From NCBI GenBank assembly GCA_040757335.1, contig JBFLXB010000026.1:1-51846 (forward strand): 51,846 bases of DNA, in the 5' to 3' direction. The position numbers were made by a program, and so were the translations under genes. Below the pieces are notes generated by a model that worked only from the letters and a program-made list of their open reading frames with translations, ran no database searches and was not told the origin of the DNA. Shown piece after piece: positions 1 to 51,846 of the stretch (its first letter is position 1; each line of letters begins with the position of its first letter). Origin of the DNA: Nitrospirota bacterium. Lineage in GTDB: Bacteria > Nitrospirota > Nitrospiria > 2-01-FULL-66-17.

Positions 1-46
1 CGCTGCGTGAGCAGCGCCCCTCTGCGTCAGAGCGTTATGTCACCGA

Positions 47-1573
47 CTACGGCGTAACGCCTTGGCCACCTCCCTTGCCGACATTGATGGTGCCAGAGAC
101 CAGGTACACATGGTCGTTCGTCAGAGTGGTGCTGGCGGTGATGTCGGCGTTGAGCAGGCAGATCGGGAAAGTCACGCCGAAAAGGCTCGCCATCTGGCCG
201 GCGTCGCTGGTGCCGGTGGGGCAGTTGGCCGAGGCGGCGGGTACGATGGTGCCGCCCTCGATCTCGGCTCGCAAGGGGTGGAAATCCGTGCCAGTCAAGC
301 TGCCGCTCCCCTCACTGAGGGTCCAGCCCTGCCACCAGGGATTCGGATCGTTCGGATCCACCGCCCCGATGTAATCCGTGTTGGTAAAGAACGCATCGTC
401 CCAGGTGGCATCGGGAAAGTCAGAGTTGGCGCGCACATCGGTGAACGTCACGGACGTGGCGCTGGCCAACTGCGCCGCAGCATTCTGGGCCGCAATGTCG
501 GCGTCCAACTGGGGGTCGATCTGCGTTACGCTGCCGGCCAAAATCGCCGTCTCACCGGCGTCCCCGGCATCGCCCTCCTGGGCCGCCGAGCCAGCCGCGC
601 AATTGAAGATCGAGTCGTCATAGGACAAGCGCCCGGCAGTGACATCATCGGAGCGGTCGTCGATGTCTAGGCAAGCCAGTTCAAAGCCACCCGTGATGAT
701 GGCCTTGTGGAAGAAGGCGCCAAAGCCCTCGTGGTGGTAGGCGCCCGTGGTGGTCGTGGTGGGCTTGCCCACATCGCCGATCAGCGTAATGTTGGCAATC
801 GTCGGCAGACTGCGCGGCAAAGCGTCGAAGTTGCCGCCGTTGTTATCCGACTCGATGCCCCGGTCGCCCCGGGTGTCCGACTGCTTGACGATAGCGAACT
901 GGATCCCGCCCTGATACCCCAGGTCCATGTCCAGGCCGTCGTCATCCGGCGCCGTGATCACCACGTACTTGGCGTTCACCGTACCGCCGAACCACTCGAT
1001 TCCGTCGTCCCCGCTCTGATGCACCTGCACGTGGTCGATCACGGTCCCGCTGCCCACGCCCTCCAGAGTTAACCCTTGGATCTCCTGGTCAAGACGAAAC
1101 TCCTGCCCTGACTCGGTCACCACGAGGTAGTGGATTTCCCCGCTGTCATCGGAGGGATCATTTCCGCCAAAGTAGCGGTTCACGCTGTCGGGCGCGGCCT
1201 CGCTCAGGACCTCGGCGCCTTCGTTGACCACGCCAAAACCGTCGATGATCAAGCCGCCCCACTCGTTGTAACCTGAAAAATTGTTCGCGGCCGTACTGAT
1301 ATTGCCACCGTCTGCGGAGCTCATGACGACCGGCATGGCGGCGGTGCCGTTGACGAACACGTCCGAGCCACGGGTGATCACGATGCCCGCGGTGCTGGCG
1401 GTGGTGTCGCCAAAGATCTGCACCCCTGGTTCAATGGTGAGTGTCGTGTTGCAGGGGACGGCACAACCGCCTGCGGCCGGGGGATTATCGTCACCATCAT
1501 CACTGCTGCACGCAGTGATCCCGATTACTAAACTGGCTATGAACAAGAACTTCGTGGTACCTTCCATTCGCAT
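47..1573 (-). CDS. secreted beta-rich lipoprotein, partner of the adjacent TonB receptor
   Basis: This predicted lipoprotein has 508 residues. The N-terminus has a short hydrophobic signal ending in a lipobox (GITAC then SS), so it should be acylated at the Cys and anchored in a membrane. The mature part is rich in G, T, D and V, with turns such as IEPGVQIFG and repeated hydrophobic-strand patterns, which suggests a parallel beta-helix. I do not recognise a named family with certainty. The start at 1573 is chosen because GGAGG lies five bases upstream (minus strand); an ATG 18 bases earlier has no such site. It lies just downstream of the TonB-dependent receptor gene but has its own Pho-type promoter at 1635-1689. 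Inference: a surface or periplasmic binding partner for whatever the receptor imports under phosphate limitation. No catalytic motif is visible. Confidence 0.75.
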   Translation of the reverse strand: MRMEGTTKFLFIASLVIGITACSSDDGDDNPPAAGGCAVPCNTTLTIEPGVQIFGDTTASTAGIVITRGSDVFVNGTAAMPVVMSSADGGNISTAANNFSGYNEWGGLIIDGFGVVNEGAEVLSEAAPDSVNRYFGGNDPSDDSGEIHYLVVTESGQEFRLDQEIQGLTLEGVGSGTVIDHVQVHQSGDDGIEWFGGTVNAKYVVITAPDDDGLDMDLGYQGGIQFAIVKQSDTRGDRGIESDNNGGNFDALPRSLPTIANITLIGDVGKPTTTTTGAYHHEGFGAFFHKAIITGGFELACLDIDDRSDDVTAGRLSYDDSIFNCAAGSAAQEGDAGDAGETAILAGSVTQIDPQLDADIAAQNAAAQLASATSVTFTDVRANSDFPDATWDDAFFTNTDYIGAVDPNDPNPWWQGWTLSEGSGSLTGTDFHPLRAEIEGGTIVPAASANCPTGTSDAGQMASLFGVTFPICLLNADITASTTLTNDHVYLVSGTINVGKGGGQGVTP

Positions 1574-1634
1574 GGTTGCCTCCATTTGCATATTGGGTGA
1601 AGGTTAAGGGAGTCAGTCCCTATTAGGTCGCGCC

Positions 1635-1689
1635 ATCTTAGGACGTCGATGTTACAGAAAGTGATGGCTCTACGTTACGTTTGCGTTAA
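1635..1689 (-). promoter_or_regulatory. Pho-box-type promoter for the lipoprotein gene
   Basis: Reading the minus strand, TTAAC starts at 1689, GTAAC at 1678, a degenerate unit near 1667, and GTAAC at 1655. A -10-like TAAGAT starts at 1640, 15 bases after the start of the last repeat. Spacing is 11, 11 and 12, so one base is inserted relative to the other arrays in this window. It lies between the receptor stop codon and the lipoprotein start, so the lipoprotein can be transcribed separately. Confidence 0.6.
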
Positions 1690-1702
1690 ATGAACATTCT
1701 GA

Positions 1703-4700
1703 TTACAGGTCCCAGCCTATCGAGAAGGCAATTTCAAAACCTTTCCGATAGGAGCGCAGGATCTGATCGTCTTGAAGAAACTTGACCTCTGGGTTCAACA
1801 GATTCTTGGCCGAGAGCTTGTACTTGAAGGATCTGGTAAGTCGTTGGCTGAAAACCACGTCGAGCTCCGGCGCGGGTTGCTCCATCACATCCGGCTGGCC
1901 TTGAATGCCGACCTCGGAGATGCGTTCGCCAACCACGTTGAAAAGGATCGTGGCATCGGTGGATACGCCGTCGAAACCCAGGGCGAGGTTGAAGACATAC
2001 GGCGCTTGTCCCTGCAAGGGGCGCGTCTTGTTGGTGTTCGTGAACAACGTATCCGCCAATGTCACCTCGGAGTCGATCCACGCCGCGTTTCCTGCCACGA
2101 AAAAGGCCTCCCACGATCGACCAAGAGATCCCAACCCCATGCGGTAGCCGAGCTCGATGCCCATGTTGATGGCCTCATCCGCGTTCTGAAAGCTGCGCGG
2201 TGCGTTGAACCCTGGAATCTTGACGGTCTCGATGGGGTTCGTGAAATCTTTCCAGAACGTGCCAAAGGTGAGGCTCTCGGTTCCGGAGGGATACCATTCC
2301 CAGCGTAGGTCAAGACCGCTGATGGTCGTTTCCTCAAGGTTCGGCTGGCCCACGTACGTGTCCCCGGTCTCGGGATCGTTGTATGACGCGGGCGACAGTT
2401 CCTTGAGGTCCGGCCGCGAAACGGTTGCGCCATAGCCCAGCCGCAACTGCATCGTCGGAGTCAGAAACCATGTGGCGGTGGCGGCCGGGAGCACATCCGA
2501 GGTCTCAAGCACGCTCTTGACTTCATTCTGGCTGCTGCCCGCTGCCTGAAAGGTTCGCACGTTCAGGCTGGCTTGCTCGGATCTCACGCCTCCGGTCACC
2601 CGCACGGTGTTGTACACGCGTGTGTCCGCCATCAGGTAGACCGCGTCGACATCTTCGGTTCCCTCGTAGTCGTCGTTGGCGCCGGTGAGGTCGTCGAGCA
2701 CAAAGCCGTCGGACCGGATATTTTCAGCGTTGAAGATATCCTCGGGATTGGGTTCGGTGGCGATGTCGAGGGGTATCGAGCCCTGTTCCCACAGGAATTG
2801 GAACGTCTGGATCTCAGACTTCCGGTCCGCGGAAGAGCGCGCCGCCCCGGCTTTCAGCAGCGCGAAGAGCCGGTCCTCGGTTCCCAATGGAAGCGACAGG
2901 TCGAGAGCCAGGTTTAGGATGTCGTCGTTCAATTCGTCATACCGCCGGGCCAGGGAGCTCTCTTCAAACACGAATTGCCCGCTCTGCTCGATGTAACGAT
3001 AGAAGCGCCGGTCAGGCGAATAACGCTTACCCTGGGAGAACATGGCCCGCCAGTCCACGAGCAGGTCGTGGAACATCGGAAACGCGTGGCTCCCTACTAG
3101 TTGTTGCGTGAGCAGTTGGCGCTCAACCCATTCCAGAGTGGACTCCCTGACTGTGTCATCGTTCTCGCCGCGCAACCCGGTTTGCAGGCGCGCCATGTCC
3201 GTGGTCTTACGAATGAGAAACGTGTTGGACGTCAGGCTGTGGTGTTCTCCGAGTTGTGCGGCGAGCGTCAGCGTCCCGCTTAGCGTGACCTCCATCAAGC
3301 TGCGTGTGACGTTGTATTGGTCGACGGGGACCAGCGTGGTGCCTGAGAGCCCGTAGGTATTCTCGGGTCCTATTCGCTGCTCCCATTCGCGGTTCCATGC
3401 GAGGGATCCCAGGAATCCCAGTCTGCTGCGACCTAGGTAGAATCGGTTGCCGCCGGCCACGCTGAGTCCCGCGTCAGGCATCACCGTGTATTCGTCGACC
3501 CGATAGATGTTCGGAAACGCTTCGCCCAAGGCCTCGAGTTCCTCGTCCGTGAAGCCGTTGGGATTGGAAATGGATATCGGAGCCAGCTCCCGGTTGCCGC
3601 TGACCGCCGCTTCCACGGAGGAAGGCAAGGCGCGCGTGCCGTCGTCGATGCCCAACCAGTCCAATCCGCCCCCGCGGTAGGTCAGGCCGTCCTTGAACGT
3701 GGCTTCGCTGTTGTACCCGGTGCTCAGGGAGACATTCAGGAACCGTTCATCCGGCACGCCGCGCGTCTCGAGCTGCATCAGACCGCCGCCAAAGCTGCCG
3801 GGAAGGTCCGGCGAATACGTTTTTTGTACCTCCACGGACTTCAGGCTGTCGGTGGGAAAGAGATCCAAGGGCACCACCCGGCGGTTGGGGTCCGGGCTCG
3901 GCAGCTCGGAGCCGTTCCAGAGGGTTTTGGTGTAGCGCTCCGGCAGGCCGCGCACGTGGACGAACTTTCCGCCCTCCACGGTCAAGCCCGTGACGCGCTG
4001 CAACGCGTCGGCTGCGTCGCTGTCTCCGGCGGCCTCCATTTGATCGGCTCCCAGGACCTCGGTGACCGAGAAGCTCTCGCGTTGTTGCTCCGCCACTGCG
4101 GCCACGCTGCCTTCGATGTAGGGCGCGGTCACCACGAACTCCTGCAGCTCCACTCCGGACGGCGTGAGCTCGACGTCAAAGGTCGCGGCCTGGTCGGCCG
4201 CTACGTGGACGTCGTTCAACGTCTGGGTGCTGAACTGGGGATGAATCACCGACAGCGCGTAGACGCCGACCGGCAGGCCGAGCGTGAAGCCGCCGTCCGC
4301 GTTGGTTTGGGTCTGGCGATCCGTTCCGCTGGCGAACACGCGCGCGCCGGACACGGGCGCGCCGGTTTCTGTCGACACCACGCGTCCCGACACCGTGCCG
4401 GTCTGCAACACCGCCTGCACTTCGGCCTGCCCGGCTGTCGCCTCACCGGAACTCTCCAGATCAACCAGCGGAGGACGGCCGTCGTTGAAGAGGGTGACGA
4501 TCACCTGGACGCTTGCCCCCGCGCCGACAGTGACGGCGAGCGGGGCGAGCGTTTGGTCGCCGTCACGCAACAGCAGGTCGTGTTGACCTGGAGGGAGCGC
4601 GAGCTCCACGCGACCGACGCGATCGGTCGTGCCGATGACCTCGCCTTCCAGGCTCACCGTGACGTTGCTCACCGGGGCGCCGTCACGGAGCAGCACCAGC

Positions 4701-4846
4701 GAGAACTCAGCGTGCTTCTGGGCGAGGGCGATGACGGGAAGCCACGTAAACAACCCGAACGCGAGCCAGCCCTTGGCCAGCGTTGTGATCGACAAGGGAG
4801 CGGGCCCGCGGTGCCTCAATCGCACTTCCACGTGGCATGGCGGCAC
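1703..4846 (-). CDS. TonB-dependent outer-membrane receptor with N-terminal regulatory-like domains
   Basis: This is a 1047-residue TonB-dependent receptor, an outer-membrane beta-barrel that takes up a ligand using energy from TonB. A signal peptide (hydrophobic stretch ending near ALAQ) is followed by two carboxypeptidase-regulatory-like beta-sandwich segments (about residues 45-120 and 150-225). A TonB-box-like EFVVTAP comes next, then the plug domain (with VHVRGLPERY and GGGLMQLETRG motifs), then a long barrel ending in FSIGWDL. The GTG at 4846 gives the longest reading and overlaps the upstream TPR gene by 31 bases. A TTG at 4795, right before the signal peptide, is an alternative, and neither has a strong ribosome site. 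It is the last gene of the DUF3450-to-TPR operon. Ligand unknown; the Pho-type promoter of the operon suggests a phosphorus-containing compound. Confidence 0.9.
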   Translation of the reverse strand: MPPCHVEVRLRHRGPAPLSITTLAKGWLAFGLFTWLPVIALAQKHAEFSLVLLRDGAPVSNVTVSLEGEVIGTTDRVGRVELALPPGQHDLLLRDGDQTLAPLAVTVGAGASVQVIVTLFNDGRPPLVDLESSGEATAGQAEVQAVLQTGTVSGRVVSTETGAPVSGARVFASGTDRQTQTNADGGFTLGLPVGVYALSVIHPQFSTQTLNDVHVAADQAATFDVELTPSGVELQEFVVTAPYIEGSVAAVAEQQRESFSVTEVLGADQMEAAGDSDAADALQRVTGLTVEGGKFVHVRGLPERYTKTLWNGSELPSPDPNRRVVPLDLFPTDSLKSVEVQKTYSPDLPGSFGGGLMQLETRGVPDERFLNVSLSTGYNSEATFKDGLTYRGGGLDWLGIDDGTRALPSSVEAAVSGNRELAPISISNPNGFTDEELEALGEAFPNIYRVDEYTVMPDAGLSVAGGNRFYLGRSRLGFLGSLAWNREWEQRIGPENTYGLSGTTLVPVDQYNVTRSLMEVTLSGTLTLAAQLGEHHSLTSNTFLIRKTTDMARLQTGLRGENDDTVRESTLEWVERQLLTQQLVGSHAFPMFHDLLVDWRAMFSQGKRYSPDRRFYRYIEQSGQFVFEESSLARRYDELNDDILNLALDLSLPLGTEDRLFALLKAGAARSSADRKSEIQTFQFLWEQGSIPLDIATEPNPEDIFNAENIRSDGFVLDDLTGANDDYEGTEDVDAVYLMADTRVYNTVRVTGGVRSEQASLNVRTFQAAGSSQNEVKSVLETSDVLPAATATWFLTPTMQLRLGYGATVSRPDLKELSPASYNDPETGDTYVGQPNLEETTISGLDLRWEWYPSGTESLTFGTFWKDFTNPIETVKIPGFNAPRSFQNADEAINMGIELGYRMGLGSLGRSWEAFFVAGNAAWIDSEVTLADTLFTNTNKTRPLQGQAPYVFNLALGFDGVSTDATILFNVVGERISEVGIQGQPDVMEQPAPELDVVFSQRLTRSFKYKLSAKNLLNPEVKFLQDDQILRSYRKGFEIAFSIGWDL

Positions 4847-6000
4847 TCATCCATGGCCTTGCGTATTTCAGAGGCTTTGCGGAACAACTCGGGGCGAGAC
4901 AACTTCGCAAGGTGCGTTTCGGCCTGCGCGTACCGACTGGTCCTGTAATAGGAGTAGGCGAGGGCGTAACGAATGTCCTCGTCGTCCAGGAGTCCGACCC
5001 GGTGCAGCGCATCGGTCATGGCCGTCACTTGGTCGAACCGTTCGAGCTCGATCAGCAGGGCGAGCCGCTGTTTGAACTTTTTTTTCTGGTCCTGCACCCC
5101 GACGTTGAGGGTGAGCGCATAGTAGGGACGACCCGCCCGGCGGTACAGCTCAGCCGCCTCAGCCGTGAGGTCCGGGTGTTGGTCCGCGGCATGTTCCAGC
5201 ACCCCGGCTGCCGCGTAGGTCCAGCCCATGTCCAGGTAGGCGTGCGCCAGTTCCAGGACCACGTCGCGGTTGGCGCCGCGCTGGAGCCGCGCCCGCTCCA
5301 AGAACCGGGCCGCATCTCGCGGCTGACCACTGCGCCGCAACGCGTTGCCGATGGCCAGCGCATCTTCCGGGTTCGCGGAACCGGTCTGACTCAGGTAGGC
5401 GCGTCCGAGCTCGGCAGCCTCCTGGTACACTCCCAGCTCGATCAGCAGAAAGATCTGGCGCCGCGGAAACGCCCCGCTGTCCGGAAAGCGGCGAGCGCCG
5501 GACTCGAGCGCGCGCCACGACGCGGCCTTATCGCCCAGCTCCCAGTAGGCCTGGGACGTCATGAGGTGGATCTCGGGCAGGGCTTGTCCGGTCTCGCCCG
5601 CTGCCTGGATCTCCTTCAGGACCGCGCGGAAGTCACGAAGACCGTAGTGGGCTTGAGCCAGATACACGTGGACGATCGGATCGCTCTGGCCTTCTGTGAT
5701 CGCGCGCTCGAACGCAACCCTGGCCCCGGCCAGATCCTTGGTATAAAGGCCCACCAATCCACGCAGCGTGTACAGGCGGGCGAGGTCGACGTCTTCTTGG
5801 GTCTCGTCGACTTGCGCCAAAACCGATCCCGCCCGGTCGTAGTGCCCGTCCCTGATGAGGAGGGCACCGAGCGCAACGAGATCGACCTCCTCAGCGGGTT
5901 TCTTCTCGGCTGAGACGGCAACCGAGCCGGACCACGTGCCGACTAGGACTGCGGCGGTCACGACGAGAGTGACGATGAAGGTTCGCGGGTACGAGATCAC
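4816..6000 (-). CDS. periplasmic TPR-repeat protein of the TonB2-type system
   Basis: This 394-residue protein begins with an N-terminal hydrophobic signal (TFIVTLVVTAAVLVGTW), followed by helical repeats with TPR character from about residue 40 to the end. Examples are the pattern ALLIRDGHYDRAGSVL and later units such as ALAYSYYRTSRYAQAETHL. In Vibrio-type TonB2 operons a TPR gene follows tonB, and this gene sits in the same place. Its likely role is a periplasmic scaffold that helps couple TonB to the receptor. The GTG at 6000 is the only start that includes the whole signal peptide, and no clear ribosome site precedes it. A GC-rich palindrome lies in the 135-base gap after tonB. Its 3' end overlaps the receptor gene, implying translational coupling. 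Confidence 0.85.
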   Translation of the reverse strand: MISYPRTFIVTLVVTAAVLVGTWSGSVAVSAEKKPAEEVDLVALGALLIRDGHYDRAGSVLAQVDETQEDVDLARLYTLRGLVGLYTKDLAGARVAFERAITEGQSDPIVHVYLAQAHYGLRDFRAVLKEIQAAGETGQALPEIHLMTSQAYWELGDKAASWRALESGARRFPDSGAFPRRQIFLLIELGVYQEAAELGRAYLSQTGSANPEDALAIGNALRRSGQPRDAARFLERARLQRGANRDVVLELAHAYLDMGWTYAAAGVLEHAADQHPDLTAEAAELYRRAGRPYYALTLNVGVQDQKKKFKQRLALLIELERFDQVTAMTDALHRVGLLDDEDIRYALAYSYYRTSRYAQAETHLAKLSRPELFRKASEIRKAMDECRHATWKCD

Positions 6001-6047
6001 GCGTCAATGCCCAGGCCGAGGGGATCTGCTCAGAACATGCGAAAGGC

Positions 6048-6098
6048 CACCCCCTCCCTAGCCCTCCCCCCTTGAGGGGGAGGGGAGGGTGGGGGGTG
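6048..6098. repeat. GC-rich palindromic element inside the TonB operon
   Basis: A C-rich half (CACCCCCTCCC... ending CCCCCC) is followed by TTGA and a matching G-rich half (GGGGGAGGGGAGGG...GGGTG), so the transcript can form a long stem-loop in the gap between tonB and the TPR gene. Both strands also carry four runs of three or more G, which makes a quadruplex possible. It resembles short dispersed palindromes of many bacterial genomes. It may stabilise or attenuate mRNA. Confidence 0.7.
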
Positions 6099-6135
6099 CA
6101 TTTTCATGCTGCGGGGTGAGCACCGACTCACGGAA

Positions 6136-6768
6136 CTAACTCAGGTCAAAACCGATCTTTTGTTTGGCCCACACCCTGACCGGCTGGCCTTTGTACACGG
6201 CGGGTTCGAATTGCCACTGGCGCACGCTGTCCACCGCCACCTGGTCAAAGATCTGGGGAGGGCTCGATTCCAGGACCTTGACCTTTTCCACGTCGCCGGA
6301 AGGCGTGATCAACACATTGAGCACCACGTAGCCTTCGATGCCCTTGGTCCTGGCCTGCATCGGATAGTCGAGCGCCGCGCGCCTGGTGGGCCGCGGCTTC
6401 ACGTCCACGGCCTCGTCGGTCATCACCAAGTCGTCGCCGCTGCCGAGAAGGCGATCGCTGGGCCGCACCATGTCGGCCAAGTCAAGCGAGGGAAGTCCCA
6501 CGTCCACGCCGGCGAGCTGGGAGTCGAGGCCGTCGAGGGCGGCCGGCGGCCGCCACGTCGACGGTTCATTACGCCGCGGTTTGGCCTCCACCTCCTTCTT
6601 TTTGGGAGGCTCCACGAGCTTCTGAACCTCGAAGTGGCTGGGTCGCGCGTCGGACTGCGCCGGAGGTCCTCCGCCCAGTTCGTTCATCAGGATGAGCGAC
6701 CCGAAGACCAGCGATGATCCGAACGCCATTGACGCCAACGCAGCTCCGTATCGAATACCCTCGTTCAT
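6136..6768 (-). CDS. tonB: TonB energy-transducing protein
   Basis: This 210-residue protein has one N-terminal membrane anchor (about residues 9-28, ASMAFGSSLVFGSLILMN), a charged linker (VEPPKKKEVEAKP), and a C-terminal TonB domain. That domain includes YPMQARTKGIEGYVVLNVLI and the terminal pattern VRQWQFEPAVYKGQPV, typical of TonB2-type proteins that lack a long proline-rich linker. It transfers energy from the ExbB-ExbD complex to outer-membrane receptors. The start at 6768 has GGGAGG nine bases upstream; a longer reading would begin inside exbD with no site. It is encoded directly after exbD in the same operon. Confidence 0.92.
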   Translation of the reverse strand: MNEGIRYGAALASMAFGSSLVFGSLILMNELGGGPPAQSDARPSHFEVQKLVEPPKKKEVEAKPRRNEPSTWRPPAALDGLDSQLAGVDVGLPSLDLADMVRPSDRLLGSGDDLVMTDEAVDVKPRPTRRAALDYPMQARTKGIEGYVVLNVLITPSGDVEKVKVLESSPPQIFDQVAVDSVRQWQFEPAVYKGQPVRVWAKQKIGFDLS

Positions 6769-6785
6769 GTTCGCCTCCCGCGAGA

Positions 6786-7193
6786 TCAGCCCACTTCTTC
6801 CTTCGTCGCCACGCCCACGTCCTTGGCGCCGGCCAGCCGGCACTGATCCACGACTTCGACCAGCTTGTTGGCAGGCACCGATTCATCGACCACCACGAGC
6901 ACAGAGTTCGTGGTGCTGATCTTGAGCAGGTCGCGGAGGCGGCTCTGAATCAACCACGTCCTCACTGGTTTGCCGTCCAGAAAGGTGTCCCCGCTCCCGT
7001 CGATATACACGCGGATGGCCTTGCTCGACGCGGGCGTGGCGCTGGTGGCGGTGGGACGTTGAATGTCCAGATCCATGTCCTTGATGAACGTGGTGCTGAC
7101 CATGAAGAAGATCAGCAGGATGAACACCATGTCGACCAAGGGCGTGATGTCGATCCCTTGGCCCTGCGCATCCTTCGGTTCGCGGAATCTCAC
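6786..7193 (-). CDS. exbD: ExbD/TolR-family proton-channel subunit
   Basis: This is a 135-residue ExbD. It has a single transmembrane helix (about residues 18-38, PLVDMVFILLIFFMVSTTF) with the conserved proton-carrying Asp of the motif TPLVDMVF, followed by a periplasmic domain. The length matches the family. It forms the ion-conducting inner-membrane motor with ExbB and drives TonB. Its start overlaps the stop of the upstream exbB (ATGA), showing tight operon coupling. Confidence 0.95.
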   Translation of the reverse strand: MRFREPKDAQGQGIDITPLVDMVFILLIFFMVSTTFIKDMDLDIQRPTATSATPASSKAIRVYIDGSGDTFLDGKPVRTWLIQSRLRDLLKISTTNSVLVVVDESVPANKLVEVVDQCRLAGAKDVGVATKEEVG

Positions 7194-7825
7194 GCCGCGA
7201 CCTCAGGCGTCTGCGGCCGTTGCGCCATGGTGCACAGGATGTTTTTGATCTGTGCGAGCTCCATTTGGATCGTCCGTTGTTTCTTGTCCAAGTACCCCTT
7301 GATGATCAGCCCGGGTATCGCCACGGCCAGGCCGAGCTGGGTGGTGAACAAGGCTTGCGCAATGCCGCCTGCAATGCCGCCGGACTGCGAGAACAGCGAC
7401 ATGTCCTCCAGGGATTTGAAGGTCTCGATCATGCCGCTGACCGTTCCGAGCAGCCCCAGCAAAGGCGCGGCCACCACGATGATCCGGATCAAGAGGGAGA
7501 ACCGCTTCAAGTCGCGGTCATACTCGCCGAACACGTCGTCCAGGGCTCTGCGCAGGGACGGCGTCCCCCTCCGGTAGACCCCGATGCCGCGCCCCACCGC
7601 AGCTTCGACGATGCCTGTGCGGGTCTCAGCGGGGTGTTTGAGTTGCCGATCGATCAGGGTTCGCACCGGCTGCACGCCGCCCCGCCTCAACGCCAGAGCC
7701 CGATAGCCGATCGCAAACCACAGCAGCAATGTGGCGGCGACCAACGGCGGCATGACGTAGCCGCCCACCTCCACGTAGTGGGCGAATAGATCGAGCCCTT
7801 GCTGAAACAACCCCTGGGGCATCAC
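7190..7825 (-). CDS. exbB: ExbB/TolQ/MotA-family proton-channel protein
   Basis: This 211-residue ExbB-like inner-membrane protein has a first helix near residues 18-38 (YVMPPLVAATLLLWFAIGY). After a cytoplasmic loop come two more helices containing the family patterns APLLGLLGTVSGMI and ALFTTQLGLAVAIPGL. It is the short ExbB of a TonB2-type system, which uses two ExbB-like proteins, the other being the 480-residue upstream gene. It overlaps both neighbours by four bases (ATGA). Confidence 0.93.
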   Translation of the reverse strand: MMPQGLFQQGLDLFAHYVEVGGYVMPPLVAATLLLWFAIGYRALALRRGGVQPVRTLIDRQLKHPAETRTGIVEAAVGRGIGVYRRGTPSLRRALDDVFGEYDRDLKRFSLLIRIIVVAAPLLGLLGTVSGMIETFKSLEDMSLFSQSGGIAGGIAQALFTTQLGLAVAIPGLIIKGYLDKKQRTIQMELAQIKNILCTMAQRPQTPEVAA

Positions 7826-9264
7826 GCCGCGGCTTTGGTCTGGTGGTAGAGGTTCGTGACGCGCAACGCCGCCTTCTCCATGTCGTCCTTGATGCGTTCG
7901 CTCCAGCCCGAGAGCAGGTGGCCCAGCACCAGTGCGGGGATGGCGACGGCCAATCCCAACTCGGTGGTGACCAGGGCGACCGAGATGCCGCCGGACAACA
8001 GCTTGGGGTCGCCGGTGCCGAACACCGTGATGATGTCAAAGGTCTGAATCATGCCGGTCACCGTGCCCAGCAGGCCCAGCAACGGAGCGACGGCGGCCAG
8101 CACGAGGATAAAGGCGCCGAATCGGTTGAGGTGTCCGCTCTCGTTGAGAATACTTTCGGACACAATGTCTTCGAGATGCTCGCGGTCGCGGTCCAAGTTG
8201 CGGATCGTGGCGGCGAGGACGCGGCCCGTGGAGCCCTTGCTGCGATGGCATTCCTCCAGGGCTTTGTTCAGATCGCCTTGTTTGACAAGCTCCCCCACGC
8301 TGTTGAGGACGTCACCCGTGCTCGTGCTGGCTGATTTCAGGAATGCCGCGCGCAGCAGGATCAGGAGCAACGCCAACCCACCGAGGGCCACGATCAGCCA
8401 CCCGATCAACCCGCCGCTGTCAACGTGTTGCAGCAGCGTTTGGTTCTGGTCCTCGGTGACTTGCTTGTCCAGCGACTCATAGAGAAAGACTTTGAGCGGA
8501 TCGGGCTGCTCGTTGCGGGCCAAGGCCTGCGCCACGTCCGCAGCAGGGAGCGTCCACAACTTCATCTGGCCCCCGCCGGCCGGAGCCAGCGCGCCGCTGC
8601 CGGCCTCGCTCACCCCGTAGGCCGCGATATTGCCCACCCGGATCACCGTGCCGCTGGTTTTGGTGCCGTCCCGCAGGTAAAAGGCGCCTGGCGTCTGCCT
8701 GAGACCGGACAGACCGGAGACCACGTTGCTTGTCACCGCAAAGAGCTTTCCAATCTTGGCTTCGTCATCCAGGGCTTTGAAATCATCCGTGTCGATCAGG
8801 GCGTGGCCGTGTTTCGTCAGCGTGGTGCCGGCCTGATCAAAGACCGCCTCGAGCGTCTCGCGGCTGCCGGCGTTGGTGTCGGCCGCGCGTTCGGCCTCCT
8901 CGAGCTGTTCCTGCAGCCGGTCGCCCTGGGCGTTCAGCGCCAACAACTCGCCCTCGAGGCGTTCGATCTGATTTCCGACGTCAGAAGCCTCCTCGCGGGC
9001 CGTGGTGTCCATTTGTTCGATTCGCTGTTTGAGCTCGCGCCGTTGCGCTCCCAGGAACGCGAATTCCTTTTTGTAGGCTCGCTCCAGCCCGCCCTCTGCT
9101 CCCGCCGGCGGTTCGGGGCGCGGCGCAGCCGCTGTTGCCGGGCTCGGCGACACGGGCGCGGTCTGCTGGGCCGCGGCGGATGCCCCATGGGTCAGGCTTC
9201 CGGCCGCGAGGCTGATCGTGACCAGGGAAAGGGCGCCAAGGCGCGTGATCATCGTCTGTCTCAT
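7822..9264 (-). CDS. TtpC-like long ExbB/TolQ/MotA protein with periplasmic coiled coil
   Basis: This protein has 480 residues. An N-terminal signal peptide (LVTISLAAGSLTHGASA) leads a periplasmic region with a predicted coiled coil (about residues 65-135, with EREL-type heptads such as QRRELKQRIEQM). A membrane helix follows near residue 295 (WLIVALGGLALLLILL), then a C-terminal ExbB domain with APLLGLLGTVTGMIQTF and LVTTELGLAVAIPALVLG. Size and layout match TtpC, the extra subunit required by Vibrio TonB2 systems. It is inferred to bridge the ExbB-ExbD motor and TonB. It overlaps the DUF3450 gene upstream and exbB downstream by four bases each. Confidence 0.88.
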   Translation of the reverse strand: MRQTMITRLGALSLVTISLAAGSLTHGASAAAQQTAPVSPSPATAAAPRPEPPAGAEGGLERAYKKEFAFLGAQRRELKQRIEQMDTTAREEASDVGNQIERLEGELLALNAQGDRLQEQLEEAERAADTNAGSRETLEAVFDQAGTTLTKHGHALIDTDDFKALDDEAKIGKLFAVTSNVVSGLSGLRQTPGAFYLRDGTKTSGTVIRVGNIAAYGVSEAGSGALAPAGGGQMKLWTLPAADVAQALARNEQPDPLKVFLYESLDKQVTEDQNQTLLQHVDSGGLIGWLIVALGGLALLLILLRAAFLKSASTSTGDVLNSVGELVKQGDLNKALEECHRSKGSTGRVLAATIRNLDRDREHLEDIVSESILNESGHLNRFGAFILVLAAVAPLLGLLGTVTGMIQTFDIITVFGTGDPKLLSGGISVALVTTELGLAVAIPALVLGHLLSGWSERIKDDMEKAALRVTNLYHQTKAAA

Positions 9265-10061
9265 GGCTTTTCGCTCACCAGGATGTTGCGGGTGAACGGG
9301 GCCGGCAGTTCGAAATACCCGGTGCGGATCTGGCGGTTGAGCGAGTCGAAAAGCGTGGCGACCCGGTCCTGATCCGCGGCCCGTGGCAGGACTTCGTATT
9401 GCCAGCGACCCCCGCTGTTGACCACGCGACCGTAGTCGCCGCCGCTGGTTCGGAAATACATCATCACCATGCCCAACCTGGCCACGTCCGCCAAGCGCTC
9501 CTCTCCGTTGAGCTGGATCGCCTGGCGGTCCAAACCGTTCTCACTCGCGAGCCTGATCTCGTCCTCGTACAGGCCCCAGAGGCGGCTGACGGCCTTGTGC
9601 GGCGTCAACACGTCGGTCTGAACCTGACGGCGGAGCGCGTCCACTTCCGACAGACGCTCCGACGTCTTGAACGGCAGAGAGCGCCGGATCAATGCCTCGA
9701 GATCGTCGAGCGCGCGATACACCACCGGCTTGAGCTCCTGTTGATCGATGCCGGCCTTGCGCGCGATTTCGCGCTGTTTAGTGAGACTTGCTTTGAGCTT
9801 TTCGATTCGGAGTTGTTCGCGCTGCGTTTCGGCTTGCAGTTCCGCGCGCTGGGCCTGCAACGCGCGCATGTCCGTCCGGTGATTGGCCTTCTTCCGGTCC
9901 AACTCCGCGTTCAACTCCTCGACCTCGCCGCGCAACTTGACCAACTCCTCGGCAAGCCGTTCCACGGAATCAGCCTGCACTGACGGGGCGACGGCCAGCG
10001 ATGCGAGCCATACCCATCCGATGGAAAGAACGAATCGGCGCTGAGCGCCAGCGATTCTCAT
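9261..10061 (-). CDS. DUF3450 family periplasmic coiled-coil protein
   Basis: This 266-residue protein has a signal peptide (RRFVLSIGWVWLASLAVAPSVQA) followed by a long coiled coil (about residues 35-105, LAEELVKLRGEVEELNAEL) and a compact C-terminal part with the family-like patterns MVMMYFRTSGGDYG and LFDSLNRQIRTGYFELP. DUF3450 proteins are regularly encoded first in TonB2/TtpC operons, as here; their biochemical role is not established. The start at 10061 is chosen because GGAGGAG lies just upstream, while the earlier ATG at 10124 has no site and lacks a signal-like beginning. It is the first gene of the operon and follows a Pho-type promoter at 10138-10191. Confidence 0.88.
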   Translation of the reverse strand: MRIAGAQRRFVLSIGWVWLASLAVAPSVQADSVERLAEELVKLRGEVEELNAELDRKKANHRTDMRALQAQRAELQAETQREQLRIEKLKASLTKQREIARKAGIDQQELKPVVYRALDDLEALIRRSLPFKTSERLSEVDALRRQVQTDVLTPHKAVSRLWGLYEDEIRLASENGLDRQAIQLNGEERLADVARLGMVMMYFRTSGGDYGRVVNSGGRWQYEVLPRAADQDRVATLFDSLNRQIRTGYFELPAPFTRNILVSEKP

Positions 10062-10137
10062 GGTGATGGCTCCTCCGGCGAATCGATGATTCGGGTTAGA
10101 CGTTGCGCAGCGCGAAGACATCAATGAAACCGGACGC

Positions 10138-10191
10138 AGTGTACGCCCGGCAGATTAACTCCGCGTGAACGCCGCGTAACGGACCAGTTAA
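10138..10191 (-). promoter_or_regulatory. Pho-box-type promoter of the TonB2-type operon
   Basis: On the minus strand the pentamers TTAAC (from 10191), GTTAC (10180), TTCAC (10169) and TTAAT (10158) follow each other at exactly 11 bp. The -10-like TACACT begins at 10143, 15 bases after the start of the fourth repeat. It is divergent from the plus-strand array at 10242-10295, only about 50 bp away. Confidence 0.7.
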
Positions 10192-10241
10192 ATAAACGTC
10201 GCGAGGTCTCCCGATCGGGCTCGGCGAAACGGTGGGAGGAA

Positions 10242-10295
10242 TTTACCCGAAGAAAACGCGTGCTTGACACCGTTGTAACGCCGATCAACTACCAT
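10242..10295 (+). promoter_or_regulatory. Pho-box-type promoter for the zinc-ribbon small protein
   Basis: TTTAC (10242), AAAAC (10253), TTGAC (10264) and GTAAC (10275) are spaced at exactly 11 bp. The -10-like TACCAT starts at 10290, again 15 bases after the start of the fourth unit. The following gene starts at 10351. Confidence 0.65.
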
Positions 10296-10350
10296 GCGGG
10301 CGTACCGCGATTTCGAGTGGTGCAGGACGGCGAACGGGATCGGAGGCGTT

Positions 10351-10554
10351 ATGCACTGTAGTCGGTGTCAGGGGTTGATGGTTTTTGATCGATTTCTGGA
10401 CGTCCATGGAGATACCGGCCATCTCTGGTTTCGGGGATGGCGCTGTGTGGTGTGCGGAGACATCGTAGACCCCGTCATCCTCGTCAATCGGCGACGGCCC
10501 CCGCCTCGCGTGAGGGCGACGAGGTTGCACCGGCTTGTCGCGTTGATCGGGTAG
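10351..10554 (+). CDS. small zinc-ribbon-like protein, unknown function
   Basis: This is a 67-residue protein with two CxxC pairs (CSRC near the N-terminus and CVVC near residue 35), the arrangement of a zinc ribbon, followed by a basic tail (NRRRPPPRVRATRLHR). The start is set at 10351 because GGAGG lies four bases before this ATG; the longer frame from 10294 has no ribosome site. It stands alone between two Pho-type arrays and is probably expressed on phosphate starvation. The basic tail and zinc ribbon would suit nucleic-acid binding, but nothing more specific can be said. Confidence 0.65.
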   Translation: MHCSRCQGLMVFDRFLDVHGDTGHLWFRGWRCVVCGDIVDPVILVNRRRPPPRVRATRLHRLVALIG

Positions 10555-10573
10555 CCCTCTAAAGGACCCGAAA

Positions 10574-10627
10574 TTTACTTTGCGTTAATGTGGCGGTAAT
10601 ACCAACGAAACGTGTCGATGTTACCTT
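10574..10627 (+). promoter_or_regulatory. Pho-box-type promoter of the small Cys protein, porin and pstS unit
   Basis: TTTAC (10574), TTAAT (10585), GTAAT (10596) and a weaker GAAAC (10607) lie at 11-bp steps, with the -10-like TACCTT at 10622. The predicted transcript would begin near 10633, about 30 bases before the first start codon at 10666. Confidence 0.7.
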
Positions 10628-10665
10628 GCCCCCGTCGACACGGTGATGAAGCGAAAGGAGGCGAT

Positions 10666-10863
10666 ATGAGTTGTCCGAAGCTGGACCTGCACGATCCCTT
10701 GGTCCCGCTGTGTCTGCTCCGTCGAGGGACGTACGTGCCGAGCGAAGATCAGGTCGCGCAGCTCTGCACCACGGGCCGGTTCAGCCGGTGCCCCCTGTAC
10801 CTCGACGAGATCAGAGCCTACCTCGACCTGTGTCGGCAAGAGGCCGAGCGCGCAGTCGGATGA
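10666..10863 (+). CDS. small cysteine-containing protein, unknown function
   Basis: This 65-residue protein has five Cys at positions 3, 16, 34, 42 and 56, the middle pair in the context LCTTGRFSRCPLY. It has no signal peptide or membrane segment, so it should be cytosolic. The Cys pattern could bind a metal or an Fe-S cluster, but I do not recognise the family. The start is chosen at 10666 because AAAGGAGG lies just upstream. It is the first gene after a Pho-type promoter and sits 39 bases before the porin, so it is probably co-transcribed with the porin and pstS. Confidence 0.65.
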   Translation: MSCPKLDLHDPLVPLCLLRRGTYVPSEDQVAQLCTTGRFSRCPLYLDEIRAYLDLCRQEAERAVG

Positions 10864-10902
10864 GGTCGGATCAGGTGGGACGCTTAATCTCAAGGAGGAT
10901 GC

Positions 10903-12147
10903 ATGAAGAGAGGGGTGGGGGCTGCATTGGTGGGACTGCTGACGCTGTCGTACGCCGCGACAGCAGCAGCGGAAGGACGTGTGCCGTTGGAGGAACTCCT
11001 GTTCGACAAAGGCATTTTGACGAAGGATGAGGCGGCATCGGTACAGAAGAAAAAGTTTTCGTCGTTGATCGACCGGATCACGTTCAACAACGATATTCGG
11101 CTTCGGTACGAGACGTTTTATATGACCACTGCCGACGATCGTTACCGCATGCGGTTCCGGTTGCGCCTTGGAGCCGACGTGAAGCTGGACACCATTACCG
11201 TCGGCATCCGCTTGGCGAGCGGGACCGGCGAGCAGGTGTCCACCAATCAGACTTTCGACAACCTGTCGAGCCAAAAGGCGATCTGGATCGACCGTGCGTA
11301 CATTCGGTGGCAGGGGGACAGCACGCGGTGGCTAAGCCTCACCGGAGGCCGCATGCCCAATCCCTTCTTTACGGTGTATTCCAGCGATGTGGTGTGGGAC
11401 GACGACTTCAACCCCGAGGGCGTGGCCGAAAACCTCAAATTCAAACTGGGGGGGGCGGAACTCTTCGTGAATCTCGCGCAGATCGTGTTGGATGAGGACA
11501 GCAGCGGCAAGCCGGACACGGATCAGTGGCTCTTCGGGCAACAGGTGGGCGCCACTGCGAGCCCGGTGCACGACGTGAAGACGACTCTGGCGGTCGCCTA
11601 CTACAACGCCGTCAACGTCCAGTACCCAAACGGTACGCTGAGCCAAAGCGTGGTTCAAAGCGGAAACAGCCGTTGCGACCTGGGACCTCCTGTGACGCCG
11701 ACGGGCTGTGTCGCGAATCAGTTGATCAACGACTATAACGTGGTGGACATCACGGCAATGGTCGGTTTCAAGGTTCTGTCGTTGCCGGTCTCGGTGATGG
11801 CCGACTATGTCACGAACACCGCGGATACGGTGGATTCGACCGGCGCCGACACAGAGGACAGCGGTTACCAAGCCGGTTTGATCCTGGGCAAAGCCAGCGC
11901 TCCCCAAACCTGGGAGGTGGCGTACTTCTATAAGCAGTTGGGGACCGATGCCACGCTGGCTGATATCTCTGACTCGGACTTTGGCACGGGCGGGACCGAT
12001 CGCAAGGGGAGCATCGTCTGGGCCGCGTACAACCCGAACAAAGCGCTCCAGGTCAAGGTGAAGTACTTCAAGACCAAGATCGAGGACGATCAGGCTGCGC
12101 CGAACGACATCAATCGGTTGCAGGCGGATCTGTCGGTCAAGTTCTAA
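10903..12147 (+). CDS. putative outer-membrane porin (Porin_5/OprP-like)
   Basis: This 414-residue protein has a signal peptide ending near TAAAEG, then a short helical segment ([16 protein letters not shown]) of a type often seen at the N-terminus of OprP/O-like and putative porins. The rest is an amphipathic barrel: repeated strands of alternating residues ([23 protein letters not shown]) and a C-terminal LQADLSVKF ending in Phe, the usual outer-membrane signal. AAGGAGG precedes the ATG. It lies between a Pho promoter and pstS, so phosphate or polyphosphate entry is the likely role. Anion selectivity cannot be read from sequence alone. Confidence 0.82.
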
Positions 12148-12185
12148 GGTATCGACAGACAATCATGTTGAAGAGGAGACGCGGG

Positions 12186-13202
12186 ATGGAAACACGACGG
12201 TATTGGGGACTGGGGTTTGTGGCCGCGCTGGTGGGGACGCTTTCCTTAGCATCGCCGCCATCGATCGACGCTGCAACCCTCATCAAAGTCGACGGGTCGA
12301 GCACCGTGTACCCGATCACCGAAGCGGTGGCCGAGGAGTTTCAGAAGAAGAACCCGAAGGTGAGGGTCACGGTCGGCATCTCTGGTACCGGCGGCGGGTT
12401 CAAGAAGTTCTGTGGGGGGGAGACCGATATTTCGGATGCGTCGCGCCCGATCAAGGTGTCGGAAGTCGAGTTGTGTCTCGATAACAAGATCGCCTACATC
12501 GAGCTACCGGTGGCCTACGATGGACTCGCGGTGTTGGTCAACCCGAAGAACGATTGGGTAACCAGCATGACTCCCAAAGAACTCAAAAAGCTGTGGGAGC
12601 CGGCAGCTCAAGGCAAGATCAAGCGCTGGAGCCAGATTCGAGCCGGGTGGCCGGACAAGGAGATCCACCTCTTCGGGCCCGGGGTAGACTCTGGAACGTA
12701 CGATTACTTCACGGAAGCCATCGTGGGCAAAGAGCATTCGAGCCGTGGCGACTTTACCGCGAGCGAAGACGACAATGTGTTGGTTCAGGGCATTGCCAAC
12801 GACCCCTTGGCCCTCGGATTTTTCGGGGTGGCCTACTACGAGCACAACAAGGACCGCCTTAAGCTCGTGGCCATCGACGACGAAAATCCCAAGAACGGCG
12901 ACGGTCCGATCCTCCCTGAATTCGAGAACGTGAAGAACGCGACGTACCAGCCGTTGTCGCGGCCGATCTTCATCTACGTCAACAAGAAGGCGCTGGATCG
13001 GGCCGAGATCAATGCATTCGTGAAGTTCTACCTGACAGAGGGGCGGCCGTTGGTCAAAGAAGTGGGGTACATTCCGTTGCCGGACGACGTTTACGATCTG
13101 GCGCTGAAGCGGACCGAGTCGCGGGTGGTCGGATCCGTGTTCGGCGGGAAGGGGTCGCAGGTCGGCGTGACGCTGCAATCGTTGTTGTCGGCTGAGAAGT
13201 AA
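12186..13202 (+). CDS. pstS: phosphate ABC transporter substrate-binding protein PstS
   Basis: This 338-residue periplasmic phosphate-binding protein has a signal peptide ([19 protein letters not shown]). The mature protein opens with [12 protein letters not shown], and later shows the phosphate-contact patterns [27 protein letters not shown] and VDSGTYDYF. The start at 12186 has GAGGAG upstream and begins close to the signal; an ATG 21 bases earlier has no site. It follows the porin by 38 bases and is followed by two hairpins, so the binding protein is separated transcriptionally from pstCAB. Confidence 0.96.
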
Positions 13203-13221
13203 CCTGCGGCTGATTGATCTG

Positions 13222-13255
13222 GAGCTGCGACGATCTCCAGGGATCGTCGCAGCTC
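13222..13255 (+). terminator. hairpin terminator after pstS
   Basis: A perfect 14-bp stem (GAGCTGCGACGATC and its complement) with a six-base loop begins 19 bases after the pstS stop. It is followed by a short T-containing stretch (GTTTG). It should end or thin transcription from the porin-pstS unit. Confidence 0.7.
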
Positions 13256-13264
13256 GTTTGCTCT

Positions 13265-13287
13265 GGGCCATCGGAATCCGATGGCCC
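13265..13287. other. second hairpin between pstS and pstC
   Basis: A 10-bp perfect stem (GGGCCATCGG / CCGATGGCCC) with a three-base loop stands directly after the pstS terminator. It is immediately upstream of the pstC Pho array. It may back up termination. Confidence 0.6.
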
Positions 13288-13299
13288 ATGAGTCAACTC

Positions 13300-13354
13300 G
13301 TAACTTCAAATTAACCTTCCAGTAACACACCGTTAACATTGGCGTGCGAAAAAT
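13300..13354 (+). promoter_or_regulatory. Pho-box array of pstCAB-phoU
   Basis: This is the cleanest array in the window: GTAAC (13300), TTAAC (13311), GTAAC (13322) and TTAAC (13333), all at 11 bp. The -10 is less clear than elsewhere. AAAAAT at 13349 is one base off the standard position, TAGCGA is at 13354 and TAATAT at 13362. It lies 85 bp before the GTG start of pstC. Confidence 0.75.
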
Positions 13355-13384
13355 AGCGACCTAATATCGGGCTCGAATACTGAC

Positions 13385-14278
13385 GTGGCTGCACCTATCC
13401 GTCACAAGTACAGCGAACAAGTGATTCACGGGGTGTTGTTCTTGTGCGGGGCGCTCTCGATCTTAACCACGCTGGGGATCGTGGCGGTCTTGCTGGTGGA
13501 GACCTTCGCGTTTTTCCGCGAGGTCTCGGTCATCGACTTCTTGACGGACACCCAATGGACTCCGCTCTTTGCCGACAAACACTTCGGCATCCTGCCGCTC
13601 ATCTCAGGGACCGTGCTCACTGCGGGGATCGCGATCGTGGTCGCGTTGCCGATTGGATTGGTGAGCGCGCTGTATCTGAGCGAATACGCGAGCGGGCGCC
13701 TGCGGAGCGTGATCAAGCCCGTATTGGAAATCCTGGCGGGAATTCCCACCGTGGTCTACGGCTACTTTGCCCTGCTTTTTATTACGCCGCTGTTGCAGCA
13801 GGTAATTCCCACGCTCTCGGGCTTCAACGCGCTCGCCCCGGGTATCGTCATCGGCGTGATGATCATTCCGATGGTCTCGTCCTTGTCCGAAGACGCGATG
13901 TTCGCCGTGCCGCAGAGCCTGCGGGAAGGGGCGTACGCGTTGGGCTCGTCCAAGCTCCAGGTGGCGCTGAAAGTCGTGGTGCCGGCTGCGTTGTCCGGGA
14001 TTGCCGCGTCAATCCTCCTGGGCATCTCCCGCGCCATCGGGGAGACCATGATCCTCGCCATCGCGGCGGGTCAGCAACCGCGCCTGACGCTGAATCCCTT
14101 GGTGCCGATCGAAACCATGACCGCGTACATCGTGCAGGTGAGCCTGGGCGACACGCCCACCGGCACGCTCGAATACCGGACGATCTTTGCGGTCGGGATG
14201 ATGCTGTTTCTCAGCACGTTGATGCTCAACATGATCAGCATGTGGCTTCGCCAGCGCTATCAGGAGCGTGAGGCATGA
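13385..14278 (+). CDS. pstC: phosphate ABC transporter permease PstC
   Basis: This 297-residue inner-membrane permease has about six transmembrane helices, the first at residues 18-40. The binding-protein-dependent permease motif is seen in [20 protein letters not shown]. The phosphate-permease pattern [17 protein letters not shown] is also present. It pairs with PstA to form the phosphate channel. The start is a GTG at 13385 without a clear ribosome site. It overlaps pstA by four bases (ATGA). Confidence 0.96.
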
Positions 14279-15156
14279 GGCTCGAGGCCGGGGCCCTCTC
14301 GCGGATGTTGCTGCGGCGTCAGGTCGCGGAGGTCGGGTTCCGCGCGGTGGCCGTCGCCGCCTTGCTGGTCGCGTTGGGGAGTCTGGTCGCCCTGCTCCTG
14401 GACGCATTCGTTGACGGCGCAGGACGCCTGTCCTGGCAGTTTCTCACCAGTTTTCCCTCGCGCCACCCGGAACAGGCCGGAATTCTTGCGGCGTTGGTGG
14501 GTTCGGTGGCGCTCATCCTGCTTACCGCGGTGTTTGCGCTGCCTATCGGCGTGGGCGCGGCGGTCTACTTGGAAGAGTACGAGGGCAGGACGTGGTGGGC
14601 GCGCGTGATCGAGGTCAACATCGCCAACCTGGCCGGGGTGCCGTCGATTGTGTACGGGCTGCTCGGCCTGGAACTCTTTGTCCGCGCGCTCCACCTCGAA
14701 CGCAGCCTGCTGGCCGGCGCGCTGACCATGGCCTTGCTGGTATTACCCATCATCATCATTGCCTCGCGTGAAGCCTTGCGAACCGTGCCGAACTCGATCC
14801 GCGAGGCCTCGTGCGCCTTGGGGGCCACCCAGTGGCAGACGATTTGGCACCAGGTGCTGCCCATGGCGTTCCCCGGCATCCTGACCGGCTCGATTCTCGC
14901 CTTCTCGCGCGCCATCGGCGAGGCCGCGCCCTTGATCACCATCGGCGCGCTCACGTACGTGGCGTTTCTGCCCGACGGCTTGTTGTCGCCGTTCACCGCG
15001 CTGCCGATCCAGATCTTCAACTGGGTATCGCGGCCCCAGCCCGGGTTTCACGTCAACGCCGCGGCCGCCATCATCGTGCTGTTGGTGGTGCTGCTCCTCC
15101 TGAACGCCGCGGCGGTGTACCTGCGGCATCGGTACCAACGCCGGGTGCAACTGTAG
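14275..15156 (+). CDS. pstA: phosphate ABC transporter permease PstA
   Basis: This 293-residue second permease of the Pst transporter contains [15 protein letters not shown] and the EAA-loop region [20 protein letters not shown], and has about six membrane helices. The reading starts with an ATG overlapping the pstC stop. It works with PstC, PstB and PstS for high-affinity phosphate import. It ends right at the base before pstB. Confidence 0.96.
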
Positions 15157-15921
15157 ATGATGGAGCCGACCGCGGCCTTCGAGGTCGAACGACTGGACGC
15201 CTGGTACGGGGCGAACCAAGCCCTCCGTCAGGTCTCGCTGACCATCGCCGAGCAGAAGATCACGGCCATTATCGGCCCGTCAGGGTGCGGCAAAAGCACG
15301 TTTATCAGGTGCTTGAACCGCATCAACGACCTGGTACCTGGGTTTCGCGTCAGCGGAACGCTCCGGTTCAAAGGCCAAGACATCTATACGCCGGGCGCTG
15401 ATCCGATCGGCATCCGCCTGCGGATCGGGATGGTGTTTCAAAAACCCAACCCGTTTCCGAAATCGATCTACGAGAACATCGCGTATGGGCCGCGGCTGTG
15501 CGGGATCACGGACCGAAACCGGTTGGACGCCCTGGTTGAAGAAAGTCTCAAGAAGGCCGCGTTGTGGGATGAAGTCAAGGACAAGCTCCGGCACATGGCG
15601 TGGGCCCTGTCGGGCGGCCAACAGCAGCGCCTGTGCATCGCCCGTGCGCTCGCGGTCGAACCCGAGGTGCTGCTGCTCGACGAACCGACCTCGGCCTTGG
15701 ATCCGATCGCGACCGCAAAAATCGAGGAGCTCTTGGTTGATTTGAAGAAAAGTTATACCATGGTGATCGTGACGCACAATATGCAGCAGGCCGCGCGTAT
15801 TTCGGACGCGACCGCGTTTTTCATGCTGGGGCAGCTCGTGGAGTTTGGCGCGACCTCGGGAATGTTCACCAATCCCAAAGAAAAGATGACCGAAGACTAC
15901 GTCACGGGACGGTTCGGCTGA
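15157..15921 (+). CDS. pstB: phosphate ABC transporter ATPase PstB
   Basis: This 254-residue ATPase has Walker [10 protein letters not shown] near residue 47, the signature LSGGQQQRL, and Walker [13 protein letters not shown] with a switch His in VTHNMQQA. The length matches PstB. It powers PstCA. Two ATG codons stand in tandem at 15157 and 15160 with no gap after pstA, so translation is coupled. It is followed one base later by phoU. Confidence 0.97.
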
Positions 15922-15922
15922 C

Positions 15923-16576
15923 ATGCGGCAATTCGACGAAGAACTCAATGCGCTGAAAGAGCGCATCCTGCGAATGGGCTCGTTGGTGGAGAGCCAGGTG
16001 GCCAATGCGATCAAGGCCCTGGTGGAGCGCAACACGGATTTGGCCCGCAACGTGATCGCCACCGACCATCAAGTCAACGCCTACGACGTGGAGATCGACG
16101 AGGAGTGCATCCGCCTGCTGGCGTTGCGCCAACCCACGGCCAGCGATCTGCGGTTCATCACCACGGCCATGAAGATTTCCACGGACCTCGAGCGCATGAG
16201 CGACCTGGCCGAAGACATCTGCGAGCGCGCGCTCGAATTGGCCGAGGAGCCGCAACTCAAGCCCTACATCGACATTCCGCGCATGGCCGAACACGCGCGC
16301 ATGATGGTCAAGGAAGCGCTCGACGCCTTCGTGAACCGCAACGCGGACCTCGCGCGCAAAGTCTGTCGGGAAGACGACTTCGTTGACGAACTGACCGGCC
16401 AAATCTTCCGTGAACTTCTGTCCTATATGATGGAAGACCCGCAAACGATTCGACGAGCGATCCGCATCACGTTCGTCGCGAAGTACATCGAACGCATCGC
16501 CGACCACGCCACCAACGTGGCGGAAATGGTCGTCTACCTGGTCGAAGGCAAGATCATCAGGCACACCGAGGTGTGA
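15923..16576 (+). CDS. phoU: phosphate signalling regulator PhoU
   Basis: This 217-residue all-helical protein has the two-repeat PhoU fold: a first half around MGSLVESQVANAIKAL and DLRFITTAMKISTDLERMSDLAEDI, and a second half with the equivalent AKYIERIADHATNVAEM. The E/DxxxD metal-site patterns are visible in both halves. PhoU links Pst activity to Pho kinase signalling. It starts one base after the pstB stop. No phoR-type kinase is encoded in the window. Confidence 0.96.
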   Translation: MRQFDEELNALKERILRMGSLVESQVANAIKALVERNTDLARNVIATDHQVNAYDVEIDEECIRLLALRQPTASDLRFITTAMKISTDLERMSDLAEDICERALELAEEPQLKPYIDIPRMAEHARMMVKEALDAFVNRNADLARKVCREDDFVDELTGQIFRELLSYMMEDPQTIRRAIRITFVAKYIERIADHATNVAEMVVYLVEGKIIRHTEV

Positions 16577-16693
16577 ACTCCCCTCGTGTCGGTGGCTGAC
16601 CCACGCCATTTCTGGGGCTTTGACTTTGTGCCAGAGATCGGCTCGTCCCAGTCTCTGAGTCATGGTTCGTCCCTCTGCGGTCGTGCCTTGTGG

Positions 16694-18079
16694 CTAGATC
16701 GCCTCCGCGATCGCCGTGTACAGCCCGCGATCCTTCCAGTATTGGGTATGCGCGACGAACGGGACGCGGTAGTCGCGTTCGATGTTCTGGGTCACGGGAT
16801 AGTGAAAGAGATACCCGCTCACGGGGTCGCGTGGGGTCCAGAAATTGAGCCAGCGCATCTGGGCCAACTCGGGCGTTGGGCCGTTGATTAGCGGGTAGAG
16901 TGAATCCGTGATCGCCTTGCGGACGGTCTCGTTTTCGGGAATCCGTTCGCGGAAGAAGTAGTAGATCTTTTCCAAGGGCGACCCGCACGTGACGAAGAGA
17001 TGGACTTTCTGGATCGGCACGTTGCGGGTCGTGCCGTCGGCTCGAACCACCTGGTTCTGCACCAGGATGCGATTGAGCGCGTCGTACGCGATCACGCTGC
17101 CCAAGGAATGGGCCACCACCACGACGCGGTCGTATGGGGGGATCGGCGATGACGGCGGCGGGCCTCCGGTTTCGCCGTGCTGCAGGATGCTGGTGAGCAT
17201 GTCCACCGCGCCATCGAGGATCTTCTTGCGCACCTCGTAGTACGACGAGAGCGCGTTGGACGACACGTACATGGCCACGTCTCCCACGTACTCCACCATC
17301 ACCCATCGAACCCATCGGTACACCGCGAATGCCACGGCGACCACCGTGGCAGGGACCAAAAGATCCCAGAACGTCTCGCCGTACCACGACGAGAGCTCGT
17401 GAAACGAGAGGGCGAGGAACAGAAAACTCGCGCTCAGAAACAGCCGCCACTGCCACCGCGTCAATGGAGGGAGCGTTCGGAGCTTCTGCTTCTGGGGCGA
17501 GGCGAACGAAACCAGCAGCATCCACGTCCAGATCGCCAACGCGAGGACATGGACAAAGCCCAGCCCGATTTGGATCATGGCTACGACCGACGCGGTCGTG
17601 CTGACGCGGTTGAGATCCTGCACAACATCCGCGGCGCGCTGGGCCATCCAGTGACCCGCCCAAAGATACGCCGCGCCCACGGCAACCAGCGCGACCAACG
17701 TGACGAAGAAAAAAACCAGACGCACGCTCTCTGATCGCAGACGCTTTTGCTCGCGCCGCGCCGCAGCAGCCAGGCGAAGGTTCTCGGTGACGTACAGGTA
17801 CGGAACCAGGGCTGAGCGGATCAGCCACCAGTAGACCGCGCGGAGCGTGATCTTCCCCTCGGTGTGTGGCGCCCAGTAGTACTCATAGACGTCCACCACG
17901 CCGCCGTCGCGTTTGGTCAGGCGAGCCGCGCTTTGTTGCCAGCCCTGTTGATCAATGAATTGCGGAGTCGGTTGGGCGCTCGCCAATGCTTCGGCCAAGC
18001 GCTGGGAGACGATGCCGAGGGTTTCGAAGGGCTGTTGCCGGCCCATGCCATGGACGACCCAGACCGCTGTTCGCCTCAT
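16694..18079 (-). CDS. membrane alpha/beta-hydrolase-like protein
   Basis: This 461-residue protein begins with WVVHGMGRQQPF, an oxyanion-hole-like start. It carries about four to five membrane helices in the middle (about residues 130-270), then a soluble hydrolase half with VVVVAHSLGSVIAYDALN. The last is a GxSxG-type nucleophile elbow (HSLGS) typical of lipases and esterases. The start at 18079 has GGAGGGGCG before it, and a longer frame lacks a site. A sigma-70-like promoter precedes it rather than a Pho array. It is convergent with phoU. The substrate is unknown; a lipid esterase is plausible given the membrane segments. Confidence 0.72.
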   Translation of the reverse strand: MRRTAVWVVHGMGRQQPFETLGIVSQRLAEALASAQPTPQFIDQQGWQQSAARLTKRDGGVVDVYEYYWAPHTEGKITLRAVYWWLIRSALVPYLYVTENLRLAAAARREQKRLRSESVRLVFFFVTLVALVAVGAAYLWAGHWMAQRAADVVQDLNRVSTTASVVAMIQIGLGFVHVLALAIWTWMLLVSFASPQKQKLRTLPPLTRWQWRLFLSASFLFLALSFHELSSWYGETFWDLLVPATVVAVAFAVYRWVRWVMVEYVGDVAMYVSSNALSSYYEVRKKILDGAVDMLTSILQHGETGGPPPSSPIPPYDRVVVVAHSLGSVIAYDALNRILVQNQVVRADGTTRNVPIQKVHLFVTCGSPLEKIYYFFRERIPENETVRKAITDSLYPLINGPTPELAQMRWLNFWTPRDPVSGYLFHYPVTQNIERDYRVPFVAHTQYWKDRGLYTAIAEAI

Positions 18080-18101
18080 CGCCCCTCCGTTACCGGCGTC
18101 T

Positions 18102-18130
18102 TCAATACCCCGTTTGGCTAGACATGTCAA
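18102..18130 (-). promoter_or_regulatory. sigma-70-type promoter of the hydrolase gene
   Basis: On the minus strand a consensus -35 TTGACA (18130-18125) is separated by 17 bp from TATTGA (18107-18102). It lies 23 bp upstream of the start codon at 18079. Confidence 0.6.
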
Positions 18131-18168
18131 TGCGTTGGAAGCGATGGGTGTTTCCCTCCCGGTTGGGT

Positions 18169-18222
18169 TTTACGGAGAATTAACCCAGCCATAACCTTGC
18201 CGCAATCTGGGTTTGATAGCGT
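18169..18222 (+). promoter_or_regulatory. Pho-box-type promoter of the ppx cluster
   Basis: TTTAC (18169), TTAAC (18180), ATAAC (18191) and GCAAT (18202) lie at 11-bp steps, with TAGCGT at 18217. The array is nearly the same as the one at 22623 before the phoB-like gene, including the -10 hexamer. A leader of about 250 bases separates it from the ppx start. Confidence 0.7.
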
Positions 18223-18482
18223 GGCAGCGTTTTTGACGGTTCCGTCGATATTTTCTATGTGCCTTCTTCGGATGTCCGCCTTGAACGTGCTCCGCCCGTG
18301 GTCCCGGGGCGATCACCCGCGTCGAACGCGCGGTCGCCACACTGCGGTGTAGCCGAGCCGCGCGTGACAGGCCGTATGGACACCCCCGAGATGTTTGTCG
18401 TAGAGTATGGGCGCGTAGGTATTCCAACCCCTGACCTTTCTATGTCCGGCCTTCACGACTGGTTCTTGTTAAACAGACCGTG
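18223..18482 (+). other. long leader region before ppx
   Basis: About 250 bases lie between the predicted transcription start and the ppx ATG. An open frame from GTG 18259 (or ATG 18375) runs through it and stops at 18483 with TGA overlapping the ppx ATG. It has no ribosome site and no recognisable product. I see no strong hairpin or known riboswitch. Confidence 0.35.
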
Positions 18483-19988
18483 ATGCGCACCCTTGCGGCC
18501 ATCGACGTCGGCGCCAATGCCATTCGGATGGCGGTGGCCACGCTCGACGACGCGGGTCGCCTCTCCATCATCGACCGCGTGCGGGAGCCGGTTCGGCTCG
18601 GCACCGACGTGTTCGCGTCCGGCTCCGTGTCCGAGGAGGCCATCGAGCGGGTGACCGACGCGTTCATCCGGCTCCGGGCGCTCGTGGATCGGCACGGGGC
18701 CACGCAGGTCAGGGCCGTGGGCACCAGCGCGCTCCGAGAGGCCGCCAACCAGGAACTGGTCCTGGATCGCGTGTTCCAGGCGTCGGGCATCGATGTCGAG
18801 GTGGTCAGTGCGGACGAAGAGGCGCGGCTGATCTTCCTGGGCGTGGCGTCGCGGGTCGACCTCACGGATCGCCGCGCCCTGATGATCGACATCGGCGGCG
18901 GGAGCGTGGAGATTTCGCTCGCCGCGGACGGGCGCCTGCTCTCCACCAGCAGCTTCAAGCTCGGCGCGGTCCGATTGCTGCAGGTGCTGGAGGAAAAGAA
19001 ATACGGCGAGCGGCAGTTCGGCCGCTTGGTGCACGGGTACGTGAGCGCGATCGAAAAGCTGCTGCGCCAGGAAATGGGGCAGCCGGTGGATCTGTGCGTG
19101 GGCACCGGCGGCAACATCGAGTCGTTGTGGGAGTTGTGCCGGTCCCTGTCCGGTGAAGACCGAGGCGGCGTGTTCAGCCAGGGAGAACTCGATACCGTCC
19201 TCAAGAAACTGCAGTCCTTGACCATCGCGGAGCGGATCCATGAGCTGGGCTTGCGTCCGGATCGCGCGGACGTCATTGTGCCGGCCGCGATCGTGCTCCA
19301 ACACGTGTTGGCCTTGGCCGGGACGGTCGACGTCATGGTCCCACAGGTGGGGCTCAGAGAAGGGCTCCTGGCGGACATGGCCTCGGCGTCGGACGGCAAG
19401 CGGCACGCGCCGCCGCGGGACCAGCTCATGAGCTGGGCGCTCCGGTTGGGGCGCAAGTACGCGTTCGACGAACCGCACGGCACCACGGTGGCCCGGCTGG
19501 CCGCCCAAATGTTCGACGCGACCAAGGCCGTCCATCACCTTGACGACGAGCACCGTTTGCTTCTAGAGCTGGCCGCGCTGCTGCACGACGTCGGCCATTT
19601 CATCAACGTGTCCGAGCACCACAAGCACACGTACTACCTGCTCACCGCGAACCCGATCTTGGGTCTGAGCGAGGCGCAGATGGCCGTGGTCGCCAACGTG
19701 GCGCGCTATCACCGCAAGTCGCCGCCCAAGCCGCATCATCGAGGCTACATGGCGTTGGGTCCCAAGGAGCGGGTCGCCACCTCGAAGCTGGCCGCGCTGC
19801 TGCGCGTGGCCGACGCGCTGGACACGCAACACAAGGGGAAGGTGACCGATCTGATGGTCGATTCCAACCGTCGACAACTCGTCATCCGCCTCAAAGGCGA
19901 CGGCGACCTGTTGCTGGAGAAGTGGAAGGTGATGAAGAAGGCGGGGATGTTCGAGGAAGTGTTCAGCCTCAAGTGCCTGGTGGAGTAG
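18483..19988 (+). CDS. ppx: exopolyphosphatase Ppx/GppA family with C-terminal HD domain
   Basis: This 501-residue protein has an N-terminal actin-like ATPase/phosphatase fold with DVGANAIRMAV (phosphate-1 motif), MIDIGGGSVEISL (phosphate-2 motif) and CVGTGGNIESL. From about residue 350 an HD-type domain follows, with ELAALLHDVGHFINVSEHHKHTYYL, as in the long Ppx/GppA enzymes. It should hydrolyse polyphosphate and/or pppGpp. An alternative GTG lies three bases upstream. It leads a cluster driven by a Pho-type promoter. Confidence 0.9.
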   Translation: MRTLAAIDVGANAIRMAVATLDDAGRLSIIDRVREPVRLGTDVFASGSVSEEAIERVTDAFIRLRALVDRHGATQVRAVGTSALREAANQELVLDRVFQASGIDVEVVSADEEARLIFLGVASRVDLTDRRALMIDIGGGSVEISLAADGRLLSTSSFKLGAVRLLQVLEEKKYGERQFGRLVHGYVSAIEKLLRQEMGQPVDLCVGTGGNIESLWELCRSLSGEDRGGVFSQGELDTVLKKLQSLTIAERIHELGLRPDRADVIVPAAIVLQHVLALAGTVDVMVPQVGLREGLLADMASASDGKRHAPPRDQLMSWALRLGRKYAFDEPHGTTVARLAAQMFDATKAVHHLDDEHRLLLELAALLHDVGHFINVSEHHKHTYYLLTANPILGLSEAQMAVVANVARYHRKSPPKPHHRGYMALGPKERVATSKLAALLRVADALDTQHKGKVTDLMVDSNRRQLVIRLKGDGDLLLEKWKVMKKAGMFEEVFSLKCLVE

Positions 19989-19992
19989 GTCC

Positions 19993-20682
19993 GTGACCTA
20001 CCGCGTAAACGACGACGAGATCACCGGAAAACTGATCGCGGTCGAAGGCCTCGACGGGTCCGGCAAGTCCACGCAGATCTATCTGCTCAAACGATGGCTC
20101 GATCTGGGCGGGTACAAGGTGGCGTTTACCGAGTGGAACTCGTCCTCGGTGGTCAAAGAAGCGACCAGCAAAGGCAAAAAGCGCCAGCTCCTAACCCCGA
20201 CCACGTTTTCGCTGATCCACAGCACGGATTTTGCGGACCGCTACGAGCGCCAGATCCTGCCCATGCTGCGCGCGGGGTTCCTGGTGTTGGCTGATCGGTA
20301 CATCTACACCGCGTTCGCGCGCGACGCGGTGCGAGGCTGCGACCGCACGTGGCTGCGCAGCCTCTACAGCTTTGCGCGGCCGCCGGATCTCACGTTCTTT
20401 TTCAACGTGCCGCTCGCCGTGGCGCTGCGACGCATTCTGGACGGCCGGCCGCAGTTGAAGTACCACGAAGCCGGCATGGATCTGGGCCTGTCGCCGGATC
20501 CGTACGAGAGTTTCAAACTGTTCCAAGGCCGCATCCACGACGAATACCTGCGCATGAGCCGGGAGTTCGGCTTCATCATGATCGAGGCCGGCCGCTCGCC
20601 CGAGGTCCAGCAGGACGAGGTGCGCCAGATCGTGCTCAAACACATCGACCTGCCGCGTTACAAATGGCGAGGACACCGATGA
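19993..20682 (+). CDS. thymidylate-kinase-like P-loop kinase, copy 1
   Basis: This 229-residue protein resembles dTMP kinases. It has Walker A EGLDGSGKST at about residue 20, the DRY motif LADRYIYTAFARD, and a C-terminal helical lid region. The start is a GTG, four bases after the ppx stop. It shares its layout with the next gene (DRYIYT, ARDxVRG), so the pair arose by duplication. In a polyphosphate cluster it may phosphorylate something other than dTMP, possibly using polyphosphate. That is inference, and an ordinary nucleotide kinase remains possible. Confidence 0.8.
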   Translation: MTYRVNDDEITGKLIAVEGLDGSGKSTQIYLLKRWLDLGGYKVAFTEWNSSSVVKEATSKGKKRQLLTPTTFSLIHSTDFADRYERQILPMLRAGFLVLADRYIYTAFARDAVRGCDRTWLRSLYSFARPPDLTFFFNVPLAVALRRILDGRPQLKYHEAGMDLGLSPDPYESFKLFQGRIHDEYLRMSREFGFIMIEAGRSPEVQQDEVRQIVLKHIDLPRYKWRGHR

Positions 20683-21401
20683 CCCGCAAGCGCTTCTACG
20701 GCCGCCGATTGCCGGGCGTGGATCCCCGCGGGCTGCGTGGCAAGTTGATCGTGATCGAGGGCGCGGACGGCTCGGGGCGGTCCACGCAAATCGGGCTCTT
20801 ACGCGATTGGCTGGAGCAGCGCGGGTACGCCACGGTGAACGTGGGGCTCAAGCGATCCATGCTGGTGGGCGAAGAGCTGGAGCGCGCCAAACAGGGCAAT
20901 GTCTTGAGCCCGCTCACGCTCAGCCTGTTTTACGCGACCGACTTCGTGGACCAGTTGGAGAACAAGATCATCCCCGGCCTGCGGTCGGGATTCGTGGTGC
21001 TGGCCGATCGCTACATCTACACGTTGATGGCGCGCGACATCGTGCGCGGCGCGGACCCGGCGTGGATCAAAGAGGTCTACAGCATCGCGTTGGTTCCGGA
21101 CGCGGTGTTCTATCTCTGGGTGCCGCCGCGCGTCCTGGCGCAGCGCAACCTGCTCAAGAACGCGGCGCTCGACTACTGGGAGTCCGGCATGGATATTCGC
21201 CGCAAGGGCGACATGTTCGAATGTTTCATCCGCTACCAGCTCCAGATCCAAAAGCACTTTCGCGCCATGCAGGCCACCTACGGGTTCCACACCATCAACG
21301 GGAATCGCTCTCCCCAGATGATCGCGCAAGTGCTCCGGACCAAGATCGATGCGGTGCTCCAACCCGCCGGGGCCGGCTCGGTTGAAGGCGTTCTACGATG
21401 A
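20679..21401 (+). CDS. thymidylate-kinase-like P-loop kinase, copy 2
   Basis: This 240-residue paralogue of the preceding gene has Walker A EGADGSGRST near residue 26 (Arg in place of the usual Lys in the P-loop) and DRYIYTLMARDIVRG. Its start overlaps the stop of copy 1 (ATGA). The GR substitution in the P-loop is unusual and might reduce or alter ATP binding, so a regulatory or heterodimer role is possible. It overlaps the next small gene by four bases. Confidence 0.8.
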   Translation: MTRKRFYGRRLPGVDPRGLRGKLIVIEGADGSGRSTQIGLLRDWLEQRGYATVNVGLKRSMLVGEELERAKQGNVLSPLTLSLFYATDFVDQLENKIIPGLRSGFVVLADRYIYTLMARDIVRGADPAWIKEVYSIALVPDAVFYLWVPPRVLAQRNLLKNAALDYWESGMDIRRKGDMFECFIRYQLQIQKHFRAMQATYGFHTINGNRSPQMIAQVLRTKIDAVLQPAGAGSVEGVLR

Positions 21402-21781
21402 AGGCGTCGGGTCGGGACGGCGGCCGGAGGGCCGCCAAGGTTCGGCGGGCGGCCTCGGGTCGCCTCACCGCCCCGCAACGCGACGTGCTCCTGCGGCTGG
21501 ACCACCTGCGCTCGATGGCGCGCGAGATCGCCAGGTCGTATCTCGCCAACATCGAGCACGACATTATCGAAATCCGCGAGACGGTCGGGAGCACCAAGAC
21601 CCCGGACGGGTACAAGGCCACGTTCCGCGCGATCGGCCGAATGGGCGAGGTGTTGGACGACCTGACCCTCAAGCCGCACAAGGGCCGGCGCAGCGACCTG
21701 AAGAAAGTGGAGAAGACGATTCGGACGCTTCAACGCGTGATCGCGAAACAGGATGCCGCGGACCCGGGGAGCCGCCGGTGA
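21398..21781 (+). CDS. small helical protein of the ppx cluster, unknown
   Basis: This is a 127-residue basic, mostly helical protein with an Arg/Lys-rich N-terminus (GRRAAKVRRAASGR) and a core with heptad-like spacing (LLRLDHLRSMAREIARSYLANI). It has no signal or membrane segment. I do not recognise a family. It overlaps the kinase-like gene by four bases, so it is translated together with it. It may be a partner of the kinases or of SixA. Confidence 0.65.
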   Translation: MKASGRDGGRRAAKVRRAASGRLTAPQRDVLLRLDHLRSMAREIARSYLANIEHDIIEIRETVGSTKTPDGYKATFRAIGRMGEVLDDLTLKPHKGRRSDLKKVEKTIRTLQRVIAKQDAADPGSRR

Positions 21782-21835
21782 ACGAGCCGCGGCTGCGCGC
21801 GCTCACCGACTCGGCTTCGGCAGCCTGCTGACGAC

Positions 21836-22378
21836 ATGGACCTGTACCTGCTTCGCCACGGCGTCGCGGTCCCGAGAGGCACGCGGGGATACGCCAATGA
21901 TCGAACCCGGCCGCTCACGCCGGAAGGGCGGCGTCGCTTGGCAGCCGTCGCGCTCGGCATGCGGACGCTGGGGCTCAAGTTCGACGCGATTTTCTCGAGT
22001 CCCTACGTGCGCGCGCGGGAGACCGCGGAGGTGGTGGCGAGGCGCCTGGACATGGACCGCCACGTGGCCACCTCGCCGCTCCTGGCGCCGGACGCGGACA
22101 TGGCGCGGCTCTTGTCGGAGATCGACACCATGGTCAGCCGGGCCTCGGCACGTGTGTTGTTGGTGGGGCACGAGCCGGATCTCAGTCGGTTGGCCTCCAC
22201 TCTGGTATTCGGCGACGACGGCGGGTTGATCAAGCTGCGCAAAGGGGGCCTCATCAAACTGAGCGTCGATGAGTGGCAGCGGGGTCGCCGCGCGCGCCTC
22301 GAATTCTGTCTGACTCCGGAGCAACTCAGGCTGTTGGGATCGACCACCGGATCACACGAAGACCTGGAGGGACTCTGA
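21836..22378 (+). CDS. sixA: phosphohistidine phosphatase SixA-like
   Basis: This 180-residue histidine-phosphatase (phosphoglycerate-mutase fold) protein begins MDLYLLRHGVAVP, giving the catalytic RHG with His8. The later VLLVGHEPDLSRL carries the second active-site His. The length and NDRTRPLTPEG motif match SixA, which removes phosphate from phosphohistidine in signalling proteins. It sits in the Pho-driven cluster, and its stop overlaps the start of the DUF3562 gene (TGATG). Confidence 0.88.
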   Translation: MDLYLLRHGVAVPRGTRGYANDRTRPLTPEGRRRLAAVALGMRTLGLKFDAIFSSPYVRARETAEVVARRLDMDRHVATSPLLAPDADMARLLSEIDTMVSRASARVLLVGHEPDLSRLASTLVFGDDGGLIKLRKGGLIKLSVDEWQRGRRARLEFCLTPEQLRLLGSTTGSHEDLEGL

Positions 22379-22602
22379 TGGACGCGGGAACGCTGTATGA
22401 GAATGAGGAGGAGCGTCGGCAACATTGGCGGGCCATCGAAAGCGTGGCGCGTGACGTGCAACGCCCGATCGAAGAAATCCAACCGCTCTACGAATCCGAG
22501 TTGGCCGAGCTGCGCAGGGAAGCGCGCGTCAAGGACTTCTTGAGCGTGTTGGCGTGCCGGTACGTGCGATTGGCCCTCAAGCAAGGTCAACACTGGCACT
22601 GA
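22378..22602 (+). CDS. DUF3562 family small protein
   Basis: This 74-residue acidic helical protein has the DUF3562-like pattern AIESVARDVQRPIEEIQPLYESELAEL and a C-terminal VKDFLSVLACRYVRLAL. Function is unknown in this family. Its ATG overlaps the sixA stop, and no longer start fits. It is the last gene of the ppx cluster, 20 bases before the next Pho array. Confidence 0.75.
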   Translation: MDAGTLYENEEERRQHWRAIESVARDVQRPIEEIQPLYESELAELRREARVKDFLSVLACRYVRLALKQGQHWH

Positions 22603-22622
22603 GGTCTTGCGATCGGCCCGGA

Positions 22623-22676
22623 TTTACAAAGAATTAACACAGCGATAACGTTCGGGAAATTCGGGTCTGGTAGCGT
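22623..22676 (+). promoter_or_regulatory. Pho-box-type promoter of the phoB-like gene
   Basis: TTTAC (22623), TTAAC (22634), ATAAC (22645) and GAAAT (22656) lie at 11 bp, with TAGCGT at 22671. It is nearly a copy of the ppx promoter at 18169, which points to autoregulation by the encoded response regulator. Confidence 0.75.
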
Positions 22677-22754
22677 CGCACTGTCTATCGCCACGGGCAA
22701 CGGGCCCATACGATTGGCGATGCCCCACTCGATCTCGGGGTCGGTGAAACGCGC

Positions 22755-23459
22755 GTGAAGAAATCGGTCCTCTTGGTCGAAGACGACCCGGATATCGTCC
22801 GGCTGGTGACGCACTACCTGGAAAAGGACGGTTTTCAAGTCCAGGCGGCACCGACCGGACCGCAAGGTCTGGGGGCGGTCCGCAAGCGCAGACCGGATGC
22901 GGTCATCCTGGATTTAATGTTGCCCGACATGGACGGGTACGAGGTGTGCAAACGGCTGCGGTCCGATCCGGCCACCGCCACGGTGCCGATCATGATGCTC
23001 ACGGCCAAGGGCGATGAGACCGCGCGAGTGGTGGGACTGGAGATCGGGGCGGACGATTATGTCACCAAACCATTCAGTCCCAAGGAAGTGGTGGCCCGGC
23101 TTCGCGCGCTGCTTCGCCGGTCGGCCCCGCCGCCGTCGCCTGCGGGCCAGCGCCTGGTTTATCGCGATCTGGTCCTCGACGTCCCGCGCCACGAAGTGCT
23201 GGCGGGGGATCGGTCCGTGTCGCTGACAGCCAAGGAATTCGCCTTGCTGCGGTACTTTTTGATGCACCCCGGCATCCTCGCGACCCGCGACGCGCTCCTC
23301 GAATCGGTCTGGGGCGAGACCACGTACGTGGGCAGTCGCACCGTGGACGTGCACATCCGACGACTCCGCGAAAAGATCCCGATGCTGGCGGCCGCGATCA
23401 TCACCGTCAAACCGTTCGGGTACAAGCTTCGCGACCCCAAGAGCGACGACGAGGACTGA
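22755..23459 (+). CDS. phoB: PhoB-like response regulator (OmpR family)
   Basis: This 234-residue OmpR-family regulator has a receiver domain with acidic residues E9, D10 and D11, phosphorylation site D53 (VILDLMLPD), and the Lys of TKPFSP. The C-terminal winged helix (about residues 135-230) includes LTAKEFALLRYFL and RTVDVHIRRLREKI. It should bind the 11-bp repeats and switch on phosphate genes. The start is a GTG at 22755, about 75 bases after its own -10. No sensor kinase is adjacent, so the cognate PhoR is elsewhere. Confidence 0.88.
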   Translation: MKKSVLLVEDDPDIVRLVTHYLEKDGFQVQAAPTGPQGLGAVRKRRPDAVILDLMLPDMDGYEVCKRLRSDPATATVPIMMLTAKGDETARVVGLEIGADDYVTKPFSPKEVVARLRALLRRSAPPPSPAGQRLVYRDLVLDVPRHEVLAGDRSVSLTAKEFALLRYFLMHPGILATRDALLESVWGETTYVGSRTVDVHIRRLREKIPMLAAAIITVKPFGYKLRDPKSDDED

Positions 23460-23533
23460 CCGCCCCGTCGTGATCGGACAGGGTTCACAACCGGTCGGCG
23501 TTGCGTGAAGACCGAGGATGTTGCGGGTAGGCG

Positions 23534-23950
23534 ATGAAGACCGTGCTGTTCGTGTGCGTTGAAAACTCGTGCCGAAGTCAGATGGCCGAGGCGTTCGCCA
23601 GCATGCTCGGGCCGGGCGTCATCCAGGCCTACAGCAGCGGGTCGCGCCCATCGGGCAAGGTGAACGAGAAAGCGATCGCGTCGATGAAGGAAGTGGGCTA
23701 CGACCTGTCGAATCACCGGTCGAAATCACTGGCCGACGTTCCCACCATCGAATACGACGCGGTGGTGACCATGGGCTGCGGGGACGAGTGTCAGGCGATA
23801 CCAGCGAAACGAAGGCTGGAGTGGGATATTCCGGACCCCAAGCAGTTGGATGCGAAGCGGTTCGGCGAAGTGAGAGACCTGATCAAACACAAGGTTCAGC
23901 GCCTGATCGACGACATCCGCGGCCCCTCCCGGAAATTTACGCTACCGTAA
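23534..23950 (+). CDS. arsC: ArsC-type arsenate reductase / low-molecular-weight phosphatase fold
   Basis: This 138-residue protein has the P-loop CVENSCRSQMAE (Cys8 to Arg14, CX5R) and a later MGCGDEC pair of Cys, the three-Cys layout of thioredoxin-linked arsenate reductases, plus the general acid Asp in WDIPDPK. It would reduce arsenate to arsenite. Arsenate enters through phosphate transporters, so a place beside the phosphate genes makes sense. It lies 74 bases after the phoB-like gene, with no Pho array of its own, so it may be read through from it. Confidence 0.85.
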   Translation: MKTVLFVCVENSCRSQMAEAFASMLGPGVIQAYSSGSRPSGKVNEKAIASMKEVGYDLSNHRSKSLADVPTIEYDAVVTMGCGDECQAIPAKRRLEWDIPDPKQLDAKRFGEVRDLIKHKVQRLIDDIRGPSRKFTLP

Positions 23951-23989
23951 ACCACGCTTGATCCGCTGGTAACGCGGCCCCGGTACGCT
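23936..23989 (+). promoter_or_regulatory. Pho-box-type promoter of the broken glycosyltransferase gene
   Basis: TTTAC (23936), GTAAA (23947), TTGAT (23958) and GTAAC (23969) are spaced at 11 bp, and TACGCT starts at 23984. It overlaps the end of the arsC-like gene. The start codon downstream is at 24030. Confidence 0.68.
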
Positions 23990-24029
23990 TTGCCCTGATG
24001 ATCCGCTGGGGCGATGCCGGGGACGTCGC

Positions 24030-24320
24030 GTGAAGATCCTCTACGGAGTTCAGGCCACGGGCAACGGCCACCTCACGCGTTCGCGCGAGGTGGTGGCTGC
24101 GCTGCGCCGGGCCGGGCACCACGTGGACGTCTTATTGAGCGGCCGCCCGCCCGAGAAGTTGTGGGGCGTGGAGGACCTGCAGCCGTTCCAGGTGAGACAG
24201 GGCCTCACGTTCGCGGTGGACCGCGGGCGTATTGATCCGTGGGCCACGGCTCGCGGTCTGGATCCAATCGCCTTCTATCGGGACATCCGGGCCTTTGACG
24301 CGAGCGGAGTGGACGTCGAA
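24030..24320 (+). pseudogene. truncated glycosyltransferase (MJ1255/TIGR00661-like), N-terminal part only
   Basis: The reading MKILYGVQATGNGHLTR through FYRDIRAFDASG matches the N-terminus of the MJ1255-like glycosyltransferases, which are normally well over 300 residues. Here the match stops after about 95 residues and the frame ends at 24335. From about 24313-24320 on, the sequence is the reverse strand of a PAP2 gene. The start has a good upstream Pho-type promoter. The intact enzyme would use a nucleotide sugar on a lipid. Whether the break is a deletion or an assembly join cannot be decided here. Confidence 0.75.
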
Positions 24321-24725
24321 CGCGATCACCAATAACAGCGGCATCACCGACGGCCAGACTGCGGCTTCGAGCACGGTGGCGGCGGCGAACGCGTTCATCG
24401 AGTGCCCGGACGGGAACGAGTAGTAGTCACGCGCCGAGGCCGGCGCGTGCAGATCACGATGCGCGTGGCAGGGCCGCTCCCGCCCGGTGGTTCGTTTCAT
24501 CACCACAAATACCAGATTCGCGGCGCCACACGCGACCGCGCCCGCGACGAACACGCGGAGCGATCTCGCCTGCAGCGCGGCCAGCGCGACCGCTCCCCAC
24601 AGCCACCCATCGCCCACGCGGGTGAACCCGATCATGACCGCGTCCACCCACGCTGCGTGCGTCTCGGGCACGAGGCGCCGGATCAGCGAGGCTTCCCAGT
24701 GGTTCAAGCGGGAGATCAGTTCCAT
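24314..24725 (-). pseudogene. truncated PAP2-family phosphatase, C-terminal motif missing
   Basis: From the start at 24725 the protein has the PAP2 motifs MKRTTGRERP (KX6RP type) and FPSGHSMNAFAAA (PSGH), with membrane helices around VFVAGAVACGAANLVFVVM and PLLLVIAF. The expected third motif (SRX5HX3D), which holds the catalytic His, is absent. The sequence leaves the family at about 24313-24320, where it meets the glycosyltransferase on the other strand, and the open frame only continues as its reverse complement. A Pho-type promoter lies at 24744-24797. The intact enzyme would dephosphorylate phosphatidic acid or a similar lipid phosphate. Confidence 0.78.
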
Positions 24726-24743
24726 CAGTCGTCTCCGCGTCTC

Positions 24744-24797
24744 ACCATACCCGATGGGTGTAAACGCTCGATCAACCGGACGTTACGCCTGGGTCAA
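24744..24797 (-). promoter_or_regulatory. Pho-box-type promoter of the PAP2 gene
   Basis: On the minus strand TTGAC (24797), GTAAC (24786), TTGAT (24775) and TTTAC (24764) lie at exactly 11 bp. TATGGT begins at 24749, 15 bases after the start of the fourth repeat. It is divergent from the next array, with 39 bp between them. Confidence 0.7.
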
Positions 24798-24836
24798 ATC
24801 TTGGAGGATCAAGTCCGGAAGGCGGAGGGATCGAAC

Positions 24837-24890
24837 TTAACCCGTTTGTAACCGCTCTTTGAATGACGCGCAATGCACGTCCGCTACGAT
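24837..24890 (+). promoter_or_regulatory. Pho-box-type promoter of the second response regulator
   Basis: TTAAC (24837), GTAAC (24848), TTGAA (24859) and GCAAT (24870) lie at 11 bp, with TACGAT starting at 24885. The predicted transcript begins near 24897, close to the GTG at 24911. Confidence 0.7.
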
Positions 24891-24910
24891 GCCATCCGCG
24901 GCCATGATCG

Positions 24911-25665
24911 GTGGGTGACGTGGAGCCGGGCGCGGAAGGAGCCATTGACAGCCAGACCATCCTGCTGATCGAGGACGATCAGGACATCGCCCGATTGATC
25001 GAGCGCGAGCTGGTGGGCCATCACTACCGCGTGGAGCGATTCGAGAACGCGCAGGCGAGCCTTCGCAGAGCGCGCCGCCCTGACGTCGACCTGATCGTGC
25101 TCGACCTGCTGCTGCCCGACATGCACGGGTTCGAGGTGTGCCAGCGGCTTCGCAGCGAAGAGGCTACGGCCGCGGTGCCGATCGTGGTGGTGACGGCTCT
25201 GGCGGACGAAGCGCACCGCGTGCGCGGCTTCGAGGTGGGCGCCGACGACTATGTGACCAAGCCGTTTTCCGTGCGCGAGCTGGTCACCCGGGTGCGCGCC
25301 TTGCTGCGACGCGCGGCCATGGGCCGACGGCCGGCCCAAGAAACGCGGGGGGACCTGTGCATCGACCGTCGGCGCCACGAGGTCACCATCCGCGGCGAGG
25401 CTATCACCCTGACGCCCACGGAATTCACCCTGCTCGACTTCTTCGCCAAACACCCTGATCGGTCTTCAGCCGGGACGAGCTGCTCACCCATCTATGGGGC
25501 GAAGAATCCGTCATCTTGGAGCACAACCTCGACGTCCACATCTGTTCGCTCCGCCGCAAAATCGAGCGCGACCCCAAACATCCGACGTTGCTGGTGACCA
25601 TTCGCAACGTGGGCTTCAAGCTGGTGGACGGGGGCGGAACCGCGCTGGTGTCGCCGGTCAGCTAA
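24911..25665 (+). pseudogene. second PhoB-like response regulator, frameshifted in the DNA-binding domain
   Basis: The receiver domain is complete (IEDDQD, phosphorylation Asp at about residue 65 in VLDLLLPDMHG, TKPFSV), and the winged helix begins with LTPTEFTLLDFFAKHPD. There the frame breaks: the open reading ends at 25597 with a nonsense tail. In the +1 frame, from about 25463 to the TAA at 25665, the expected end continues (FSRDELLTHLWGEE, LDVHICSLRRKIERDP, VGFKLVDGG). One base near 25461-25464 therefore appears to be missing, by mutation or sequencing error. The start is uncertain: GTG 24911 has no site, while an in-frame ATT at 24944 follows GGAAGGAG. Confidence 0.82.
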
Positions 25666-25747
25666 ACGCGGCCTACAATCTTGCAAAACCGCGCCCGCGG
25701 GTGTTAGAACCGGTACAATCCTGTCGCCTGGACCGCGAGGACGCTCG

Positions 25748-28345
25748 GTGACATCGCACACTCTGCAGGTCGACTTTCAGCAGTACCGCACCCTCCTGGA
25801 CGTTTCGGAGTCCATTGCCGCGCACCGCGACCTCAAGGCCCTGCTTCGTGATCTGTCCCAACGGCTGCTGTCGGTGGCTCAACTCGAATTCATCGGGCTC
25901 ATTCTGCACGATGCCGAGCGGGATGTGATGCGGGCGTATTACCTCGGGACCGGCGAGGCCGAAAGCGTCACTGGACTTGAGATTCCAATGGCGGAGTCCG
26001 CCAGCGGGTGGGTGTACAACACGCAGCAGGTGCTGGTGGTGCGCAATCTGGACGAGGAACCGCGTTTTCCCGCGGTGAAGGCGGTGCTCGAGCAGATGGG
26101 CGTGAAGTCCTACTGCCTGTTCCCGCTCACCACCGCGGTGCGGCGCTTGGGTGCGATCGGGTTCGGCAGAAAGAGCCTGAGCGCATTCCCCGAGACCGAG
26201 TTGGAGTTCCTGCAGCAGGTCGCCAAGCAGGTGGCGGTGGCCATGGACAACGTGCTCAACTTCGAGAGCGCCCAGGTCGCGCAACAGCAATTGGCGCTCG
26301 AGCGCGACCGGTTGCGGCTTCTGCTGGAGGTCTCGGAATCCATCGCCTCGCATCGTGACCTGAAGGAGCTGTTCGAGGATCTGGCCCAGCGGCTGCCCCA
26401 GATCGTCCCGTTCGACTACATCAACGTGGTGCTGCACGACGCCGTTCGCAACGTCATGCGCCTGTGCTTCCTGGTGACGAGGGAACCCAGCACCTTCAGC
26501 ACGGGTTTGGAAATCCCCATGGACGAGTCGCCTGGTGGGCTGGTGTGGAACACCCAACAGCCGCTGACCGTGGATGACCTCTCGCAGGAGACGCGGTTCC
26601 CGATGCTCACTGCGAAGTTGCGCGAGAACGGGGTGCAATCCTTCTGCGTGGTGCCGCTGACCACCGCGCACCGCCGTCTGGGGGCCATGGGATTCGGAAG
26701 CCTGCAACCGAGAACGTACCAGCCCGCGGAGATCGGTTTCATGCAGGAGGTGGCCAAGCAGGTGGCGGTCGCGGTGGACAACGCGCTCAACGCGGAGTCG
26801 GCGCGGGCGGCGCAGCAGCAACTCGCGCACGAGCGCGACCGCCAGCAGTTGCTCCTGGAGATCAATAACGCCGTGGTTTCCAACCTCGCGTTGAATGAAG
26901 TGTTCACCGCGGTCAGCGGGTGTTTGCGAAAAGTGATTCAGCACGACGGCTCGAGCCTGGTGTTGTACGACCCGGAGACTCGGGCGTGCCGCGTCCACGT
27001 GCTGGACTTTGCGACGAACCAGAGCGTGGTCGAAGAAAAACAAGCTGGCCCGAAGTGCACCACGCCGGCCAGCGTCGCGATCAACTCGGGCAAGCCGGTC
27101 GTCTTCAGCGAGCAGGACCTGAAGGCGATGTCAACGGAATCCGAAATGGCGCGATGTGTCCTGGCCGACGGAGTGAAGTCGCTCTGCTGCGTCCCGCTGG
27201 TCTCTCACAACCACATGCAGGGCACGCTCAACCTGGGCCGGCGCCGCGACGACGCGTTCAGCCAGGAAGACGTTGAGCTGTTGAGCCAGGTGGCGCAGCA
27301 GATCGCGATCGCGGTCGAGAACGCCTTGGCCTATCGGGAGATCGCGGAGCTGAAGGAACAGCTCAACAAGGAAAAGCTCTACCTGGAAGAGGAAATTCGC
27401 ACCCAATACAACTTCGAGGAGATCATCGGCGAGAGCGCGGCGCTCAAGCGCATCCTGAAACAGGTCGAGACCGTGGCGCCGACGGACTCCACGGTGCTGA
27501 TCCAGGGCGAGACCGGCACCGGCAAGGAACTCATCGCGCGGGCAATCCACAATTTGAGCGCCCGTCGCGAGCGAACCTTCGTCAAGATGAACTGCGCGGC
27601 GATTCCCACCGGGCTCTTGGAGAGCGAATTGTTTGGGCATGAAAAGGGCGCGTTCACCGGCGCGATCGCGCAGAAAATCGGCCGGTTCGAGCTGGCGCAC
27701 AACGGGACCATTTTCCTGGATGAGGTCGGGGACATCCCGCTGGAGTTGCAATCCAAGTTGCTGCGGGTGCTGCAGGAACAGGAGTTCGAGCGTCTCGGCA
27801 GCACCAAAACCATCAAAGTCAACATCCGTTTGGTGGCGGCCACGAATCGAGTTTTGGCGCAGATGGTCGCGGACAAACAGTTTCGCAGCGACCTCTACTA
27901 CCGCCTCAACGTGTTTCCCATCACGGTGCCGTCGCTGCGGGAGCGCCCCGAAGACATACCGTTGCTGGTTCGCTACTTTGCCCAGAAATACTCGCAGCGC
28001 ATGGACAAGCGGGTCGAGACCATCCCGGCCGACGCCCTGACCGCGCTCTCCAAGTACCACTGGCCGGGCAACATCCGGGAGCTCGAGAACCTGATCGAAC
28101 GCTCCGTGATCCTGTCCCACGGCTCCGACCTCCGCGTGCCGCTGGGAGAATTGAAGGTTCGGAGCACCGCGCCGTCGGATGGGGATGCCACGCTGGACGG
28201 AGCCGAGCGCCGCCACATCCTGCGCGTCTTAAAGGAAACCGACTGGACAGTCGGGGGCGCCTCCGGCGCCGCGGCTCGCCTCGGCATGAAACGCACGACG
28301 CTGCTGTCGCGCATGCGCAAGCTCGGCATCACCCGTCCCTCGTAG
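25748..28345 (+). CDS. sigma-54-dependent activator with three GAF domains (FhlA-like)
   Basis: This 865-residue protein has three successive GAF sensor domains (about residues 10-165, 190-345 and 370-520). The first two are near duplicates (LLxVSESIAxHRDLK...). A short coiled linker leads to a sigma-54 AAA+ domain with Walker A GETGTGKELIARAI, the sigma-54 contact motif GAFTGA, and Walker B TIFLDEVGDIP. A Fis-type helix-turn-helix ends the protein (ARLGMKRTTLLSRMRKLGI). The start is a GTG. FhlA is the best-known relative, but no hydrogenase genes are here. Downstream lie likely activator sites and a -24/-12 promoter in front of an RND efflux operon, the probable target. Confidence 0.9.
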   Translation: MTSHTLQVDFQQYRTLLDVSESIAAHRDLKALLRDLSQRLLSVAQLEFIGLILHDAERDVMRAYYLGTGEAESVTGLEIPMAESASGWVYNTQQVLVVRNLDEEPRFPAVKAVLEQMGVKSYCLFPLTTAVRRLGAIGFGRKSLSAFPETELEFLQQVAKQVAVAMDNVLNFESAQVAQQQLALERDRLRLLLEVSESIASHRDLKELFEDLAQRLPQIVPFDYINVVLHDAVRNVMRLCFLVTREPSTFSTGLEIPMDESPGGLVWNTQQPLTVDDLSQETRFPMLTAKLRENGVQSFCVVPLTTAHRRLGAMGFGSLQPRTYQPAEIGFMQEVAKQVAVAVDNALNAESARAAQQQLAHERDRQQLLLEINNAVVSNLALNEVFTAVSGCLRKVIQHDGSSLVLYDPETRACRVHVLDFATNQSVVEEKQAGPKCTTPASVAINSGKPVVFSEQDLKAMSTESEMARCVLADGVKSLCCVPLVSHNHMQGTLNLGRRRDDAFSQEDVELLSQVAQQIAIAVENALAYREIAELKEQLNKEKLYLEEEIRTQYNFEEIIGESAALKRILKQVETVAPTDSTVLIQGETGTGKELIARAIHNLSARRERTFVKMNCAAIPTGLLESELFGHEKGAFTGAIAQKIGRFELAHNGTIFLDEVGDIPLELQSKLLRVLQEQEFERLGSTKTIKVNIRLVAATNRVLAQMVADKQFRSDLYYRLNVFPITVPSLRERPEDIPLLVRYFAQKYSQRMDKRVETIPADALTALSKYHWPGNIRELENLIERSVILSHGSDLRVPLGELKVRSTAPSDGDATLDGAERRHILRVLKETDWTVGGASGAAARLGMKRTTLLSRMRKLGITRPS

Positions 28346-28346
28346 C

Positions 28347-28525
28347 AAGCTGCTGAAAAAGTCCATCTGCGGCGGGTTTTAAGGTGCCACGGCCGCCTCA
28401 CCGTCTCGGCGGCGCTCGTGGCTTGGCGCCACTTCTTCGTGGCGCCACTCGCCTCACGTACGAACTTAGTACGCTGCGGTGCGGGCGCTCGCGGCGCCTT
28501 GCGGCTGGAGCTTTTTGAGCAGCCT
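28347..28525. repeat. MITE-like repeat with imperfect terminal inverted repeats
   Basis: The ends are GCTGCTGAAAAAG (28349-28361) and CTTTTTGAGCAGC (28511-28523), inverted copies with one mismatch. Inside is a perfect 9-bp hairpin (TGGCGCCAC, six-base loop, 28424-28447). There is no coding potential. Elements with CTGCTGAAAAAGTCC-type ends are common small dispersed repeats in environmental genomes. It sits directly after the sigma-54 activator stop. Confidence 0.7.
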
Positions 28526-28544
28526 GCCCGCGGGATTCGCGGGC
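28526..28544 (+). terminator. short hairpin after the repeat element
   Basis: GCCCGCG, a five-base loop and CGCGGGC form a 7-bp stem. It is followed by a weak T run (AAGATTT). This is a possible terminator for the activator transcript. Confidence 0.4.
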
Positions 28545-28592
28545 ACAAGATTTAGAACCTTTCCTCTCGGCCAACTACGCCCGAAAGCTCGA

Positions 28593-28619
28593 TGTCGATT
28601 TCGGCCTCTGCCGAACGAC
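28593..28619 (+). promoter_or_regulatory. ECF-type promoter-like motif, copy 1
   Basis: TGTCGA (28593-28598) is followed by 17 bases and CGAC (28616-28619). The same arrangement, with clear similarity in between, occurs at 36139 before the DGPF genes. The TGTCGA here could also be a half-site for the sigma-54 activator. Confidence 0.35.
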
Positions 28620-28660
28620 TACAGGGCGTGAAGATCAGGAGCAGACCAAGCCCGTCGCAC

Positions 28661-28694
28661 TGTCGATCGCTCGACATCTGTCGGTATTTCGACA
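28661..28694. promoter_or_regulatory. tandem palindromes, probable sigma-54 activator binding sites
   Basis: TGTCGA-TCGC-TCGACA (28661-28676) is a perfect palindrome with a 4-bp spacer. TGTCGG-TATT-TCGACA (28679-28694) is a second copy with one mismatch. Their centres are 18 bp apart. A further TCGACA lies at 28703-28708. They are about 110-145 bp upstream of the -24/-12 element, the usual place for enhancer sites. Confidence 0.6.
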
Positions 28695-28804
28695 CGAACG
28701 CGTCGACACGGTCTCCTGGTTTAAACCGGCCTTCGGCACCACGATCTCGCAACTCGTTCGTACTTTCCGCTACTTCCGCGATGGTGTCTCCGTGTCACAG
28801 GCTT

Positions 28805-28820
28805 TGGCACGAGACTCGCT
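28805..28820 (+). promoter_or_regulatory. sigma-54 (-24/-12) promoter of the efflux operon
   Basis: TGGCACGAGACTCGCT has GG and GC exactly 12 bp apart and differs from the consensus TGGCACG-N4-TTGCW at one base (TCGC instead of TTGC). The first gene starts 45 bases downstream with an AAAGGAGG site. Confidence 0.65.
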
Positions 28821-28864
28821 ATAGATACTGACGAGACCACGTGACGACGAAAAGGAGGACGGCG

Positions 28865-29098
28865 ATGAAAGTGACATTCAGAATGGCTGATGGAACGCGG
28901 GCCGGCATCGTGCCGAGCAGGGATTTGCGGGAGCTGGCCGAGCAAGAGTTGGGCGTCGAGTGGACGGCTCCGGCTGCGAAGGTGCCGGTGGTGTTCTGGG
29001 TCCGGAACCAGCAGGCTCTGGACCGGGTACTTGATCGGTTCGGAGCGATCGACCGTGCGGGAGCGCGCCGCAGGGGTTTCAGAGCGATCTCATGCTGA
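28865..29098 (+). CDS. small protein at the head of the efflux operon, unknown
   Basis: This 77-residue protein starts MKVTFRMADGTRAGIVPSRD, has a WVRNQQALDRVLDRFGAID middle and ends with a basic tail. There is no signal or membrane segment. I do not recognise the family. The start is placed at 28865 because AAAGGAGG lies just before it. Its stop overlaps the start of the STAS gene, and it follows the sigma-54 promoter, so it is the first gene of the RND operon and may have a regulatory role. Confidence 0.6.
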   Translation: MKVTFRMADGTRAGIVPSRDLRELAEQELGVEWTAPAAKVPVVFWVRNQQALDRVLDRFGAIDRAGARRRGFRAISC

Positions 29099-29385
29099 AA
29101 ATCACGCGTCGGGATGAGGGTGGGACCGCGGTGATCCAACTCGAAGGAAGGCTCGTCGGGCCCTGGGTCAAGGAACTCGAAGAGTGCTGGCGCTCGGTCG
29201 CGGCGAAACAAACTCTTCCCGTGCGCGTGGATTTGACCGCGGTGAGTTACATCGACGAAGCCGGAGCGGATCTGTTGAGGACCATGTGCCAGGAGCGCGT
29301 CGACTTGAAGGTCAAGGGCTGTTTCACCACCTGTCTCATCCAAGGAATCAGGCACGCATTCCGGCGTTCGGAACGGAAGCGATGA
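29092..29385 (+). CDS. STAS-domain protein (anti-sigma antagonist-like)
   Basis: This is a 97-residue STAS fold: ITRRDEGGTAVIQLEGRLVG at the start, then VRVDLTAVSYIDEAGADLLRTM, where the usual phospho-acceptor Ser/Thr position after the conserved strand is occupied by Asp or Glu (YIDEAGAD). The C-terminus (FTTCLIQGIRHAFRR) is shorter than usual. Stand-alone STAS proteins often relay signals or accompany lipid or toluene transporters. Here it overlaps the gene before and the efflux adaptor gene after it (ATGA), so it belongs to the operon. Confidence 0.75.
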   Translation: MLKITRRDEGGTAVIQLEGRLVGPWVKELEECWRSVAAKQTLPVRVDLTAVSYIDEAGADLLRTMCQERVDLKVKGCFTTCLIQGIRHAFRRSERKR

Positions 29386-30689
29386 CGTCACGCAGTTTTT
29401 CGATGAAAGGATTCGCGATGCACGCAACGACGGACAGAACAGATTTCAGCGCCCAAACTCTCGGGCTTGGCGCCGGCCTCCTGGCGGCCGGATTGTTGAT
29501 GGTGTTGTCGGGGTGCAATCAGGCCGCAGGCTCACCTGCGGCCCCTCCGCCGCCGGAGGTGGCGGTGGTGACGGTGCAACCGCGCGACCTTCCCGCGGTG
29601 TATGAATACGTGGGTCAGGTCGCGGGCGTCCGCGAAGTCGAGGTGCGTGCGCGGGTCTCAGGCATCCTGGAGCGCTGGAACTATAAGGAAGGGGCGGCGG
29701 TGAACGCCGGGGACAGCCTCTTTACCATTGATCCGGAACCGTTCCAAGCCGAACTCGCCCGCGCCGAAGCGGATCTCGCGCGCGCCGAAGCCAATCTCTC
29801 GCAGGCCACGCGCACCGCCGGCCGGTTCAAGCCGTTGTGGGAAGCCCGGGCCGTGAGTCAGAACGAATACGACGACGCCTTGTCCGCGGAAGAGGTCGCG
29901 GCGGCCAACGTGAAGGCCGCGGAGGCGGCGGTCACCCAGGCGCGGCTGAACCTCTCCTACACCCGCGTGGAAGCGCCGATCTCCGGGATCACCAGTCGCG
30001 CGGTGGTGTCCGAAGGGAGTCTGGTGCAGGCGCAGCAGACGCTGTTGACCAGTATCTCGCAGCTCGATCCGGTGCACGTTATCTTCAGTTTCACCGAGGC
30101 CGAACACTTGCGATTCCGGCGCGAGCTTTCGGAAGCGCGATTGACCTTGCCCCGGGACGGCCGCTTCGACGTGAAATTGACGCTCGCGGACGGCAGCGAG
30201 TACCCGCACGCCGGAAAAGTGGACTTCACCGACGTGCGCGTGAACACGAACACCGGTACCATCGAGGCGCGAGCCGTGATCCCCAACCCGCAGCGCCTAC
30301 TGCGCCCGGGCCAGTTCGTGCGCGTGCACCTGTCCGGAGCCACCCGCCCCAACGCGATCGCGATCCCTCAGCGTGCGGTGTTGGAGGGCCCCGGCGCCAA
30401 GATCGTGATGACCGTGAACAAGGAGGGGATGGTCGAACCGCGGCCGGTGCAGGTCAGCGACTGGTCCGGGGCGGAATGGGTGATCACGGGAGGACTCGAA
30501 CCGGGTGACACGGTCATCGTGGACGGTGTGGTCAAGGCGCGCCCAGGATCCCCGGTCAAAATCGCGCAGGCGCCGGACCAAAGCGCGGAACAGTCCGGCC
30601 CGGAGCCGCAGGCTCGAGAGAACCAGGCCACCCAACCAGCCGCCAAACCCGCGCCTGCTCAGCACGCGCAACCCGAAGGAGCACACTGA
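29382..30689 (+). CDS. RND efflux periplasmic adaptor (membrane fusion lipoprotein)
   Basis: This 435-residue membrane-fusion protein has a signal with lipobox LSGC, so it is lipid anchored. A biotinyl/lipoyl-like part (VEVRARVSGILERWNYKEG and the VEAPISGITSR return strand) flanks an alpha-hairpin (about residues 120-180, ARAEADLARAEANL), as in AcrA/MexA. The C-terminus is a Pro/Ala/Gln-rich tail. The first ATG at 29382 overlaps the STAS stop; ATG 29403 or 29418 are also possible. Its stop overlaps the permease start. Confidence 0.92.
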   Translation: MTSRSFSMKGFAMHATTDRTDFSAQTLGLGAGLLAAGLLMVLSGCNQAAGSPAAPPPPEVAVVTVQPRDLPAVYEYVGQVAGVREVEVRARVSGILERWNYKEGAAVNAGDSLFTIDPEPFQAELARAEADLARAEANLSQATRTAGRFKPLWEARAVSQNEYDDALSAEEVAAANVKAAEAAVTQARLNLSYTRVEAPISGITSRAVVSEGSLVQAQQTLLTSISQLDPVHVIFSFTEAEHLRFRRELSEARLTLPRDGRFDVKLTLADGSEYPHAGKVDFTDVRVNTNTGTIEARAVIPNPQRLLRPGQFVRVHLSGATRPNAIAIPQRAVLEGPGAKIVMTVNKEGMVEPRPVQVSDWSGAEWVITGGLEPGDTVIVDGVVKARPGSPVKIAQAPDQSAEQSGPEPQARENQATQPAAKPAPAQHAQPEGAH

Positions 30690-33600
30690 TGTTCGCCCGA
30701 TTCTTCATCAACCGCCCGATCTTCGCGGGCGTGCTCTCGATCTTTCTGGTGCTTGCGGGTCTGGCCGCGGTGCGGATTCTCCCGATCGCGCAGTACCCCG
30801 AGATCGCGCCGCCGGTGGTGACGGTCCGCGCCGTGTATCCCGGGGCGTCGGCCGAAACGTTGGAACAAACCGTGGCCGCGCCGTTGGAAAACCAGATCAA
30901 CGGCGTTGAGGACATGCTCTATATGAGTTCCACGTCGAGTTCCAACGGCGCGGTGGAGATCAACATCACGTTCGAGATCGGCAGCAACGTGGACCAGGCC
31001 ACGGTCAACGTGAACAACCGCGTCAGGCAGGCGGAAGCCAGACTGCCGCAGGAAGTCCGCCGCCAAGGCGTGACCGTGGAAAAGAACTCGAGTTCGTTCC
31101 TGCAGGTGCTCGCGTTCTATTCACCCGACGGGACTTTCGACGACGTCTACACCAGCAACTACGTCACGCTCAACGTGCTCGACACCATCAAGCGCATCCC
31201 GGGCACCACCAACGTCCAGATCTTCGGCGCCAAGGACTACGCCATGCGGATCTGGCTGCGGCCCGACCGCATGACGCAGTTGAAGCTCACCACGTCCGAC
31301 ATCGTGCGGGCGCTCAACGAGCAGAACGCGCAGTTCGCAGCGGGCAAGATCGGCCAGACGCCCACCGCCGGTGCGCAGGAACTCGTGTACACCGTCACCA
31401 CCAAGGGCCGACTCTCCGAGACCTCGGAATTCGAGAACATCATCCTTCGCTCGAACCCCGACGGCTCGGCCTTGCGATTGAAGGACGTGGCGCGGGTGGA
31501 ACTGGCGTCCAAGGATTACGACTTCATCGGCCGGGTCAACGGCAAGGAAGCCACGTTGATGGGCATCTTCCTCCAGCCGGGCGCGAACGCTCTGGCCGTG
31601 GCCAAGGAGGTCGGGCAGACCATGCAGAGCCTGGCCGCGCGGTTCCCACAGGGGTTGCAGTACTCCAACGTGTACGACACCACCCGGTTCGTGGAAGTGT
31701 CGATCCGGGAAGTGGTGAAGACCCTGGCCGAAGCCATGGCCTTGGTGTTCCTGGTGGTGTTTCTGTTTCTGCAGAACTGGCGCGCGACGTTAATTCCGTT
31801 TTCAGCGGTGCCCGTCTCGCTCATCGGCACCTTTGCCGGGCTGTTCCTGCTCGGCTACTCGATCAACATGCTGACCTTGTTCGGCATGGTGCTGGCGATC
31901 GGCATCGTGGTGGACGATGCGATCGTGGTGTTGGAAAACGTCGAGCGCATCATGCGCGAGCAGCGCAAATCCGCGCGCGAGGCCGCGATCCAGGCCATGC
32001 AGGAGGTCACCAGCCCGGTGATCGCGATCGTCCTGACCCTGTGCGCGGTGTTCGTGCCGATCGCGTTTTTGGGCGGCTTGGCCGGCGAGTTGTATCGGCA
32101 GTTCGCGGTCACCATCACGATCGCGGTGGTGCTCTCCGGCATCGTGGCGCTGACCCTGACCCCGGCCCTGTGCATGATGATCCTCCGGCACGGCCATCGG
32201 CAGCCTGGCCGATTCTTTGCCTGGTTCAACGGTTGGTTCCAGCGGTTGACCGCTCGCTACACCAACGGCGTGGCGTGGATGATCCGTCGCAGCGCAATCG
32301 GCCTGGCCCTGTTCGCGGGCATGGTGGTCATCACCGCGGGGTTGTGGCGCGCCACGCCGGGCAGCCTGGTGCCGGACGAGGACCAGGGGTACTACATCGG
32401 CGCGGTCTTTCTCCCGGACGGGGCGTCGCTGCAGCGCACGGACAAGGTGGTGGGAGAAGTGGTCGAAGCGATTCTCTCCAATCCCGCCAATGAATTTGCG
32501 ATCGCGTTCACCGGATTGGATTTTCTCGGCGGCGGTTTCCGCAACAGCGCCGCCACCATCTTCGTCACCCAGAAGCACTGGGACGAACGCGCGGTCGCGA
32601 CTCCCCAATTGGTGGGCGAGTTCTTCATGAAGACCGCGCACATCAAAGAAGCCTTGGTGCTGGCCTTCGGACCGCCACCGATCTTCGGGCTGGGGAATTC
32701 CGGCGGGTTCGAGTTCTACGTGCAGAACCGCGGCGAAGGCGGGCCGCAGCGCCTGGCCCAGGTGATGGGGGAATTTCTGACCGCGGCCAACCAGGACCCC
32801 ATGCTCGCGGGCGCGCAGACCCTGTGGCGCTCGAACGTGCCGCAGCTTCGCGTGGACGTGGATCGCGAAAAGGCCAAGGCGCTGGGTGTGCCGATCAACG
32901 ATCTGTTCGACACGTTGTCCGCGACCTTGGGCTTCTACTACGTGAACGACTTCAACCGATTCGGGCGGACCTGGCAGGTGTTGATGTCCGCGGAACCCTC
33001 GTATCGGAGCAAGCCCGACTCGGTCGGCGAGCTGTACGTGCGATCCGAACAGGGCGGAATGGTGCCGGTCAAGGCGCTGGCCACAGTCAACTACACCGCC
33101 GGACCCGAGACGCTCGATCGGTTCAACAACCTGCCCGCGGTGAAGATCCTGGGGCAAGCGGCTCCGGGCGTGTCCTCGGGCCAGGCCATCCAGACCGTGG
33201 AGCGGGTTGCGGAGCAGGTGTTGCCAGCGGACTTCAGCTTTGACTGGGGCGGCGCGTCGTTCCAGGAAAAGCGATCCAGCGGCACGTCGGGCCTTGCTCT
33301 CGGACTGGCGGTGGTCATGGTGTTTTTGATCCTGGCCGCCCAGTACGGAAAATGGTCGCTGCCGATCTCGGTGCTGCTGGCGTTGCCCTTCGGTACGTTC
33401 GGCGCGCTGGCCGCGGTGTGGTTGCGGGGCTTGACCAACGACGTGTACTTCCAAATCGGCCTGGTCACGTTGCTGGGGCTGGCCGCCAAGAACGCGATCC
33501 TGATCGTCGAATACGCGGTGTTGAAGCACCGCGAGGGCATGTCTCCCACTGACGCCGCGCTGGAAGCCGCAAGGCTGCGCTTTCGGCCGATCCTGATGAC

Positions 33601-33886
33601 CTCGCTCGCGTTCATCCTGGGCGTGGCGCCGCTCGCGTTCTCCACCGGCGCGGGAGCAGGCGCGCGCATCTCGGTGGGCACCGGCGTGATGGGCGGCATG
33701 TTGGCCGCGACCTTCCTGGCCATCTTCTTCGTGCCCATGTTCTTCAAGCTGATTTCCGGCCGACGCCCTGCGACACCGCGGTCGAACGCGGACGGCGCAA
33801 TCGACGTGGAATACCAAAAGGCTATGGTCGGCGGAAACGGGGCCACGGCCCCAGCCGCGCTCACGCCGCAAGGAGGACGGTCATGA
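30689..33886 (+). CDS. RND multidrug efflux permease (AcrB/HAE1 family)
   Basis: This 1065-residue inner-membrane pump has the AcrB pattern: an N-terminal helix MFARFFINRPIFAGVLSIF, a first porter domain, and membrane segments around LVFLVVFLFLQNW and MVLAIGIVVDDAIVVLENVE (helix 4 with the proton-relay Asp pair). The second half repeats the layout with GLVTLLGLAAKNAILIVEYA. GPPPIFGLGNSGGFEF lies in the porter region. It exports hydrophobic compounds with the adaptor and outer-membrane channel of the same operon. The start overlaps the adaptor stop. Confidence 0.96.
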   Translation: MFARFFINRPIFAGVLSIFLVLAGLAAVRILPIAQYPEIAPPVVTVRAVYPGASAETLEQTVAAPLENQINGVEDMLYMSSTSSSNGAVEINITFEIGSNVDQATVNVNNRVRQAEARLPQEVRRQGVTVEKNSSSFLQVLAFYSPDGTFDDVYTSNYVTLNVLDTIKRIPGTTNVQIFGAKDYAMRIWLRPDRMTQLKLTTSDIVRALNEQNAQFAAGKIGQTPTAGAQELVYTVTTKGRLSETSEFENIILRSNPDGSALRLKDVARVELASKDYDFIGRVNGKEATLMGIFLQPGANALAVAKEVGQTMQSLAARFPQGLQYSNVYDTTRFVEVSIREVVKTLAEAMALVFLVVFLFLQNWRATLIPFSAVPVSLIGTFAGLFLLGYSINMLTLFGMVLAIGIVVDDAIVVLENVERIMREQRKSAREAAIQAMQEVTSPVIAIVLTLCAVFVPIAFLGGLAGELYRQFAVTITIAVVLSGIVALTLTPALCMMILRHGHRQPGRFFAWFNGWFQRLTARYTNGVAWMIRRSAIGLALFAGMVVITAGLWRATPGSLVPDEDQGYYIGAVFLPDGASLQRTDKVVGEVVEAILSNPANEFAIAFTGLDFLGGGFRNSAATIFVTQKHWDERAVATPQLVGEFFMKTAHIKEALVLAFGPPPIFGLGNSGGFEFYVQNRGEGGPQRLAQVMGEFLTAANQDPMLAGAQTLWRSNVPQLRVDVDREKAKALGVPINDLFDTLSATLGFYYVNDFNRFGRTWQVLMSAEPSYRSKPDSVGELYVRSEQGGMVPVKALATVNYTAGPETLDRFNNLPAVKILGQAAPGVSSGQAIQTVERVAEQVLPADFSFDWGGASFQEKRSSGTSGLALGLAVVMVFLILAAQYGKWSLPISVLLALPFGTFGALAAVWLRGLTNDVYFQIGLVTLLGLAAKNAILIVEYAVLKHREGMSPTDAALEAARLRFRPILMTSLAFILGVAPLAFSTGAGAGARISVGTGVMGGMLAATFLAIFFVPMFFKLISGRRPATPRSNADGAIDVEYQKAMVGGNGATAPAALTPQGGRS

Positions 33887-35328
33887 TCTGGCAAGTGGTT
33901 ATTGTGGCGATTGCCATTCTGCTCTCGGGCTGCACGCTCGGGCCGGATTACCGCAGGCAGACGATCGACACGCCGGATGCGTGGCCCACGCCGGCGACCG
34001 CAACGTCCGTGCCGGCGGAGTGGTGGCGCGGATATCAGGATCCGGCGCTCGACGCCATGATCCGGGAAGCGCTTAGTCACAACGCAGACCTGCGGCTCGC
34101 GATCGCACGGGTGGACGAGGCGCGCGCGAGTCTGGGCGTGGCGCGAGCCGACCAGTGGCCTGGGGTCTCGGCCAACGCGTCCGCGTCGAGAAACCGGGCG
34201 AGCGAAGACAGTGCGTTGGCGCTGCCGGGCGTGGACCCGATTTATAACAACGTGCGCGCCACGTTGGACGCGTCGTACGAAATCGACTTCTGGGGCAAAT
34301 ACCGGCGCGCCACCGAAGCCGCGCGGGCCGAGCTGTTGGCGACGCAATTCAATCGCGACGCGGTGAGGCTGGCGCTGATCGCCGACGTGTCTCGCGGCTA
34401 TTTCAATCTCCGGGCGCTCGATGCGCAGGTGGCCATCACCAAGCGCACGGTCTCGACCCGGTTGGCGTCGCTGTCCCTGCAACGCGAGCGGTTCGCGGCC
34501 GGGGTGGCGTCCGAGCTCGAACTGCGGCAGGTGGAAGCCGATGCCGCGGCAGCGCAGGCGTTGCTGCCCGTGCTCGAAACCCAACTCGCGCGACAGGAAA
34601 CCGCGCTCTCGGTGTTGCTGGGCCGCAGCCCGCGCGAGATCGTGGGTTCGACGCCCGAGCGGGGCGCCGCGATCGAGGCGCTCACGGTGCCGCCCGCGGT
34701 GCCCGCGGGGTTGCCGTCGGATCTGTTGGAGCACCGGCCGGACCTGCAACAGGCGGAGCAGCAGTTGATCGCGGCCAACGCGCGGATCGGCCAAGCCAAG
34801 GCCGCGTATTTCCCGTCCATCACCCTGACGGGTTTTCTCGGCGGTGAGAGCACCAAGCTCGCGGATCTGTTCAGCGCGCCTGCGCGGATCTGGCAGGTCT
34901 CGGGATCAGCGGCTCAAACCGTGTTCGACGCGGGCCGGACGGGTTCGCTGGTGAAGGCGGCGAAAGCGCGGGAACAGCAAGCGCTGGCCCAGTACCAGTC
35001 CGCGATCCAGAACGCGTTCCGCGACACCCTCGACGCGCTGGTGGCGCAGCGCAAGGCGCGCGAGACATTGGACGCCGAGCAGGCGCGGGTCGCCGCGCTC
35101 CAAAGCGCGCTCGACTTGGCGCGGCTGCGTTATCAGAACGGCGTGTCCAGCCAGCTCGACGTGCTGGATGCGGAGCGCGGGTTGCTGGCCGCGGAGCTCA
35201 ATCGAGTCGAGGCCCAGCGTGCGCAACTCGCCGCCACCGCGGATCTGTTCAAGGCGTTGGGCGGCGGGTGGGAGAGTGACGCGCCATTGGAACGACGGGC
35301 AGCATCTTCGGTGGGTGCGGGTGGTTGA
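33883..35328 (+). CDS. outer-membrane efflux lipoprotein (NodT/OprM family)
   Basis: This 481-residue TolC-type channel has a signal with lipobox LLSGCTLGPDYRR, the typical NodT opening. Long helices follow (DLRLAIARVDEARASLGVARADQWPGVSANAS and its second-half repeat RPDLQQAEQQLIAANARIGQAKAAYFPSITLT). It completes the tripartite pump. The ATG overlaps the permease stop (ATGA). A DUF2917 gene starts four bases after its stop. Confidence 0.94.
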   Translation: MIWQVVIVAIAILLSGCTLGPDYRRQTIDTPDAWPTPATATSVPAEWWRGYQDPALDAMIREALSHNADLRLAIARVDEARASLGVARADQWPGVSANASASRNRASEDSALALPGVDPIYNNVRATLDASYEIDFWGKYRRATEAARAELLATQFNRDAVRLALIADVSRGYFNLRALDAQVAITKRTVSTRLASLSLQRERFAAGVASELELRQVEADAAAAQALLPVLETQLARQETALSVLLGRSPREIVGSTPERGAAIEALTVPPAVPAGLPSDLLEHRPDLQQAEQQLIAANARIGQAKAAYFPSITLTGFLGGESTKLADLFSAPARIWQVSGSAAQTVFDAGRTGSLVKAAKAREQQALAQYQSAIQNAFRDTLDALVAQRKARETLDAEQARVAALQSALDLARLRYQNGVSSQLDVLDAERGLLAAELNRVEAQRAQLAATADLFKALGGGWESDAPLERRAASSVGAGG

Positions 35329-35332
35329 CCGC

Positions 35333-35593
35333 GTGTCGGCTCGCCCGTCTACCGGATCGTCCGGCTCCGGCGTGGTCGTGCGCCTCGAGTCCGACCAGGT
35401 CTGGACGCGTCGGGTACAGCGGGGTTCCGATCTCACTGTAACCTGCTTGCGCGGTCAGGTGTGGATGACCCGCGAGGGAGACTCTCGGGACCACTTTCTG
35501 CGCGTCGAGGACACGTATACCAGTCGCGAACCCGGGCTGGTGTGTGTGCAGGCCATGGCTCCGTCGCAGTTGTTCGTGAAGTGGAAGGGATGA
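35333..35593 (+). CDS. DUF2917 family small protein
   Basis: This 86-residue protein holds the DUF2917 core: RGSDLTVTCLRGQVWMTREGDSRDHFL. The family is found near many bacterial operons and has a small beta-fold of unknown role. The GTG start at 35333 fits the gap after the efflux gene; an in-frame GTG further in would also give the core. An 89-bp part of this gene (35403-35491) is repeated at 36000-36088 with 13 mismatches. Confidence 0.72.
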   Translation: MSARPSTGSSGSGVVVRLESDQVWTRRVQRGSDLTVTCLRGQVWMTREGDSRDHFLRVEDTYTSREPGLVCVQAMAPSQLFVKWKG

Positions 35594-35621
35594 GCGGGCT
35601 GCTGCCCGAGGAGGTGATCAA

Positions 35622-36038
35622 ATGAACAGGACGATAGTCGTTATCCGCCTCGTCACGTGGCTGTCAGTCGTGGGGGCGCTGGGCGTCACGTTCTGGATCG
35701 GTCATGCCCTCCAACTGGCTCCACTGCACATGTTCCTCGGAGGCCTGCTGGTGCTCTCGCTCTGGGCGCTGGCACTGCTGTCGTTCCGGCAGGGAGCGCG
35801 TCGCGGGCTCGGCGCCTTTGCCGTTGTCTGGGGGTTTATCGTCCCGTGGTTGGGGATGACTCAAGTCCAGATCCTGCCGGGCGAGCATCACTGGGTGGTC
35901 CGGGTCGCGCACTTGCTGGTCGGCGTGGTCGCGCTCGCCCTCGCCGAACGCCTTGCCAAAGACATGCGCGCCGTGGATGGGACGATGCCGGCGAGGTCCG
36001 GACGCGTTGACCGCAGCGGGGTGCCGACCTCCGCGTGA
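35622..36038 (+). CDS. four-helix inner-membrane protein, unknown
   Basis: This 138-residue protein has four membrane helices (about residues 9-29, 33-54, 62-80 and 88-107) with a short loop TQVQILPGEHH before the fourth. It starts after a near-perfect ribosome site AGGAGGTGATC. I do not recognise the family; the layout resembles small integral membrane proteins without catalytic motifs. Its last dozen codons run into the decayed DUF2917 copy, out of frame, so the natural C-terminus may have been replaced. Confidence 0.7.
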   Translation: MNRTIVVIRLVTWLSVVGALGVTFWIGHALQLAPLHMFLGGLLVLSLWALALLSFRQGARRGLGAFAVVWGFIVPWLGMTQVQILPGEHHWVVRVAHLLVGVVALALAERLAKDMRAVDGTMPARSGRVDRSGVPTSA

Positions 36039-36088
36039 CCTGCTTGAGCGGTCAGGTGTGGATGACCCGCGAGGGAGACGCTCGGGAC
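36000..36088 (+). pseudogene. decayed partial duplicate of the DUF2917 gene
   Basis: The 89 bases match 35403-35491 at 76 of 89 positions with no gaps. In the DUF2917 frame it reads RGADLRVTCLSGQVWMTREGDARD, but a TGA stands at the fourth codon and the reading ends at a TAG near 36122. It has no start. It is a relic of a second DUF2917 gene. Confidence 0.75.
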
Positions 36089-36138
36089 ATGACGCTGCCG
36101 ATTCGTGATCCGGCGAACTTATAGACTTTTTGGTTCGC

Positions 36139-36165
36139 TGTCGATTTTCCGCCTCCCCGAACGAC
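36139..36165 (+). promoter_or_regulatory. ECF42-like promoter upstream of the DGPF/YCII cluster
   Basis: TGTCGA (36139-36144), 17 bases, then CGAC (36162-36165), about 70 bp before the first YCII start. Known promoters of ECF42 sigma factors, which control DGPF-domain genes, have a TGTCGA -35 and a CGAC/CGTC-like -10. The matching sigma gene is not in the window. Confidence 0.5.
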
Positions 36166-36235
36166 TATTGGGTGTAGACGGCAACTCACGCGGGTATCGA
36201 ACCGGCAGGCCCCTATGTCCACAGGAGAGAACGCC

Positions 36236-36592
36236 ATGCAGTACATGCTAATGTGCTGTTTCGAGGAGAAGGCGTGGGAGAAGTTGTCAGGCGCCCAGAG
36301 GGACGAGATCATGAAGAAGTACGGAGAGGTGATCCAGGGCCTCATCAAGAGCGGGCACCTCCGGGGCGGTGGGCGACTGCATGCAACGGCGTCAGCCACG
36401 ACCGTGCGCATGAAAAGCGGCGCGCCGGTCTTCACCGACGGGCCGCTCGCAGAGACCAAAGAGCAGTTTGGCGGGTACCACCTCGTTGAATGCAAGGACC
36501 TGGATGAGGCGATGTCGATCGCGGCACGCATCCCGACGCTCCCAGTGGGCGGGGCGATCGAGGTGCGTCCTGTTGCCATGACGGAGTGCTAA
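36236..36592 (+). CDS. YCII/DGPF-domain protein, copy 1
   Basis: This 118-residue protein of the YCII-related fold starts MQYMLMCCFEEKAWEKL and contains the DGPF-type motif TDGPLAETKEQFGGYHLVECKDLDEAM. These small ferredoxin-like proteins have no proven reaction; they accompany ECF42 sigma factors. The start is set at 36236 because AGGAGA lies nine bases upstream, not at the ATG seven codons earlier. It is the first gene of the cluster, 70 bp after a TGTCGA/CGAC motif. Confidence 0.85.
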   Translation: MQYMLMCCFEEKAWEKLSGAQRDEIMKKYGEVIQGLIKSGHLRGGGRLHATASATTVRMKSGAPVFTDGPLAETKEQFGGYHLVECKDLDEAMSIAARIPTLPVGGAIEVRPVAMTEC

Positions 36593-36619
36593 CCTCCGAA
36601 GCTTGAAAGGAGACAGACC

Positions 36620-37048
36620 ATGCGATTTATGATCATCGTCAAAGCCACCAAGGAGTCGGAAGCCGAAACGAGGCCGACTGATTTTGTCGACGAGAAGCTC
36701 ATTGCCTGCATGGCCGCGTACCACGAGGAGCTGGCCAAAGCCGGCGCGCTGCTCGATGGCTCGGGGCTCAAGCCGAGCTCGAAGGGCTGGCGCATCAAGT
36801 ACGACGGAGAGAAGCGCACCGTGGTCGATGGGCCCTTTGCCGAGACCAAGGAGCTCATTGCCGGCTACACCCTGATTCAGGTGAAGTCGAGGGAAGAGGC
36901 GCTCGAGTGGGCCAAACGCTTTCCCAATCCCGCGGGCGACGGCAAGGAGGCCGAGATCGAGGTTCGCGAGCTGTACGAACTGGAAGACTTCGCACCCAGC
37001 GAGTCGGTGGAGCGCTTTCGCGACCTGGAACTTGGAAAGAAGAAGTAA
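36620..37048 (+). CDS. YCII/DGPF-domain protein, copy 2
   Basis: This 142-residue YCII-fold protein has MRFMIIVKATKESEAE at its start and VVDGPFAETKELIAGYTLIQVKS, the DGPF motif, at about residue 70. A longer, charged C-terminal tail distinguishes it from copies 1 and 3. AAAGGAGA precedes the ATG. It lies 27 bases after copy 1 and 25 before copy 3, so the three are co-transcribed. Confidence 0.86.
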   Translation: MRFMIIVKATKESEAETRPTDFVDEKLIACMAAYHEELAKAGALLDGSGLKPSSKGWRIKYDGEKRTVVDGPFAETKELIAGYTLIQVKSREEALEWAKRFPNPAGDGKEAEIEVRELYELEDFAPSESVERFRDLELGKKK

Positions 37049-37073
37049 TCGCGACGATTCGAAAGGAGATGAG

Positions 37074-37472
37074 ATGAAGTTCCTGTGCCTGATCTGTGCC
37101 GAGAAGGTAATGGAGCAGATGCCCGAGGCCGAGGCGGCAAAACACTTCCAGGAATACCTCGAGTTCACCGAGGGCATCAAGGCGAGCGGCCACTTCGTCG
37201 GAGCGAATCGACTCCAGCCTGCGGCGACCGCGACCACGGTCCGTGTCCGCAACGGCAAGGTCTTGATCACTGACGGACCTTTCGCCGAGACCAAGGAACA
37301 GTTCGGAGGCTACTACCTCATCGAGGCCAAGGACCTGAACGAAGCCATCAACGTGGCCGCGAAGATTCCAGGCGCGCAACGTGGGTGTGTCGAGATTCGC
37401 GAGGTCGCGGAGGACCCGCAGACGCTCGCGCTCGGACTCGACGCTCCGCGGACGAATACCCTCAAACAATGA
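37074..37472 (+). CDS. YCII/DGPF-domain protein, copy 3
   Basis: This 132-residue protein starts MKFLCLICAEKVMEQM and carries ITDGPFAETKEQFGGYYLIEAKDL. It is closest to copy 1. The start at 37074 has AAAGGAGATG before it; the GTG 42 bases earlier has none. The tripling of these genes within 1.2 kb points to tandem duplication. Confidence 0.86.
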   Translation: MKFLCLICAEKVMEQMPEAEAAKHFQEYLEFTEGIKASGHFVGANRLQPAATATTVRVRNGKVLITDGPFAETKEQFGGYYLIEAKDLNEAINVAAKIPGAQRGCVEIREVAEDPQTLALGLDAPRTNTLKQ

Positions 37473-37500
37473 ACAGCAGACTAACGAGGGGAGGGGAGCG

Positions 37501-37881
37501 ATGAAGAACAAAGTCGTGATGTTCGAGATTCCGGCGTCCGATTTCAAAAAGGCCAAAAAGTTTTACGAGGCGGTGTTCGACTGGAAGGTTGAACTATGGG
37601 GCGACGAGGGGGCCATGGCGCTCACCACGGCCGCGGACAAGGATTACAACCCGACAGAGCTTGGAGGCATCAACGGCGGATTCTATCAACGCAAGTCCAA
37701 AGACGACCACCCCTCGTTCGGCGTGCAGACCGAGTCCATCGACCAGACGTTAATAGCCATCGAGAAAGCCGGAGGGAAGGTCGTCACGCCGAAACACGCG
37801 ATCGGCGAGTGGGGGTTCATGGCGGACTTTGCGGATCCGGAAGGTAACGTCATCGCGCTCTGGGAACGGCCGAAACACTAG
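37501..37881 (+). CDS. VOC-family (glyoxalase-like) protein
   Basis: This 126-residue vicinal-oxygen-chelate fold has the first half MFEIPASDFKKAKKFYEAVFDW and the second half VQTESIDQTLIAIEKAGG...DFADPEGNVIALWE, the usual VOC repeat. Members bind metal and act on vicinal oxygens or simply bind ligands; the metal residues are only partly visible. GAGGGGAG lies before the ATG at 37501. It is part of the DGPF cluster, which commonly contains glyoxalase-like genes. Confidence 0.85.
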   Translation: MKNKVVMFEIPASDFKKAKKFYEAVFDWKVELWGDEGAMALTTAADKDYNPTELGGINGGFYQRKSKDDHPSFGVQTESIDQTLIAIEKAGGKVVTPKHAIGEWGFMADFADPEGNVIALWERPKH

Positions 37882-37908
37882 CCGCGCTCAATGACAAGGA
37901 GGAGTCAG

Positions 37909-38271
37909 ATGCGATATGTGGATGGGTTCGTCTTACCCCTGCCGAAGAAAAACCTCAAGGTGTATCGCCGCATCGCCCAGAAGGCGGGGGAAGTCTGGCG
38001 AAAGCACGGCGCCCTGGACTACAAGGAGTGTGTGGGCGACGACCTCAACGTGAAGATGGGCCTGCCGTTCCCGCGCCTGGTCAAGCCCAAACCGGGCGAG
38101 ACCGTGGTCTTTGCCTACATCGTGTTCAGGTCACGCGCGCACCGCGATCGCGTCAACGCCAAGGTGATGAAGGACCCGCTCATGAATGATCCCGCGCTCA
38201 AGAACATGCCCATGCCGTTTGACATGAAGCGCATGGCCTACGGCGGGTTCAAGGTCCTGGTCGACGCCTGA
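37909..38271 (+). CDS. DUF1428 family protein
   Basis: This 120-residue protein begins MRYVDGFVLPLPKKNLKVYRRIAQKAGEVWRKHGAL and ends with PFDMKRMAYGGFKVLVDA, features of DUF1428 (ferredoxin-like, dimeric alpha-beta barrel). Function is unknown. AAGGAGG precedes the ATG at 37909. It is 27 bases after the VOC gene in the same operon. Confidence 0.85.
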   Translation: MRYVDGFVLPLPKKNLKVYRRIAQKAGEVWRKHGALDYKECVGDDLNVKMGLPFPRLVKPKPGETVVFAYIVFRSRAHRDRVNAKVMKDPLMNDPALKNMPMPFDMKRMAYGGFKVLVDA

Positions 38272-38295
38272 CGCGTCGTAATGAGGAGCGCTGCA

Positions 38296-38628
38296 ATGAC
38301 GGCCGATGCATCACCGCACATTTACCGCGTCGATAAGTTCGTGGTGCCAAAGGCCGCGCGTCAGGAGTTCCTGGGCAGAGTCCGCAGCACGCACCAGCTC
38401 CTCAAGGCACAACCCGGGTTTGTTCAAGATGTCGTACTCGAACAATCATCCGGTCCGGGGAGATTCAACTTCGTCACGCTGGTCGAGTGGCAGAGTCAGT
38501 CCGCCATGGACGCGGCCAAGGCCGTGGTGACGGCCGCCCACGCGAAGAGCGGCTTCAACCCGCAAGAACTGTTCGCACGACTGGGAATCGAAGCGGATAT
38601 TGCGAACTACACCGCCATCGACACCTGA
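38296..38628 (+). CDS. antibiotic-biosynthesis-monooxygenase-like protein
   Basis: This 110-residue protein is of the dimeric alpha-beta barrel (ABM) type: YRVDKFVVPKAARQEFLGRV, LLKAQPGFVQDVV, FVTLVEWQSQSAMDAAKAVV. Some members oxidise aromatic compounds; here the reaction is unknown. The ATG at 38296 follows GAGGAG. It is the last gene of the DGPF cluster, which as a whole looks like a small stress or detoxification operon under an ECF sigma factor. Confidence 0.8.
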   Translation: MTADASPHIYRVDKFVVPKAARQEFLGRVRSTHQLLKAQPGFVQDVVLEQSSGPGRFNFVTLVEWQSQSAMDAAKAVVTAAHAKSGFNPQELFARLGIEADIANYTAIDT

Positions 38629-38781
38629 CCCGTCATCTCGACCAGCAGGCGCGGCATGAGTCGGTTATCGGAGCGAACGTCTCGCCCATCGGCCCCACGC
38701 GATACTGCAAGACCCCAAGACGTTCCGCGAGCGCTGTACAGGGGAGTTTCTTGCCGGCGGTACGGGAACCATTGGCGGAGG

Positions 38782-41268
38782 TTAGGGGCCGTGCGCAATG
38801 TGCGGGTCATCCGAGAGGATGTGCGCCACCCGTACGATCGACCGGCCATCCACTGCGAGATAGGTCACCCGGTTCGGGCCCTCAAAGTGCAATCCCGCTA
38901 TGGCGTCGTAGAGCTCGCCCTCGATGCCGTCGATCACTGCCCGCCAGCGCACGCCTCTCGCGGCGAGATAGGCCGCGTGGCGACTGTCGGGGCTGAACAG
39001 GGGTTGGAGGATGCGATCGTAGGCAGCCGGCTGCATTCCGTCGATGATCGCCTGCCACTTGGAACCCCCGGCATGAGGGTTGACGTAAGCCACGCGCCGG
39101 CCATCGGGGCTGAGCGTGAAGTACAGGCCCCAGCCGGGGCTCCCGGGGGGACGCGGTCGCTCGTGGCCGTCGACCACCACGAATCGCTCGTGACCCCGCT
39201 CTGCCAGGTACACGAAACGGCCGTCGGACAGGAAGGCCACCGACCCGATCCGATCATACCGAGCCTCCTGTTCGGCGCCATCCAGGACCACGATCGGCTG
39301 ACCAGCTTGCATCGCCTTGTACGCGAGGTGCCGGCCGTCCGCGCTAAACCGCGCGGAAAAGGCATCGATCCAGTCGTAGGGCGGCCCTTCGACTCCGTCG
39401 ATCACGGCGGACCATCTCCCGCCACGTTTTGCGGCGTACGCGACTCGCTCACCCGTGGGGTCGAAAAACCCGGGGATCTCGAGTGGAATGATGCCCCCGA
39501 ATGAGAGCGCCAAGTCGTAGTCTCCCTGCTCAACGCCGTCCACCACGACCATCCAGCGGTCTCCGCGGCGGGCGGTGTAGGCCAAGCGCTGGCCGTCCTG
39601 GCTAAAATCGATGACGCCAATTTCGTCATACTCAGGACTGGATATCCCATTTCGGACCACGACCAGTCGGCGCCCTGGCCGGGCCACCCACGTCGAGTAG
39701 TACCCGCCCGTGTTTCCGTATCGGTAGATGCGCTCGTTCAGCGCCACGCTGTCCATGTCCCGTTCGTACTCTGGAACCTTCCCGCCCGCGTCGGCGGGAG
39801 GCTGGGCAGTCGACTTGATCTCGCGCACCCCGACGTACACGGGCTGGCCGTCGTCCGTGAAATAGTAGGTGAGCCCCAGGTGGGAAAATGCCTCGCTCTC
39901 CACACCGTCGAGCACCATGACATTTTTCTTGTCGCGCCACGCGGGATACATGTAATGGGAGCCGTCTGCGCTGAATCGCGGAAGATCCTGAACGACTTCG
40001 TACTCCTGGCCCGGGCGGCCGTCGATCACGAGGAAGGATTTTGCGCCGCGTCGGGCCTTGTACGCGATCCGTAGACCGTCGGGGGAGGTGGTAATCGGGG
40101 GAACATAGGCCCAACGCGTGCGGAGGTTCTCCAGTTCCATCGTTTCCGGGATGCGGGCGACCGATTCTTCGGTCCCGATTAGTCGCGGACCACGGCCCTC
40201 CACGATCCTTGGATCCGACAGGGTCACCCACCCCAGGACACACGCCATGACGACCGACGCCATCACGCCGGCCAATCGTATCGCTTCCCGGGGCCGATCC
40301 GGATCAGGACGGCGAGCGTCTCCGCTGAGCCGACGGGCCAGGCGGGGCGCGACGAGCCCTGAGGCGGCACCGGCGACTACCAGCGTTATGCCGACTAGCA
40401 GCAGGTCGACAGTGCCGTAGGGAAGGTGGAGAAACCGCGTGAATAAGGGATATAGCGCGGCGGCCGTCACGAGCATGTAGATGGCGCCTGCGAGGGGGTA
40501 CACCCACGTAGTCAACCGGCGGCGGAGCGCAAGGAACACGGCATCCCCCACGACAGCCGATCCGACCCCGGCGAGCACGAACAACAGGATCTGATGGAGT
40601 TGGAGAAAGCCTTCGATCACCCGGGGGAGAAACAAAAGGCTCGAAAAGAACCATTGAATGGCGGCCAAAGCCGCGAGAACCGGCCGGTCAGCCCAGGCCA
40701 CGGCGGCAAGGCGCCATGAGACGAACACCAGGTAGAACACGAAGGCTCCGAGCGGGCCTCCCAGACCGCGGTCCACGGGGTTGAACGGAATCGTGAGGAC
40801 GTTCAGAAACCCGCCTACCGACGCTATCGTGAGGACGATTAGCGCCAGCCACCATCCACGGGGTGCGCCATCCCGGGCGAGCGCCATCAGCAATCCGATC
40901 CCGATCGCGATCGCCGAGGCCATCGCCACCACATGCGGTGGGCTCCAGAGAATCCACAGGCTGTCGAACGATTCGCGACCAAAGAGCCGATGCCACAGCT
41001 CGTCGAATGGCGCGGCCAGAAAGATCAAGGTCACGCCAGCTCCCCAGATCTTCAACGGAATCTCCCAGGCGACACCGGCCCGTCGCCGTTCCCAGGCCCG
41101 GGCCAGAAAGCCCAGCGTGGTCACGCCGATCGCGGTGTACAGCACGAGATGCGGCGGGATCCAAAATGTGTCCCGGCCGATGGCGATGTGCCACCAGCCA
41201 TCGAAGTACAGGGCGAACGTCGCGAAGAACAGCCCAACCACCCCCAAGACGATCGGAAGATGGCTCAT
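38782..41268 (-). CDS. polytopic membrane protein with C-terminal beta-propeller (PD40-like)
   Basis: This 828-residue protein has about eleven membrane helices in its first 360 residues (from LPIVLGVVGLFFATFALYF to LAGVMASVVMACVLGWVTL). It then has some nine beta-propeller-like repeats of roughly 45-50 residues, with units such as FSADGRHLAYKA...IVVLDG and LSPDGRRVAYVN...WQAIIDG, and YD/IDG turns. The propeller should lie outside the cytoplasm. The start at 41268 overlaps the small membrane-protein gene by four bases and has a GGAG-type site. It is the last gene of an ECF sigma operon, so it may be a sensor or target in that circuit. I know no named family for the whole architecture. Confidence 0.75.
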   Translation of the reverse strand: MSHLPIVLGVVGLFFATFALYFDGWWHIAIGRDTFWIPPHLVLYTAIGVTTLGFLARAWERRRAGVAWEIPLKIWGAGVTLIFLAAPFDELWHRLFGRESFDSLWILWSPPHVVAMASAIAIGIGLLMALARDGAPRGWWLALIVLTIASVGGFLNVLTIPFNPVDRGLGGPLGAFVFYLVFVSWRLAAVAWADRPVLAALAAIQWFFSSLLFLPRVIEGFLQLHQILLFVLAGVGSAVVGDAVFLALRRRLTTWVYPLAGAIYMLVTAAALYPLFTRFLHLPYGTVDLLLVGITLVVAGAASGLVAPRLARRLSGDARRPDPDRPREAIRLAGVMASVVMACVLGWVTLSDPRIVEGRGPRLIGTEESVARIPETMELENLRTRWAYVPPITTSPDGLRIAYKARRGAKSFLVIDGRPGQEYEVVQDLPRFSADGSHYMYPAWRDKKNVMVLDGVESEAFSHLGLTYYFTDDGQPVYVGVREIKSTAQPPADAGGKVPEYERDMDSVALNERIYRYGNTGGYYSTWVARPGRRLVVVRNGISSPEYDEIGVIDFSQDGQRLAYTARRGDRWMVVVDGVEQGDYDLALSFGGIIPLEIPGFFDPTGERVAYAAKRGGRWSAVIDGVEGPPYDWIDAFSARFSADGRHLAYKAMQAGQPIVVLDGAEQEARYDRIGSVAFLSDGRFVYLAERGHERFVVVDGHERPRPPGSPGWGLYFTLSPDGRRVAYVNPHAGGSKWQAIIDGMQPAAYDRILQPLFSPDSRHAAYLAARGVRWRAVIDGIEGELYDAIAGLHFEGPNRVTYLAVDGRSIVRVAHILSDDPHIAHGP

Positions 41269-41558
41269 GGTCCGACTCCGGGTTGAAGGGGACCCCACAC
41301 CTCTTGAGCCCCCGGCAAGATACCCGACGCGAGGTGTGAGAACGCGTCAGACTGGCTGCGAACAGACACCGCCACCGAGACCAACGCGCCGAGGACCACG
41401 ACCACCATTGCGGCGTCGCGGAGGGCCAATCCCCTTCGGCCCTGTGGACCGCTCGGCGGTCGGCAGAACGTCTCAAACTGTGGGGTCGCCACGCGATCCG
41501 CCGCTTTCAAGGTGTGGAACCGGCGTCGGAGCTCGTCGTCGGTGCCCGCATCAGTCAT
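41265..41558 (-). CDS. small single-pass membrane protein, probable anti-sigma factor
   Basis: This 97-residue protein has a charged N-terminus (MTDAGTDDELRRRFHTLKAADR), one membrane helix near residues 50-68 (MVVVVLGALVSVAVSV) and a short outer tail. It overlaps the ECF sigma gene by eight bases at its start and the propeller gene by four at its end, the position of anti-sigma factors. There is no zinc-finger motif. The start at 41558 avoids a long readthrough into sigma. Confidence 0.65.
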   Translation of the reverse strand: MTDAGTDDELRRRFHTLKAADRVATPQFETFCRPPSGPQGRRGLALRDAAMVVVVLGALVSVAVSVRSQSDAFSHLASGILPGAQEVWGPLQPGVGP

Positions 41559-42072
41559 GATCGACCTCGTGCAGTTCCATCCAACAGCGCAGCCGCTTTT
41601 TGCCACGGTCGTAGTGCTGGCGAACCGCACCAATCGACACGCCCATGACCTCCGCCGCCTCCTGAAGACTCATCTCGTGATAGAAGACCAGGTGCAGGGC
41701 CTCGCGCTGGCGAGACGGTAACTCGGCGAGCGCCCGTCGGAACAACCCGCGGAGTTCGTCGCAGTACACCGCCCGGTCCGCGTCCGAGGCGTAAATCGGC
41801 GGTGCCGCTGCCCCGGCCTGTGCAGCGGACCAGAACCGGCGCACCAGGGCGCGCCGGCGTTCATCCAAGGCGGTCTTGCGGATGACGGCGAACACCCAGG
41901 TCTTGAACGACGCACGCCCATCAAACCGGGCTCGATGATCCAGAATCTTCACATAGGCCGTTTGCAGCACGGTCTCCGCCTCCAGCGCGTCGCGCGCGCA
42001 ACAGGCCCGAGCCCAGCCCACGCTGTCGGGATGCAGCCGCTCCAGGTGCGCGCGCAGGTCTCCATCCTCCAT
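41551..42072 (-). CDS. ECF-family RNA polymerase sigma factor
   Basis: This 173-residue ECF sigma factor has region 2 (EAETVLQTAYVKILDHRARFDGRASFKTWVFAVIRKTALDERR) and region 4 (LPSRQREALHLVFYHEMSLQEAAEVMGVSIGAVRQHYDRGKKRL). It has no C-terminal extension, so it is not an ECF42-type factor. It would direct the operon that includes the following two genes, and may answer to an envelope signal through them. Confidence 0.9.
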   Translation of the reverse strand: MEDGDLRAHLERLHPDSVGWARACCARDALEAETVLQTAYVKILDHRARFDGRASFKTWVFAVIRKTALDERRRALVRRFWSAAQAGAAAPPIYASDADRAVYCDELRGLFRRALAELPSRQREALHLVFYHEMSLQEAAEVMGVSIGAVRQHYDRGKKRLRCWMELHEVDHD

Positions 42073-42259
42073 CGCTCGATGTTCCCGATGGTCAACGTAT
42101 TAGTCGAACAGCTCGGCTGAGTATATGACGGAACGGACCAGGCGGGTGCCGTGCACCCGCGCGATCGTCTGGGAATAGGACCGACTGGCCTCGGATCAGT
42201 CGCGCACCGGAGTGACCAGGACTAAAATTTGTACTTGGACTCAGTCTCTGCGGTCGGTT

Positions 42260-42697
42260 TTAGCCGCGCCATCCCACGGTCGCGCCCACCTCGATCTCGG
42301 CATCGTTGAGCACTTCGGCGAAGGCCCCGCCGCGCCAGGGCACGCCCAGCGCGGCTCGCAAGCCGGGTTGAGCCTCGTCCATGCGCTCGCACGGTCGGGT
42401 CTCGCCGTTGATGCGGAGTTTGCATTGGCCGACCCGCAGCGTACGCCCGCGGCTGTTTGCGAGCGAAAGACCGCTGATGAGCAGATTGGCGCGTCGGGCG
42501 CTGGGCTCAACAGCCACACCCATCTGCTCGACCGCCGCATCCCACGCCTGGTACTCGATCAGCGTGACCTGCCGGCGGCCACCCTGGTCCGCGCTCCCGA
42601 CAATGCCCTGCCCCGCGCGCAGCGTAGCGCGGGACACAGCATCCATCGGCCCGCGATGGCTGCGCTTGACCCAGATGGCTTCGAGGCGACCAGTCAT
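42260..42697 (-). CDS. MOSC-domain protein
   Basis: This 145-residue MOSC (molybdenum cofactor sulfurase C-terminal) domain starts MTGRLEAIWVKRSHRGPM. It has GIVGSADQGGRRQVTLIE and LRVGQCKLRINGETRPCERMDEAQPGLRAAL, the last with the conserved Cys of the family. MOSC proteins carry sulfur or act in reductive detoxification with a molybdenum centre. The ATG overlaps the msrB stop (TGATG), so it is coupled to msrB. Confidence 0.85.
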   Translation of the reverse strand: MTGRLEAIWVKRSHRGPMDAVSRATLRAGQGIVGSADQGGRRQVTLIEYQAWDAAVEQMGVAVEPSARRANLLISGLSLANSRGRTLRVGQCKLRINGETRPCERMDEAQPGLRAALGVPWRGGAFAEVLNDAEIEVGATVGWRG

Positions 42698-43191
42698 CAC
42701 GCGGGGATAAACTTCAGGGCCACCCCATTGTTGCACCATCGCTGATTTGTCGGCGGAGGCCCGTCGTCGAAGACGTGGCCCTGGTGGCCTCCGCACCGCG
42801 CGCAGTGATACTCGGTTCGCGGCAAGATGAGCGCGAAGTCGAGTTTGGTCTCGACCCGCCCCTCGATCGTTCGAAAGAAGCTGGGCCATCCGGTCTTGCT
42901 GTCGTATTTCATGTCCGAGGTAAACAGCGGCAGCTCGCACGCGGCGCAGACGTATTCGCCCTTGCGCTTTTCCTGGTTGAGCGGACTCGAAAACTTTCTC
43001 TCAGTCCCTTCCTCGCGCAGGATGCGGTACTGCTCAGGCGTGAGGAGCCGCTTCCATTCCTCGTCCGTCTTGTGGATCTTCTCGATCGTTACGGGGGCGC
43101 TCTCTCCGGCTTTGGAAATGGCTGCTCGTCCCAAAGCCAGCAGGGCCAGTCCCCACACCCCCGAACCCACCAAAAAATGTCGTCGGTTCAT
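42697..43191 (-). CDS. msrB: peptide methionine-R-sulfoxide reductase MsrB with export signal
   Basis: This 164-residue MsrB has zinc-binding CxxC pairs (CAAC and CARC) and the catalytic Cys in RWCNNGVALKF near the C-terminus. The N-terminus MNRRHFLVGSGVWGLALLAL has a double Arg before a hydrophobic stretch, a likely Tat or Sec signal, so it probably repairs oxidised methionine outside the cytoplasm. The start at 43191 has GGAGGG upstream. It is followed by the overlapping MOSC gene and lies 36 bases after msrA. Confidence 0.92.
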   Translation of the reverse strand: MNRRHFLVGSGVWGLALLALGRAAISKAGESAPVTIEKIHKTDEEWKRLLTPEQYRILREEGTERKFSSPLNQEKRKGEYVCAACELPLFTSDMKYDSKTGWPSFFRTIEGRVETKLDFALILPRTEYHCARCGGHQGHVFDDGPPPTNQRWCNNGVALKFIPA

Positions 43192-43227
43192 CAAACCCTC
43201 CATGTGTCGCGAGAGAACGTCTCTCTT

Positions 43228-43869
43228 CTAATGAGGAGCAGTTCCCCAGAGCGTGGTAAGACGCGCGTCTCGCCCGCACCGCGATCGGTAGAAGTTATAG
43301 CGGATCGGGTTCTTCTGGTAATAGTCCTGGTGGTACGCTTCGGCCGGATAAAACGCCACGGCCGGACGAATGCTCGTCACGATCGGCTGGGCAAAGCGTC
43401 CGTCCAATCTTTTCTTGGAGTCCTCGGCCAGGCGGCGCTGCTCCTCGTCGTGATAGAAGATGGCGGATACGTACGTCGGGCCGCGATCGCAGAATTGCCC
43501 GTCGCCTGAGAGCGGATCCACGTTGCGCCAGAACACGTCCAGGAGCTGCTTGTAGCTGATCTGATCCGGGTCGTAGACCACCTGCACCGCTTCCACGTGG
43601 CCGGTCGTTCCCTGCGACACCGCCTCATAAGTCGGATTCGGCACGTGCCCTCCGGTGTAACCCGAAACGGTTGAGCGTACCCCGGGAAGTTTATCGAACG
43701 GCGGTTCCATGCACCAGAAGCATCCCCCCGCGAACGTGGCGGTTGCAAGCGGCTTGTCGGCAGCGGAGACGGGGGCTGGCGTGCTCCCGGCAGGATCCTT
43801 CTTGGGTGATCCATATCCAAAGAGCCCGAGGGCTATTGCGAGCAACGTGATGCTGAGCAAGAATCTCAT
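43228..43869 (-). CDS. msrA: peptide methionine-S-sulfoxide reductase MsrA with export signal
   Basis: This 213-residue MsrA has the active site AGGCFWCMEPPF (Cys50), then SGYTGGHVPNPTYEAV and GHVEAVQVVYDP, the usual family patterns. An N-terminal hydrophobic signal (LLSITLLAIALGLFGYG) indicates export. Together with msrB it forms a periplasmic methionine repair pair. AAAGGAG precedes the ATG. Confidence 0.93.
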   Translation of the reverse strand: MRFLLSITLLAIALGLFGYGSPKKDPAGSTPAPVSAADKPLATATFAGGCFWCMEPPFDKLPGVRSTVSGYTGGHVPNPTYEAVSQGTTGHVEAVQVVYDPDQISYKQLLDVFWRNVDPLSGDGQFCDRGPTYVSAIFYHDEEQRRLAEDSKKRLDGRFAQPIVTSIRPAVAFYPAEAYHQDYYQKNPIRYNFYRSRCGRDARLTTLWGTAPH

Positions 43870-44125
43870 GGCCTTCTCCTTTCGGTGCGCAATCGCGCAT
43901 CCGTAAGGTATCAGCCATTGGTGACGGTTCGATGAAGGGTTCTTGACGGTGTGATGAAGACTGCCCAGACCTCGGAGCTAACCCCACTTGGCAGAGCGAC
44001 GAACTCGCGAATCTCGTAGCTCGCTGACGGATCGCGCGTACCCGGTCCGTCAACGCAGGGTGTATATAGGGCGCCACTCGCCAAACTGTAGGTCCCAAGA
44101 GCTGTGCAAGCGGCTGCGTTCGGCG

Positions 44126-44566
44126 TTACTGCGACTGAACGGGGTCGACGACCTCCAGAAACGAAAACCGGTGGAAATCCGTGTCTCGCGTGTAGATCCG
44201 CCGGATGCCGTGCTCACGCATGAGAATGGCGGTGTGCGCGTCGTGGACCAGATTTCCGGTCAGATGCGGTGTCTCCTGCACGACTTCACCGGCGACCGAG
44301 ACGTGGCGGTCGGTCTCGACCAAGACGCCGAGCGCCGGAGACGCCAGCACCGCATCGACGAACTCCCAGGCCTCGTTTGCTGACCAAGGGCGCCGCAGGA
44401 CGCGGGGATGCGTGGTCACGCGAAGAAACTCGTACAGGATTCCCCACGTCGTGTACCAGGCGGATCGTTGCCGACGCCACGCCTCCAGGGCGTCGCGGTA
44501 GACAGCGTGATCAGGCGCGTTCTCGTCCGCCGCGTAGACCAACACGTTCGTGTCAACCACGAACAT
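44126..44566 (-). CDS. vapC: PIN-domain toxin, VapC-like
   Basis: This 146-residue PIN-domain ribonuclease has the acidic residues of MFVVDTNVLVYA (Asp5), LYEFLRV (Glu), LVHDAHTAILM and IYTRDTDFHRF (Asp). It is typical of VapC toxins that cut RNA. It lies 9 bases downstream of the antitoxin gene and is on the same strand. No break or truncation is seen. Confidence 0.9.
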   Translation of the reverse strand: MFVVDTNVLVYAADENAPDHAVYRDALEAWRRQRSAWYTTWGILYEFLRVTTHPRVLRRPWSANEAWEFVDAVLASPALGVLVETDRHVSVAGEVVQETPHLTGNLVHDAHTAILMREHGIRRIYTRDTDFHRFSFLEVVDPVQSQ

Positions 44567-44575
44567 GGCCGACCT

Positions 44576-44803
44576 TCAGCGGTCTTCCATGGCCTGGTAG
44601 AGCGCGTCGCGGTCGGCGATATCGACGAGATGCCCTCCGCTCCTGAAGGAGGGCAGGGGTGGAAGGGGGCGCTCGCCCCTCTGTGTCCGAAAGAGCAGGC
44701 GCAACGCGGTCTCGACCAATTCGGACATGGTTCGCCGCTGCCGGGCCGCCTCCCGCTTGAGCCGGACCATGACCGAATCGTCGATATTCAGGGTCGTTTT
44801 CAT
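44576..44803 (-). CDS. vapB: ribbon-helix-helix antitoxin, VapB-like
   Basis: This protein of 75 residues starts MKTTLNIDDSVMVRLKREAARQRRTMSELVETALRLL, a ribbon-helix-helix DNA-binding domain. A charged C-terminus (HLVDIADRDALYQAMEDR) should wrap the PIN toxin. An in-frame ATG four codons earlier (44815) is also possible. The start codon lies inside a perfect palindrome (44802-44817), probably the operator for autoregulation. Confidence 0.85.
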   Translation of the reverse strand: MKTTLNIDDSVMVRLKREAARQRRTMSELVETALRLLFRTQRGERPLPPLPSFRSGGHLVDIADRDALYQAMEDR

Positions 44804-44817
44804 ATGGAAAACCATAT
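44802..44817. promoter_or_regulatory. palindromic operator at the antitoxin start
   Basis: ATATGGAAAACCATAT is an inverted repeat of two 6-bp arms (ATATGG / CCATAT) around AAAA. It overlaps both possible antitoxin start codons. Ribbon-helix-helix antitoxins normally repress their own operon from such a site. Confidence 0.6.
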
Positions 44818-44939
44818 CGTAGCGGATGGCAAGATGTCAATAAGCGGTCTCTGGCTTCAGTGGGCGCGCGCCAGGCCGTCCTTGTCCCCCTTGGGTCTTG
44901 CAGAATCCCGGTGGGCAGTGCTAGAAAGGTCTTCTCCTC

Positions 44940-45515
44940 ATGACCGACCCTCGGTGCCGGCCCGAAGAATGGGTGGAGCAACACGGCGACTATCTCTATC
45001 GCTTCGCCCTCTCGCGACTGCGCGACGCCAAGACCGCCGAGGAGGTGCTGCAGGAGACCTTTGTCGCGGCGCTCCAGTCCCTCGATCGCTTTGAAGGCCG
45101 CTCCTCCGAACGGACCTGGCTGGCGGGCATCCTCAAGCACAAGATCCTGGACCATTTCCGGCGCAGCGGCCGCGAGGCGGGGCTCCCAGACCGGGACGAG
45201 CCGGGCGACGTCCATCCCGAGTGGTTCGACGAGGACGGCCATTGGAAGCTGGACGAGAATTCGCCGGCCGAGTGGGGTGATCCCGACCGCACGCTGGAAC
45301 AGGCCCGCTTCTGGGAAGCGATGGGCCGTTGTCTCGGCGAACTGCCGTCCCGGACCGCCCGCGCCTTCACGCTCCGGGAGATCGAGGCGGAGGAGACCGA
45401 CGCGATCTGTAAGGAATTGGCGATCACGCCGACCAACCTCTGGGTGATGCTCCACCGCGCACGGCTGCATCTGCGCCGATGCCTGGAGCTGCATTGGATC
45501 GGACGAGCGACCTAA
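44940..45515 (+). CDS. ECF-family sigma factor, second
   Basis: This 191-residue ECF sigma factor has region 2 with DYLYRFALSRLRDAKTAEEVLQETFVAALQSLDRF and TWLAGILKHKILDHFR, and region 4 with LPSRTARAFTLREIEAEETDAICKELAITPTNLWVMLHRARL. A longer acidic linker (about residues 80-115, rich in D and E) is notable. A zinc-finger gene follows two bases later. Confidence 0.9.
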   Translation: MTDPRCRPEEWVEQHGDYLYRFALSRLRDAKTAEEVLQETFVAALQSLDRFEGRSSERTWLAGILKHKILDHFRRSGREAGLPDRDEPGDVHPEWFDEDGHWKLDENSPAEWGDPDRTLEQARFWEAMGRCLGELPSRTARAFTLREIEAEETDAICKELAITPTNLWVMLHRARLHLRRCLELHWIGRAT

Positions 45516-45517
45516 CC

Positions 45518-45823
45518 ATGCGACCGGTGTGGCTCAAAAACTGGCTGATTCGAAACACCCCGTCCTGCCAGGAGGTGGTCCGCATGCTTTCGGATGCGAT
45601 GGACCGGCCGATCCCCCTCCGCCGCAGGATCGCGGTGCGGCTGCACTTCCTGATCTGTACCTGGTGTGTGCGCTATCACAGACAGATCGGGCTGCTCCGG
45701 ACCGCGCTCCGCAGCACGGAACCCGGTCCTCCGGCGGCGAGCGCTCCGGACAGCCCCGGCGCCCGGCTCTCGGACGAGGCCCGGGAACGCCTGAAGCGTC
45801 TGACCCGTCAAAACCCCTCCTGA
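45518..45823 (+). CDS. zinc-finger anti-sigma-like protein (zf-HC2 type)
   Basis: This 101-residue protein has a HxxxCxxC motif (HFLICTWC near residue 43), the mark of zinc-binding anti-sigma factors, and a variable C-terminus without a membrane helix. It starts two bases after the sigma stop, so it is translated together with it. It most likely holds the sigma factor inactive. The region downstream encodes a secreted protein, a possible target of the circuit. Confidence 0.78.
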   Translation: MRPVWLKNWLIRNTPSCQEVVRMLSDAMDRPIPLRRRIAVRLHFLICTWCVRYHRQIGLLRTALRSTEPGPPAASAPDSPGARLSDEARERLKRLTRQNPS

Positions 45824-45917
45824 TCCGCATCACCCGTCTGTAAGGATTTCTCGCCTCCTCCGACCAACCAGCGTGTGTGCGACCCGCGGGGGGTCGGACA
45901 AATCAAAGGAGGATGTC

Positions 45918-46961
45918 ATGAGACAGGTGATCGGACTCATCACGGCGCTGGGATTGGCGGTTGGTCTTGGTCTGAGCGGAGCCACGTACGCGGCCGACAC
46001 AATGAAGGGCGGCACGACAAAGAAGCATCACAAACTGCTGCTCAAGAGCGCGATCGAAAGCAAGGACTTCACGGAAGTGACGCTGCCCATCCACGAGGGA
46101 CGGCGGAATGGGGAGACGGTCTGGTACGTCGTCACCGAGTCGTCCAATAAGGAGGATGCCGCACGGCGCGGCGTGCACTTCGCCCCCAAGCTGGCAAATG
46201 CCAAAGGCTCGGGCGCTGTCGAGAAGGCCAAGGTGACTGATGGGATTGTCGAGTTCCTGGGCAGTGTGGACTTCTCGCCCGAGCGGATCGTCAAACCCGG
46301 GCCGACGGGCTTCCCGTCCGCCGAGGCCAAGCCCGGTGCGATCGGCGAACCGCTCTACACGCCGTTGATCGAGCTGCCGGACGGCACCGTGATCAACGCG
46401 CCCCATATCAAGAACAAGTCGGGCGAGCACGATCGGCTGATCCGAATCGATCTGTCGAAGCGCACCGCGACCTTCAAGACCACCAAGGGCTTCTTCGAAG
46501 GCAAGACGGTCTACTACACCACCTTCAACGCCTCGGACCCCGGCGTCTCCGCGATCGAGGCAGGGAACTATACGCCGAGGCTGAAAGCCACGCCGGACAA
46601 GGGCTCGAACACGCCCAACTCGGCGCTGACCGGTCTGGCGCCCATCGTGAACGGTCCTATTGGCAAGGCCAACCCCCAGCGCCAGGGCCTCAGCTCGGCC
46701 CTGATGGGCGAAGGCGATCCCTTGAACATCGTGGAGGAGATCCCGGCGGGCGAGCGCGCCCTGCTGTACAGCCCCATGTGGGACGTGCACGCGTCGGTCT
46801 GGGCCCAGACCGCCATGCCGGTCAAGAGCGAGATGCAGCAGAGGGATTTCCGCGCGGTCGCGCGCCTGGCGCTGGCGGGCCAGATCACCGGGCCGGACGG
46901 ACACCCGTGGGGGCCGATCGGCGTGGTGGTCAACTGCCCCATCATCAGCATTGACGAGTAA
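45918..46961 (+). CDS. secreted 347-residue protein, family not recognised
   Basis: The signal peptide LITALGLAVGLGLSGATYA is followed by a basic stretch (KGGTTKKHHK). The rest is a beta-rich mature part with two similar halves: one with LPIHEGRRNGETVWYVVTESS and FAPKLANAK, the other with KTVYYTTFNASDPGVSAIEAGNYTPRL. The pattern VWYV..S......G..FAPKL / VYYT..A......G.YTPRL suggests an internal duplication. No catalytic motif is clear. AAAGGAGG precedes the ATG at 45918. A strong terminator follows, so it is a separate unit or the end of the sigma operon. Confidence 0.7.
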   Translation: MRQVIGLITALGLAVGLGLSGATYAADTMKGGTTKKHHKLLLKSAIESKDFTEVTLPIHEGRRNGETVWYVVTESSNKEDAARRGVHFAPKLANAKGSGAVEKAKVTDGIVEFLGSVDFSPERIVKPGPTGFPSAEAKPGAIGEPLYTPLIELPDGTVINAPHIKNKSGEHDRLIRIDLSKRTATFKTTKGFFEGKTVYYTTFNASDPGVSAIEAGNYTPRLKATPDKGSNTPNSALTGLAPIVNGPIGKANPQRQGLSSALMGEGDPLNIVEEIPAGERALLYSPMWDVHASVWAQTAMPVKSEMQQRDFRAVARLALAGQITGPDGHPWGPIGVVVNCPIISIDE

Positions 46962-46991
46962 GGTGTTCGAACGTAACGGGTAAGTCGGATC

Positions 46992-47027
46992 GAAGAGCCC
47001 CCGGCTGAAAGGCCGGGGGTGCTCTTC
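46992..47027 (+). terminator. hairpin terminator after the secreted protein
   Basis: GAAGAGC and CCCCGG pair with CCGGGG and GCTCTTC around a short loop, with one bulged base. A run containing TTTT follows (47032-47035). It separates the secreted-protein gene from the Rieske gene. Confidence 0.75.
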
Positions 47028-47063
47028 AGGCTTTTCTGAACCCTTTCACAAAGGAAGCCGACC

Positions 47064-47369
47064 ATGAAGGTCCCACTCTGCAAGGTGGAGGAGATTCCTG
47101 ATGAGGGAATCGAGACCGTGGATTTTTTCGGGCGGGAAGCGCTCGTTCTGAAAGTCGATGAGGAGCCAAAGGCGATACTGAACTACTGTGCGCACCTCGG
47201 CGGGCCCATGAAGCGGGAGAACAACAAATTGGTGTGTGCCTGGCACGGGGCGGAATTTGATTGCGCCAAGGGGAACTGTCTCAAAGGACCGGCACGAGCC
47301 GATTCGCGGCTGATCATGTTGCCCACTCGCGTCGAAAACAGGGTGCTCACGTACGTCTATGGGGAGTAG
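47064..47369 (+). CDS. Rieske-type [2Fe-2S] ferredoxin
   Basis: This 101-residue Rieske protein has both cluster boxes: C42-A-H44 (YCAHLGGPM) and C58-A-W-H61 (CAWHGAEFD). The small size indicates a stand-alone electron carrier, as in dioxygenase systems. It lies 46 bases before a dehalogenase-like gene; the start has AAAGGAAG upstream. No oxygenase is encoded nearby, so its partner is unknown. Confidence 0.88.
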   Translation: MKVPLCKVEEIPDEGIETVDFFGREALVLKVDEEPKAILNYCAHLGGPMKRENNKLVCAWHGAEFDCAKGNCLKGPARADSRLIMLPTRVENRVLTYVYGE

Positions 47370-47415
47370 TCAGAGCGGCACGCCGATCATGACCAACGGA
47401 GCAAAGGAGAATCAG

Positions 47416-48312
47416 ATGAACTACGCACCCGAGATCAGCGACGCATCCGTGCGCACGGGGTCCCTCGAGGTCCAGGGGCTGAACATCTTTTACCGCGAAG
47501 CCGGCCGGTCCGGCAGTCCTCAGGTCGTCTTGCTGCACGGGTTCCCGGCCTCGTCGCACCAGTACCGCAACCTCATCCCGGCCCTGGCCGGAAAATTTCA
47601 CGTGATCGCGATGGACTATCCCGGTTTCGGCAACAGCGACATGCCTGATCCGGCGAAGTTTCCCTATACCTTCGACAAGACCGCCGACGTGGTGGAGACG
47701 TTCTTGAAGAAGAGGGGCTTCACCCGCTTTGGTCTCTACGTGCAGGACTATGGCGGGCCGGTGGGCTTCCGCATGCTCTCGCGCAACCCGCAGTGGCTGG
47801 AGTGGCTGATCATCCAGAACACCAACGCCTATGAGGTCGGCTTCACCCCGGTGTGGGAAGGGTTTCGCAATGCCCTGTGGAAGAAGCGCGGCCCTGATAC
47901 CGAAAAACCGCTCATGGCCTTCCTGGAGCTGGACGCCATCAAGAGCGTGTATCTGCACGGCCACAAGCAGCCCGCATTGATCAGCCCGGACAACTGGAAT
48001 ATGGACTTCCGTTTCATGGAGCGGCCCAACGCCCGCACGGTGCAGATGGAGTTCTTCTACGACTACCGCACCAACGTCGCGCTGTATCCCGAGTGGCAGG
48101 AATTTCTTCGCCGCCGCCAGCCCGAGACGATCATCTTCTGGGGCCAGGACGACATCTTCTTCACCCGCGAAGGCGGCGAAGCCTACCTGAAGGATCTCCC
48201 CAAGGCGGAGCTGCATCGGCTCGATTCGGGCCACTTTGCGGTGGAGGATTGCCTGGAGTTCATCGTGGCAAACATTCGCCGCTTCTATGACGAACGAGTG
48301 GCCGGCAAATGA
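47416..48312 (+). CDS. alpha/beta hydrolase, haloalkane-dehalogenase-like
   Basis: This 298-residue alpha/beta hydrolase has VVLLHGFPASSHQYRNL (HG motif) and the nucleophile elbow YVQDYGGPVGF, where Asp replaces the usual Ser, as in haloalkane dehalogenases and epoxide hydrolases. The final His is in DSGHFAVED. AAAGGAGA precedes the ATG at 47416. It is between the Rieske and MOSC genes, so the three may act together. Confidence 0.85.
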   Translation: MNYAPEISDASVRTGSLEVQGLNIFYREAGRSGSPQVVLLHGFPASSHQYRNLIPALAGKFHVIAMDYPGFGNSDMPDPAKFPYTFDKTADVVETFLKKRGFTRFGLYVQDYGGPVGFRMLSRNPQWLEWLIIQNTNAYEVGFTPVWEGFRNALWKKRGPDTEKPLMAFLELDAIKSVYLHGHKQPALISPDNWNMDFRFMERPNARTVQMEFFYDYRTNVALYPEWQEFLRRRQPETIIFWGQDDIFFTREGGEAYLKDLPKAELHRLDSGHFAVEDCLEFIVANIRRFYDERVAGK

Positions 48313-48339
48313 AAGCAGTGGTCAAATAGGGAGACGGCG

Positions 48340-49008
48340 GTGAACGTCGCGGAGATCTGGCGCTATCCGGTCAAGACCATGGCTGGAGAGCAGCTGCAAT
48401 CGGTGAGCGTGGGGCCTCTCGGCATCGAAGGCGACCGGGTGATTCACGTCGAAGACGCCGTGGGGCGCGTGATCACCTCCCGCACGCATCCCCGGTTCCT
48501 GGGTCACAAGGCTGTGCTGGGCCTACGGGGCGAAATCCTGGTGGATGGTCGGCCGTGGGACAGCGCGGAAGTGGCGGCCGACGTGATGACGATTGCCGGC
48601 AAGGGCGCAAAGCTGGTGCGCGACGAGAGCGCTGAGCGGTTCGATGTCCTGCCGTTGCTGGTGGCCACAGACGGCGCGATCGCGGCCTTCGGCCACGATC
48701 GTCGCCGTCTGCGGCCCAACCTCGTGATCAGCGGCGTCAAGGGGATGGCCGAGCGCGAATGGCAGGGCGCGTGCCTGCGAATCGGCGAGGTGCTCATCGG
48801 CGTCCAGGATCTGCGTCTGCGCTGCATCATGACGTCCTACGACCCCGACACCTTAGCCCAGGACAAGACCATCACCCGGAGCATCTACCGGCGCTTCGAG
48901 GGCAAGCTCGCGCTCAATTGTTTCGTCATCCAAGGGGGCCGTATTGCGGTGGGTGACAAGGTGCAGGTAGTGCGTGGGGCAGGTGTGTATGCGGGACGTT
49001 GCAGCTGA
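48340..49008 (+). CDS. MOSC-domain protein with N-terminal beta-barrel
   Basis: This 222-residue protein has the MOSC N-terminal barrel (VAEIWRYPVKTMAGEQLQSV) and a MOSC domain with RPNLVISGVKGMAEREWQG and RCIMTSYDPDTLAQDKTI. The conserved Cys is in LRLRCIMTS. It is like YcbX-type proteins, which use molybdenum cofactor for N-hydroxy compound reduction. GTG is used as start; no better codon precedes it. Its end overlaps the next gene. Confidence 0.85.
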   Translation: MNVAEIWRYPVKTMAGEQLQSVSVGPLGIEGDRVIHVEDAVGRVITSRTHPRFLGHKAVLGLRGEILVDGRPWDSAEVAADVMTIAGKGAKLVRDESAERFDVLPLLVATDGAIAAFGHDRRRLRPNLVISGVKGMAEREWQGACLRIGEVLIGVQDLRLRCIMTSYDPDTLAQDKTITRSIYRRFEGKLALNCFVIQGGRIAVGDKVQVVRGAGVYAGRCS

Positions 49009-49459
49009 TAGACCAAGAATTCTCGCTCCTCCTCCAGTGATCTACCTGGGGGTTCTTGGCCTCGGTCTACTCCTTGAATGGCTTTGGCCCACTCGACTTC
49101 TGGGCTGGCCTTTGGCCGTGGCCGTAGGGTCAACGATCTTCATTTGTGGAGTGGTCGGATTGACCGTCGCGATCCGCACTGTCTTGCGTGCGCGAACACC
49201 GGTCGATCCATACAAAGCCACAACCGCGATCGTGACGGGTGGCCTCTTTCAGTTTTCGCGTAATCCGATCTACGTCTCAGATACGCTCCTCTATGTGGGC
49301 CTTTCGCTCGCCCTGAACGCATGGTGGGCGCTAGCCTTGACTCCTGTCCTGGTCTGGATCATGGGCGTCGGAGTCATCGCGCGCGAAGAGGAGTACTTGG
49401 AAAGGAAATTCGGCAATGAGTATCTTCGGTACAAGCGGCAGGTCCGCCGCTGGCTTTAG
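48989..49459 (+). CDS. isoprenylcysteine methyltransferase-like membrane protein
   Basis: This 156-residue protein has about four membrane helices and the ICMT/PEMT-like motif GGLFQFSRNPIYVSDTLLYVG and EEEYLERKFGNEYLRYKRQVRRWL at the end. Such proteins methylate small or lipid substrates using S-adenosylmethionine. The start at 48989 lies within the 3' end of the MOSC gene, with GTG 48974 as an alternative. Confidence 0.82.
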   Translation: MRDVAADRPRILAPPPVIYLGVLGLGLLLEWLWPTRLLGWPLAVAVGSTIFICGVVGLTVAIRTVLRARTPVDPYKATTAIVTGGLFQFSRNPIYVSDTLLYVGLSLALNAWWALALTPVLVWIMGVGVIAREEEYLERKFGNEYLRYKRQVRRWL

Positions 49460-49943
49460 TCTTAGCCTTGGGGGACGCGAGGAGGGACGTTGCAGCGTTA
49501 GTGGCGTTCGTCCCCTAGGAATCCCGCGACGCGGATATCAACCACGGGCTTAAAGCCACAAAGGCCGCAACGTCCCCGAGTGGGACCAGTGCTGTGCGGG
49601 GAGTGGGCGGCGTAGGCTCCATCGGCCTTTAACAGCGTCCTCTCCGTCATGCCACTCACCGCTTAGTCAATCGGCCGCCAAGCTCGGTCCGACCAGCCAA
49701 ACCCATCGTTCCTTCCGGCGGTCGCGTCCCTCTGCCCTCGCCAGCGAGTCCGCAAAAGTCGCGGCACTTTCAAAGCATCATTTCGGCCGTGTCTTCCCGG
49801 AGGTTCGACTAGTACTCACACCAGAACTAGTCGTGTCAGCCAATTGACGACAATTCCACGGCGTGAATACTTAACGGAGGTCCCAACAAACTGAGCGTCC
49901 TCACGTTCTCGCAGTACGTGAGACACGCACGAAGGAGACGAAG
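49460..49943. other. 484-base region without a recognised gene
   Basis: No convincing coding frame is seen. An inverted repeat GACTAGT...ACTAGTC with a 12-base loop lies at 49807-49832. GGGACGTTGCAGC near 49485 repeats a short piece of 49000. The region marks the boundary to an AT-richer segment on the right. Confidence 0.5.
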
Positions 49944-50921
49944 ATGTTCTGCACATCCTGCGGTGTGAAACTGCCTGATGAAGCGCGATTCTGCTCGTCG
50001 TGTGGCTCACGGGTTGCCTCAGCGACATCATCGGGCGTGGAGCAATCAGGCGATCCTAATCAGTCTCCCGCGCCGCCTTCGGTCTCGCCTAACCAAACTA
50101 CACCGGAAATTCTAGTTGCAGAGGATCTGCCTTGCCCACGTGCCGATCTTGAATTCCGGAAGAAGCTTCTGGAATCGTATCTCAAGTGGCAGACCTCTCA
50201 AGAACTATCGAACTGGCTGCAAGTCATTGGCCAGGACTCCAGAGGCAGCGTGGAAGAAAAGAAGACTCGGATTCGTGAGCACACTCAGTACCTGTCGATG
50301 TCACCAGAAACGTTTCCAGAACAGACGGTTAATTATCTCCGTCTTCTTAATCGGACCGACATTTTGTCAGACATTTGCGTCGCACTCGGTTTGGATTCCG
50401 ACGGATCAAAGTCTACCCTCTTCCGTCGTATCTATCGGGAAGTCGGCTATCGTGAAGGATGGTTCACCCCCATCAAGGACCGCTCGGCAATTGATAAGCT
50501 GACCGTCCTACAGTTCGTTCGGTGGTATCCGATTATTCGATGGTCAGACTACGAGAGAGACTATTACGACGATTTTGCCGACGAGATGATCGAGGTCTTT
50601 GGGGAGGATAATGTACACGAGCAAGTCCCCGTTGCGCACGGAAGCATCCTGAAGATCGACTTTCACATCGGGCATCCGCAGAACGGTGGCGTGGGCGTCG
50701 AATTCAAGTTACCCGCAAACAATAACGAACTCCAACGCGCGCTCGGGCAGATTGATCAATATCTCAGTCGCTACGGTTCGAATATCATACTTGTCTTGAT
50801 CCCCCACCGGCTAAGGTCAACCGAAGGCGTTCTCTTCAAAGAGACGCTTCGACGGAAGGGAATTGAGACGGTGATGAAAACTCCAGACTTTTCGTCAATT
50901 GCCGCCCAACGCGCCGCCTAA
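49944..50921 (+). CDS. zinc-ribbon / SAP-like / PD-(D/E)XK nuclease-like protein
   Basis: This 325-residue protein begins with a double CxxC zinc ribbon (FCTSCGVKL and FCSSCGSRV) and a Pro/Ser-rich linker. Two SAP-like helical motifs follow (SNWLQVIGQDSRGSVEEKKTRIREH and DICVALGLDSDGSKSTLFRRI). A C-terminal segment with KIDFHIGHPQNGGVGVEFKL has the D...ExK spacing of PD-(D/E)XK nucleases. It is followed by AT-richer DNA, a TOPRIM gene and an IS. I know no named family for this combination; a DNA-defence or repair role is inference. Confidence 0.65.
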   Translation: MFCTSCGVKLPDEARFCSSCGSRVASATSSGVEQSGDPNQSPAPPSVSPNQTTPEILVAEDLPCPRADLEFRKKLLESYLKWQTSQELSNWLQVIGQDSRGSVEEKKTRIREHTQYLSMSPETFPEQTVNYLRLLNRTDILSDICVALGLDSDGSKSTLFRRIYREVGYREGWFTPIKDRSAIDKLTVLQFVRWYPIIRWSDYERDYYDDFADEMIEVFGEDNVHEQVPVAHGSILKIDFHIGHPQNGGVGVEFKLPANNNELQRALGQIDQYLSRYGSNIILVLIPHRLRSTEGVLFKETLRRKGIETVMKTPDFSSIAAQRAA

Positions 50922-51136
50922 CAGAATCGGCTTGCCTGTACGTAGGGGGCGACACGAGGGGGCGCAGTCCTACGATGCATTTCTGACCCGCTCAATGCAG
51001 GAACCTAGGCAACGGAGACGACAAGCTGCTCTTGGACGGTGGATCTTCGCGGCCAGGCCGCCTGCTCTGGGATGGAGTGCGGCCCGAGCGCGGACATTCG
51101 AGAATATTCGAAACTGAGCACTGTGGGGAGTAAGTC

Positions 51137-51722
51137 ATGACCATGACGATGGAAGACGTCCAATATGAACTGGCCCTCGAGGCGCTTCACAACGCGGCCG
51201 TTATGGAGGAAGCCCGGCTCAACCAGTGCATCTACCTATTCGTAGAGGGTTTGTCCGAGGAGAAAACTTTTCCAGTCTTGCTGAAAAAGGCCGGCGTTGA
51301 CGTGAAGGATCTTGGAGTACTTGTTGCCAACTACAACGGGAACGGAAACCTGGTACATGCCCTCAGGCTTCTGCAAATAACACTCAGTCATAATCGGCCG
51401 ATCGTCGTAACACTCGATAATGATCAGATCGGACCAAAGATGATTTCTCGATGCCAGGTTGCCATTCGGAAGAGAGAGTTGGTCCACTTCTTCCGTATTC
51501 CGTGCAAAGGAAGAGTGAAATACCCAAATGGACATCGCGGAGGGTCTTTCGAAGAGCTCTTCAGTAAAAGAGATTTCCTAGAGTGTTGTTTCAGTAAGGA
51601 GATAATGATTGAACCGCTGCGTGCCCGACAGGAAGAACTTGCCGAGACGTTTGATGGGGGGAGGCCTTGGTATAGTCAGATTAAAGCTTTTTGTGCCAAA
51701 TATGGAGATATATCTTTTGGGT
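51137..51722 (+). pseudogene. TOPRIM-domain protein interrupted by an insertion sequence
   Basis: The gene starts at 51137 (GGGGAG site) and its reading includes the TOPRIM signs CIYLFVEGLSEEKTFPVLL (conserved Glu) and PIVVTLDNDQIG (Asp pair). It is like the nuclease half of OLD-type proteins, but without an ATPase domain. From about residue 190 the frame passes into the end of an ISL3-family transposase, and the remaining tail ([10 protein letters not shown]...) is not native. The C-terminal part of the gene is lost from this window. Confidence 0.75.
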
Positions 51723-51846
51723 TCATCCGGGAATTCCGTGGGTCACGGGGTAGAGGTCGAGGCCTCCGCAGTGGAAGTAGATGGCGGTCTTGAAGTGCTC
51801 GGGGTTGCGAAAGCCATACGCCCGTTTCTTGATGGTTTGGATCTTG
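51723..51846 (-). mobile_element. ISL3-family transposase, C-terminal fragment at the window edge
   Basis: On the minus strand the frame reads [20 protein letters not shown] through [10 protein letters not shown] to THGIPG and a TGA at 51725-51723. This is the usual end of IS204/IS1001/IS1165 (ISL3) transposases. The rest of the element lies beyond the window. The IS end, and so the exact insertion point in the TOPRIM gene, is probably a few bases left of 51723. Confidence 0.8.

Follow-up and report, generated by a model that had tools for sequence, protein, structure and literature searches.

The window analyzed, a stretch of 51,846 nt, belongs to a Nitrospirota draft assembly of 3.56 Mb in 61 contigs, estimated to be 99% complete and 0.5% contaminated. 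It hosts a phosphate island including a porin gene, pstSCAB, phoU, ppx, two thymidylate-kinase-like genes, a SixA-type phosphatase gene and two PhoB-like regulators. The thymidylate-kinase-like genes are found side by side immediately 3' of ppx (19993-21401). Long ORFs in the ~1.5 kb interval separating phoU from ppx (16577-18130) are found only on the minus strand, and have no Pfam match. Within the island, a truncated glycosyltransferase (GT) gene and a truncated PAP2-family phosphatase gene face one another, flanked by a low-molecular-weight-phosphatase-like gene and by the PhoB-like regulator RR2 (Table 1).

Table 1. Features of the Pho island and of the GT/PAP2 junction (window coordinates)
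Feature	Position	Strand	Evidence or remarks
Surrounding Pho cluster (porin, pstS, pstC, pstA, pstB, phoU, ppx)	10903..19988	+	
Intact PhoB-like response regulator RR1	22755..23459	+	own Pho promoter at 22623
Low-molecular-weight-phosphatase-like gene	23534-23950	+	left neighbour of the GT fragment
GT Pho promoter	23936..23989	+	TTTAC/GTAAA/TTGAT/GTAAC at 11-nt period, -10 TACGCT 10 nt later; rank 7
N-terminal 96 residues of an MJ1255/VC2487-family glycosyltransferase	24030..24317	+	TIGR00661/PF13528 profiles, homolog alignment
PAP2-frame read-through into antisense GT sequence, no homology	24132..24320	-	
GT-frame read-through tail, non-homologous (ERDHQ, stop)	24318..24335	+	
N-terminal ~135 residues of a PAP2-family phosphatase	24321..24725	-	PF01569 profile, homolog alignment
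PAP2 Pho promoter	24744..24797	-	TTGAC/GTAAC/TTGAT/TTTAC, -10 TATGGT 10 nt later; rank 6
RR2 Pho promoter	24837..24890	+	TTAAC/GTAAC/TTGAA..., TACGAT
PhoB-like response regulator RR2, frameshifted	24911..25597	+	
Window-wide Pho promoter sites	13300, 18169, 22623, 10191(-), 10242, 10574, 24837, 24797(-), 23936		

The GT ORF (24030-24335, plus strand) matches PF13528 with 43.3 bits (cut-off 25) over positions 1-69 of the 322 in the profile, and TIGR00661, the profile of the MJ1255/VC2487 family, over positions 1-96 of 321 (E 2.4e-11), a match to the N-terminal domain of these proteins. The TIGR00661 score is 43.5 bits against a full-length cut-off of 195.9, and by this measure the remnant is a fragment and no working member of the family. 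It corresponds to the N-terminal half of a GT-B-type enzyme, and the C-terminal donor-binding half is absent. Aligned with full-length homologs, mostly 337-379 aa long, GT matches over residues 1-96 and diverges after ...ASGVDV (24317). Intact MJ1255/VC2487 members are ~40-55% identical to these residues and share the TGNGH motif; relative to them, ~70% of the protein is gone. GT was sought in 270 genomes of the class and in 396 sampled from the phylum, and only the window copy was found, with no intact near relative. Two distant matches were retrieved from a plasmid collection, and none from a phage collection.

The PAP2 ORF (24725-24132, minus strand) covers just positions 7-76 of the 130 in PF01569. 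The motifs KxxxxxxRP (as KRTTGRERP) and PSGH are both present; homology stops at ...LLLVIA (24321, at most 24318), immediately ahead of the third catalytic motif, SR-x5-H-x3-D, which is missing together with the last C-terminal helices. The window PAP2 branches between the PAP2s found in operon with GT homologs, described below, and the other, ordinary PAP2s of the class, which leaves common descent with the operon partner unproven. A search of genome contigs with PAP2 by itself confirmed a relative in none.

The GT and PAP2 homologies abut, being separated by 0-3 nt. A first-pass annotation of the DNA had described the direct fusion of the N-terminal parts of the two genes, with a breakpoint at about 24313-24320: partial profile matches end at the junction on both sides, and alignments place it at 24317/24318-24321, in agreement with both statements. 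Only weak and short direct and inverted repeats were detected at the junction, and the two halves have there a few nt in common at most. The missing ends were searched for in the whole assembly. PF13528 retrieved only the window fragment plus one weak match, a candidate GT C-terminus on contig C11 (E 0.19) that was discarded, as full-length GTs gave it no support. With PF01569, a second PAP2 gene that appears complete was retrieved besides the window fragment; it lies next to purD on contig C12, and PAP2 and purD are neighbours in the same-family genome G001 too. The missing PAP2 end was not found in the other contigs.

Both broken genes have retained their control regions. Pho promoters in the window are made of three to four half-sites of the (T/G)TAAC type at 11-nt period, followed 10 nt on by TAnnnT. 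Direct repeats related to TTAAC with this period number 25 in the window versus 7.1 expected, and none of 100 shuffles reached 25. The organization recalls PhoB Pho boxes, in which direct repeats likewise recur every 11 nt and a -10 element comes after them; half-sites differ, being TGTCA in PhoB boxes and (T/G)TAAC or TTGAY in the window. A scoring scheme was trained on the half-sites of just four promoters, those of pstC, ppx, RR1 and the leftmost gene, holding out those of GT and PAP2, and demanded TAnnnT 10 nt past four half-sites. Among ~103,000 window positions, the PAP2 promoter (25.9) ranked sixth and the GT promoter (24.9) seventh, versus a peak of 13.9 in 20 Markov shuffles; these figures are not fully independent, because visual inspection of some of these promoters had suggested the -10 rule. 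Half-sites alone also ranked the two promoters high, at 12th and 19th among all positions where two half-sites were scored. The remaining top-ranked sites are upstream of phosphate-cluster genes (pst, ppx, phoB, porin). Both promoters thus pair a Pho box with a -10 element at fixed phase, as Pho regulon members do, and the earlier claim that each broken gene keeps an intact Pho promoter held in the held-out scoring.

The likely explanation of these data is that a real deletion inactivated a Pho-controlled PAP2 phosphatase and glycosyltransferase pair, leaving their Pho promoters in place. In the ancestor the two genes would have been convergent inside the Pho island, driven by separate Pho promoters, and the deletion would have fused codon 96 of GT to codon 135 of PAP2. 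Homolog lengths indicate that at least ~0.9 kb was removed, provided that the gene order was convergent. The convergent order itself is only inferred, because no intact convergent relative was found. Both remnants are presumably inactive, and the event would be recent, because the surviving codons and promoters are clean. The locus looks like the recent loss of a phosphate-saving pathway.

Less probably, the genes are intact in the organism, and the halves were joined by a chimeric read or by local misassembly. The genome is a 61-contig draft, and one base is missing near 25453-25459 in RR2, a lesion overlooked in the first-pass annotation that leaves most of the DNA-binding domain out of frame; at ~1.1-1.2 kb from the junction, it could denote poor local sequence. 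Against an artefact, the missing GT and PAP2 parts were not found in any contig, the Pho-cluster genes around the junction have reading frames open across their domains, and the overlap at the junction falls short of what joining by k-mer or by overlap requires. Assembly collapse, one of the two readings contemplated in the first-pass annotation, is in particular disfavoured, because it needs a common stretch of k-mer length that the junction does not have.

The RR2 frameshift, a separate lesion in the adjacent gene, suggests relaxed selection. It has two readings: the entire Pho side-branch may be decaying, or the sequence may be of poor quality locally. In G001 a related Pho cluster includes a low-molecular-weight phosphatase, an intact RR2 ortholog (L137:10422-11225) preceded by the same promoter layout as in the window, a porin and pst genes. 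Neither GT nor PAP2 was found between the corresponding neighbours in this cluster. The absence of the pair from the G001 interval, and of GT from the class and phylum genomes searched, points to lineage-specific acquisition or to loss elsewhere. Unlike in G001, where a PhoR kinase (L137:6158-7720) follows, RR1 of the window has no PhoR kinase 3' of it, and the G001 kinase has no match within the window.

Loci hosting the 80 closest GT relatives were scanned for PAP2 genes. In 57 of them, as well as in Aeromonas caviae (L018), PAP2 is directly upstream of GT and codirectional with it, and the two genes usually abut or overlap. Every PAP2 gene found beside GT homologs in the scanned loci is in tandem, and none is convergent. 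The search of related genomes for intact genes, envisaged in the first-pass annotation, yielded intact pairs but nowhere a convergent one; of the proposed deletion of a convergent region, deletion stands as the better of the two readings then offered, and the convergent layout is plausible but has no counterpart in the relatives found.

The prevalence of tandem pairs brings in the view that the locus is the remnant of a rearranged PAP2-GT operon, turned tail-to-tail by inversion plus loss. This is improbable, as each gene has a complete Pho promoter in convergent orientation, and the sequence upstream of GT shows no trace of a PAP2 C-terminus; on the latter ground inversion of the tandem operon was rejected. 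That the short ORFs are functional mini-proteins, or full-length genes of another type as the first-pass annotation alternatively suggested, would accord with open frames and kept promoters, but is hardly credible since both end mid-domain, PAP2 lacks the third catalytic motif and GT the C-terminal domain, and 78 of the 80 GT homologs recovered are longer than 330 aa.

The tandem operons are themselves associated with phosphate control. An E. coli-type Pho box scoring >10 bits is found upstream of 50 of the 58 operons (from the loci L018 and L022-L101), nearly all gammaproteobacterial; the 50 are not independent events, because the operons share ancestry. The weight matrix used was written to follow the general PhoB consensus. 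Controls on shuffled sequences, on the opposite strand and on the starts of other genes in these loci gave 5-6%, and changing the spacing to 9, 10, 12 or 13 nt left just 4-9 of the 58 operons, denoting specificity for 11 nt. No Pho box was recognisable upstream of the non-gammaproteobacterial operons (L022, L023, L025, L027), and no clear one upstream of the closest GT relatives, which are found in Desulfobacterota and Chlorobi.

The pairing of PAP2 and GT as phosphate-starvation genes gains support because many Gammaproteobacteria have these gene types in one operon with a Pho box ahead of it. The role in lipid remodelling originally suggested for the intact pair is thus strengthened as to its phosphate context, by these operons and by the window promoters; for the lipid chemistry, we infer a phospholipid-to-glycolipid conversion from the chemistry of the two families and from the fact that bacteria are established to use glycolipids when phosphate is limiting (marine heterotrophs, PMC4796936; PMC5193443; PMC8528852). 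PAP2 would dephosphorylate a lipid phosphate, yielding a lipid acceptor such as diacylglycerol, to which the glycosyltransferase would add a sugar; the glycolipid would replace phospholipid under phosphate starvation. The intact pair probably made phosphorus-free glycolipids. It may otherwise have acted in a lipid-linked (undecaprenyl) pathway, since in NCBIfam the two PAP2s tested come closest to an undecaprenyl-diphosphatase, with a score well under the cut-off; for the window PAP2, the similarity to the undecaprenyl-diphosphatase SepP (NF047884) is weak, and no equivalog cut-off is reached.

Lipid remodelling under phosphate starvation by Agt-type glycosyltransferases and related systems, described in Desulfovibrio alaskensis (Dde_3613, PMC5193443), marine heterotrophs (PMC4796936) and P. 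aeruginosa (PMC8528852), has in common with the window pair Pho-linked regulation and plausibly the same chemical logic, phosphate removal followed by glycosylation. Enzyme families differ, being PAP2 and an MJ1255/VC2487 GT in the window pair. It is tentatively proposed, with confidence just short of even, that MJ1255/VC2487 GT and PAP2 constitute a module under Pho control, widespread and so far undescribed, that makes phosphorus-free (glyco)lipids in parallel to PlcP/Agt. In many Gammaproteobacteria the module would be the tandem operon preceded by a Pho box, and the window, from an unrelated lineage, would host a version of it that is divergent, differently arranged and broken. The loss of two genes by deletion is in itself ordinary, and interest lies rather in the conserved Pho-linked operon: operon conservation and Pho boxes link an uncharacterised GT family to phosphate starvation in many Gammaproteobacteria, and provide the MJ1255/VC2487 family with a testable function. 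No paper tying VC2487 or MJ1255 to phosphate was found in the literature. In V. cholerae, a ChiS ChIP peak has been located upstream of VC2487 (PMC11856585).
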